Shown: in pieces, positions 1-64,000 of the stretch
How positions within the stretch are numbered: the stretch's first letter is position 1
Layout of the letters: each line of letters starts with the position of its first letter
Origin: Urechis unicinctus
Lineage: Eukaryota; Annelida; Polychaeta; Xenopneusta; Urechidae
Reading direction: 5' to 3'
Length of the DNA: 64,000 nt
Assembly: GCA_034190875.2 (NCBI GenBank)
Contig: CM067343.1
Location: 34,220,059-34,284,058 of the forward strand
Position numbers and translations under genes: made by a program
The notes under the pieces: model-generated
Databases searched by the model: none
Told to the model about the DNA's origin: nothing
What the model saw: the letters and a program-made list of their open reading frames with translations, nothing else

Positions 1-189
1 CTTTGCAACTGTACTTTATAGGTCTGACTTCCTGGACATTCTAGTAGCTCCCATAAAATATCGTATTACGGGGTAGATTAGTGGCATATGTGTTGTAACG
101 GGACTCCTTACTTTTTCACTCATATAGATACTAAGCCAGTATTGATTCAGAGCAGGTTAGGTGTGACTGGAATATCATGCATCTAAATA

Positions 190-330
190 TGGTTTGCATA
201 TGAGCGGAATCAACAAACGCATGTCTCGATTTGGTCATCGGGTCACAGCTGATAATGATAGACCGCAGCCATTCATGAGCTAGAGTTTTTTTGGTGGCAT
301 TTATGATTGAATGCTGCAAATCCCTAATAC
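190..330 (-). repeat. Dispersed module R1, copy 1
   Basis: This segment aligns by eye with 9070-9195 over roughly 120 bases, with shared blocks such as GAGCGGAAT and TGATAATGATA and small indels. Read on the minus strand, both copies give a similar start: D-L-Q-H-S-I-I-N-A here and D-C-L-N-S-V-I-N-A in the partner. The partner carries a stop soon after. This looks like an old duplicated coding remnant or an eroded mobile element. The family is not identified. Confidence 0.5.
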
Positions 331-2161
331 TGTCTAGGTCATTTGTCAAAGGATCTTGCGATTAATGCATGTAAGACGATCCCAAGGACATGAGGTTCGA
401 ATAGATTAAATGGAATTCATAGGCAAAATGTTAGGCATAGAGCTCATAGACTACCTTTGGGACTTGAACAATTTATCTGCATTACCTTATGTTTCTATTT
501 GGATTACATAATTAGGGTTTTATTGCCAGGATTCCCTTTTTGACCATTAGAATAGCTACATTTTCACATGTTCAACTGCTCCAGGATCAAATATAATGTC
601 AACAAGAACTTGGTATTGCACCACAATACTCATTAAATATAGATTCATTCAAAATGTATTGTCCAATAATGCAATATAGACACAACAATAGCCATCATCT
701 TCCGCGTTTTAGTAACATAATCATAAAACACGAAATACAATGAGGCTACGTTGTGAATAAGCGTGACCTATTACCGAACACCGACTGTGTCTCTTATATG
801 CCCGTAATTATTTGTAGATTGCGAATCAACGGGTGGCGTACTCCAATGGCTGAGTAACTAGTATTGGAAACATAAATAGTTTTTTCATTTGCTGATATTG
901 TTTGCCATTGTAATAGTACTGTTGCTTACAGTAACAAGGAAGAGGCGGGCCATTAGCCTGCTAAGATTTTTTGACAATAAAGCAAAAAGGCATTAATTCA
1001 CTCCAGTAATGTTAATGCAAATCAACGTCAGTAGTGTGACAAGTAGATGCAGCTTCAAGATAGAGGTTTTCGTATGATGGATGACACATAGAGCACTTCT
1101 TCTATTATGCATCAGCTTCTACAACTGCGTACCAGGCCACTGTCAGCGTCTAAAAAGCTGATGCAGCTCAGAAAGATATTATCAATATTTCCGAGTTCAA
1201 AAGGGAACGCCAGCAGATTTATCAGAAATTCGATATAAAGAGTGAGAGCATATTTAGTCATGCAGCATATAAAAACCTGTTGTTAAACGTGCTGTGTTCT
1301 AAATTTCAGCCCCGTCATGACTGTGAAAAACCATTTAGTGCATTCCAAATTATTAAGTTAATTCATGTTTAAAGCCTGTGCTGTGCTCTTGATAGCGTTG
1401 GCAACCAACCATTGAGAAATGCATTTTCATACAGCAATATGTCGCTATTAGCAATTGCTGAAAGTGCTGCAAAATCTGAAGATAGATTCGGGCTGATACA
1501 GATACATGCTAAAACAGTAAGCAATCACTGTAAAAGCCCATAACGTCAATCTACTGATTACAAGCTCAATACATCACGGTCAACAACCAATGGCGGGGCT
1601 AAGGGATAACGCGAATGTATTGAGATTACTTCATACAGAGAAAATTAAACGAAATGGGGAAATTAAAAGTTCCGCGGAAAAATCAGTAGATCAGCATCAT
1701 GGCCAGCAGTAGTATTATCGTGTCAATGGGCTGAAGTAGAAAAACGATACCCATTCAACCACTGTTTATGTTTTAGGCTTACCTGTATTAGACTTACAAT
1801 CACAATAGCCAATTTACCCGAAAGGTGTAGGCACATCAGTAAAACTCGATGTAACCACAGCGTTCTGCATTATTTCGCCGTCCAGCAAGTAAATGTGGAG
1901 TATCACATGTTTCTCATATTGTACAAGCCCCAAACAAAGGAAGTACACGTGTCTCTCATAACTATCAGTTCATATCTTGTGTAACATTTAGATTTGACGA
2001 TAAGCTTTAGTCACTCTTCATTAAACAAATAAGAAGCATACATATCAAAACACCCCCTAAACCTTTCACTCACAATGTTACACTCACTTTCGACGGAGAT
2101 CCTTGACTATTCGGTGTGGTTTATGTCCTGCAGTGATTGACGCGTAAAGGATCAGTTAAGC

Positions 2162-2374
2162 ATGCTGTTCATTTCATTTCATGCCAGTGTAGCTGCTCAC
2201 ATTGGCAGGAGGGATATTCTTTCAATACTGTTTATGTCCATGATTAGCTCGATCTATGTCTCGGCTGATTTATCTGACAATCAGTTTATTACCGCAAATA
2301 GATGCTACCAGCTAGAGACTCTATTGGTCATTGTTGTGTGCGTGCGCATAGCCTCTGGATTATCACATGGCTGA
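2162..2374 (+). pseudogene. Eroded module R2, best-preserved plus-strand copy
   Basis: A 70-codon open stretch ends in a hydrophobic segment, L-E-T-L-L-V-I-V-V-C-V-R-I. It resembles the minus-strand ORF at 18900-19268, which reads ENRGYSLQMILLVI followed by C-A-R-I; this copy reads A-N-R-C-Y-Q-L-E-T-L-L-V-I. At the DNA level both share an ATTGGTCAT block followed by a GCGC-rich stretch. Weaker copies lie near 4850-4925, 7885-7975 and 12583-12700. I do not recognise the protein family. A membrane segment or signal-anchor is possible from the hydrophobicity. Confidence 0.4.
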
Positions 2375-5300
2375 TTCGCTCCTGCAGGGTGTGCATTTGT
2401 CGTATTTCAGGGAATCTTAAAATGCATTGATGTTTGAGTTGCCAGAGGCAGTCAATTGCAATATTATATTTATGTTCCTTTTATGTGGTACATCATTAAA
2501 GGCGAATGCCCCCATATCTAGAAAGTTGCGTCATATACAACCTGATATAACAAGGTTTGAGGGACTGAATTGCTACAATACAAAATGGGTGACGGAGAAT
2601 TCCAAACTAATGGTTATCGAGAGTATTGACGCCTTGTAACATAACCATGGGCGCCTATCTCGCTTGTGCTATGCCTGTCGGGAAAGTTGCGGGTAAGCGG
2701 CCCTTAATAAGCTGCGCCTAATAAACGAGTGAAGGCAGCCTTTTGTGTTCATTTCTGTTTGAAGCCTGTAGATAGTAGCATTATGTGTGTAACCCAAAAC
2801 AAGAGATCAAAGGGTCGGTATAAAAGTTACATATTATCCACCAAACACAGTGTCTCCACTAACGAATGGGTGATCAGTCATTAAAACATGTACAGATTGA
2901 GTACTATGCAATATTGTTCACAGATTGAAGTGGTTACACAACATAGTCGTGAAGCGCTAAATACCGGAAACGTATGTTAATTAGCGTAATCAATTACTAA
3001 ACAGCGATTTTGCCATTTTTGCGCTTGTCTCAATATATCCAAATCACATGGACAATGAGTATAAGTAGACTACCGGGTTGAATCATAGGTCCGGTATAAG
3101 GAATAGTTATTTCATTCCCATTATTGTCTGTTATTGTAATATTACATTATCCATCTGCTTCAGACAGTGGTAATGCAACTCTAGGACAGTTTATGGAAAT
3201 TCGGAAATTCGATTTAAGGTTTAGAGTATTTAGGTATATTGTGCATAAGAACCATCGGTCAAAAATATTTATATTCTGCTGTCCAAGGCCAATGAATCTC
3301 ATCCCAGCCACAAGCTGCCCCGATGACGGTTACCAACACGTGGAACATCAGATATTCAAGCGACTGTTTTCATATTTGACATCGCTCCTTTAATGTACAG
3401 ACAATTAAAATTTTACTGAATACCATGGAAGCCGAAGAAGGATCATGGCTGCCCTACGAGCAATCTCCAATGTCACGTCATCATATGGACTTCACTTAGC
3501 CTACCTTTTCCTCGGATCACATTAATACCTTAAACATATGTGCACTTAAGTCTAATACATATGAGAGACGGCAGGTTGTCTATTTCTTCATACGTTAGTT
3601 ATGTTATCCAACATTTTCGCAATTCCTGCCAGCAAATCACCGGCATTCAGGAAATCGTTTATCAAACAATTTTGGGGGATTATAAAGAAATAATGCGACT
3701 GTCCATTGATATCACATGAAAGCTGGTATTTCACCAAAGTACCGTTATGGGCTAAGCAAGCACTGTATAACTTATTGTGATGCTGCATATAAGCCCTAAC
3801 ACATGCTTGTGACAGGCAGAGACCGACGTCACTTGAGCGATCTGCTTTTTCTCAAAATGTAAATTCATACATAAAGACAGGGTTTGGGTTGTTATATTTT
3901 AAAAAACGCTCTTGTTTTACCGATAGTAAGCTTTTCACTCAACCTGATGTGTTCTGACGACTTACTTCGTCGAGTAGAGACATCATGATTTCACCTGCCG
4001 ATTGATGAAGATAAGATGCGATAAACTGGCCTAATTCTTCCTTTTCCATCTCAAAATAATTGGAAGTTATTCGTGTGAGTATACGATATCCCACTCAATG
4101 TTGTTGACGACTAAGTGGTCGACTAAACGAGTCGCAGATAGATGAGGATAAAGCAGTTTCAGCGTCATCAGCAGCAGCAGCAGTAGTATTACCTTAACAA
4201 TAGGCCAAAGGAAGGAATAAAGTAATCGTTCAATCACTGCTGGTGTTACTATCATATCACTTAGCCATTATTCCATTTACTATCATAATAACATCTTTTC
4301 ATGCGCATCAATAGAATATGTTTTTAGGTGAAAGCTGTTCGACGTACCACATGGTGATCCTTTCGAACAAAACAATGTGTAGTACAATATGGTTCGCAAG
4401 TGCAACAACCCCCAAACAGCAACTTATGTAAAAACGATTATGTACTCAATTAATCATCGCAATATAAAGTCAATACACCTGTTAATGTTCATCATTATAC
4501 ATTTCCCCCGTAACTATCAATTCATGTCCCGTCTAATATTACGATGGAGACCAAATTTTACAAAGCCATTTTGGAATGTCTATAATGTCATTTTTCATTG
4601 TTATTGGTACAGTGTAACCATTACTGTAAAGTGCTATTAATTTCATAATCCGCTCGAATCTACATCAGCGTATAGAGGGATAACTTGTGTGAAAATACAA
4701 TTTGCCTCAATGCTATTGACTGCATCAGAGGAATATGCCATTCCAAGCCATTTGTGCTGTTCTCGTTAAAAATTTCTGTGTAGCTACTACAACAACTAAT
4801 ATTCACAGATGGGGCATGCTTTCCACGTTGCTAGTGCCCCTTGGTAGCATGATCTATTTGACGCCTGAATAATTCCCTCAATAAGCAGTAACCCGTTTAC
4901 TGCCGGTAAATGGATGTGAGTAAGTAAAGATTACTCAAATTGCTGTCATCAAATTTCTAGTTTTGGAAATAATATCGGTACGAATGAGTCAAGCTACTTG
5001 TATGGGCATTGGCAAATCCGATTGCTTATTGTGGAAGGAACATTATAACCTACGAAGGCACGTGTTAGACACCACTGGTCATCCAAAGTTGAAAACGGGT
5101 AGAGTTTGAGCGATAAGATTATTTGTGTTTTTTGGTAACATAATCACGGTTTTCAAGACGCTTGAACCGAATAATTATCGATGATTTCAAGAATTATCGC
5201 GTCACTACTCATATGCTTAAACAAAATACGAATTGCAGAAAAATCGATCTCTAATATTTGCATTTTATATTAATACATATGACAGCACGAGTAGCATACA

Positions 5301-5680
5301 TACCTTTTAATAAATGCCAGATGACTAATACGAATACTTAGAAATTATGTTAAGGAGACTAGTTACTTATTTGTGAAAGCCACTAAGAAGAAACATGTGA
5401 TTCATAAATTTGTAACAGCTATAAAGACTGCTATTGTGCCAAAACCTTCGGTCCGCTAGCATTCCTCATAAACCTAAGACGTGCATTAGGATTGCTTCTC
5501 CGTGCGGACGCTTATGTGATTTAAGGATAAGCTACATAAACTGCAATCGATTGTCCAGATCATCACCGGCAAGCGGCAAGTTCATTGTACAAGCTTTGGT
5601 AGGCCTCACACAAGGACTAATTACCAACACTCCAACTATTATGAAAAGCTAGTAGATCATTTGATTGATGAGCCTTGGTA

Positions 5681-5854
<174 letters not shown>

Positions 5855-6299
5855 ATGGGATAAGATTATGGCAGTACGTATATGATATTTTACCACCAAA
5901 ATACAGTCTGTACATTATATGGAATGTGACAATGTTTGAAAGAGGGCCACTGTGCGTGTGGTAATAAGAAACTATATTCAAAATTGTTGCAATATGCAGC
6001 GTTATGTATATCAAATATTGCGTAAATCAAACTACCTCTATTCTCCTAGATCCGAACGTAGACAAACACAGCAAACTATCCCATGCATGGCGTAGCGTTT
6101 GATGCTTTGTATTGAATTGTGCATGGTTTATTGTCGACAAAGTGATATTGAGACGTTAAGTATCACTTTTCCATTCCAAAAAAGAAATAGTGTATCATAT
6201 GTCACAATGAGTTTCACATTATCCCCACGTTATTATTAAGCCCTGAATACATCCGACGAGTTACAGACTATTACGGACAACTAAGTTGGTCTGGTACAA

Positions 6300-6560
6300 T
6301 CAATCATGAAAGACTCTGACAGAATAATATTTTACCAAAATTCCAGTTCATGGCCATTTAATGGTAACACCGGACACACGTGATGATACAAATAACGTGA
6401 GATCCAATATTACGCTCTCAGAAAACCATCACAATTTAAAACTATAGTTCAAACTTTGAATCATCAAGCAGATTAGTAGTTTGCCATTAAACACAATTTC
6501 GCAGTGTTTGGGCATCATTGACAATCGAGCGTCGCCTCTTTGCAACCACTAGACGTTATA
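6300..6560 (-). repeat. Dispersed module R3, copy 1
   Basis: This module aligns with 13375-13615 over about 240 bases. On the minus strand the two copies keep a peptide of about 20 residues: I-L-D-L-T-L-F-V-S-S-R-V-S-G-V-T-I-K-W here, and LDLTLFVLSRVSGVTNKW in the partner. Most base changes in this block are synonymous, which suggests both descend from a gene under purifying selection. A stop after K-W-P here shows the copy is now broken. Confidence 0.5.
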
Positions 6561-7884
6561 TGTGTCAATAGAGCTGTAATTTACAGGCTAATAACTGAAG
6601 CGCACATGATCAAAACATTGTTGATTTGATAATATTGCTCGTTAATTTGAAATGAATGAATGCCTCATAAGTTGCGCCACGTTACTTTGCATAACAATTA
6701 TGTTCTATACGTATACGTGCCTCTTTAAATGGTAAAAACATTATCGGATATGCTGAGTTTCACAATGTATTGTCATAAAGTTTAAAACACATGCAAATTT
6801 GGTAGCGCAATCGCCTTGACAATTAAAATGACTCCATTGCTAAACAATCCGTTCTGCTTTTGTTGTTAGCGTCAATTAGATTTAACACCCTTAGCGTAGC
6901 AATTAGCTCGTTGGTATTATCATATACAACCAAACCAGAGCCAGAGAGGGATACAAATTATCCAGTGATACGGCGTATCGTTATATAATATGGCTTCACG
7001 CTGAAAATGCCCAATTCGAGAGAGCCCTCAAAACGCTGTTATAAACTCTTTGATGGTAGGGTGGTGCAAATCAATTTATCCAACGACAGCCGTCCTAGCT
7101 TCTGTGTGATCCATTCAACATGTATTAAATTAAGATTTTTTCGCAGTATCATCCCTTAGCAAAAGTGTTAGTTCATCACTGGTCGGTACAAAAATATGCA
7201 TCTGTCAACAATATTATCCTTGATGCAAGTCAACGTGTATATTCCATGGGTAATATTGTTTTAATTACGAGTAGCATGGATTGTTGCTTAATGGCAAAGT
7301 CAATGCACATTAGTGTTTGTATGGCGTTAATTCCTACACTTACCCAACCTTGAATCAATGAGTGAGGCACGTGCCAAACAGAGAGAATAGTATTTGTTCG
7401 CTGCAATTACCATATGTTCTGATTAGCATGGCCGGCCACCAATGATTCGAGAATCACAATAGAGTGCAGTACTCAGCTCATACATAAATCACACTGACAA
7501 TGTACACGAGCAAAATGCTAAGGATGTCCCACATGCTGAATCAACCAGAGCATACTAGATATCACCAAAGCATAAGCCACTGTTATTGTTGATGCGTTGA
7601 GTAGATCTGGCAATGCAAAGCAATATTCCAATTGTACATAAAGTTTACATGCCGCAGACGATCAAAGTATTCTAGTTAACGAGTTTGCATTGGTAATATT
7701 TCAAGCAAATGTACAAATAGTGTGATCTGATTGATTTGTCAATGACGTATGACCAACTGACCCGCTACAGCCGTATTACTATTCAGACAAGTTTTTTGTC
7801 TCAGGCTGCTAGCATAGCGTTACTATAAGGGCAATTCGTTTCTGCGCGTGGGTTATGCTTGATGCATTTATCAGATTCTATGTT

Positions 7885-7980
7885 TAGGCTTCGAACCTTC
7901 CCTAATGGTCTGTTTACTGCTAGCAATTGAGTGCCAGCCATTACAGACGGTTGTAATGATCATCATTAGCTTCCCATGAG
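7885..7980 (+). repeat. Eroded module R2, further copy
   Basis: The plus-strand frame from the ATG near 7904 reads L-L-L-A-I-E-C-Q-P-L-Q-T-V-V-M-I-I-I and then stops. It aligns with L-I-A-E-N-R-G-Y-S-L-Q-M-I-L-L-V-I at 19.1 kb. Similarity is partial and the copy is clearly non-functional. A weaker DNA copy lies near 4850-4925. Confidence 0.35.
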
Positions 7981-9069
7981 AGTATCTGTCGTTTCTGCTG
8001 CTGTGCTGCACCAAACAACCAGCGACAGAGAGGACTGTTTTACGCTGCGTTATGCTCTTGCCACTTCCACCGCCATTGCTTTTTACGAATTATTCAGCAT
8101 ATTTGTCGTTACTGCAACATAAACATGGGGTATTTACCTCAGTATTCAATATTGTAGCCCACACTTTGACAATATTCTGGCTGTTTGTCCATTATAGTGG
8201 TTCAGAATCCCGATTGTAAATTTGATATTGAACAAGTGGACTGCCTGGTTTAATTCTGTGTCACCAGTGCAATGCGATATGGATTTAACGGATCACATGC
8301 ATAGTTCAAATTCAAGATTCATCAAATACAACATTGATATTTTTGTTTTTGTACATCAACACGTTAGCAAAATACATATCTGCTAAAAGTAGCATTAACT
8401 ATTTTTAGCAGCCGAATATCATTAAATCATCATGATGATAATAAATATCAAATATTGCACTGTAGATCATAGATAGTTCTTTGAAAGTGCACGTTTATTG
8501 AACGAAAAACTAGTAATTACGACATCAGGACCAAATGGAGATCGTACACTTCAAGTGTGTTATTAGTCTGAGCCCCGGTCAAGTTCTTGGAAAAGACCTT
8601 TATTCCGTGGAATCCGGTTTTACGTGCTGTTTAATTCTGGTGCTTTGAATTGCAATCGCTGCATGTAGTTTGGAGAAAAATGGTGGGTGCTCGTATGCGT
8701 GAATTGAAATGAATCATTCAGTTTTTATCGCGTTAAGCGTGGAGCTTATGTGGCAATGGAGATGAATTGGTGTGGTGTGTCCTGCGCTCTACAACATTAG
8801 GTAAGAGGTTTCACGACATTTCGTAGTTAGAATAACGAATTAGACAGGAAGGAATTTCATTAGTGACGTCACGAGACACATTTCTGCTTTCCAAGTTCAA
8901 TAGCAAAACTTATCTTACACTTATAATGCTACCTGAAATAGAGTTGGCTGTATGATATAAAACCTGGTTTTCCGTTAAAGTATGTTTCGTGGCAAATTAT
9001 TCAAATGTGCTCGATAGGATTTAAAAGACATGGACGCAAAACACACCGATTGACTTAATATGTCTCGTA

Positions 9070-9195
9070 TAAGAGCGGAATAAACACATGATTTCACTTG
9101 GTCACTATGTTTGACCTGATAATGATACATCGCTTTGAGTCATGAGCCGGAGTCTGCGGCGTTGATGACTGAATTCAGACAATCTATCACGATGT
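9070..9195 (-). repeat. Dispersed module R1, copy 2
   Basis: Partner of the module at 190-330, in the same orientation about 8.9 kb away. The minus-strand reading frame resembles copy 1 near its start but is interrupted by a stop, so it is not an active gene. Similarity continues weakly on both sides. Confidence 0.5.
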
Positions 9196-10691
9196 AACGG
9201 TGACATATTTGAGCATGATGCGGTCCTACGAAGAGCTACCTGAAGGACACGAGACCAATAGCATAGGTTTGATGAAGTTGAAGTACAAAACTATTTGATT
9301 CGAAGATGTCAACAAGGGGTGTAAGATTAACATTGCTTATTGTTTCATCTATTATTATTTATGAAGACTCTTGAGTGTCTATTGAAATGTTGACGTCAGA
9401 GCATAATAATACCTAACATCTTCGTGTTCTTTTTCTCTTGGCTTTTCTCTGTCACCAAGGCTTTTAACATTTATATTCAGACATGTACAGTAGATCTAGT
9501 ACGTGGCTGTACGTAAACTGATAGACGCTACGCTCTCGGATGTATTGTTTCTAATACAGAGTAAACCTAACAATAATACTGTTTTAGAAGCCTATAGGCG
9601 ATTCTTCATGCGCATTTACATACCAAAGTGCATTTTATCGTTATATAATCTTGACACGTGACTCTTCATGGCTGCTTAATGGCGCTGAGGATCAACGAGA
9701 TAATCCCCTACAATCTGACGTTCTTGTCGTCTCCGAGGCCATTAAACGAAACATATTTAACGCTCATTAATGCTCTGTGTCATAATCCCCTTTCACATTC
9801 CTCCAGTTCATCTATCCAGTATAAAGATATTGAAATGATACTTCGAGCAGCAAAACAAAAAAAGTACCAATGACATTGATGCAAAGGAAGATGAATCGCT
9901 ACGATTGATGGCTAAGCGGCAAGGGTTAACACCCAAAATGATGAAGGCCAAAATTTCAGACTAAATAGCCTATCGCTCTGAAGATAGGCTTATCATTAAG
10001 GGTAAAGTATCCCGCTGCATTAGGCTATCTACTGCTGTTCTTATGAACTGTTTATGTTTTTATCGTAGAATGGACACTATAGAACCTAGAACAGTTTGGG
10101 CTAATTCATATATCATAGTTAAAATTCTATTGCCTGAGTTGTAAAAACGGCTGATGCAATTATATCCCGTTATTAATGTAGACTATCGGCGTTTATCACC
10201 GCGATCATCTTTTATTTGTCAATTGGCGAATAATGCCCTTGATCAGTTGTCACATTAAAAAAAGCGTTGTGTATTTGGTAGTTGTGGTGCCAAATAAATT
10301 ATATTCTAACACAGCTATACACCAGAGATGCGATTACCGTGAGAGACGGGACAATGGATACAGTCTTATTTTCTGCAATATCAGATGCGACACAGTATGA
10401 CCTATCTGATACAATATAATGCAACAACAGATGACACTGTGCAGACAATGACTGGACAAACAAACAACGTTCTCCCATCGATTGCCAGCTCAGGATATTA
10501 CGTTCAATAGCCTGATGCAGTTTAATTAATAAATAACACAAACGCATGTAGATTAGTTTGGTTGGTAAGATCAGCAAACCAAAGCGGGAAGAGTTTATTT
10601 CTTGGCGCTATGTGCTTGGCGCAACATTATTCATTCGGGAATAGAATATCACACGGTGGTCCATACGTTGTTATGATGTAGCGAAATCAAT

Positions 10692-10875
10692 TGACAATTA
10701 TTGGCGACTAGGCTATGCAGATATTGCATGACGATATCGAAAAACACGGTCGGTGGTAAACGTCAGCTACAGAGGAAGTGTACTATAACAGTGGGTATGT
10801 ACACATTCAATCACTGCTGTTCCTTTGACAATTATGTATGAAACAACTGGCGACTAGGCTATGCAGATATTGCAG
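10692..10875. repeat. Local direct duplication, period about 146 bp
   Basis: The 27-base block beginning TGGCGACTAGGCTATGCAGA occurs identically at about 10702 and again at about 10848. Each copy is preceded by a GACAATTAT block at a somewhat different distance. The flanks have diverged or been replaced. Confidence 0.85.
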
Positions 10876-12582
10876 ACGGTTGATTCGCATCTATCAAACC
10901 CCACGCATTGTTCGAGATTGTATATATAATCAGCGGTTTGCATATCACTAGATATATACAGATATAAATATTCATATATATATACGCTCATGTATACATA
11001 TGTTATCACTATGTTTTATTTGTGATTGGTAACTACTTAGAAATTTAACATTTAACTGTCTGCGGCACCCAGTTCACGTCAATTTCATAGACACATGAGA
11101 TGAAGCTAATTACATGCGCTGTCCAGTGAATAACGTCTCGGTTCAAACTTGATTCACAGGCCTATCGGCGGAATATCGTTACGTATTATCATGCAGTATT
11201 TCGCTGTTACTGGCAATCAAGAATTACATGTTGGAGTAGCTACAAGAGATGTGGTTTCCATTTAACCATCATCTGATTGATATAACAAGCGGTACTCGAA
11301 TAAACATTCTATTTGATTGTGCAGTTCAATGTATATATTTGGATCCAGTGTGTCAGCATATTGATTTAATTCAAAGCCAATACTTATCTCATCTAATGCT
11401 TTGAGGTACATAATAGATGATGTCATATTTTATTTCAACGCATATTTGTCAAATGGCCTTGACACATTGCATTGAAATTGAAATACATTATTAGTACTAA
11501 TTGTAATGAGCGATTTGTACCACGTGGCGATTTGCAGCAAACAATCATTGTACGTTTACTTGCTGTATCAAATCGTAGAAATATTTGATAAAAGTTCAGA
11601 ACGACGTTTATGCCAGTGAAGTCAATCGCGAGTCGTAGAGGGAATGCAAATACACTGATGGTGAAGTGAACAACAAAGTAAAGAGAACACCTCTCTTTGA
11701 ATTATTTTGTTCGACAGATCGAAATGTCATGGCAAACGCATAAAGTGTTATCTCTGCTGGTTATGCCCTATCCACTTTCTCTATGCGTATATGCACAAAT
11801 CATCATATCTTTCACGAGTCAGATTTTACATTAGATAGTACAATGATAAGTATACCTGTGACTAGTGTATGCAAACGCAAGTGATCAAGGCAAAAAAACA
11901 ACTGAAAAAGGAATGTTTTAGTTTACCCTGTGATGACATCGTCACATATGTATATGTGATTTATACCAATTACCAAACTAAATAGCTATGCAACCTAATT
12001 GTATCCTCAATAATAATCTTAAGTGCTTGACCTGTTATTCGTTTGCATATCGTTAGTTCCAACAATAGTGCTTCTTATTTGTATAGACTGTTCACATAGC
12101 TGCTTCCAGCAAGGAGTTGATCGCTCCTGAATAATTGAAGGGAAAAAAACAAATCACTATTGTTGGGCACCATACACGTAGCTTATACATTTGTCTAGTG
12201 GTGCAATAGTTATGTCCACGTGTAAAAAGAACCATTAGGATTTGCGATTTCTATGCATATATCACTAAAATATACAACATGGTTTAATACGATCTGTCTC
12301 AACGCTGACGGTCAACAACATCCCAAGCCATGTATGGTAAACTGGACATTTTATCCTTTGTGGGCTGCCAAGGCAATCTTTGCCCTTAAATGAACAGCAA
12401 TATATCAATGAGGTCATTTAGTAAGCGAGTCACTGGTGAAAAGTGAGTGTAATGTATCATTTTTGCATATGTGAGGAAATGATGGTTCGCGGCCATATTT
12501 CCTTTCATACCATATTCCCTATAATACAACTATACAGACAAGCGCTGTTTCTCGCTGGTTTTTCTTCGTTACAAATGCCATT

Positions 12583-12861
12583 GTGATTTCTATTTGTCGC
12601 CTGAAAAATTTTCCAATGAGCAGTCATCCGTTAATTGCAAGTAAATGGATGCCAGCCAGTACAGACGACTTAAATGGTCATTGTTGCGTGCATACGTATA
12701 AACAAAAACTCTGGTTCAGCACAGGAATAATTTCCAGAGGCATGGTGCTGTCATCAGCAATAATCTATCAAATAGCCAATTTACCTTTGCTCAAAAATCA
12801 TGGAGTTATTACGGTGAACGATGAATGCAGCATTATATTCATATTGTTTCTCAGTGTTTGA
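12583..12861 (+). repeat. Module R2 copy with adjacent R4 segment
   Basis: The first 110 bases match the R2 DNA pattern of 2235-2360, including AAATGGATGCCAGCCAGTAC-type sequence and a TGGTCATTGTTG block, but the frame is shifted. The end (about 12745-12840) matches 1790-1885, sharing AATAGCCAATTTACC and a GCATTAT block. An ORF of 92 codons spans it, but its frame does not follow the better-preserved R2 copies, so I treat it as repeat DNA rather than a gene. Confidence 0.4.
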
Positions 12862-13282
12862 TTGTTTTTGACTCTTATGTAAAGAACAGTTGTGGAATAT
12901 ATTGCGATCAGGTGATCAGCAAGTATCGGTATGCCTACCACACGAACTCTTGTTGACATTTATTACACAGATACTTGCAGATTGACATGATGAACGTTAA
13001 TTATGTCATCAAAAGGTAGCTTCTGTTATGTGTGATGACGGATCATCCTATCAATAATTCGTATAATGCGATCCAACCGGAGAATGAGAGCTATACCATG
13101 CCGAACAAAACGATATCAACACTTTTGTTCCATATTCTGTTTATGTCTGATGCCAGATGGTCTATGTCCAACGTCTCGTTTTACATCCACATGTCAACAT
13201 TGTTATGTTAACTATAAAACAAATTCATATAACGGCCAAATAAAGTATCTTATGTCATTTTGAATAAAGCATAGGGTTTTCT

Positions 13283-13504
13283 TCACTTTAAGGGGCCTGA
13301 TCGAGCCGTAGAGAAGCTTGAAGACCAAGTGACAGTAGAGAGGATCCCACCAATCCCGTACATAAATATAAAATATTTGGCCAATAAAACGAATTTTCTT
13401 CTCCTTGTCTCCGAAAACAGCCTAAGCCATTTATTGGTCACACCAGACACACGAGATAAGACAAATAGAGTGAGATCCAATGTTTCGCCCGCAGAATACA
13501 TCAC
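13283..13504 (-). pseudogene. Dispersed module R3, copy 2 (longer open frame)
   Basis: A 73-codon open frame contains LDLTLFVLSRVSGVTNKW, then a basic stretch (E-T-R-R-R-K), then a hydrophobic segment of about 20 residues from 13.40 down to 13.34 kb. The first part matches the decayed copy at 6300-6560 with mainly synonymous differences. The family is unknown. A membrane protein remnant is possible. No splice-linked partners were found. Confidence 0.4.
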
Positions 13505-16500
13505 GATTTTAAGCTATTTGCAAAGTGAACCATTTTTATTATCAGGATTCATCATGCAGTGTTTAAGTGACATTGACGATCGATCTTGCCTCCTTGCATC
13601 CACTAGATGAGACGCGGTTCCCAATAAATGAGTATCGCTGGCAGTATAAGCATTTTATTATATTTGGATCAGGCTCGTAAGCCTAATTGGTTTATATACA
13701 ATGAATGTCTACTAATCTACTGTTTTGAGCCATTGAAGATTTAACCAAATTCGACGCTTTATTTTTTTAATTTGACGGCATTTTAAAGACATATAAGTGA
13801 ACCGCAGACTCGCGTGCTGCAGGTTAACATAGTACAATGCAATGGATTACATTGCTCGTTGAATAAATTTGTATTATAGATTTAGTTGCCTCATCAAATA
13901 GGAATATTGAATATGGTGTGCATTACGCTGAATTACCAATGATGAAATACATAACACATTACAAAACACTTTTAATTGAATTCTTTTGTTATCCCCTTAA
14001 TTATGAAATAAGCCACAATACGGTATGTGTCTTCGTCATATGCGTAATTAATTCTATCGTTACAATAGCTTTTATGTACGAGCGAAGCAGTGACGAGAGT
14101 TTGATGACTCAAGGAGTAGTAACAGGTGCGTGTTATGCTCCGGTCGTCGATGTCAATTGTGGCTACAATGTCTGATCATTATCGATATTACAAAAGTTTC
14201 CCAGTTATTAGCAGAAAAAACAGCTCTAGATGTGCAGCACATAGCATTCCATTCTACGGTGACATGATGATACTGTGTCTGATAGATCACTTACGTAGGG
14301 TATGCAGTGTTAGCAAAGAGCTCATAGCTACACCAAGAGGGTTCACTCCCGACAAAGCAAGCAAACATACCATCTTTGTGCGGCGTGCAGCTTGTCTTAA
14401 CTGCTATTTTAAAGCCACATGGAAAATGTTTGATTTGGGGGGGGGGGGGCGCAGTTGTCACAACCAATGAGACTCCTCCAACGTAAGCCGCAATGCGTCA
14501 ATCCCAGACACGTTGGATCAACAGCTGCGTCACCTGGTGTTTATATTTTAATGAACAATTGACAAATTTTCTTTAACTCCCAAACAAATAAACAGTACTT
14601 CTAAATAAGTAGGTGCATTGTATAAATAAAACGAGCTATTGTATACATGGGTTCCTTTAGTGAATTTGTGGTGTTTTATTTGCGCATTGCACTACATTCG
14701 TGGCGCATCATGTGGCCAAAATTAGTTATGCAACAAATAATACCAACAAAATCTTTCAGCGTACAAATGGTTCTATCCGATTAATTATGCCAGTCACAGG
14801 GTTCAATGGCGGTTATGAATTAGAAGAAGAAGACGCTACAGATATCACTAGCTGAATCCCAAATACTGATTTTCCCCATGCCAAATATAATCGCCCCTCT
14901 GCTGCGAGGTGAATCCATGTCCCTAGTGTCAAGACCCGCACCGTCCAGCTTCTGAAATCGCAGATTAAAAATAAGTAGTCAGCTGGTTATTGTTCATATT
15001 TACACATTTGCATCATAACTGAAGTTGCTCCTTGTAATTAAATGAACGTTCTTATAGATACAAGCCAGCTGACTCATAATGTCATCCTCTGTCCTTTAGT
15101 GGGCTTATTGCCGTTCCGCAAGAGACGTGGGATTTTGTGTGTGCCTCAAACGAACAATAGCGTTGTTAGGAGAAACAAGGCAATACAATACAAAGATGCA
15201 GTCACTACATTTTTTACCTGGAAACGGTCAGCTGATACGCGATCATTCTGCACTTAACTTTGGCCCTTTGAAGTTTTAGAAGCTCGAACGCTTTTTACTG
15301 AATTATTGATGTTGCTATTCTTATGGATGCTTTAAACCAGGAAACAGTTCCGTGGCAATAAGGTGGTTGCTTGCTTGTAACCTAGTTTCAAAAATACATC
15401 AGTCAAGTTAGAGTAAACCATTTTACTGTAATACATCAGCAGGGTAATTTTATTTACTATTGTAAATATTTTGTAACATAAATTTCTGGTTTTTTTTAAA
15501 GAATTACATTTAAAATTAACACAGAAATATATCTTCCATCTCTAAACATTATTCGTAAATATTGCAAATTGTTGCCGTGCTGTAACACAAAAACAGAGGA
15601 ATTCATTGACAGAACAATAATGGCAAGGTTATATCAAGGATTTATCAGAATATTTGTTAATATGTTCCACAATAAGTTGCATTCATATTCACTACATGGA
15701 GTAGTGTTGGAGCAAGCATGATAACCATGAGATGACAAGCAGTGAGATAAACATTTTTGCACTTTTTAATTAACCTGTCTGGGCAAGATCATACAGACAC
15801 ACTGGTTGGACAGATAATGGTTTTTATCAAGACATAGGCCAATACAATGGGCACAACGATATTAAAACATGGTCAAATCTAAGTTTGTGTTTATGTGTGA
15901 GCTCCACAGAAGCCTACTCTGATGGGTTCTTATTCTATGCATTGTCCCCCCAGACAACAATAATTGCCTTGACCCCAAATGGCTTGTCAAAATTGCTATT
16001 GTACTGGCCCAATATTTTCATTTGTAATGTATGCACAGATTTCAATCAATTATAGCAATTATACATTTTAAAAGATCTGATAATGCTTGGGTTCTGTTGA
16101 GCGTAGGACAAAATAGGCAACACTCAACCCAAATGAAAAAGCTGCTTCATTCACAACTGCCCGAATACATGGTTTCTGATAGAAAGAAATAATTCACATG
16201 AGTTCAAAGCCTTCACCACCCCTCGTGTTAAGATAAATAACATCACTTTTTCTTCTGATTCAAGTATATCGTATATGCCGTAACAGAGTAATGCTAGCTA
16301 CTCTGACTCTCAGCATTGTATATGTTGAATGAACCAATAATGCTTCTCCTTTTGCAAGTTGTTCCAATTTACTCAGCTTATGTCAAGACAAAACGCTATT
16401 TGTTGTACTAATATGCGCTTTCTGTTGCGGGATGTCATAATCTGTACATTTGACCAAATTTTAAAATACAATTGGAACAATTATACCAGTTATAACTGTG

Positions 16501-17559
16501 AACAGCTCTGATAATTGAGACATTCATCAATCAAAGTGAATGTTTTAGTACACCCAGTTAGATAACTCTTTATATATGAAGCTTAAACCAACGAGCAAAC
16601 AGTGCTGGTTGTTGATTATAATATATGCAAATCATTAATCAACAACATAATATCAACGTGATCACGTAAGACAGTTTTATTGATTGTAATAATAATTCAT
16701 ACACGCCGAGTTGGGTTTCATCATTAAGCTTTATCCACCATTTCTGTCATATATTCTGTTGCTAAATAGATCGTTGGTATACCACTACTCTGTTGGGGAC
16801 ACTGTTATAGCAATGCATTGGCCTACGAACAGTCAGTTGCTATGATTAATTGCTTAATTGGCTACGTACGACATCATACGAACACAATGCATTTCCGTTT
16901 CTTGGTTGACAATACCCATATTCTGCAAGAGATGATATCATGTATGCAAATGACAGACACAGATTCATGGTAAATGAAACTACGATCACCTTAGACAACA
17001 GAGTTCCACTCTTGACATATATATGTAGTACCATTACTAAGGCAATTAAAAGAAAACATATGGGCTAAATTCCATTACACTGCTATTTTGTCAGTTTTAC
17101 TCTTGGTTTCCTAACGTGATTAACAGTGATTTATCAACTATCATCAATATTGGGAACAATCAGGCCGAAGTGGGTCGCTAACAGAATCAGTAATATGTCA
17201 TCATCTCGTCGCTCTACAAAATTCAATTCGTGATAATTTAGCTATGTTGTTGAGATATTACCACACTTACTATTAACAATGATGTTCTAAGCCATAATGC
17301 TTACATTGCAGCTCTTACTTAATATATGATGATTTACAAATTGGAGGTGATTAAAACTTAATCGATTCAAAAGAAAGAAGCCCAATTTACTGTTGACATT
17401 CTGAATTTGTTTGGTATGGGTAGCAAGTTTTACACAACATATTCTTAGGCAATAAATACATCAACTTGAGGCCGAGATTATCCAGGCTTGAGTTTACCCA
17501 ACTATCGTAATACCTATTGAACGTCATGCATGGGCAGTTACTGGCGGAACATCAATTCT

Positions 17560-18634
17560 TTACGACACCACATCAGTTAAAGGAGTGTGATTACAATTTC
17601 GATGTTGGATGTCAGCAATATAACCATTGGGTTGCTTTACACAGAAACTCGGCAATGTTGCTATGGTTTCTCGAAACTTCTTGTGTAAGACACAGTACAA
17701 GATAAAATTGCCCGAGAACTTGATGGCTTGCAGCAAGTTGGTGACCATGTTAGCTGATGCGTAATCCTGAAGATCTGTGGCATGGCCGACACGGAAGAGG
17801 AACTGTAGGAATATAGAGGGACAAACACAGATGAAGAAACAGAACACCATGGTAACAAGCACCCAGGTGGTTCTCATCATTACCTGGAGACGCTCCTGTG
17901 TGTTGGACGACAGGTGTCGCCGGCGGTATATGGACTTCAATATACCGGTGTTACAGGTAATCAAGGTGATCAAAGGAAGAAAGGTGCCGAGTAAAGACCA
18001 TATGAAGAAGTGAACACCTGCGTGAGTTTGCTCGTGGAAAAACCACGATGCTTCCTTGGCATAGCAGTAATCCGTTGGGGTACATTGGAATTTGAATAGT
18101 CTGTACGTGAAGAATAGGGGAAGATTGAGAGCGATGGACAACGAAAACAATCGCGTGAACAGCTTTTGTTCGTGTTACTGTAATAACATTACTGGCGATG
18201 TGTGGGTAACACACAGCGAGACATCTAGCGGCTGAGATGAGAGTTATTAGCCATGTGCTGCTGAAGAGAAATATGTTTAGAAGCGGGTCTTTATACAGTA
18301 TGTAATAAGCGTATACAATCAACACATTGGTACTTGCTTGCCCCGCGGACATATTACCGATAATGAGAGCAGGAAAGCCCACCAAACAGAAGAGCAAATC
18401 GGACATGGCAAGCGTGATTAATCCAACTGTGGCTGACCGCTCTATCATACTGGTGTTCTGCCAGAGGCGTTTGTTATTGAACACAACAAGAGTGATCAAG
18501 TTTCCAACTATGCCTACTAGCAATACGGAGGGAATGACGATGTTATCGATGATATGCGCCATGGTCATAGACCCACCTTGCCTTGTTGGCGGCGTTACAG
18601 TCGTGGTGTTGTCCGCCTTCAAAGTGACTTCCAT
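17560..18634 (-). CDS. Rhodopsin-class (class A) peptide-type GPCR, single exon, one frameshift
   Basis: A seven-transmembrane receptor of about 357 residues, starting at the ATG at 18634 and ending at 17560. The N-terminus has an N-T-T glycosylation site at residue 9. TM1 has G-N (44-45) and TM2 has LAMSD (75-79). TM3 ends A-R-C (136-138) where class A receptors have D/E-R-Y, followed by L-A-V-C-Y-P. Near 18150 the frame shifts by one base: the upstream frame runs on out of register, while the downstream frame continues TM4 to TM7. TM6 has C-V-C-P in place of C-W-x-P. TM7 has N-F-I-L-Y in place of N-P-x-x-Y, then C-V-L-H-K-K-F-R. The C-tail is short. The overall look is of FMRFamide/TRH-receptor-like orphan receptors of invertebrates; the ligand is unknown. 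The frameshift may be an assembly error, an allele or early pseudogenisation. Confidence 0.85.
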
Positions 18635-18899
18635 ATTGTAGTAGTTTATTCGATGTGACGGTAGTTAAAATCCTAGAGGTATGCTTTGTCCCCTGCCGTC
18701 AATAAGTTGAAAGGCTTAGTCCACGAGACATAATGTAACGGCTTGAATATACTCGATGTTTTCTCGCTGGTTGTTTTTTGTAATCAAAATACAAGATGCA
18801 AATATTCACAACTGTTTGTTTTATCAATAACAAACTAAGTGAGAATCTGCTATACTGGATCTGTCTGAATCAGCAGCAACTATCTGTGCGTTAATGATG

Positions 18900-19268
18900 T
18901 CAGCAATGATAACCTTTATATGCTGAGCTTGAGTTTATTGGAAGTGATTCCAAACGGTCCACGTGAGTCCCAGCAGCGTCCTTATTGAATGGCGTGGTGT
19001 GGAGTGCCGTCTGCAGCGCATTCATGCCCAGAAGAGGAGTTGTCCTGGAGGTGGCGCTCTTGCCAGGCCGGCGACTGAGCAGCCAGCACACGGTGATGCG
19101 CGCGCATTCGGCGATGACCAATAATATCATCTGCAAAGAGTATCCTCGATTCTCGGCAATGAGCATGGGACAGATTGGTAGAGCGGATTTGCCTGACCAA
19201 TAAATCTCACAAACGCCTGACACGAGTAACGTGGCATGAATATTGCAGGCACTGATACGGATCTTCAT
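18900..19268 (-). CDS. Unrecognised 122-codon ORF upstream of the GPCR (module R2)
   Basis: An open frame with a hydrophobic segment, L-Q-M-I-L-L-V-I-A-E-C-A-R-I, followed by a basic stretch S-R-R-P-G-K and a polar tail. It lies about 270 bases upstream of the receptor ATG in the same orientation. A diverged counterpart lies upstream of the truncated receptor copy (about 30460-30590), where one frame reads E-M-I-S-L-V-I-T-I-F-A-R-I. Plus-strand relatives lie near 2.3 and 7.9 kb. It could be a separate small gene, an upstream exon or a mobile-element remnant. The family is not identified. Confidence 0.35.
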   Translation of the reverse strand: MKIRISACNIHATLLVSGVCEIYWSGKSALPICPMLIAENRGYSLQMILLVIAECARITVCWLLSRRPGKSATSRTTPLLGMNALQTALHTTPFNKDAAGTHVDRLESLPINSSSAYKGYHC

Positions 19269-22200
19269 GGTAAGTCACTAATTCAGGGGCATGTAAAGGG
19301 ATGCGCTGTCCTCTTCCAGCATATAAGTATATACAGATGGATTTGTCGATAATTGATAGGCATTCCTATACGAGTCTTATTTTTCACAAGTTTCCAACCA
19401 ATGATTGACGCGCCCGCGAAAATTCACGTTTGTAGTCGCGGTCACATGCAGCATCGGTGTCATATGCTATGCATTCACATGGGAGGGTTGTTACATTAGC
19501 ACTGTGTCCTATTCAATTGCATTGTTTCATTCGACACATTTGCTAATGATGTTGCAAGAATAAATGCATTTACTCCCCATATTCCATTAGTATAATTCGT
19601 TTAGCGAGTGACTGATAAGCGAAATATGCATAACACACGATACCAAGAGTAACAATATCGTGGTTTCAACAACTTTATTAATGTGATTAGTTGTTTATGT
19701 AAGTAGTATGTATAGAATATGACATCAACTTAAGCACTAGACGTGCAAAATGTGCACCATATTAGAGCTTGAAGCACTAGTTTCGTCGTAGATTTGTCAT
19801 ACATTGGTTACCGTGACGTTGAATCGTAGTATATCGTTATGTAAGTTGCTCACTATAGTGGGAGATACATATGTCATGGTCAACCATATCTCATGTAATA
19901 TATATAAGCATCAATCATATTACCGCGGCGAGCTTCATTTACTGAACTCTTCACCACTGATGGCAAGTTGCAACAGTTTTTCATGTATTCAGCATAGGTG
20001 TGTTTGACAGAACTGTCACGCTGATCAAGCAAATATATCAGACGACGGAAGGCACAGTTTTGTAATTATTGTACATAATGTTTCTGCATTACTACTGCTG
20101 TCGACATTAACGTGTACTCACACCTTGATGTCCTTAGCTTCATGCCGCTCATAGTGTGATAATTTGATAATCAAAGCGCAAACAAATTTCCTGCTTACAA
20201 ATAATTTATTAAACGTATGCGTTTTATATCTACTGAAAATGAATTCAGTCATATAGCATCCAGCAACCGTGGCTTGTGATATTTTGACGACAGTCGACAA
20301 TGACATGCTAAGTTGATCATAAAATTAAGCAGTTAATAACATTGATGCTTCACTGTGAGAATGGTATTTCAACATCACAAATTATGCAGACATTCAAACA
20401 TTCATCTGCATATGCTGAGCGAATAAATGACAGTGGACTAACAAACAAGGTACTTTGATTATATTCGCAATCCAGAATCCACGTGGATTCGTTATAAGGA
20501 GATCTAATGTTATCGTTTTGCACGCTTTTCATGCTTTGTTACATGGCAAACGCTTCCATTGTCTCTCATTTGGTCAATTCAATTTCCTCGTTGAAGAATT
20601 ACCACCTAATTAATGCATCAATATCACGTTTTATAACTCATGTTTGCAACTATTGTACTCATATCATTAAGTCAGCTCACATTTACATTGCAAAGAGAGA
20701 TCATATTTAATAACACAAAGCATTGTGACTCTCCAGTGATAGAAGAATGAGAGGCGTACACTTTCCCGAATGGTAGTACTGCAGTAAGTTGCCTTTTCTT
20801 GGTTAGAGCATAGCGATTAGTATTAAGGTATGTAGTAACAATATAATGGGATGTATCATGCTTCGCACTAGAATGATACAAACGTCTAAATCAGGCCATT
20901 GTAGGTCGGCTCCGTTGATTGATCCGTGGATTTAATTGTGGAATAATTATCGATTATTGTGCCATCTCCTTCTGTCTATGCCTTTCATCTTTGATTGGAG
21001 CAGGTGACGTGACATATTGTGCTTACATACTTAAACTGCAATTTGTTCGTTGATATACAAATAATTGATGTATACGTTTAGGTATAGTAACAAGTTCATG
21101 AGAAAGTGACAAAGTACGCCATAACCATCGTAGCAAGACACTGACACCTGCCTTACGCAATGGTGTTTGGTTTTTTTCTCGCAGCCACTACGCATGTTAT
21201 TACAAAATTCAATTTTGACCTGCTTAATTCGACCTGCGCCATATATCATCAACCTGTCAATTTACAATCGTGTTTTCCCTTCTGAATTCTCCAACGCCTT
21301 TGTCAAGACATTATTCACCTACCATCAATATTTAGCAGTTAAAGCAAGAAACGACATCCATCCACGTGTTATTTAATTACAGATTCAGAGACAGTTTTAA
21401 TTGTACACAATGATTGTCAAGAACAAGTAGCTTGCTATAAGGTGAGGTGAGCACTTAACGAGTGTCGTCAACTCTACGATGCTGATAACCATTGAGTTAA
21501 GCAAACCTGAGGCAACTCCGTGCCCGACAAAAGTGACCTACAATCAACAAATGGACCCATTGTTAGAATGAACTATTGAAACCCTAAAATTCTAATTTGG
21601 TATGCATGACAAATCCAACGCTTTAATGGAAAATCATTGCCAGCAAACACGCATTCCTGTCTGTCTTTTAACAAAGTTGTTATTTAAAGCAATTAACAAA
21701 CGAAAGTACGTACATGTCTTTATCTTACAAATTTGCAGATAAAACAGAGAAACCCAGTTATATATATATATATATATATATATTGTATCATTACTGCTGT
21801 AGCAGCTCGTTGCCCATGTCCGAGTGATCTATGTATAGGCCTCATCAATCCCTTCAGGAAGTCATCCGCTTGCAAGTACAAATATACTATTAATTTTCCA
21901 TTTGTTGGTACATGGTAATTATGAAATTCAAAGGGATAGGGTCTTCTGTCCCTGTAAAAAAATATGTTCCACTAAATGTATGTTTGTATATATTGACATG
22001 ATGTTCCTAAATACCTATTAACTCAAATGAAATAGGTTTTGAAACGATTGCAATTTGTGGTGGGTCACCCCAAGTTTCAGCACAGGTTGCCTTGACTATA
22101 TAACTGTGTAGGAGAGCGATTTCATGCGTTATCGTACTGCCGTTGATATTTGTAGCTGTTGAAATGGTTGATAAATGGAGACATGTATAACTGAAAAAAT

Positions 22201-24300
22201 ACTTTCATTCAAATTCAATGAAAATCGATCCCACGAACATTATTATGATAGCTGCGCAAATGTAAATGTACAACCATATACAGCAATATAAATAACTGAA
22301 CTTGTGATTATCTACCTATCAATCTAATTAACGCTATCCATTTGTGACTACATGTATCGATCTCACAAGCTAATGTAAAACAGATGCAAGGAGGCACTTA
22401 TCTGAAGAGAATATACAAAAAGGATCTAGAAACAAGCAAAGGTTAAGTAATGTAAATCGCGTCAGTAATTCGGAGTTGTCATACGAAAAATCATAACTGT
22501 ATTTGGGTTTTGTTCAATATATACTAGTCCGGTTACTCATGTATGACTTTGTGTCGTTATTGTTTATATTGTATAAGGTTTTATTCATTGAACTCAATTG
22601 AGCTAAGCACGAACGAAATCAGTGTAGCTACACTTGCATGTAATCTTTATTATATTAAATATTGGTGAGAATACCGTATACCAGGTGTTGTTTAATGCAC
22701 TAATACTCAGCATTCCAAATTCAGGACGATAGTTTCAACAGCATCAACGTATCTTCAATTACGCCGTTGGTGATTGGCCAATTGTGTTTGATAGTTTTCA
22801 TTATGCACTAGCAAGGGTATATTTGGTTACCCAAACGTAAATACAATACACATTATATAATTGATTAAGATATGATCATTCGTTGGCGTACATAACTGAA
22901 ACCTCATCACAATAAGCAATGCTGCTTACTGTGTTAGAATCACATACAGAACATGAATTATACATATCTATGAATGCTTTCTAGAATTATTCACTTTTTA
23001 TAGTTTGATAAAGCATGATATATGCTTTATACTGTGGCTTTGTCGGTCATAAGTTAAACAAGACCATCTACCGACCGGCTGGGGGAAAAACCCCACTTCC
23101 CTGGCATACATTAGTATTTGCGATAAAGTGCGAACTCGGGGAACGCGGAACTAGTGCTGCATATTTCTATGTATCATGTATTTTTTTTACACTGTAATTC
23201 CTCAGACGTAGCGTAGCTAACATATTCGTTCTGATGCATTTAATCAGCGAGCAAATACACCATCTGCTACTAATCAATCTCGGTCAGTGTATATGAATAA
23301 TAATTGTAATATATTTGTGATGTGGTTGAAAAGCTAAAGATGCAGACATATACTAATACAATAAGTGCATGCTTCAACTCCCATTACCTTACCGGTAATG
23401 ACGCATATATTATCCATATAGGTGCAAGGAAATAATTGTCAAAATAGCAATGGTATCTAAGCATTGTAATGATTATTTTAGGCGAATCGATTCATCGCTA
23501 CACTTGTGTCTTCACAATAATTCAAATCTCAAAACAATGTTGTTCTTCTTCAGTTAATGTTAGATTATCTCGATGATTTTCATTCGATGATGATCGTCTC
23601 TTAATTCGTCTCAAGACAAATTCCACCTCGAATGGAAACAACTAGTAAATATCCCGAATCCGCGTCAAACGTGCACAATGAATTGAAATACAATATATTT
23701 GATGTGTCTGGTACGTCCCTTGCATACTCTACTTTTGGTGATGTCATTGTCCGACCTTTGCATTACAATAACTACTGTGACGTTATTTATAGTTCATTGT
23801 AGATAACAAGTCGCGAGTAAGTTTACTACGATGGCATAGGGTGATTCACTTAAGCCTGTGCAATCTATTGAGTTCATATGTGGCAATCCTTGAAGTGTTG
23901 TAAATCCCATGGCATTCACCCAAGAATGTGTAACTTATACACATGGAAAGCGGATGATAGTTGAGTGATCTAATCAAAGCATATACTGATATGTAAGGAG
24001 TATGATTCCCCTGTCTGCACAACCATATTGCGCTTCAAAATAATTAAAATGCAATCTTGAATATTCATCCATCGTCGTTGATAGACGCCTGTAATAGTTA
24101 AATGGCAAAACAAGCAACAGTCTCCACGAAGAGTAGCCAACATGCTACCCCAATGAGGCATTTTCCAGATCAATGCTCATTCATGGATTTTTGATGTTAC
24201 AATATTATGCAGACAGTAGGTGTTATGTTATCAATATAGGCGCCAGAAAAAGTTGCTATAAGTTGCAAAGCCCATTCACATTAAATCGCGATAATGTTTT
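19269..24300. other. No gene recognised
   Basis: Apart from the R5 copy near 20960, this AT-rich stretch has only short ORFs without family features. A small (TA)n run lies near 21761-21783. Nothing else was found. Confidence 0.45.
20960..21020 (-). repeat. Short module R5, copy 1
   Basis: The minus strand reads M-S-R-H-L-L-Q-S-K-M-K-G-I-D. Related sequence at 32430-32480 reads I-P-R-H-L-V-Q-S-K-I-K-G-I-E, and at 30375-30450 S-R-H-L-L-K-Q-K-N-E-R. At 30.4 kb it sits directly after the R2 module, so R2 and R5 probably belonged to one unit. The function is unknown. Confidence 0.45.
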
Positions 24301-24330
24301 GATTTGCTTTTAAACAAGGCTCTTCTGCAA

Positions 24331-24358
24331 TATATATATATATATATATGAATATGAA

Positions 24359-24404
<46 letters not shown>

Positions 24405-24581
24405 TATACACATATATATGCATATATCTACATATATATATATATATGCATATATAAACATAGAAATATATGTTTATATATATACCTGTATATTTATATA
24501 TACCTATATATGTATATGTATACATATAAATACATGCATCCGTACATGTATATACATATATATATATATATATATGTTTTA

Positions 24582-24630
<49 letters not shown>

Positions 24631-24780
24631 GTTTTGTTTTTGTATATATATATATATATATATATATATACGTATGCATATATAATATTATATAAATAGA
24701 TATGCACATGTATATACAAATATCTAGATAAATATATATATACATATAAATATATATATTTACATATATTTATATTAAAT
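24331..24780. repeat. Compound (AT)n and ATAC/ATGT-rich low-complexity tract
   Basis: About 450 bases of imperfect (AT)n mixed with TATG, TATAC and TATTT units. Frames of Tyr-Ile repeats on both strands are artefacts of the composition. Confidence 0.97.
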
Positions 24781-25457
24781 TTACATAAAGCAAACATTCC
24801 GCTTTGCCGAGATGAGATGAGATGAGAATTTTCAGGGGATTCAATCCATAAGAGCAACAACTAAGGTGATCCACTGCAAGATATTTAGTAATTACTGGTA
24901 AATTGTGCTTAAATTTGTACAATTATCCATATTGGCCATTTGAGGGAATTTAGAAAATCTAAAACAACCCATTTCGCCGACCAGAACTCCGAACGGGTTC
25001 GCTTTGCATACTGGTAAATTTACACAATTTGCACATCAAGGAAACCAAATCGCAAAGTGAAGAACATCTGACTTACCTTATTTTAACCTTCCACCCATCA
25101 AATTGACGCATGTCTCCTCTGTGCTACACATAAATGATATGTGTGCAGGCAGTGTTGAATATAGTGGGATTTTGGTTTGATAACATATGAATTGGTGACA
25201 GTTGGGTTACATGATGCATATAAACAATCTGTGGTGTTGAAGTCGTTATCTAAGGGGAAACATAAATTTGAAACACTTCGTCTAAGTTAGTATCAAACTT
25301 GTTCACTCGGTGGGGGAGATTATCTTTGTGCTAATATTGTAATTGCATGCAAAACAGAACTAATAGCAGTAGATGTCAGTACCTGAATACTCAACCACGC
25401 GAGTATGATGACAATGAGAAATACCTTGTTTGCTGGTTAGATAAACACCTGGATAAC

Positions 25458-25604
25458 CAGACTGACTTAATAAGATTATCACGCTAATTGGTAATTAATC
25501 ATCGCAAATTTACCCTGCACCAATCAGCAATTTACCAATTACCAATTAGCGTGATAATTAGACGGTTGCACCATGCAATTACCAAATCTTATTAAGTCAG
25601 TATG
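25458..25604. mobile_element. 147-bp MITE-like foldback element
   Basis: The left end CAGACTGACTTAATAAGATT (25458-25477) is the reverse complement of the right end (25585-25604) with one mismatch. Inside lies a second perfect inverted pair of 19 bases, ATCACGCTAATTGGTAATT at 25478-25496 and its complement at 25537-25555. The right arm has about 30 extra bases between the inner and outer repeats. There is no coding capacity. I could not see a clear target site duplication. The structure fits a non-autonomous DNA transposon, but a private foldback repeat is not excluded. Confidence 0.7.
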
Positions 25605-26549
25605 AAGGACAAGGCATTTGCACTAAAGTAAGGTCTCATTTTTGTCTGGAATGGCCATTCAAATATATATTAACGCGTAAATTGGCTTTTTGGAGGTATC
25701 CTGACAGAAATATTCATCTTCTCAACATCAGTATGATCATCAGCATAAAAAACCGCAACATCTGCATAAAGAATCTTTGTTGTTATTTAAAAGCCCAGCA
25801 ATAAACTTGATGATGTTGACAAACTGATGGACCATTTAACTGGATATATATTAGAGAAATGTGGAGTCCGTATGTACCCTAGCTATATTCGTCTTTTCAT
25901 CGCCGGCTTTCGTGACACAGATCATTTCTGTAATCATTAATCCGAGAAATTGCATATAAGATCCCCTTGTTGTGCAAAGTGCTCATGTGACGCACTGAGA
26001 TTACAAGCAGTATACAAGTTCACACTTTGCGTTTAAGCGGAATAGTTTGTCCATAACCCAAACAGCTAAAAAGACCTCACCACACTTGAAACCGCGATCG
26101 GAGATCAAAGTATGGTCGTTTTTGTGTACGTAATGGTTTATCTGAAATTATGCTACACAGTACTGCTATATTTACTTTGTGACTTGCCATACGTCAAGCA
26201 CAGTTGCAACATTTCACAATACATTTGTATGCTTCTGATGTGATTGCCTTCATATTGGCAATAACAAGTTAGCAAATGGAAAAAGTTTACTTCAATTAAG
26301 CACTTCACAATAATCTATGAACTGCAGTTAATGATGGTTGCTGACCCCAAAACAATGAGGGAGGTATATAGCGACACGGCTTCCATGGAATCAAGCCGGG
26401 TTATGACCTTGATCTTATCACGTTTTATCACGTTTTTCCATGAAGCCAAAATACACTTAATAATAACGCAAAAGGTGGCGTTTGCCTTTTGATCTAAGTT
26501 TATGTTAACTTTATTGGAAGAGATGATTTATTAGTCTTCATACCTCATG

Positions 26550-28215
26550 TAATCGAAACGTTGTTTATAGAATATGAAACCAGCACCAAATCTAAATGTA
26601 TCGTAGGAATAGTTTATACCGACGTTTTTTCAACCACTATCTTAGACAAGATAAACAGTAAGAAAAAAGAAAGTTGTATAATGCTAGATATGAATCTCGA
26701 CCTTTTAAAGTTCATCGTGCATGTTAAAACTGAAGATTATAGTTTGTTGCAATGATCACGAAGCCTACGAGGACGATACCTACATCATTATGCATCAACC
26801 GTGGATGAAAAACATACAATGGCTTTCTTAACACGGTTAATCGTTAAGGTCAAGTGCAACTTATATTCTGATATGATATAACAGTACAAAGTGACCATCA
26901 AGTCTTTGTGGTCAGTTCTGAGCAAAACAACTGGAAACGCTCATCGCAAACCAAAAAGTTTTGAAATTAATGGTGAATGACTATCAGATAAAAATCGAAT
27001 CACCAATGAATTTCACAATCACTTTACCAATACATGCAGAACAATAATTCAAACCTCGCCCTTATTTCGTGAGCACTTCACTTTCTCCTTACCGAGTCAA
27101 CTACCATAGCCAATGTACCAAGACCAAGTAACTGAAAATGAAGTTGCAGCTGTAGTGAATAGCCTAAAACCCCAAATTAATTACGGCCACGACGAAATAA
27201 GTACTAAAACTCAAAGTAATTGAAAATGTTATGAATAACAGAACTGTCATTCCTGGATAAATTCAAGCAATTGTATAATCACCAGTATGGATTCCAAACA
27301 GACATCAAAATTATTCATCCAAGATTGCATTTGCTCAACTACTGAGAAGCAGCTAACAATGAATCACCTTATGAATACGTACTTCCGATATTTTGCGACC
27401 TTTCAAAAGCCTTCGATACAATAAATCATGAGACACTTCTATCGGATGAATAGTTTTTAAGTTATTTTTACGACTTCGTAACCAATATACACAAATAGAA
27501 AACATCAAACAAATGTGTCCGCTGTGTCTATTGGGGTCCCTCAGGGTTCCATTTTAGGGCCTCTGTTGTTTTTACTTTACTTCAAATGCATGAAATGAAA
27601 TGGTTCTCTCCTTTGCTGATGACACAACACTACTTATCTCATCCTCAAAAGGCCAGCAGTGCAGTCAACAACTTAAACACATGGTTAGCAACAAATGGCC
27701 TCAAATAGAACACCAAGAAAACAAGTTATATGGTGATATGAAGACACAAACTTAAATTCAGGTAATTTTGAGGCAAAAATAGACGATGAAGTAATCAACA
27801 GGAAAGACGAAAATAAAGGTGCACAAAAATTTCTGGCCATATTCGCAGACCAAAAACTACCCTGGAAAACCCATTTAAATCATATCATGTCTCATGGCCT
27901 TTTCATGCTCAAACATGTAAAAGACTTTTTTCTTATTTTGCTCTTATTCACTCACATTTATCTTAAGGCATACTTGTATGGGGAAATGCCGGTGAAAGTC
28001 ATTTGATGCGTGCACCAATATTACAAAAACGTGCCTTGAGCTATATCAATTTATCCTCGTGCAACGCTCATGCAGAACCCCTATTCAAACGTGGCAATAT
28101 TTTAAAATCAAATGATCTCTATGAGTACAGTGTAACCTATTCATGTACCAATAGAAAAATAATATGTGACCATCAGCACTCGTCAATTAATTTCATCATC
28201 AATGCAATATGAACA
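26550..28215 (+). mobile_element. Degraded non-LTR retrotransposon (LINE) with endonuclease and RT remnants
   Basis: A dead LINE read in all three plus-strand frames. The endonuclease remnant lies at 26561-26755 and ends M-L-D-M-N-L-D-L-L-K, where active elements have G-D-F-N-x-D-L-L. The reverse transcriptase remnants come in order: a V-T-E-N-E-V-A-A-V-V-N-S-L-K block near 27125, D-L-S-K-A-F-D-T-I-N-H near 27400, GVPQGSILGPLLFLLY near 27530, F-A-D-D-T-T-L-L near 27610, L-N-T-W-L-A-T-N-G-L-K near 27670, and a C-terminal L-Q-K-R-A-L-S-Y-I-N block near 28025-28130. Frameshifts and in-frame stops separate them. The motifs fit the Jockey/CR1/L2 group. The element stops a few bases before the truncated GPCR copy. 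Confidence 0.9.
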
Positions 28216-28234
28216 CTGCTTATAACCTCTACCA

Positions 28235-28565
28235 GCTGAGATGAGAGTTATTAGCCATATACTGCTGAAGAGAAATATGTTTACAAGCGGGTCTTTATAC
28301 AGTATGTAATAAGCGTATACTATCAACACATTGGTGCTAGCTTGCCCCGCGGACATATTACCGATAATGAGAGCAGGAAAGCCCACCAAACAGAAGAGCA
28401 AATCGGACATGGCAAGCGTGATTAATCCCAACTGTGGCTGACCGCTCGATCATACTGGTGTTCTGATGATGCAATTAATGATATTCGCCATGGTCAAAGA
28501 CCTACCCTGCTTTGCTGCCGGCTGTGTGGTCGTCGTGTTAGCGGCCTTCAAAGTGATTTCCATAC
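28235..28565 (-). pseudogene. Truncated duplicate of the GPCR (N-terminus to TM3)
   Basis: This copy is nearly identical to 18228-18634 of the intact receptor. It keeps the N-terminus (M-E-I-T-L-K-A-A-N-T-T-T) and TM2 to TM3. It has lost about 75 bases covering TM1 and the first loop (junction near 28465), has an extra C near 28429 that shifts the frame, and stops at the A-R region after TM3. TM4 to TM7 are absent. Sequence upstream of its ATG still resembles the parent 5' flank, so it arose by DNA duplication rather than from processed mRNA. It cannot encode a receptor. Confidence 0.92.
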
Positions 28566-29255
28566 TATTACAGCTAATTCGAATAGACGTTGTTTCGAAT
28601 CCCCGGGGTTTAATTCGGCCCATGCAGTCAACAAGCTGAATATCGTGAATGTACAAACCGACAGCTTAATTATTCAACATTGGGCGGAGGTACAGCTAGA
28701 TAGGAATGCTGATGTGCCTTTACGTTAATCGCTTCATGTAATCGTACCACATAATTTAAAGATAGACACCACTACGACATCCGGCGAGTTCATGCTGCAA
28801 TACATATAAAAGCAGTTTCCAGACGAAAAATGAAATGCGTTCCCAACTCGCTAGGCCAGCGCAACATGGCACTACGCGAGAGCTGCAAGCACTAGTCTGA
28901 GCATTACATAATGCCACGTTGACTTGTTCCTATATTGTTACGTCATTACCATGCATCATGCACAAATATTGTAGCAGAACAATACGAGGAGGAACCAGGC
29001 AATGAACCTGAAATATATACATCAGTATCATCGCCGAACCCACCACTGCTGAATTATTCTCTCCTGAATGCAATGTTTATGTTTTTATATATATATATAT
29101 ATTATGCATAGTTGTGTATGACCAAATTCGACAAACTTTTTAAGTACAGTGTTCTCAGTTGTAACATAATGTGTTCTGTGTTACATTAAAGCAATACAAT
29201 GAATACTATTTCTGTGTTTGCATATTACTTTTCGGCATACCATGATGAACATGGA

Positions 29256-29547
29256 GGTCATTTATGGTCTGTACCGCTCGCGCCATTTATGATCTATATG
29301 GCTCACGTCATTTATGATCTGTACCGCTCACGTCATTTATGTTATGTACCGCTCACGTCATTTATGATCTGTACCGCTCACCTCAATTATGATCGGTACC
29401 ACTCGCGTCATTTATGATCTGTACCGCTCACATCATTTATGAACTGTACTGCTTGCGTCATTTATGATCTGTACCGCTCGCATCATTTATGTTATGTACC
29501 ACTCGCGTCATTTATGATCTGTTCCGCTCGCCTCAATTATGAACGGA
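29256..29547. repeat. 25-bp minisatellite, about 11.7 units, with 150-bp higher-order period
   Basis: The unit is close to CGTCATTTATGATCTGTACC plus GCTCA. Units start every 25 bases from 29256. Variant units carrying GTTATG (29331, 29481) and CCTCAATTATG (29381, 29531) recur six units apart. The block 29306-29405 is therefore repeated at 29456-29547, a higher-order repeat of six units. Confidence 0.93.
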
Positions 29548-30224
29548 ATTTGTGAGATACCTACTCAAACGCAGTTGCAACTGTAGTATATGCCAGCTTA
29601 CCCAAAGCCAGTCTTGATCGAGTCGTAGCGACAGGTGATGGCCGGTATTCAATTGCACATACAATGCATCTATGTTATTTACAATACAAAGGAAATGGTT
29701 TTCCCTTTATGTTCCTATGCCTACCCAATGCGGTGTTTCACAGACATTGAAACATTAATTCTAAACAGACTAAAGATTAATTTCGCAACAACAGCTTATG
29801 CTGCTACCATCAACATTGCAATGATGTCTTGATGGTTTGTGTCTGGTTGACAACAACGCTTTCTAACTAACTTCAGTAAATTGTGCTTACAAGGACAACG
29901 ACCCGAAGGGCAACTCAAAGGGTATGAACCTAACCCTTGCTCATAGTTCGAAGTGTTTCAGAAGTCCTTCTAAGGGAATTTTAAATCCTAGTAAGTAGCA
30001 TGTCTTTAACCCCATTAGCCTACCACTAACAACCCAAGATTGCCGGTACGTGGTCAGCGTTGTAAGAGCACTATGGTATTGTCCTAGTGTTTCCCACTTG
30101 CATTCAGTTTGCAGTGTTGACAAATATTGCCTTGGGGCCGGCGTTTGTTGCAACGCTTGTGTGAGTCATTTATTCTTGCCTGCAGGGTCACAAAATACTT
30201 GCTGTAACTGATACAGATGATGTT

Positions 30225-31460
30225 TAGAATGATGATAATGATGATGAGGAAAAGGAGGCAAATGTTGAGGTATGAAAATGATTAAGAGCATGCGAATGAT
30301 TAAGATCATGATGAGACAAAGGAAAGTGCACCATTGCCGTTCGATGATGATATTATTCGCCACATAACTCGTTCGTTCTTTTGTTTGAGCAGGTGTCGTG
30401 ATATTATATTGGAGACATATTCCCGATGAATTTGTTTTTGCTTCATGATGAATGCACAGCCATAGAAATAACGATGCGCGCGAATATGGTAATGACCAAC
30501 GATATCATCTCCGGAGACCAGGGAATGAGGTGGATAGGTTGAGATTATTCTGCCTATCCTTAAATCACACGCGAGGTACATAGTCACATGGTATGAATAT
30601 TAACGTATGGTAGGTCGATAATACACGGCATGCTCGTCTGTCAACGAGATGCGTACTTGAAAATGAGGACAATGTTTATGATAACCAATCATGATGATGA
30701 TGATGATGATTATGATCATGACTGCTCGTGATTATGATCATGATGATTATGATCTATCAAAAATGATATTGATATTCGATGTCTGATCGGTGGATTATGA
30801 AACAGAGGTGAGGGGGACCATGGAGAGAACATGCTTCTCTTGATTCTCCATTTATTCTGAATCCTCGTGATTGTGATCATAATGATAATGGTGATTATGC
30901 CTATCATGATGATATTCATGATGATCATGATTATTAGGGAAGTATTTACATACGATTGCGTTGTGATCGTGATTGTAGCTTTGATCATCCAAATGATAAT
31001 GATGATCAGCCGTATGCCCTAACGAATCATTGTTATCATGATGCTGCCACTATGAATATTGAATTATGATGCAAATCTTAACCGTTGAGGTTGCAAAACG
31101 AACATTAAATTGCTACTGTCCCTCTCAAAACAGACCGGGCGGAAAAAATGGTATGTATGCACGGGGCACATTGGTCATTGCTACGGTTATGCAAAATGTC
31201 CAATTATAGTAGAACACGTAAACAAGTCTTACACCTACCATCGCACTTGCCGTTTCCTCTTGGACGACACACGATCATATTCAATTTGAGCAGCATTTAT
31301 TCAATGACCGTTTTTTTCAATTCGCTTAAATCCTGTTCATGTCAAAAGCATTGAACGATGACCATTATGATGATGAGCTGCTGTCATGACCTGATGATGG
31401 TTGTGCTTTGACGATGCCTGAATGATGATGATGAATGATGATGATGATGATGATTATACA
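30225..31460. repeat. ATGATG/ATGATC-rich degenerate simple-repeat DNA
   Basis: Several tracts of ATGATG and ATGATC, notably 30228-30250, 30690-30760, 30870-30935 and 31418-31455. Many contain the palindrome ATGATCAT. Open frames of Ile, Met and Asp repeats across it are not convincing genes. Confidence 0.8.
30375..30590 (-). pseudogene. Diverged R2 plus R5 module upstream of the truncated GPCR
   Basis: The minus strand holds an R2-like segment (E-M-I-S-L-V-I-T-I-F-A-R-I in one frame) next to an R5-like segment (I-I-S-R-H-L-L-K-Q-K) in another. A frameshift lies between them, so the module is not intact. It lies in the same orientation relative to the GPCR fragment as the ORF at 18900-19268 does to the full receptor. 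This indicates that a unit of several kb was duplicated. Confidence 0.45.
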
Positions 31461-31625
31461 ATCATTTAAGCGATCAGCCAGTCAGTAGGATTACCGATGA
31501 ATAAAGTAACCCAGCGATTTCATTCAACTGTGAGATAATTTACTCAAACATATCACATTATACAATCATTTAAGCGATCAGCCAAGTAGGATTACCGATG
31601 AATAAAGTAACCCAGCGATTTCATT
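31453..31625. repeat. Direct duplication of a block of about 70 bp
   Basis: The block 31453-31524 (ATTATACAATCATTTAAGCG onward, ending CGATTTCATT) recurs at 31557-31625. The only difference I see is a 3-base deletion near CAGCCAGTCAGT. About 32 unrelated bases lie between. The duplication is recent. Confidence 0.95.
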
Positions 31626-32424
31626 GAGAAAAACCGCCGCCAGAAATCCACATTTCGCAGCTCAGATAAAAAAAGCTGCAACTGCGCGTTTGCCATTGTC
31701 AGGCATCAGACTTTGATGAAACACCCTTCTTCTGTGTTATTTGATGAGTTCCTTCAAAGTGTCCTATTGGAAATGAACCGCATTTCTACAGCTTATGACC
31801 GTCTGTATAGCGCCAAGTGGGCTCTTCAACTGGGAGCCCATGCATTGGTCTGGTCATGTAATCATACATCATCTGTTGTTACAGCGATACCTTTGAATGA
31901 TACCTTTGTCTATCAGCTGTTCATATATCTCGCTGGTTGGCTCTAGAACACAAGAATAACATGTGTTAATAATTCATGCTATCAACAATACAGCCTGTTT
32001 TCTTTGTCGATGTCTAACACAAGTTACCAGGTGACTCATACCTTCACGTGTTGTGATCAGGTCATAATGAATGATGCGTCTTGCAGCTTGGTATGTTAAC
32101 TTCGTAATGGCCGAAAGTGTGCACAGAAAATATGTTAAAACACATACCGCAGCGTGACACTAAGGTGTTCAGATAAAGAGGAAAGTTCCCCTTGCTTGTT
32201 GGTATTGTACCCGGTTGTTTGTCTATTCGGTATCTATAAACAGGCATCTATTAATAGAACCCGACTCAAATATATCAAGTTATATGCAAGTATACGAGAA
32301 TCCCCGGAATCATGCCACTGCTGCCTGATAAACCTTGTTCCGCTTGTGTATTATGAACACACCCCGTCCTTTCGTCCCTTAGACCCGTCCTTTGCTATAC
32401 ATTTCGGCCTCCCTTAATCACCAC

Positions 32425-32540
32425 CGAACTATTTCTATGCCTTTTATCTTTGATTGGACTAGGTGTCGTGGAATATAATGAAGACAAATTCGCGATGCAT
32501 TTTGCTGGCTAAGCTGCATTACGACTGCATCGTGAAACAG
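32425..32540 (-). repeat. Short module R5, copy 3
   Basis: Matches 20960-21020 (TCTATGCCTTTNATCTTTGA block) and continues with similarity to 30375-30450. The minus-strand frame keeps R-H-L-V-Q-S-K-I-K-G-I. It is a remnant near the 3' end of the next gene. Confidence 0.45.
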
Positions 32541-32637
32541 GTGCAGGCAGTGCAGCGAGTATTAAGATAATTGAACAGGTGGATGTCTAAATATAGCAGA
32601 GATGGAAACAAAACTCGCTCACCATAAATATACAAAA

Positions 32638-32643
32638 TTTATT
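32638..32643 (-). terminator. Poly(A) signal of the coiled-coil/PDZ gene
   Basis: AATAAA on the minus strand, about 142 bases after the stop codon at 32785. A TTTATT on the plus strand marks it. Confidence 0.5.
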
Positions 32644-32784
32644 TCAAGAAACGACATCTCTTATTGCGAACGTCATTTCGTCATCAAACTACAAATGCAA
32701 AGAATTCACAACCATTACAAAAACATTATATTAAATGAGGTAACCAAATAACGGCACGGGGATTCAGAATCAATGGCGATGGTT

Positions 32785-35700
32785 TTAGCAAAACTCCTCA
32801 GAGCCAACTTTGAACTGCATTTGAGATGTCTCCTCGAGCCCCATACGAGTATCAACCTTGGCTAACAGTTTTGGTGCGTAATCTATCACTATGGCAATGA
32901 GGTTGTCAAGGTAATACTTTTGTTGTCTCGTTTCCAAAATCAGATCTCTCAAAGCTTGCAGGACATCAATCTGAAAAGCATATTTACACACAAATATAAA
33001 GACGCGCATTGAATATGTGAATTAATATACGTGAGATTCAATTATGCAATTATATTTAGTTTATTTACGTCCGTAAGTGCTGTTATTATTAACGACCGCC
33101 TGGGTAACGAGATATGTGATATATACGTGATACGCCTGGTCATGCATTGGGATTAACAAGACATGGTGATGAATTGTGTATGTGTGTGCGTCGATCATTC
33201 AACTGAACAACTGTGAACCAACCTAAACAACACCGTAATTTGTGTGACCGGAAACTAAAAAGACAACAAAAGAATCCAATAAAAATATGTTATTTTCTGC
33301 TCAGTAAAATCATGGGCTCCGTCCACCATTGCCTGTTAGCGTTACCACCGACCTTAGGCGAGTCTTTGAGAGCGACCCACAGTGGGATATGAGTGTCATA
33401 CGCATCATATGCTAGCACTGAGGGCGTTAGTAAGAGAAGACAGGAGTCCGAGGAATTATTCATAAACGTCAACAACAACAACAACAACACAACAAGGATT
33501 TCAAATATTTCAAAAGATTTATATACGAATAAGCCAATTGATACCAGCACGTACCTCCGTTGACGTCTGTGTGAAGCTTGTTGAGATCGTCTGTGACGCT
33601 ATTTTGACTAGATCTTTTCATTCGCTTTTCCTAAGAACATATCATTTTCGATTGATTTAATGATTTATTCCTGCAGAGTTTGTTAAGGTGAAGCAGTGTG
33701 AGACATAAGCTGGATCACTCACGTTTGATTGTAGATTGCTCAGCTCGGTTTGAAGGCCGCTATTCTCGTCCTGTAGAGCCTCGTAATCTCCCCTTAATCT
33801 GAGCACAGCACGAGTAACAAGTTATCACAATGGTTTCGTAAATCAATGTGTACCCAAGTCGGCCATATCATTTAAAATAATTCACTAGGTCCTCGTAAAC
33901 TAACATCAAAAAGCTAAAGGGCTCACTCCAACCACGCTACGCGGTGAGCATTTCCCGCACGCCCACCGTCAAGTGGCACCACTTTATATAAACAAAAGCA
34001 CATGGAACAGTTGATAATGTCAATATATGAGACATCTTATTTGTCGATCAGCCGCGCCTCAAAATGTCATGGTCGTTTTGAGATGGACGTTATGACAACC
34101 AGTGTGTCGAACACAAGTTGCGTGTTAACATATTTATAGGGAGTGAGCCCTCTTACCGCAGCTAAGCTCTTTGTTAGCTCCAACACAATGCATTCGTGCT
34201 TAGTCTAGCGTAACATTCTCACAGAAAACAAATGCATTCACTGTAACAGATGATTCCTAAAAAATATAATTCTTACTGAACTATGTCCACATTGAGATCG
34301 CTGTTTTCTAACTGAACAGCTTCCAGCTCCATCACAGCCAATGCTAGATCTTCTTTCAATCCATCTAATTCATCTTTGGTTATAAGGGGTTTGCTGATTG
34401 GTTGTTCTCTGAGAACCACTATTTGGAGTTTATCCACAGTGGATCGGATCGTTTTACTAACTTCTTTGTCTGACAAATCTGTAACTGCTTGGTTGTTGAT
34501 TTCCAGAATCCTATAAAAGGTAAATATTTACTTTAAAGAATAACAAAAGTGTAGGACAAAGTCTGGTCAAACTGGTTGCACTATATAGGGCAATAATCGA
34601 GATCAATCTTAACACAAATTATTATCAGTTGGACAGAACCCCCCTCAAAGCACATTCTCAGTAAATTATAATATATAATCATTGATATATAATGAGAGTT
34701 TTTGTGTTGTTACTCTCAAAATGGCAATAGGCGTTAACAAAATCCTGTAGTGTCGCGGATAAGAAAATATACAGTGATTCGTATAGTGGACTGACATGCA
34801 GATCTCAATCAAATAATATAAGTCACGTGACTCACTTGTCTCCCTTTTGAAGGTCACATGACGACTCTGTCTGTTTGACAACGAGTCGGCCATGTTGGTC
34901 TCTGCCATGCAAGAAACCTACAGACGGATGAACATTGACCTCGCAGGTCACAAGTAAAGGGGTACGGACGGATTTGGCAAGCTCATAAAGGGAGTATTGG
35001 GGCATCTGCCAGAAAAAACATATTGCACATATAAACGTATAGTCCATTTCGTATAATAGATCAATTAAGATACCCAAAAAAAGGTTAATTTACCTACGTT
35101 TACTGCAACACTTATTTTATAAATGATGCATGTTGTAGAATGTGTACCTGTTTTTTGGGTAGATGTTTTCTCGCTATGTCTAGGTGGGAGGCTATGTCGG
35201 ATTGCTCGTGTCTCAGTAACTGTAGTGTGGCGTCAGCTCGACTCAACTGATGCACGTGTTCGGCAAGTCCAGTCTTGTCCACAGGCCTGCAGTTTGTAGA
35301 TTGATAGGTATACATTTTCAAAGGAATTGGTATTAATTTTGGTTTTGTTCATAATCGCGGTGCTAAATCTAGATGACATTGACAAAATCGGAGTTAAACA
35401 AAGTGGATTTTGTTTGTATATAGCGATATCGAGTTTAATCGTGTTAGCAGCGTTAACGGATGTACATGCTATCGTATATCAAGTCGACTGACTTCATTTA
35501 ACTTTGTTAAATTTAACTATACAAAAACATTGAAAAATATAGAAAAGGTTAGAAACAGTAAATAGTTCATCGGAATTATGGCCACCCACCTGTCGTTGAC
35601 ACCTTTCATCTTCTCCATCACTTGCTGCATGTGCTTGGTGTTACGCTCCTGTGTTTGTACCTGTTCAGTGATCTCCCTGAGCTCAGTCTCCAGTAGATCT

Positions 35701-37227
35701 ACCTTGGCGTGAGGGTCTGAGTACGCCTCGACCTTCTTGGCCCGATTGAGCTCCCTCTGAAGGCGATGACACTTGTCTTGCCACGTTTTTTCCTGCTGTG
35801 ACGTCATCTTCTCGAGCTTCTCGTATTTTTCATCGCTCTGTGAGTTGTGAATGAACAGCAACGTTTAAACACCAATGAATCACACATGAAATCGTACATT
35901 AGCAAGAGATCCTAATATATCTATTTCAATTCAGGGTCAGTAAATATGTTAGGCCTAGACCCAGTGCGATTCCCATGAAATCCTATGCTTACATATAACC
36001 AGCTCATCGTATCGAAAGATGTGTACGCATAAATGTTCAAACATTGATCTCCCTCATTATCATATCTGTATCAATATTTATGATATGAAAATTCGTACAT
36101 ATTTATGCAACAGGTATAGATTCTACCTCAGCGATACTGTCATTTTGAAGTTGAAGTTGCCGCTGTAAGTTAGCTATGGTGAAGTCACGTTCAGATACAC
36201 TCTCCTTGACAACTTCAATCTCCTGCAACAGCTGAAATGCAAACGACCAAACGTTGGTGCTGTCAAAGAATTTCTACGGTATACGATACTTTTATAAACC
36301 TCATTTATCAATGGAATGGATTTTATAAGGTGTAATGTGGTAACAACATTGTGCTACAGATAATATACGAGTAATAATCAATTGCTTGATTTTTCAACAT
36401 TTGGAACACAGACTATGAAGTACGCTTCATTGATACACAGAGAGAATGAAACCAAAATAATGCAGCAGTGTGCAGCAATCTGCAGTCATGCATTTCGTGA
36501 CTGAAATAACTGCAAGACATACATGGAATTACAGGAGCGGGTGTTATCAAAGAGAGAAAGAGAAACGCTGGTGGGTTACAATATACAAACATCAGCAAAA
36601 CACAGCTGTCGATAAAGCTACATAATGAGGTCGCTGTGTGTAGAAAATAGTGCTAATTATTACTTGCAAGTCATTACGTGCACGCTCGGGTAATATATAG
36701 GGACAACCAATTACAACAGCAGATGTGGGGGGGATCATCGTCTGGCAAAAGGTGCATACGACACGCGTTAATCGCAGCATCATGGGTCAATTTCTAAAGA
36801 AATACAGCTATGTATTAGTAATAGTCGTTTTAACAAGGAGTCTGCTATGCAGTACGTCAGAACTAACATATACACACACGGCACTTCTACAAGAGATGCA
36901 GTCTACCTCGAGGCTATTTCCCATGACGTCATCAGAGTGAGTCGATCCGGACCGCGGTGTGCTGTACTTGATTTCACCGCTGACAGATTTAGCCATATTT
37001 AAGATATAAGGGTCCTCGTGATTTTGATCAGACAGCGGTACAACAGGTAGCGGAAGGTCATCAATATCTAAGGTGTAATCCGTGTCACTGACAGACGTCA
37101 CAGCTCCACTAGCAACCCCAGAGTCCAGACTGGGTGTGTTTGTGACATGCGAGTCGTTCAGCCGGGTAGCTGCATCTCTTGTGGTGTCCGAATCCAGACA
37201 AAACAAGGAAGCCTCTATCTCCGCCAT
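32785..37227 (-). CDS. Coiled-coil/PDZ protein with Rab11-FIP-like C-terminus, 10 exons
   Basis: The model is joined by GT..AG sites in consistent phase: 36907-37227, 36127-36231, 35590-35837, 35148-35286, 34836-35005, 34277-34510, 33723-33798, 33555-33630, 33353-33417, 32785-32970. It totals 1620 bases, about 539 residues. The start ATG at 37227 sits in AACAAGATGGCGG, a good initiation context. An acidic Ser/Thr-rich N-terminus (about 107 residues) is followed by coiled coil, a PDZ domain, a second helical region, and a C-terminal helix reading Y-Y-L-D-N-L-I-A-I-V-I-D-Y-A-P-K-L-L. That helix resembles the Rab-binding domain of Rab11-FIP proteins (Y-I-D-N-L-L-V-R-V-M-E-x-x-P-x-I-L). The likely role is a membrane-traffic or polarity scaffold. 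It lies just downstream of the SAM/RA gene on the same strand and may be its 3' part. The exon at 33353-33417 is supported only by phase. Confidence 0.72.
34277..35005 (-). CDS. PDZ domain exons (two exons)
   Basis: Exons 34836-35005 and 34277-34510 join at GACAA|G in phase 2 to give a PDZ fold. There is a beta-strand run (P-L-L-V-T-C-E-V-N-V), the L-Q-K-G-D-K-I-L-E-I-N-N-Q-A-V turn that marks PDZ domains, a helix (S-D-K-E-V-S-K-T-I-R) and a last strand (L-Q-I-V-V-L-R-E). The usual G-L-G-F carboxylate loop is not obvious; S-V-G-F-L may take its place. The exon continues into a Leu/Glu-rich coiled coil. Confidence 0.8.
35148..36231 (-). CDS. Coiled-coil exons of the PDZ gene
   Basis: Exons 36127-36231, 35590-35837 and 35148-35286 encode Gln/Glu/Lys/Leu-rich heptads such as L-Q-R-Q-L-Q-L-Q-N-D-S and L-L-E-T-E-L-R-E-I-T-E-Q-V. 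These are dimerising coiled coil. The exon phases (0, 2, 0) link cleanly to the PDZ exons. Confidence 0.8.
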
Positions 37228-38210
37228 CTTGTTTACCCGAACATCACATTCACTTAGGTAAATTTATCAATTAAGCTTTTCTTATGCAGCATTGTTTCAT
37301 CATTTTTTTTACATTATCACCTGCGTTAATACGATCGGGCTGCTCAGGAATAAGATTTAGACCAACAGCATTACAGCAAGATAACAGACATGTGCTAAAT
37401 GTATTATCATCTGTGTATCGTGAACAAATTACCCAAATAATAAACACTTGCGTACATACATATATAATTCCTAAATCAATCTCTGATGCATATGATGCTT
37501 ACAAGTAACTGCAAATTATTGTCAAAAGATGAATAATTATCCATGGAGTGACATACTCGGGCATTTGACCAGCATGCAAATATATTTTACGTGCAAACCT
37601 CGCCCATTAATAGAAATGTGATTTCTTATTTTGAAAATTCACGACAAGAACATTTTTGCGACATCTATCACTTATCTCTACCAACAATCGTGCATGTGCG
37701 TACCATTTAGGCAAAGTATATTACTCGAATTGAAAGAACAAAGTGCGGGTTACTTAAAACATGCATTCGAAAATTATCAGAAAATGCAGCTGTGTTGTAA
37801 ATAGTTGTACATAGACAGCTTCGACGGGACAAAACAAACACCGATCTACGAGTGACTACGACAGCGATATGAACCTTTATCTCAAGCGTCCGTAGTTTGT
37901 TGTAGCCACGTGGCGACAGACTCACATCAGGACCCTGTCTCGATGACGTCACAAGTCTCTGATCAACGACAACAACCATTATGTGAAAAAGTGAACCGCT
38001 AGGTGTCCACGTCGCTGTTTTAAACACCGAGAATCACATTGCTACAGGTAATAGAACATAGTTGTAATGATTGGCTGCATTCGTCCACGTCACCTTACTA
38101 CGCCATTACGTCGGGACACAGCCACGCAATGGCAAGCTTGTGAAGACCCATACCATTACTCTACCGACATTGTTGAACCTGTAACCGAAGTATCAGAGAG
38201 GCATATTTAC
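37228..38210 (-). CDS. Possible extra exon between the SAM/RA and PDZ genes (37875-37958)
   Basis: A possible 84-base exon at 37875-37958 follows TTGATCAG and ends AAAG|GTTCAT. It is phase 0 at both ends and encodes R-L-V-T-S-S-R-Q-G-P-D-V-S-L-S-P. It would extend the SAM/RA gene in phase. I found no acceptor that joins it in phase to the acidic exon at 36907-37227 except a poor AAG before the ATG. The rest of the interval shows no clear 3' end, poly(A) signal or promoter motif. Confidence 0.35.
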
Positions 38211-39037
38211 CTGAGCAAGCTGATTGCTATTTTTTGCCGATAACGACAGCTGCGACTTGTTTAACCTGAAACAATTTGTTCAAATGCAATGCTATTTTCG
38301 ACGAAGAGCATCGTAAAATATAATTACATGCTATAACCCTAAAAAACAGTATGTATTAAGAACATTACAATGCGTATCATGACTACAAGCTAATACTACA
38401 CAGCAGCGGAATCCCGATCAGGGATGCCTGTCTTGTTATGTTGGACTAATCCGCCGGTTGATAAGCTGGTATATATACCCGTGTTTGGTGATGGCGTGTG
38501 CTGCACTGGCCTCACACAACAGGAAGTGGTCACACTCTATGTCTGACACTAACTCGTGGTCCTCAGTCGGGCTGTACACTGTTAACAATACATTCCATGG
38601 TTAGTACAAACAGACCACAACAGGACTATATCAAATATATATACAGTTGACTGGTAGAATAATTTTGCTGTGTAAAGCTCAAAATGAAATGTTAAAATGC
38701 TATACAAAGTGTACGCGCAATTCACTGCAAAGACTTAATTGTGAAGATTAAATGATTTTTTAAAAACATGAAACATTAGCAAAACCCACAAAATATGATT
38801 CACATTTATACGCGTCTAGCAATGTGCGTCTCGTTTCTAACGTTGATTGAGGCTGCATCACGAATCAACACCGCGCTCTAATAATGCAACTTGATTTACA
38901 AACATCAAAGAGGAACCTCACATATCTCATCCCATTCTGTCTATTAACATGAAAAATGTCAATCTGAAGCAATTGATAAATTATAGCCATGTGCATTGAG
39001 TCATGTTGAATTCAGTTTACACTTAAACTCGCCAAGA

Positions 39038-39072
<35 letters not shown>

Positions 39073-39075
39073 TGC

Positions 39076-39157
<82 letters not shown>

Positions 39158-39369
39158 GTGTGTGTAGTGCGGTAACAATATAAGAAGCGTCTCTGACCGT
39201 GATCATGGTGCCGGTGCTTCTCATGGGCCTGTAACAGACACAGCTCCGATGACCTGCTCGTCAGCTTAAATTGGCGGGAAACTAGAGCAATAGTCTCCAG
39301 GCACGTGGTACCATTGGACACCGTCACGGTCTTGCTGCGAGACTTGACGGTCGGTAAATGACAAGTGAC
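38211..39369 (-). CDS. Second RA-like domain exons
   Basis: Exons 39198-39369, 38479-38578 and 38211-38265. The first reads S-K-T-V-T-V-S-N-G-T-T-C-L-E-T-I-A-L and E-L-C-L-L-Q-A. The second reads D-H-E-L-V-S-D-I-E-C-D-H-F-L-L-C-E-A. The fold pattern repeats the first RA domain but is more diverged. The last exon (N-K-S-Q-L-S-L-S-A-K) is a helix-like tail ending at a GTAAAT donor. Confidence 0.62.
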
Positions 39370-42300
39370 CTGTTATGATCCAACAATGAAAACTACGTTA
39401 GTATAAATCCTACATGAAATGAAGAACTAAAAAGGTAGGTTAATAAATGAAATTATCCAAAGACATGACCAATTACAGATATGGTATTCTTTGTCAGTTA
39501 CATCAAAATTGAAATTTTTGCGGAACACACCTGTATATCTGTGCCTGGGCGACGCTTGACCTCAAAGCGGTAATTAGCTCCCTTGGGCCACAATTCCTTC
39601 AGTAATATAGGACATTCATACCTGCCCAGTTCCTTGATGTCATCTACAAACAACCCACCAAGGTATAAAATGAGGCCCTTAACCGTGTATAATCTTAATG
39701 AATGTCAGTTATTGGTAGGTATGCAGTCCAACATGATGCGATATACCATACCTCTTGATTGAGGGCGTATAATCCAAATGCCACACCTGAAGCGTGTATG
39801 ACTCACCTTGATAGCGTGGATCAAGAGAGGCTGTGTGAAGGAGGAAGAGATTAGGGTCCTCCACAATGTGTAGTTTCTCTTGTAAGGCCTCGATGACGTC
39901 ACCTGTACTTGCTGATGATGCTGCCATGGTTACCACGGTTTTCTGGAAATTGCCTGGGTAAAGATTTACAAGAGGGATTTTGAGAAAGATTTTATCTGAT
40001 TAAAACACCAAATCACTGTAAGAATGGGTGAGTACTCTTTGCTGCTGTGTCTATGTTATAAATGTGTCAGGCATTGCAGCAACGTGTGCGGGGCTAATCA
40101 CCTCGAATATCATGCCATATGTCCAGACTATGACGGGAATCCTGGCTGTTAAGTTTGGTCGAAGCTCCGCTGCAATGAACACGACAAGAATTCAGGGAAT
40201 GAGATGATTATAATTTCGTAAATCAACATTTACAGCATCATATTAAATCACAGCAGCTGATGGTGAACCTCTTGTTGGCCGGGGTGCTATGCTGTGACGA
40301 TGATGGCAGCGGCGATACAGCAGATGGAACAGACAAGGTACTGTGTCCTGAGTGACTTCTGGGACTCCGCGCTATATCCGGGTCACTGTTAGCAGAGTCG
40401 TTGATGGACAGCCCCTTGACGTGCAGGTGATGGTGACTGTGGGTAGATGAAGAGGAAGAGTACGAGGAAGGGGAACGACTTCTCGTGGCGGAATGGAAGA
40501 TCTCGTCGAGAACTGGTCCTCCCGAGAGTTGTAGCTCATAGAGACAGGAGAGAATGAGTTCCCGGTCCTCGACATCCTGTATGCTGAGGGTGTCTGGGAC
40601 ATGGACGCATCAATAAATCATTAAGGGCACGACCAGCACAAACAACCGGCGCGATACTTCAGATTGACTGTCAATGACAGCAGTATTACAACTCACCGAA
40701 TAGCTTCATGTCAATTTGTGCTAGATCTTTCCCAGTAATACCATGTTCTGTGAAGTCAAATGAATTGATTAACTTTAACCTGTGCCAGGAGTAATACAAG
40801 CAATAGCGTGGATGAGAGGAACAATATCACAAAAGACAAATTTCTGTTTTACCTCGGAAAGTAGGTTCAAATTGCACTAGGTCAGTCGCAGTTAGCCACT
40901 CAGAAACGTCCCTCATCGACCATTTCACCAGAGGTCTCTGTAACTCACATCAACGGATCATCCCTTTATTAGGAAGCATTCTTGTATATAGATAGGACCA
41001 ATGTATGATATCCGAAGAGGTGTACTCTAGAGGAATTATTCGTTGGTAATTCCAGGTGATGAGACAAATCACAAAGAAATGTTATGTTGATGACTTTGTT
41101 CATCGTTTGGTGTGAGAATAAACGAAAAATGAAAACCAAGTGGGAAAATATCATCCTTCCTAAATCACTATTGATATAACATTCTGTGGCAGAATACAGT
41201 CAAATTATGCCTACCATCAAATAAATAAACAAAGCCAAAGTTTTCCTCTTAATTGGTTTGTTTAATTGTGGTGTTATTGATTCATCCAATGTAAGCGAGG
41301 TGCCGCGTCAAGCTTTTCAATTTTCTTAAAAATTCGTCAACAACATAAATATGCAAAGCAAAAACCGACATTTTGCAATGTCCAGGCAAGCGCCACCTCC
41401 ATTTGACCAACACCCTGTTCATAAACACTGAATGGAATCTCACTTTCTGCCACGCTGCTCCCTTCTGGCGTTCCATCTGGTCACGTGACTCCTGCTTTGA
41501 TAAAAGACTGGAACGCTGACTTGGCATTGGCCTCTGTGATGACGTCACAGGTGTGTTGTCGGGTTGAGGTGATCGGCGAGTTTCTTCATCTGATTGCGTT
41601 GTATCACCTGTAATAATTGTGCAACAGAAAAACTAACATCTGAATGGTATAAAACACACAAGGCTCAAAGGGCGGTGGTGAGGAATAAAATGTTAATTGA
41701 TAACTCAATTACGATTTCAAAGGGGGAAAATGGGGGTAAAAAATGGATATTTCGGCATATTTCCATGGCTCTTAAAAGATCGATATATCCTTGGCAATAA
41801 ATTGGTTAGGCACGATATATCCATGTAATCCGGTGATTTCATTTAATCAATTACCGCTGAGCAACTGTGTGTTCCTGATCTGTTCCTGTTGTAGCTCTGT
41901 GAGGTAGGATGTGATTTGTGTCTGCTGTCGGTCATTCTGTTGCTGGAGGCTACTGAGGCGCTTCTGTAGGGCGTCACTCGATGCCTCCAAGTCCCTCCGC
42001 CGCATCGAAGTTTGCTGCTCGAGATAATATTCACAGGTTTTTAATATCTCGGTGTGAACAAGATCTTTATACGAAGCATAGAGTCTACAGCAACTGCTGG
42101 CTTGAATGAACTTGTAAGGGCTTTTGCAATATTTCGTGCCTTCAAGTAAGCAAATGATGATGCTTAAAAGCAATCAGATGGCTCTTGAATTTGGAAATTT
42201 ATTGTGCTAAGGTTTTCGTCCGACGTGACCAGAAAAGTTTAACCTGCGTAAGCGGACACCTGTCAATAACGACCATTTGCTGGCATAAGGGCATTTAGTG

Positions 42301-45300
42301 GACACCTTAGTGACGTTTATAACCTACACCTGACGGATTGTACGCCAGTGTCATTAATACACTAATAACGTATTCTTGTGTTCGGCAGGTACACGTTTGA
42401 CTGTAGAAGGGCCATATCCAGGTGCTTATCCGGTGGTTGTACCCCTTGCCAGTGGTTGTACCCCTTGCCGGTGGTGCTTACCTTGAGGTATGATAGAGGT
42501 TCGGCATGCTGTGGTTTCGACTTCAACTTCTGAATCTCTGTTAGGATTTGTACTCGCTGCTCTTCAGGTACACAAAGGTCCGCTATGAAAAGAACAGGTA
42601 ACATTATTACAGTGATATTCTACATCAGCGTGGAATACTTGGATGGTACATCACACCTGAACAGGTAATGGAAAAATCGATTGATAATATTTATATTGAT
42701 GTATTTATAGCAATATAAAGGAATTGTTAGTGTTTATATCAGCTGCAATCAACGCTGTTATTATGAAGCTATGAAGACACATACATTGACCGGTAGAGGG
42801 ATGGTGAAGAATAAAACCAAGCAGACAGCAAGTTATAAATCGTGCTCTGTGCGTCCCTAACAAGCGTCCCATGGATCCCTCAAAGATGGGTAATTGGGTC
42901 AATTAACGAGCATTTTAGTCAAACCAGGGGGTTAGGGTGGGGGTGAAAGTGGGGGGGAGATGCTGTTGTATCATAACGTCATTCATGGTAGTCATGACGG
43001 ATCTTCGCTACCCACAGGGTGAACAACCCTTTATAACGCATCCATAATAATAACGTTTATACGGATGTCACATGAACCGCATTCTGTTAGATATAAGCCA
43101 TGCAAATCCCACTCTATGATGCAAACCAAAACGCAACCAGTATGTATAAAATATCACTTAAGCGTACATTTTACAGAGCGGTCAGTTTTCCAACCTGAAA
43201 CATCAAAACCCAGAAATAATCCTCTCTACAGCAACCGACAAAACAATATGCATATCTGATAGAAACCACCACCAGATGGCGTCCGATACACGGGATAATT
43301 TATGGGTGCGGCGTATACATGCAAATCACATGAATAAGATGATCCCGAATTGCTAATGGTATGCGCGACGCTGACGTGGGTTTTGAAATAAAACTTGGGG
43401 GTTTAGCGCCACCAATGCTCCTATCCCTGCGGCGATGGGCGACTATAATTATGACGATTGGACAGCGCGCTTCAAGTAACATCGTCCACTTCGGTTGCGA
43501 ACCTCCGACCTTTGGGTCAAAAACCAGGGAAGTGTGTCCTTACATGTAGTTGATTGCCCGACACGGTCCACGCTCTGTGGAACAAACAGCTACATTCCCT
43601 CTGTGGCTGGCGTCGTTTGCGCGGTGGTCTGGAAGCGCTGCTATTCCTGCGCACCACTAAGCCATGTTTCTTTCTCGTTGTCTTGACAACCCTTTGTGGG
43701 TATTTTACGTGTCCCAGCGTCGGGTTCTGCATTTATCAGTGTAGACCGCAGACACTGTCAACGGGAAATGCGCTATTGAAATTGTGCATCAGCAACTTGG
43801 CATCCCTGTGATGTTGTTATTTGTCCAGAGGCCGCGCCAGGTGTGAACTCACAAACCCGGTCAACTACAATTAAATACGATATCCGCGCTCGTTTCACCA
43901 TAAGCATATCCACGTTTACATATCACAACAACGCTTCCAGTTCAGGTCACTTCACCCCGCGAAGTATAACAGCACGCGTACAAAAAATCGCTAAGATCGA
44001 CGGCTAATCGGCAACTCCTGAACTAGCCATTCTCTCTGTACACATATGTGTAATTTGCGCGCCAGCACCTCGGGAGTGTACAGTTCAATACGGACACGCC
44101 AGACGTAAGAATTCACAACGCCACATCGGACAGCTGCGCCAAAAGCCAACACATGCGTTTTGAGCATCAGTTTTGACTTGGTGTCTGTCGGTATGCCGTG
44201 CGTTGGGAGTACACAATATGCTATTCTTAAAAAATGGAATCGATAAATTATAATCATTCATTCCAACTGAAGCTAGAATATGACATCTACTATGACTTTC
44301 AGGTCATCGAGCAAATTCTATCGATCGAAGCCACTAACAGATCCAGTGTCCAGTTCTGTTGGGAAAGATTTCATGCAAATAGTCAAAGTCGTCGATTGGC
44401 TGCCACAACCAGCAATACGTGTCGGTATGTTTTAATATCGGGGTTTGAATTAAATGCGTCGTATACCATCAAAATCAATATCCTTCGCTAAAATGATAGT
44501 CAGAATGCTAATGCATAAAATCGATGTTTAAATGCATCAGACGGTCAAAAGACGTCATGCGATATTATGACATAATGATATATACGACGTCATCAGGATA
44601 TAGGCCGTAAAGAATAAACATTGTTTTATAATTTCTACTCTATCATGAGGTTGAAAGAATTGAGTTCTCAACAATCATAACGTCAAGGGTAATAAATAGA
44701 GGACAAACATTGGCGAGGTCAACAGTAAGAAACAATCATAACGTCAAGGATAAAAGATAAAGAGCACATGGGCGAGATAAATAGAAAGAAAACAAACCGT
44801 AACTCCTGAAAGTAATCAGTAGAGTGAAGAGAAAACAAAGGCAACGGAAATCAATCGACCCTCGCCAATAGGTACCATATGCAAATCCTGACAAACAAAT
44901 TCTTACTAATCAGCCATATACTGTTTAAGTACAAGACAAGATAAAACCTACCCAGATCTTCTCCAGTGATTTCAAGGAAGCCGGCGCCATCGATACCACA
45001 ATCTGCCACAAGAAACAAACACACTAATCTGTAAAGCCATCTACAGAAAAGAGCAAATTGATTTATTGCTCTATTGTATTGAGCATGGCATATACTTTAT
45101 GTGTGATCATATATCGTTATGACCAATACAATCCACATAAGATATGAGAGTTAAAAACGTCTTATCATCGCTCAACCCTAATGTCCACGCTCAGGTTTTA
45201 CGATTACATACAATGTACGTCTATTGTTTTAACCGAATACATCACTACGCTAAATTTGAAGATCTCATAAGTCAACCAAGTTAGTCTGCCCGATGTAATG

Positions 45301-48300
45301 GTGGCATTTTATATTGATAATCAATGCCTAAACTTCGAATGGGGTTACTTATATAAATAACATTGTTTAATAACAAGTGCGTTATGATAACACCCTATTG
45401 TCAGCATGCTCAGCACATGCCGCTCATGACAAGAACTAGATGGCGCCACAGCGCCATGTCTGACAGTAAGCCATGCACGATGCGAGGCAATCACGCCTCG
45501 AGAAAGGTACAATTTAGGGTCACTCGAAATTGAATGAGCTTGACAGGACCGGCCGCCGATAATAAAGTTTGATGGTGTTGTCAGTATAGTTTGTCATGAA
45601 CTTTGATGAAGTCTATACAATATCGGATAACGATACCATGTTCTGTAATGAAGCCGTGGGAAGCCAGGAGCGTATCGATTATTTTAAGTTCTAAAAATGC
45701 CCATGATTCATCATTCGGGATCCTAACAATACAAAAATCGACATGAGGAAATACCGATTTGACGAGATATGTATATAACTGTGAATGCACAATTATATAT
45801 GAAGATATGATATCATTATCATATGTTGTCAAATCCCTAAATGTGGGAATACGCTGCTCGTTGTATCCACCAAATGATATATTTCCTCAATAACAAGACG
45901 CCAATAGGCATCGAAGCTCTGCTTATGACATGATTTAAACTATACAAGACCACATCATTACATTTTTATTTACATTGTATTCAGTGGCATGCTTTTAAGA
46001 GTCCCAGAGCCCCTCGAGTTAATCACATTTGCCTAGAAATTGAATCACAATCTACGAAGCCTTAGTTAGTGCAATTAGTTAGTTCCACAAGCTATATAAA
46101 TAACATATAAAAGTAGCCTTGTGTAAGGTCAAGGTCACTGATACGGATGAAATTTTTATCTGTTTATCCAAAAAAATCAAGGATCAATGGTCATAGAGGT
46201 TAGATTTTTAGTTAGCAAGAAACAATCACCATAAGAGAGGCCAAAGTGATATTTGGGGTCAAGAGCTAAGATGATAATTAAACATGTCATTAAAAATTTA
46301 CGGCGGATGCTGGAGCAAACAGTATGGCTAAAAAGTGATTTTCGTTCAAGGATAGAATTTCGTAACATCAAAGTAAATGAAAGCATGACAAATAAAATAA
46401 TAGCATTCCTTCTCACCCGCTAGTACTTCCGCTAAGTCGTCGAATTCCACGTACTGGCACCATTCTATGATGTCATCGTTATCCCACTCGACGGCTGGCT
46501 TGGTCTGCCACGCGTAATCCACCACCGACAAGACACTGGTGTCACTATGGAAGCTGGCCCATCGAGCAGGCCCCGTTTTCTTCTCCGATCCGTCATCATC
46601 ATCATCATCATCGTCATCATCATCATTATCATCATCGTCTATTACGACATCGTCATCAACCACATCACGTTGCAGGTCATCTCCCTCATTTTCACCATTG
46701 GCCATTTGCTCGCTAGGGGGCTGCTCTAATGACGTACACAGTTCTATTTCATCCTCCTTGCTGGGTTTCCAAGACTGAGAGAGCGACTTCTGCCATGAAT
46801 CAGAAGTCATTTCACGAACAGTCGTATTCCTGGGTGTGTTCGTTGGTGTGTAATCGTCCTCTACCATCACCGAGTTGTGTTGAGATCCGTTGAGGAGGGA
46901 GACGTAGGTCGTGTTACTATCGTTGATGAAGCTCTGTGATATCGTGATCATTTCACTTTCATTCAGCATACTACTATTCATAGGTCCGTCATCGATCGGC
47001 AAACTCGACTCTAAAGTCACATCAGAGTCAAGGTCGTCTAAATCAAGTGCCAGCTCACTCTGTGTGTCAAGGTCAGTGTCGTTAGCGATATTAGGAACGG
47101 GGGAAATACTCCTGAAACTGCGAAGGCTCGGTGCCCCTTCATTCAAATCGGAGTCGTTTTTGGAATACATCTCTGATACCTCGTTAGGCTGGTTCAGCAT
47201 ATGGAACCTATTCTTGCGCGAGTTCATTGCAGATTCAGATTCCGAGTTTATCATCGACATATCCGTTTCGCTGGACAATCCCTCGGCGTCATTCAAGCGG
47301 ATATCACGGAGCAGGAGGTCTCTGGATGCGCCATGGATAACGGAGGATGGCTCCATGCTCTCAGGGACCACGTTCGGCGATGATCTCGAGATAAAGGTAT
47401 CTTTGATCATCCCATGCTGAGATCGAGAGGCGTTTGGTGAAGTTGTGGATCCATGGCTGGATAATGAGGAGAGTTCACTAGGACTACTGATACTGGATAC
47501 GGATCCCGTTAGACTTAGAGTGGATACATCCGAAGAGGAGCGCACCATCTCCAGGCGTCCCGTCTGGAAGTCGTAGGACACGGTGGTGTGGGGGTGAGTT
47601 GGCGGGGGAGGAGGGCGGGATTTGGGGCGAGATTTGCGCGGCGGTGGGGTGGGTGTGTCCGATGCTTCAACGACCGATGTGGAACTGCGAGTCGCAGTTG
47701 CCTTGCTTGGGGTGGTGTGTGACGGAAGTGCATGTGACGGGATTGAATGTGACGTGTTAGGTTTTGACACGTGGGTATTTGGAAGCGACTTTGGTGTATT
47801 TGGAAGTACCACAGGGGTTGTTGGCAAGGGAACTGGCTGGGCTGTGAGAGGCGTCTGTGGCATCATTTGAACCTCACTGACTCTCCTCAGCTTCATTGCC
47901 TCTCTGAAGGACATCACCGTCGCTGGTTGACTGCTGCTCTGGCCATTGGGGACCTCCTTCGCAACGCCCTCCTTAGCTGTGCCCTCATGAGGCTTCCCAT
48001 TCCGCTGAATCACTCCTACATTGGGTAGCGTTTGTCGACGTGCTAAACATGAGAGATTCCATAAAGGTCTGAGCGGTTTTATCAGCTTTAGGTTCGTCTG
48101 AACTGGCAGAACTCTCAGAGTCAGAGACTCCTTGTGTACCAGTTGACGCGGGGCTGGATCGGTTGACACGGTTGCTCTCGGGTGAGTAGATAGTCAGGCG
48201 ATCAGCATCGTGAGCTCCCGAGCCGTTCTTCTGGGCGTATCCTGCTCGATTACCTAGAGTCCCAGAGCTCTCAGGGTTAGGTGTTCCACCCGTATATTGA

Positions 48301-49103
48301 TGCGATTTACGATGCTCATTATGAGGCGTTCTGTTATCTGGAGAAGACGCGTGTACGTCTTCTGAGATGGACCGTTGGAGATGCGGTGGTTTAGAAGGCA
48401 CATGTGGTTTATTTGGAGTCTTTGTGCCGTTCTGGGGGCGGAATGTACTGACAGACTTCGTGAGGCTGTGATGAGTTTGATATTGGTCATTAGAACTATC
48501 ATGAGGCGTCGACGGTGATGCGGGACTAGAAATCCCGTTCAGTCTCGGGGTACCACTCTCGTTAGAAATGTAGCTGCTGTCTGATGCCACGTCATTTCCG
48601 GTTTGCCCGGATATGGAAAGCGACTGTCTTGGGAGAGTGGCGGAGTTAGGCTGGTCCTGAGAGAGTGAGGAATATCTCCTGGGTGGTGGCGGAGCCTTCC
48701 GCTTCAACTCACTAGATGAATCCTCCAGAAGGTCATCTAGACTCGATGAAGGTCGAATAAACGAATCGGTCGATACTCCATCATTCGGGCTCTCCCTTGG
48801 TGACAGTGGAAGGCGCTCTTGAGAAACTGATCTTTGGTGCGGGTTATGTTTCTTGGCGACAGTGACGTCACTTTCGGATCCGGATTCGTCTACGCCGCGG
48901 AACGATCTAAAATCCAGATTCTGCTGGTACGTGTTTGGTAAGTCATCATTCTGATCGAAAGTAGTCCCGTTCTCAAAGTGATAACTTATTGGTCTCACGT
49001 TGTCACCGACCCCCGGTACTTCTTTGGAGCTCGACGATCTGTTAGAGGCGGACTTCTTAGGAGTACTCAGGGTCTTTGACTTCCGTTTAAATACTTTAAA
49101 CAT
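38211..49103 (-). CDS. SAM-SAM-RA-RA scaffold protein, 14 exons
   Basis: Exons joined by splice sites and phase: 46417-49103, 44952-45002, 42482-42582, 41855-42017 (acceptor approximate), 41444-41607, 40853-40937, 40697-40747, 40269-40593, 40102-40169, 39807-39953, 39531-39643, 39198-39369, 38479-38578, 38211-38265. They give about 1427 residues. In order: a basic start (MFKVFKRKSK), a long Ser/Pro-rich region with poly-Pro SH3-type motifs, an acidic Asp tract, SAM1, coiled coil, SAM2, a Ser/His-rich linker, an RA domain and a second RA-like domain. The likely role is a cytoplasmic adaptor that binds Ras/Rap-type GTPases and oligomerises through SAM. The first exon needs a one-base frameshift near 48.0-48.17 kb; with it, every downstream phase agrees. 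The last exon ends at a donor, so the 3' end is missing or lies in the next gene. I do not recognise a family with this order. Confidence 0.75.
39040..39168. repeat. (TG)n/(CA)n microsatellite in an intron beside a splice donor
   Basis: About 130 bases of TG repeats with two short interruptions (AGTGCG and TATG). On the gene strand it is (CA)n and begins about 30 bases into the intron after the donor of exon 39198-39369. Confidence 0.97.
39531..40169 (-). CDS. RA (Ras-association) domain exons
   Basis: Exons 40102-40169, 39807-39953 and 39531-39643 give a ubiquitin-like RA fold: K-T-V-V-T-M-A, then T-G-D-V-I-E-A-L-Q-E-K-L-H-I, D-P-N-L-F-L-L-H, then L-G-R-Y-E-C-P-I-L-L and N-Y-R-F-E-V-K-R-R-P. 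These match the usual order of RA motifs. I infer binding to a Ras-family GTPase; the basic patch V-K-R-R-P fits the known contact type. Confidence 0.72.
40269..40937 (-). CDS. SAM2 exons and Ser/His-rich linker
   Basis: Exons 40853-40937, 40697-40747 and 40269-40593 encode a second SAM domain: V-K-W-S-M-R-D-V-S-E-W-L, then H-G-I-T-G-K-D-L-A-Q-I-D, then D-V-E-D-R-E-L-I-L-S-C-L-Y-E-L. A Ser/His-rich linker follows. Phases 1, 1 and 2 agree throughout. The last donor (GAG|GTTCAC) is weak but keeps phase. Confidence 0.8.
41444..45002 (-). CDS. SAM1 (distal part), coiled coil and polar linker exons
   Basis: Exon 44952-45002 gives C-G-I-D-G-A-G-F-L-E-I-T-G-E-D-L and exon 42482-42582 gives D-L-C-V-P-E-E-Q-R-V-Q-I-L-T-E-I-Q-K-L. 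Together they complete SAM1. Exon 41855-42017 is a Gln-rich coiled coil. Exon 41444-41607 is a charged linker ending Q-K-G-A-A-W-Q-K. Confidence 0.78.
43261..44260. other. GC-richer intronic segment, possible SINE-like remnant
   Basis: An intron of the SAM/RA gene between exons 42482-42582 and 44952-45002. This part is less AT-rich than its surroundings. On the minus strand AGGTTCGCAACC near 43487-43500 resembles a pol III B box. No tRNA fold is clear, and ORFs here have no family features. Confidence 0.25.
46417..49103 (-). CDS. Large first coding exon, Ser/Pro-rich with internal frameshift
   Basis: The ATG at 49103 is the first in frame. About 350 residues run in one frame to 48.0 kb, rich in Ser, Asn and Pro, with K-A-P-P-P-P-R-R-Y. 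A second frame of about 550 residues opens by 48169 and continues P-T-P-P-P-R-K-S-R-P with several proline stretches. It then has a tract of consecutive Asp near 46.59-46.64 kb and the start of SAM1 (W-D-N-D-D-I-I-E-W-C-Q-Y). The exon ends at a GTGAGA donor. The two frames overlap with no room for a normal intron, so one extra base must be present or a frameshift is real. Exon length minus one base gives the phase required by exon 2. Confidence 0.8.
46590..46640. repeat. Coding (TCA)n trinucleotide tract
   Basis: A near-pure TCA run that the minus strand reads as consecutive Asp codons in the first exon of the SAM/RA gene. It forms an acidic patch before SAM1. Confidence 0.95.
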
Positions 49104-50599
49104 GTTTGCCAAAAACAATTCCTGCTTTCATATGGTGAGATCGTCATCACATTCGGCGAACCATGTGCAGGTGCTCATGGAACAAGTGTTTAATGAGTCC
49201 AGGTGTGGTCAGGTGTTAACCAATCAAGGTGCAATCACGCCAGCAATGTTCACAGAGATAAAGGCACATCCTTTAATCAGACGCCGCTGAGAGACACACT
49301 CGATCCGCTGTCCCTGTAACACACGGTCATAAAACAAGGCTTGATATAAGGTCAGCAGTGCGTTGCTACATCATAATTCTCGTGGATACCGCAAAACATA
49401 TAACTCGTTATGAAAATTGCCGACTGATGTGTCCGGTGCAAACTCCGTCGTGGCGTCGCAGTACAGAACCGATCTAGCCCCCTATGCGACTCACCAGAAA
49501 TGCCAATCAAACACTTCTAGTCCTCGTCAGCGCGGCTCTCGTAGTGTACTATCAGACTATGCACCTAGACAATACCCAATTCACTTCCTACTTGTACTGA
49601 GTTTTGCTTAGAACTGCTTGCTAAGATTACGCGTCAATGTCACTACTTAACGTGTCCATTGAGTAATGATGTCAGTGTTGTACCGCATAGGATATGTACA
49701 CCGAGTTTCTATTGCTGCCACTGGCCAAAATAATGTCGGGCTGGAGCCAAATACCAGCGTTCAGTTCGCATTAACTGAACATTTCTTGGCACAGATCACA
49801 AATATGGACGCCAGAAATCAATAGTTAGCATACTTTAGAAAAAAGATATCTTGGAAGCTCGGATTTGTTGTGAACACCCGGAATCCTGCTGTCGAGATCC
49901 AAACGCACAATATTGAAAGTTGCTCTGCAGTTTTAACATAATAAACTGATCTTAAAATGAGGAAGTCTTCTTGGGCTATGGTTGTAATGATTCAGTCCCT
50001 TGTAATGGAAGTTGGATAAATGAAGTCGCCGTGAGAGGGGAAACATCATGTACCAAGTGTAACTCAGGTCAACAAGAGAAATACCGCCTGGGGAATTATT
50101 TGATGTCCCTTGACCAGAGTTCACCGGCTGACTTAATGCTCACCTCCCAACGCAGGTATGTTGGCTAATTACAGGTAGACGACAGCAGGACATTTCCAGG
50201 TGATATCTCTGATTGCTGAAGACCATAAACATGGCAGAGGCTTGTCACGAGTCATTACTAACCTAAATGTACTCACCGCACAGGTCCAGTCGTTTTGGTG
50301 GGGGGGGGGCACTTCTTAACTATTGTAGCACAACGTTCAGTTTAGTCCAATGGTTTACTAGACCCAGTGGTAGGTGTGGGGATGAGAGCGGAGCGGTTCT
50401 AATCAGGGCTATGCACTTATTATCCTACCGTTGTGAACATGCAGTCGTTCATGAATGCTTATCTAAGCGGTAACACCAACCCCCCGCTAGATGCGGTGTA
50501 TGTAATCTAGGATCTGTCCGTACTGAGTGGCCTAGTTCTGCTCCATAAACCAGACAGACCCTCGATACTCGATAAAACCATCCTCCATGTCACGTGACC

Positions 50600-50710
50600 G
50601 TCTACGTCCGTCATGAACGTCGAGTGTCACAGCTACCGTGTGAAAATTGTGATGACGTCATGGCGGTCGGTAACGACGTGACGGGGTGCCCGTCCAGTGA
50701 CGTCAGATGT
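50600..50710. promoter_or_regulatory. Candidate upstream region with two consensus CRE palindromes
   Basis: TGACGTCA occurs at 50653 and 50698, about 1.5 kb upstream of the SAM/RA start codon. CREB/ATF proteins bind this palindrome. The surrounding sequence is GC-richer than neighbouring DNA. A role as promoter or enhancer is inferred. Confidence 0.4.
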
Positions 50711-53409
50711 GTCATGACCTCAGCCGGAGATTTTCAGTAAAACTAACCAGTGCAACGTCCCTTTCCACACTGTGTCTCCCACAGTAACAATAGCCACATG
50801 GTAATTCCAAGTTCGATGCCTACCCTTAACATCTCGAAGGGGTTCGAACCCGCGGCAGCCAATACGAACTCAGACTAGCCAGAATTGCCACACGCGCCTG
50901 TTTCATTCAATTCAGAACCATAACTTAAGAAACATCAACGATTTATATTTACATCTCCAACCCTTAATAGTGAAGGGAGTGAACTTGTATACCATTACAA
51001 CACAGAAGCACATGTACTTTCGCACCACGATCTGTCGGGGACAGAGGGATCTTTATGGGTCCTTATTTACAAACACTCTACCTGAGTCATACAAAAGCCG
51101 CTGATAATCCAGATCACATTCAGGAAACCTGTCCTGTCGCGATACCTGCTGTGTTCTCGTCAATTGCCAGGTAATGCCACGACGCACAGGTAAAGTAAGC
51201 CGTGTTCGCTCTCCAGGTAAACGCGGCCTATCAGGGGCCACTAACATCGTCCCTTTTGGAGTCACGAGCGCGGCTTGTCTTGACGTCGTCCACAGATCTG
51301 TCAAATCAAGCGTGCTCGTTAGACCAGAAGGATCTAGGCGTACGTAACACGGATCAAGAGACCAATGAAGGTGAAAATGCGATTGATCTCTTTCAGGTAG
51401 CTCAGTGGGCGGTGAGTGATTACCTGAGGAGTAAGTGGTTAAGGTAATTATGACGCAGAGCCGCTTCAGGTATTTATGCTATGCTCTTGTTCGATTCACA
51501 ACTATGACCTTCACTTTGTTTAAACTCATTTAACCAGGGTTATCTACTCTGTAGCGCCAATAAACACGAGACGATGGAACGGTCACCTGCATGGGTCAAA
51601 CCAATCAATTAGAATCCGCTTGATTGGTATAACAAATCATAGAAGTTTAATGACCACTCATCGATTTAACTGCACCGTAGCCACTGACCATTAACTAGTT
51701 CACGCTACCACCATCACACACAGTAGCATCGACACAGACAATCAAATACTGCCTGGATTGAACAAATGGGGGGACACCTATTTTTACATCGTGCGCACGA
51801 TCTTTCACGATAATTTCGATGTGTTACTTTGCAGCTCAGTGAAGCCTGATCAGTATTGGCGCACAATGGGTACAAAAAAAACGGCTAATTTATTCTTTCA
51901 GCTTTTTATGTAATAAGCGTATTGAGTGAGTGGCTTCCGTCTTATTTAGTTATTCAAGTCCGACAGCTAAGAGGAATCAGCTTTGATAACTACTTCTATT
52001 TTCCAATCTCTCCCCCTCGTGACCCTGCACTTCATGGAATCACTTTATCGATGTGAGTTATGAGTTGTGAAGCCCCAAATGTCTCCCCCGGATTCACGTC
52101 AGGTCTGCTGCAATCAAATGCACTTCCGCAAGCCTCGCATTCGACTCATCGAGCGGACGCTTGACTTCACCATTTGTTGTTAACTAGAACACGAGAACTC
52201 GGATCTCCATGCCATATTTCCGAGCGCCGATCAGGCGGGTCAGATCATAGCAACTTGTGCATGTGCACTCCAGCTAGCTTAACAGCACCTGCTTTATAAA
52301 CGAATAAGTGTCTTACTGGCTATCAAAGCGCCAGTAGACGTCGCGATACACTCGCTTCAGATCCACAGCGTACACATTCAAAAAGCTTCAATGAATACAG
52401 GAGAGGAATATACACATAAGTAACACCCACTCAATCAGGCCGACGTGTCTGCTAACCCACCATAAACCAGGTTTTCATTAAGCTCAAGAATAACGGCTGT
52501 TTTCAGCGTCGTAACACCCAAGTCATTGTCATCACAAATGGAATGTTAAGTGGATATGTCAATACAGACGACGCTACCTTACAAAATAACACGACCTCCG
52601 GCCCTCGCTGCCGTCTGATGCCCTCCCTCCCCAACCCCCCCCCCCCCCCCCCCGCCTTACACCCCCCAAGAGAGCCAGGTTCAATACTCATTCTAGAGAA
52701 CCGCTTTCAATGAATTTGGTAGAATCTTTGTGAGGAAAATAAACGTGCGTACTTAAATCCTCATTGCATTGCGGTATCACCTGTGACATTAACCCGGCCA
52801 GGTGTTATTTATACACTACCGCACCTGGGCTATCATAGAACAATATAATGTTATGGTCACTTATTCTGATATAGAATGTGAAGTCGTTCATTCAAATGAC
52901 TTAGTATGTCAAACTTTAACATATATCATTCAATATATGTACATGGTTGTAGTTGATGTCAGTAATTTACTTCTGCGAAAAGGGGTGTTTTTAGCAGGGA
53001 AACTTTGGAATACAAACTAGAACCATCGAACAGACCCAGAAAGGAATAGCACACATTACCGTGATTAACAATTCGAAACTTGATAAGTGATAATCGTGAT
53101 CGATAATTGATTTGATTAAATCAATTAATTTGGGTGATAACAGTAGTCAAAGAATAATCAGCTAATGGGATGGCTGCAGGTGATGTGAGAGAGGTGTTGT
53201 ATAATGTGACCTGGACGAATACCTGTGTGATAACATTACACTCATTGATTGATGGGGCAAGCCTCAGCAGCTTCGTGATGCTGGCGTGGTTACTGGTTTG
53301 GGATGCCTGTCTGCGAGCCAACATACGGGAGGTATAGCAACCTTAAGGGCAATACAGGTAAGGTTAGTATGATTAAAACGACAGGTATAAGGTGTAACTG
53401 GGTGAGCGA

Positions 53410-53740
53410 AAGGTGGGACGAAGACATGGACGTATGGATTGATGAATGGATGAAAATGAATAGTGTTAATAAAACAACGAGTTGATTTCGCGACTGTGGT
53501 GGTTTGGGATGGTTATGGGGCTTGTAAGCGTCCACTTGTGACAGCATTGCTATGTCACGCTCTGGGTTGCGAGCCACCACCGCTCAGTCACAAGTCCAAC
53601 GCGATGCCAATGACAAATCGGGTCGGATCTAATGACGGATGGATGGATGAATTAATCGATTGGTGGATGTTTGGAAGAAAGAACGGGCGGATGAATTGAT
53701 AGATTGGAGAATGAATAGATGGACGAATGGACAGATGGAA
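53410..53740. repeat. Degenerate GGAT/TGAA tetranucleotide repeats
   Basis: Recurrent GGATTGATGAATGGATGAA and GGATGGATGAATTAATCGA-type runs on the plus strand. They are too degenerate to give a fixed period by eye. Confidence 0.6.
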
Positions 53741-55974
53741 GAGTGGATATACGGACGCGAGAGTACGAGGTGAGGTAGAGCTGGGGACGAGAGAGGACAC
53801 ACCGCAGATACAATAAAGAAATGTCACGGCACGCGATCTAGCGTTGTGTTACGTAAATTAACGCGACATATGGTCCGTATCGGATTGGCTACATAATCTT
53901 CATTCTACTCGTCCGACAATCAACTGAGTGTCAATAAGGCTAGGTACACAGAGATTGGAGAGCGAACGGCAGCTGCAACTGCGGCGTACGTCTCGACGCT
54001 CATTCAAGGTATTACCTCGATCCGTGCAATGAGTTGGTTACTCAATAATCGTTGTATCACAGGGAAATCCATTCTTTAATAGTCATGGTTGTGCAAAGAA
54101 ATTAATTGGAAAGCAGACCATTCAATTTGTGAAGAGAATTGCCATCATTGCTTACTGAATTCGTCTTATGGGCCATGTGCTCTCAAGATCGGAATTGATT
54201 GTTAGTGCAAGGTGCGTGGAGCGACGCTGAACATACGAAGTTATTTGCAGATATCATCAATTAATGCTCAGCTCTAAAATCCAAGTTCCTGTTCAGATGC
54301 CAGAGAAAATGGAAACGCACGCAGCGACAGCTGTGTGCTGCTGAATCATACATGTGCTTGCTGGTGCACAATAAACGGGGACAACTGAGTCTCGATAACC
54401 TGTTTTAACCGTCCCGATATAGCTCACAAAACGCCCCTTGATGTCAAAATGTCACCAACGTTAAATAGCAAAAACATAATACAAAGATAAACACAATAGC
54501 TCGACCGGAGGGACTTACCTGGCAGGGATACAAACTGGCACTTCCGGGTTTTTAGAACTACACATCCGATTTCCAGCGTCCACTTGACATCTATTCCACA
54601 ACGTGACACGTTAAGGTTGGTTGAGCTTTGCGATTTATCCACACGCGGGAAGAGATACCACTCAAATCTGACCAATGTGACTCGTAAGCTACGTATCAGC
54701 GTGAATAAGTAATCAAACAGGGGCAGCCCCAGAATACAACAATAAGGTATCGATCTCCGGCGCGTTGTTTCATGGTTTTACCCGTCTGCCCAGTTTAATA
54801 TCCTATTCTGTCAGCTGCTGTGAAAATCGATGCAATGCGTTCAAACCAGCTGGCACCGATATAGGATTTCTGCGTGACTAATCCCGTGCCAGGGTGAAAT
54901 AGAGTGTTGTTTAGCGAACATATACGATATTTTGTGATTACTTGGGTGTGAGTGTGGCTCGCCCTATGTATTGATCTAACAAGCGCTCCGTAAGACGAGG
55001 TATATATCGGGACGGTGTGACATTAGTTTAACGTGCTCGGCGAGTGGCCAATGGTTTCCCTTCGTCTGAGAGTAATGGGGTGTTTAGAAGTTGGAGGGGT
55101 TACTTTTATTTGACCTGAAAATGACTTACAAATATATTCAATATTTACTTGTACTGTGATATTCATTTCATCAGTATTATTTTTTTCCACATTTTCTAAT
55201 CACCGAGTGAGAGTACAAACTAGTACTCTTGTCCACGAGACCTGTTGTGGATTGCCAAGCATGGCTATTCGTCAACATGTCAGTTTTGATGGAGTGCCCC
55301 CGCTCTGTCCAACCATATAAGTATGTTAAAAAGGGTCAACATTACCCAAAACACTGGACTTCCCCATGAGACACCTAATCAAATAACTTCATGAGTATAC
55401 ACGTGTCACTTAGCCATGTCGGGGGAGGGGGTGTGTGTAAATCTTAAAGGTTTCAAATCCCAAGCGACCACCACAGTATTGTCCGTTAAAGTCGTGAACG
55501 GCCAGATTGTTTGGAGGAAAGGCTTCACGAGGACCTCTTTGGTTGAAGAGCTGGTCATCAATCAGTGGTAATTCTAGAGGCTCTTCAGACACAGGCGATC
55601 TCAGAGAGAGAGAGAGAGTTTGGTGGCGGACTCCAGGGGTTTTGATGAGTACGTTTGAGGTGCTCGTTAACAACTGGCTTACAAATGCGTCGAGAAAATG
55701 TGCTTGAATTCCATTCATAGAAATCGGCGAAAGCGAAAACGAACGCATCAATCATCGCAGCTCGTTTTATAACGGGAATAAAACTTCTTTACACTATATT
55801 GCCCTTCACAAACCAATGATTAGTGCTGTTTACTGCGTAGATGTTTGAGTACGGTCGTGTTAATGTCATTTTGTATCATTCTACGGTTTACAAGACACAC
55901 ACACAAATACACACACACACAAATACACACACACATACACCACATACACACGAGCCCCCCCCCCCCACACACAC

Positions 55975-58755
<2,781 letters not shown>

Positions 58756-59655
58756 ATGGCAATGTTTGTTAATCGCACAGTGTCTTGTTCGGTGATGACA
58801 AACAAATTGCTGCTTACGAGCTTCTGGCGAAACTTTGGTCCAAGTTCAAGGGTATTATCGTCCGCTGTCAGTAATGTTCGGTTGCTTGTTGGGCATCATG
58901 AAACAAGGTCATCGATTAATCTGATTGGATACTCTACCTACAAAGACAAACCAGTCTTCGACAAGCTTTTGCGAGAAACTCCTATGTGCGTTTTGTCTGT
59001 AAGAAGTTATGCTAAGGGGAAAGACAAGGGAGGAAAAAATAAGAAGAAGGCCGGCGGAAAGGGTGGGAAAAAACCCAAAGTAGAACTCAGCGAAGATGAA
59101 CTGGCGTCTGTGGTCGACTTCGAGGGATTTAAGTGCGAATTGGAGCAGGCCCTTAGTGACCTCAAACTTCAGTATCAGCAGCAATTGTCATTACGGACAA
59201 ATGTTGGAACATTCGACAGTTTAGTTGTGGAAACTGAGGACGGGAACATTCCCCTGATAAGAATTGGACGTGTGGTTATGAAGAATCCAACATTGGCCGT
59301 CATTAATATGACAGCCAATCCCAGGTATACCAGTGCTGTGGCAAAAGCCATTGAGAATTCTGGTATGAATTTAAATCCACAACAAGATGGTACTTCTATA
59401 TTTGTGCCAATTCCCAAAGTAACTAGAGAACACAGGGAAAAATTAGCCAAAAATGCGAAGATGCTTAGCGATAAGACTAAAGATAAACTGAAAGTTATCC
59501 AAAACAATTGTATCCGTGCCATCAAAAAGGTGCAAGACTCGCATTCAGCTGACTTGATCCATAATGTTCAAGACACCGTTCAATTGGTAGCCCACGAGTT
59601 TATGCTGCAGGCAGATACTCTGATGCAGCAAAAGAAAGATGAATTACTTTCTTGA
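58756..59655 (+). CDS. MRRF: Mitochondrial ribosome recycling factor, intronless
   Basis: A 299-residue protein that splits mitochondrial post-termination ribosomes with a translocase. Residues 1-85 look like a mitochondrial targeting region, ending R-S-Y-A-K-G-K, followed by a Lys/Gly-rich linker (86-110). The RRF domain spans about 118-298. It includes I-R-I-G-R-V-V-M-K-N-P, SGMNLNP (202-208), P-I-P-K-V-T-R-E-H-R-E (219-229) and a C-terminal helix ending K-K-D-E-L-L-S, all in the family order. The ATG at 58756 is followed by a second ATG at 58762; either would keep the presequence. Vertebrate MRRF is split into several exons, so a single exon is notable, but no poly(A) tail or flanking repeat marks it as a retrocopy. 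It converges on NMRK. Confidence 0.95.
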   Translation: MAMFVNRTVSCSVMTNKLLLTSFWRNFGPSSRVLSSAVSNVRLLVGHHETRSSINLIGYSTYKDKPVFDKLLRETPMCVLSVRSYAKGKDKGGKNKKKAGGKGGKKPKVELSEDELASVVDFEGFKCELEQALSDLKLQYQQQLSLRTNVGTFDSLVVETEDGNIPLIRIGRVVMKNPTLAVINMTANPRYTSAVAKAIENSGMNLNPQQDGTSIFVPIPKVTREHREKLAKNAKMLSDKTKDKLKVIQNNCIRAIKKVQDSHSADLIHNVQDTVQLVAHEFMLQADTLMQQKKDELLS

Positions 59656-59676
59656 ACAATTTAATATAGAAACTAG

Positions 59677-59705
59677 AATAAAATCTATAAAATCCTACCA
59701 ATAAA
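59677..59705 (+). terminator. Two AATAAA poly(A) signals of MRRF
   Basis: AATAAA at 59677-59682 and 59700-59705, 20 to 50 bases after the stop. A T/G-rich stretch follows (59711-59727). Confidence 0.75.
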
Positions 59706-61222
59706 TATGCATTTTTGTTGTTTGCTTTCATTGCGTTGCAGTTGTCACATCAATAGGTATACTTTAAATATATTAGCACGTTCTATCTTTTCCATACCAC
59801 TTTGAACATCAGACTAAATGTTATCAGTCAACAATTTGAGAAGGAACACAGAAATTTCCAGTCTGATTCCTCCAAATAATTTATAGAAAAGCCTTGTTCT
59901 AGATGAATGACATGGCATTAATTGCAGTCAGAACAAGTGTTCCTCCGTAGTCGTATCCGAGGGGTAGAGTCTAGACTGGGCAGAACTAAAGCAATTGAAT
60001 ATTGTATTTGGAAAAACCTGCATTTGGAAATCTGCATTTTAAGCAGCTTTTGCCTTCATTGCCAAGGTTTTAATAGCTTACTTTTCTGATAACAGAGTAC
60101 ATATTACTTGTCACATAATATGAGATGTGGAATGAGTGATAGTATTGATTTTCATAAGAGGTGTGCAGTAACCAAGTTGGAGAGGGGTAAGCCACACAAA
60201 TGAGAATTTGTTTTCAAATCTTTGGTGTAAATAGTCGATTTATTTTATGAGACTTGCATAATTTTCGTAGTAAATGGAACTAAATCAAGAGTTCAAGCCA
60301 AATAACAGGAACTTAAAATCCTGTACTTCTGTAAATATATTAGTTGTACTAGAGAATGATTCGATCAATGGTCAACCAGAGTTATAAAACTGGAGGAGAG
60401 AATGTTCATTTAGTTAATTTAATAGCTGTAGCTATTTATCTTTTGTTAGTGTTTTGGGGAATTTTTGCACTGTGGCATGTCTCACCACTTGACGGCTGAT
60501 GTTATTTCTCCAATCAATGTCATTACAAATATTTTAGCGCAGAACTGATGCACCTAAAAGGCTGACAGGTCATTGGATATAAGTGTGCGTGTGTTGCTGT
60601 TGGATGAATGAAGCGGTGCTTGAAAAATGCTACATTAGCCCTTAGCATGGGTCAGCCATAGTATGCAAATTGGAAAGTTCATCTTATGGTTGACTGTGTG
60701 ACATCTCCATGCTAGTTCGGGAAATATCGTTGTACCGACAGGACAAGTTGAGCAAAGAGATACACTAACAGAATTTCGTATGGGGAGGCACGGATATCGT
60801 TATTATTAAGGAAGACGTAATAGGGGATTAAATATGGTAATGATTACGCCGAAATCATTATATTTGGCATCTCTTCATTATTATTTATGTTATCTTGCTT
60901 AAAGATGGGGGTCCCACCCCAAGCTTCAGTGTTACATAGGTATAAAAGTAAAAGATGTTCCACTATCTGACAAATTCTTTTGGCCTCAAGCATTTTGAAG
61001 AAGTGAATCTCGACCTGTAAATGAACCTGCTGGTCCATCTTCTAAATATTATTGATATATCTTCGAATGAAATGAAAGGTTTGAAGCACACCAGGTCTTC
61101 ATGAATGCACTTTTAATTTCATAGTTTTATTAACAACAGATCACAAAGTGATAACGGGATGAATCGCAAAAATATCTCACATGTTAACTTCTTGGGAATG
61201 GCATATAATTGAGTATCAAAGT
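59706..61222. other. Intergenic between convergent MRRF and NMRK
   Basis: This stretch holds the 3' flanks of the two genes. An AATAAA on the minus strand at 61126-61131 lies about 90 bases after the NMRK stop. No other gene was seen. Confidence 0.5.
61126..61131 (-). terminator. Poly(A) signal of NMRK
   Basis: AATAAA on the minus strand (TTTATT on the plus strand), about 92 bases beyond the NMRK stop codon. Confidence 0.55.
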
Positions 61223-62805
61223 TTAATTATCATCATTTTTATGATTTCCTAGGACAAGATCGATTCTGTGTAAAACACTGTTAAAAATCTGTTCTTGTGA
61301 TAGATTTCCATTCAGATATGCTGGAAAAAAAAATAGAGAAGAAATATTAAACCTCAAATTCAACATAAGGATATTTTCAAACTGCTTTGAACATTTTTTC
61401 TTTCTCAATCAAGAGCAAGATGGTTTCACAAGCACTTTTTTCATGAGGTTTGTGTGAAGATTTCCATGATTCTTTTAAATCGCCATTCCTGCCAGACAAT
61501 TCAATGTAACTACCAACAACAAATCCGGTGATCATATGCAATGAGGAATTAAACATTATGGCAGGACCAAATTGTAACGTTTTAGTTTTACATAATTTTC
61601 ACAGCTCAATTTTGAGGACAACAGAGCCTTCATATTATCAGAGCACTTCACAGCGTCCCAGAGGGCTCCTCGCACATGCTGATCCGCAGCTGGGGCATAT
61701 TTTCACACACCCCCCCTAATCATAAAAGTGGGTGAAATACTAACAAGTGTTCTGTATCATGCCCCAAATGCCAAGTAATTAAACCACATCAGTGCCATGC
61801 TAAAGTGTATTTTTAAGGGCATTTTTTAAATACATTCTAGAAGATAAATTAACAATGTGCACCACCTAAATGTATCAGATTCACACAATCCTCATTTGTG
61901 AGTGGGACTTTGAACACATGGTCAATGGTAACTTTTTTATTTTAAGAAACTGCAGGACTTAATATTTGGCCTAAAATATACAATAGGTCTTCTGAGTGCT
62001 AAGAAGCAGCAGGTTCAAATCCCCATTGGGCAAATTGAAAACGAGATATTTATAAGTTTTCGTATTGATTGTCATAGGTGTCAAAGGTCACACAGAGGTG
62101 ATTATAAGGATAGGTGAATGGCATTAAATAATGTTTATGGTGAACGGTTGGAAAGTACAGCTGCATTTTACATACTGCTGAGGACAACCGCACTGTATTA
62201 TCTATATTGATACACAGTAGAGTCAGGCTGAGCTACTTACTAATGCCATGCTGGTCTTGAAGCTCATCCTTGTACTGCAGGTATAATGGCCACACCACTG
62301 CATCAAAGTATCCCATGGGCTCAGGTGGTTCATAACTCCTCAGTCTAAACATGCAGAAGTAATGTAGCTGATTTTAATGGAGACAACTTTAAAATTTCCT
62401 TCTGAAATACAATTTTATTTATACAAATAAACAAGCAAAAAAATGTTTTGAGTTTAAGATGAGTATCAAACACTTATTTGACTTACTTGCGTCTTTTCCA
62501 GCATTCATCTCGCTCCAGAGTGACAAATATTTTCTTGTCAAATAGAGGCACCAAATCACTGCAAGCACAAAAACATGAACCTGTCTTTTCATAAGAATGC
62601 AATGATTGGAAAATGAAGAATGTAAGCTTGGTCAAAAGTAACAATTTATCATCATCAAACCATGACATAAACACTGACCTGTGATTGAAAATTAAGATCC
62701 CTTCTACAAATAATATTGAGGTGTCAACGCTGGCTATCTGGTCTGCCTTGCTCCTCCAGCTGTTTATGTCACCAGCAAAACGCTTGATATCCACAGAAGA
62801 TATAA
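61223..62805 (-). CDS. NMRK: Nicotinamide riboside kinase, 3' part (four exons), 5' end missing
   Basis: Phosphorylates nicotinamide riboside to NMN in NAD salvage. Exons joined in phase: 62679-62805, 62487-62558, 62241-62344, 61223-61320. They encode D-I-N-S-W-R-S-K and I-L-F-V-E-G-I-L-I-F-N-H, then L-F-D-K-K-I-F-V-T-L-E-R-D-E-C-W-K-R-R, then Y-E-P-P-E-P-M-G-Y-F-D-A-V-V-W-P-L-Y, then Y-L-N-G-N-L-S-Q-E-Q-I-F. These match NMRK1/2 in order and spacing. The N-terminal exons with the ATP-binding P-loop should lie to the right. I found no in-frame G-x-x-G-x-G-K-T/S in 62806-64000, so they are probably beyond the window. NMRK1 and NMRK2 cannot be told apart from this part. Confidence 0.9.
61960..62050 (+). 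repeat. Possible tRNA-derived SINE remnant in an NMRK intron
   Basis: GGTTCAAATCC at about 62011-62021 fits a pol III B box, and TTGGCCTAAAA about 45 bases upstream could be a weak A box. No tRNA cloverleaf or tail is clear. Confidence 0.25.
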
Positions 62806-64000
62806 CTGTAAAAACAAAATAAGCTCACTGCTATGCTTTTGAGGTGTGGTTCACATAGAACTGCACTACCAAACCACAATAAACAGAGGATCTCGTGGGC
62901 AAATTAGCCCATATTTCTGCTGTACATCATGCATCGTAATGAGACTTTACTATTCATATTTTCCACACCATGATCTCTCATATATCCTCTGAAATGGGTT
63001 GACGAGAGAGATCATGATGTTCCCACAACCAGCTCACAGCTGTTAATCATTGGCTAGAACTCAAATATGGGCAACAATGCTGTGATACTCCTCTCAAGAC
63101 CTCATTCTATATATACAGTGATCCCTCTCCCATCTTACCACTCTACTTCCCGCTGAAACTGGCAGAATACTCGGTAGACCAGAAAGAATCATGGCCCAAG
63201 GCATATGTCGTGGATGATGACTCGGACATCAATTAATACATATTTTAAATAGATTTTGTGCAGAGATTGTAATGCAGCAAATTAGTTCAATATCTTATAA
63301 GGTACCGTCCAATCAGACAAACGATGCTGTTTTTTTCATTACATGAGAAAAAAAAATCAAAACCTTCTCAGTGAGTTGTGCAGGCGATGACATTTCCGCT
63401 CACTGATGCAGAGTTGGCGAAAATCACCAGACCATCTGACCTTGAGGATAACAAATTGAAAGGTCTCACAGTATGCCTCATCACATTAGTCCTACGGGCA
63501 GATGTGTAGTTCCATAGTGATTTGAGAGATGAAAAAGAGAAGAGGGGAGATTTAGAAAAGCCGGACTTAAAAACCAGCTGGCAATGTTGTGAGTCATCTT
63601 TGGTGAATTCCAAATGATATATTTAAACACGCCAATAACGCATAACTATTAGCCAACACCAGCTGTCATTCTGCTAGCTACTACAAATAGAAGCGGCTTA
63701 TTGTAGGTCTTGTATGCCGAAGTTAAAAATAATACAACATATACATGAGCTTTACTTAAATTAATACCATTAAAAACTGTTTCCGTTTAAGCATATCATG
63801 ACGAATAGTTTTCCAACTATTCCCCCTCAACAATGTTACAGTAGTGTATCTGCAATGTCTATGTGTCTCACACCTTAAGCTCATTGGTTAAGGAAAGGAT
63901 TTCTTTATGCCTCAGCAGTTTTGCCCCCCCATTACTTAAAGATCATATGTCGATAAAAAAAATCATGTCCGGCAGGAATCTTGTAGGTCCGGTATAAGTG
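62806..64000. other. NMRK upstream intron or flank
   Basis: No coding exon could be supported. An 81-codon minus-strand ORF at 63368-63613 lacks P-loop or kinase features. A run of seven Cs near 63925-63931 lies in a sequence that on the minus strand reads N-G-G-A-K-L-L-R, which does not fit a P-loop in frame. Confidence 0.4.

Follow-up and report, generated by a model that had tools for sequence, protein, structure and literature searches.

A minus-strand locus in Urechis unicinctus probably holds a SAM-SAM-RA-RA gene and a separate PDZ gene

Introduction

The window analysed here, a stretch of 64,000 nucleotides from contig CM067343.1 of Urechis unicinctus, holds collinear exons for SAM, RA-type, and PDZ domains. 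Do these exons encode one giant protein or separate ones, and what would the product with the SAM and RA domains do? Adaptors of the Ste50 style, with SAM plus RA, are known from fungi. Among animal proteins, ARAP1-3 contain SAM and RA together with PH, ArfGAP, and RhoGAP domains; afadin is a scaffold with two RA domains, FHA, DIL, and PDZ, and no known SAM; and neurabin-1, Shank, and CNK combine PDZ and SAM in one protein and are not known to have RA. We know of no protein of the doubled SAM plus RA type in the human SAM set.

Results

Exon models. We modelled 13 exons from 49103 to 38436 (gene 1) and 10 exons from 37227 to 32785 (gene 2) on the minus strand (Table 1). All 21 introns were GT-AG and kept phase, with a single frame change within exon 1 as the exception. 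The collinear, phase-consistent exons in one direction that an earlier note had described were thus borne out, exon 1 excepted. Gene 1 starts with the A of the ATG at 49103, 9 codons downstream of an in-frame stop, and gene 2 ends with the final base of a TAA at 32785, with an AATAAA 3' of F10 at 32643. The weakest acceptor in use was that of F9 (2.5). Because the splice-site weights came from training on the very sites being scored, the scores serve for ranking only. Coiled-coil and disordered calls were made by eye from the letters.

Table 1. Modelled exons of the two genes and what they encode
Feature	Positions	Strand	Content
E1	46417..49103	-	ATG at 49103; about 895 codons; long low-complexity N-part; first part of SAM1 at exon end
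E2	44952..45002	-	middle of SAM1; GT-AG, in phase; SAM_2 match on joined SAM1
E3	42482..42582	-	SAM1 end; donor CAAG/GTAAGC, score 10.5
E4	41855..41963	-	coiled-coil-like segment (by eye) between SAM1 and SAM2
E5	41444..41607	-	linker
E6	40853..40937	-	SAM2, first part
E7	40697..40747	-	SAM2, middle
E8	40269..40593	-	SAM2 end, then Ser/His-rich linker; weak donor AG/GTTCAC (4.9)
E9	40102..40169	-	linker
E10	39807..39995	-	RA1, first part; Pfam RA 31.5 bits on E9-E11 piece
E11	39531..39643	-	remainder of RA1
E12	39198..39369	-	putative RA2, first part; RA 15.5 and RA_2 17.1 bits, both below cut-off
E13	38436..38578	-	putative RA2 end, C-tail, TAA stop; best internal donor 4.0
F1	36907..37227	-	ATG at 37227 in AAACAAGATGG; acidic N-part
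F2 36231-36127, F3 35837-35590, F4 35286-35148	35148..36231	-	coiled-coil-like region (by eye)
F5 35005-34836, F6 34510-34277	34277..35005	-	PDZ, then second coiled-coil-like region begins
F7 33798-33723, F8 33630-33555, F9 33417-33353	33353..33798	-	second coiled-coil-like region and linker
F10	32785..32970	-	FIP-like tail, TAA stop

By codon score, E1 reads as coding in frame 0 as far as about 48030 and then, from about 48022, in another frame, a change that the earlier note did not mention. An alternative is an intron at 48253-47842, which leaves an open frame and has site scores of 6.6 and 6.3, the top of 509 pairs. We prefer a one-base difference, either an assembly error or real, because the codon score stays coding on both sides of the change. 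Provided that this is so, the gene 1 product is about 1,418 aa long.

One boundary was replaced. An E4 start at 42110 was dropped for 41963, which has the same phase and a better acceptor (6.0 vs -4.7) and is open when joined. The 42110 start is still part of the Pfam run on the spliced proteins, the SAM2 search of PDB, and the codon training.

Domains of gene 1. In the spliced 618-aa C-terminal part of gene 1, Pfam found SAM_2 (E 1.7e-16, two stretches), SAM_1 (1.4e-11), and RA (8.1e-10, two stretches), with RA_2 at 0.0012, below its cut-off. The HMM search of joined translations that the earlier note had proposed as a check thus returned both SAM and RA. Taken piece by piece, the two SAM domains were confirmed against a SAM_2 cut-off of 20.5: SAM1 scored 26.8 bits (25.9 with the preferred E4) and SAM2 scored 42.5 bits. 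RA1, which is C-terminal to both, exceeded the RA cut-off of 21. The RA2 piece alone stayed below the cut-offs for RA (21) and RA_2 (27). Of the two RA-type domains claimed, the first therefore stands, and the second is probably a divergent, sub-threshold RA copy. SAM1, SAM2, and RA1 are shown, as are the gene 1 exons as a reading of the DNA, and exon phases and Pfam together support the order SAM-SAM-RA-RA within one gene, with RA2 sub-threshold. A coiled-coil-like segment, called by eye, is also present between SAM1 and SAM2. The first 372 aa of gene 1 gave no Pfam family, nor did 48193-46418 alone, where the exon end cuts SAM1.

Among PDB sequences, those nearest to SAM2 were neurabin-1 (2.8e-5), Shank3 (0.0014), and aveugle (0.0024), and those nearest to SAM1 were DGK-delta (6.8e-4) and Shank2 (9.9e-4), with STE50 at 0.15 and 0.21. 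The RA-RA region matched no solved RA domain there, and its sole match at E<=10 was unrelated. Pattern searches for relatives of the 381-aa SAM2-RA2 part gave 2 matches in viral contigs and 41 in prokaryote contigs, none of them confirmed. In the animal's own genome, the RA family had 4 exon-level matches, none within the window, where the RA exons are split. Literature searches named no animal SAM-SAM-RA-RA protein among the matches listed.

Domains of gene 2. The 539-aa product of gene 2 matched Pfam PDZ (E 7.8e-7), and the PDZ piece scored 33.2 bits against a cut-off of 23.2 while covering only profile positions 39-80 of 81. This confirmed the PDZ domain. Against PDB chains, gene 2 had no match below E 0.16. 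The Rab11-FIP tail of the earlier note came down to a sub-threshold resemblance. Pfam RBD-FIP had no match at E<=1 on the 539-aa protein; with the final 65 aa it reached 13.6 bits (E 0.06) and with the final 61 aa 14.0 bits (E 0.048), both short of the 23.3 cut-off, and with the final 165 aa it scored 10.2 bits (E 0.71) and came last among 14 weak families. None of nine shuffled versions of the 65-aa tail matched any family at E<=10, in a search where HMMER filters discard most matches above about 0.1. The tail had no PDB match at E<=10. The region before it matched Rab11-FIP3 (PF25450) weakly, at 14.6 bits where the cut-off is 31.9, alongside further coiled-coil families. The C-terminal YLDNL segment resembles the FIP motif, with a link to ERC/ELKS; compared with Rab11-FIP and ERC/ELKS proteins, gene 2 has a PDZ domain preceding a tail that scores below the cut-off.

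One gene or more. We then asked how many genes the exons form. E13 and F1 lie on the same strand, 1,208 bases apart. E13 ends in TAA, and the top donor inside it scored 4.0, where donors in use scored 4.3 to 11.9. An in-frame stop lies 13 codons 5' of the F1 ATG, and the acceptor score at 37227 was -3.6. Two genes fit these start, stop, and splice signals better than one, and the one-protein reading was not supported; the earlier note had itself allowed for two genes. We consider it very unlikely that a giant protein or fusion isoform, SAM-SAM-RA-RA-CC-PDZ-CC-FIP, couples Ras/Rap to Rab11 traffic. The close spacing on one strand speaks for it, as does the gap itself, which contains no AATAAA or ATTAAA, only AATACA at 38357 and 37405. 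Six of the eight donor-acceptor pairs tried were phase-compatible, the best joining 38479 (4.0) to 37087 (4.3) or 36979 (4.5), and these acceptors are within the range of those in use, which start at 0.3 under the same weights. However, the sequence between the ATG and 37088, which would be lost with such a splice, scores as coding (0.289 per codon for 37227-37088; intron 95% point -0.039, intron maximum 0.409), and the stop of E13, the start context of F1, and the poor acceptor at 37227 also stand against it. Since the FIP part is sub-threshold, the proposed bridge from Ras to Rab11 is unsupported. A three-gene arrangement, in which a SAM1 gene stops after E3 and a SAM2-RA-RA gene starts in or near E4, is quite unlikely. 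The E3-E4 join is the weakest link of gene 1, its first-chosen acceptor having scored poorly, and the introns flanking E2 are long (1,414 and 2,369 bases); but E3 closes with a strong donor, and E4 from 41963 has a good acceptor in the right phase and runs in phase into E5. We therefore favor, with reasonable though far from full confidence, two separate genes in the same direction: a SAM/RA scaffold acting in a Ste50-like way, and a separately encoded PDZ adaptor, which has coiled-coil-like regions and a C terminus with a sub-threshold resemblance to the Rab11-FIP domain. The two neighbors probably do not form one giant protein.

Comparison with known systems. Passages of PMC9503583 describe Ste50 as a SAM plus RA adaptor that binds Ste11 and Ras, and gene 1 shares the combination of SAM plus RA in one adaptor. 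The order in gene 1 is also Ste50-like, with RA (RA1, 31.5 bits) C-terminal to SAM. However, Ste50 in fungi has one SAM and one RA, whereas gene 1 has two of each, counting the putative RA2, with a coiled-coil-like segment and a very long N-part, and the Ste50-type SAM family (SAM_Ste50p, PF09235) scored 16.7 and 15.8 bits in SAM1, below its cut-off of 21. The PH, ArfGAP, and RhoGAP domains of ARAP1-3 and the FHA, DIL, and PDZ domains of afadin were not found by Pfam in gene 1 (618-aa part, first 372 aa, and 48193-46418). Neurabin-1, Shank, and CNK are SAM-bearing scaffolds like gene 1, and neurabin-1 has the solved SAM nearest to SAM2, but here the PDZ belongs to the neighboring gene.

Proposed role of gene 1. 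By analogy, gene 1 most likely encodes an adaptor acting like Ste50. Its RA domains would bind a GTP-loaded Ras-family GTPase (Ras/Rap type) and recruit the protein to the membrane, and its SAM domains would dock SAM-bearing partners or self-associate. The protein would in this way link a Ras-type GTPase to a signalling complex containing SAM domains, a role that Ste50 has in fungi. Parts of PMC11257983 describe SAM-SAM docking in CNK-HYP, a RAS-MAPK scaffold. GTPase binding by RA1 or RA2 is not assured, because RA2 is acidic overall (8 basic and 12 acidic residues) and RA1 is charge balanced (13 basic and 13 acidic as a whole, 4 and 4 in its first half). Ras binding is also absent from many RA domains. 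A basic surface is expected where an RA domain meets the acidic Ras switch region; with a pI of 9.4, the first half of RA2 is basic, which we counted in favor of Ras-family contact.

The RA domains might instead be ubiquitin-like structural modules without Ras-type GTPase binding, in a protein whose SAM domains polymerize and organize an assembly of cortical or synapse-like type, in the manner of neurabin and Shank. We regard this as unlikely. The nearest SAM sequences, in neurabin-1, Shank2/3, and DGK-delta, point toward it, as do a divergent, acidic RA2 and an RA1 without net charge. However, RA1 is well above the RA cut-off, and Ras/Rap effectors such as afadin carry tandem RA domains.

Discussion

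Neighboring genes on the same strand make a fusion reading unsafe without cDNA, and portions of PMC3927609 give a similar warning about gene-prediction errors in metazoan domain architectures. For the proposed Ste50-like adaptor encoded by gene 1, it is a tentative and rather doubtful proposal that it founds a putatively undescribed animal class, SAM-CC-SAM-RA-RA, a Ras-family effector scaffold wired like Ste50 and conserved in other invertebrates. If true, the doubling of SAM and RA domains in an animal protein would make it a testable Ras/Rap effector scaffold.

Two adjacent genes probably encode the SAM, RA, and PDZ domains

The window occupies 34.22-34.28 Mb of its contig, in a genome of 1.19 Gb and 926 contigs. 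The size of this genome, the presence of introns in the genes, and neighbors such as a rhodopsin-type receptor point to an animal. Exon reading of the DNA gave two neighboring models, gene 1 (exons E1 to E13) and gene 2 (exons F1 to F10). All 21 introns of these models have GT...AG borders, and the intron phases are consistent, given that E4 starts at 41963 and that a frame change in E1 is accepted. This change is a shift by one near 48030-48022 on the minus strand: by codon score, frame 0 is coding up to about this point and the next frame is coding beyond it. The shift is an assembly slip, a real variant, or an unrecognized intron; with an intron from 48254 to 47841, the reading would likewise stay open.

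Features of the window
Feature	Coordinates	Strand	Remarks
Gene 1, 13 exons	49103 to 38436	-	exon reading of DNA
Gene 2, 10 exons	37227 to 32785	-	exon reading of DNA
Rhodopsin-type receptor gene (7tm_1)	17560-18664	-	two halves in different, overlapping frames
Ribosome recycling factor gene, uninterrupted	58756-59652	+	RRF 1.2e-32
Tandem array, 25-base unit, 11.4 copies	29257-29542		

In Pfam, the 618-amino-acid C-terminal part of gene 1 matched SAM_2 (E = 1.7e-16, two stretches), SAM_1 (1.4e-11), RA (8.1e-10, two stretches), and RA_2 (0.0012, under its cutoff), and the remainder of E1 matched no family. The labels "coiled coil" and "low complexity" were assigned by eye. When run alone, the two SAM domains (SAM1 and SAM2), the first RA domain (RA1), and the PDZ domain of gene 2 (E = 7.8e-7 in gene 2) each exceeded the cutoff, which confirms them as claimed in an earlier note. 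The RA-RA pair claimed there held for RA1, but the second domain, RA2, fell under the cutoff alone. Its best three families (RA_2, RA, and TUG-UBL1) are all named RA-like or ubiquitin-like; thus, RA2 fits a divergent RA fold. Read from the sequence, gene 1 is a real SAM-coiled-coil-SAM-RA-RA gene, with RA2 probable, adjoining a coiled-coil-like PDZ gene.

The earlier note suggested that all of these exons might encode one protein. We consider a fusion of gene 1 and gene 2 very unlikely. Six of the eight donor-acceptor pairs tried were phase compatible; the best of them joined 38479 to 37087 or 36979. However, the 38479 donor, the best of 13 GT sites in 38578-38401, scores 4.0 (the next, 38554, scores 3.5), a small margin below the 4.3 to 11.9 of the 21 donors in use, and E13, the last exon of gene 1, terminates in TAA. 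This stop is trailed by AATACA variants only, compared with an AATAAA 142 bases past the gene 2 stop, which speaks for fusion. Against it, F1 begins with ATG (context AAACAAGATGG) and is preceded by an in-frame stop 13 codons before this start, and the AG immediately 5' of the ATG has an acceptor score of -3.6. A splice into 37087 would also bypass 37227-37088, which is coding by score: its own frame averages 0.289 per codon, and the other frames average -0.314 and -0.102. In the null, made up of 489 intron windows that overlap and span 30 codons each, the 95% point was -0.039 and the maximum 0.409. Training of the score used E1 (47841 onward), E2 to E12, and F2 to F10 as coding sequence, with F1 and E13 left out, and the two genes' own introns as noncoding sequence. 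Thus, the E13 stop, the F1 start signals, and this coding score leave the single-protein reading unsupported. A further split of gene 1, between E3 and E4, is unlikely.

The gene 2 tail

RBD-FIP was the sole Pfam family listed for the last 65 (13.6 bits) and last 61 (14.0 bits) amino acids of gene 2, against a cutoff of 23.3. Over the last 165 amino acids it was the weakest of 14 subthreshold families (10.2 bits), and it was absent at E ≤ 1 from the listing for the whole protein. All nine shuffled tails had no Pfam family listed. Among PDB sequences, the tail had no match at E ≤ 10, and no hit to gene 2 fell below E = 0.16. At these RBD-FIP scores, the proposed Rab11-FIP tail, and hence the link to Rab11 traffic, is not supported.

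Neighboring features

The receptor gene may contain an intron, or it may be broken. Because a 241-base piece of it (18221-18460) recurs about 10 kb away (28225-28465) with 95% identity, the fragment was probably copied recently. The ribosome recycling factor is probably the mitochondrial one.

Relatives and possible action of gene 1

The nearest solved SAM sequences in a PDB sequence search were neurabin-1 (2.8e-5), Shank3 (0.0014), and aveugle (0.0024) over SAM2 and DGK-delta (6.8e-4) and Shank2 (9.9e-4) for SAM1; the RA-RA region had no related match there. No relative turned up when viral and prokaryote sequences were scanned with part of gene 1, and a literature search of thin scope found no such protein. 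To our knowledge, a SAM-coiled-coil-SAM-RA-RA gene is unusual, and in humans SAM and RA are known to occur together in the ARAPs only, with quite different partner domains. "Undescribed" therefore refers to a thin search, over these scans and limited literature. Elsewhere in the same genome, an RA-bearing open frame (L001:811-2940) looks like a Radil/Rasip1 relative.

The domain content and order are as read from DNA. Both SAM domains are acidic (pI 4.1 for SAM1 and 4.5 for SAM2). RA1 is close to neutral (pI 6.9). RA2 is basic in its first half (pI 9.4) but not overall (pI 6.0). Judging from this charge, RA2 may be the better GTPase binder, though its profile score is weaker. Ste50 binds Ste11 by SAM and Ras by RA (PMC9503583), and the CNK-HYP SAM pair has a part in KSR-MEK recruitment (PMC11257983); both are analogues for the possible action of gene 1. 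Its RA domains would contact a GTP-bound Ras-family protein, and its SAM domains would dock other SAM proteins.
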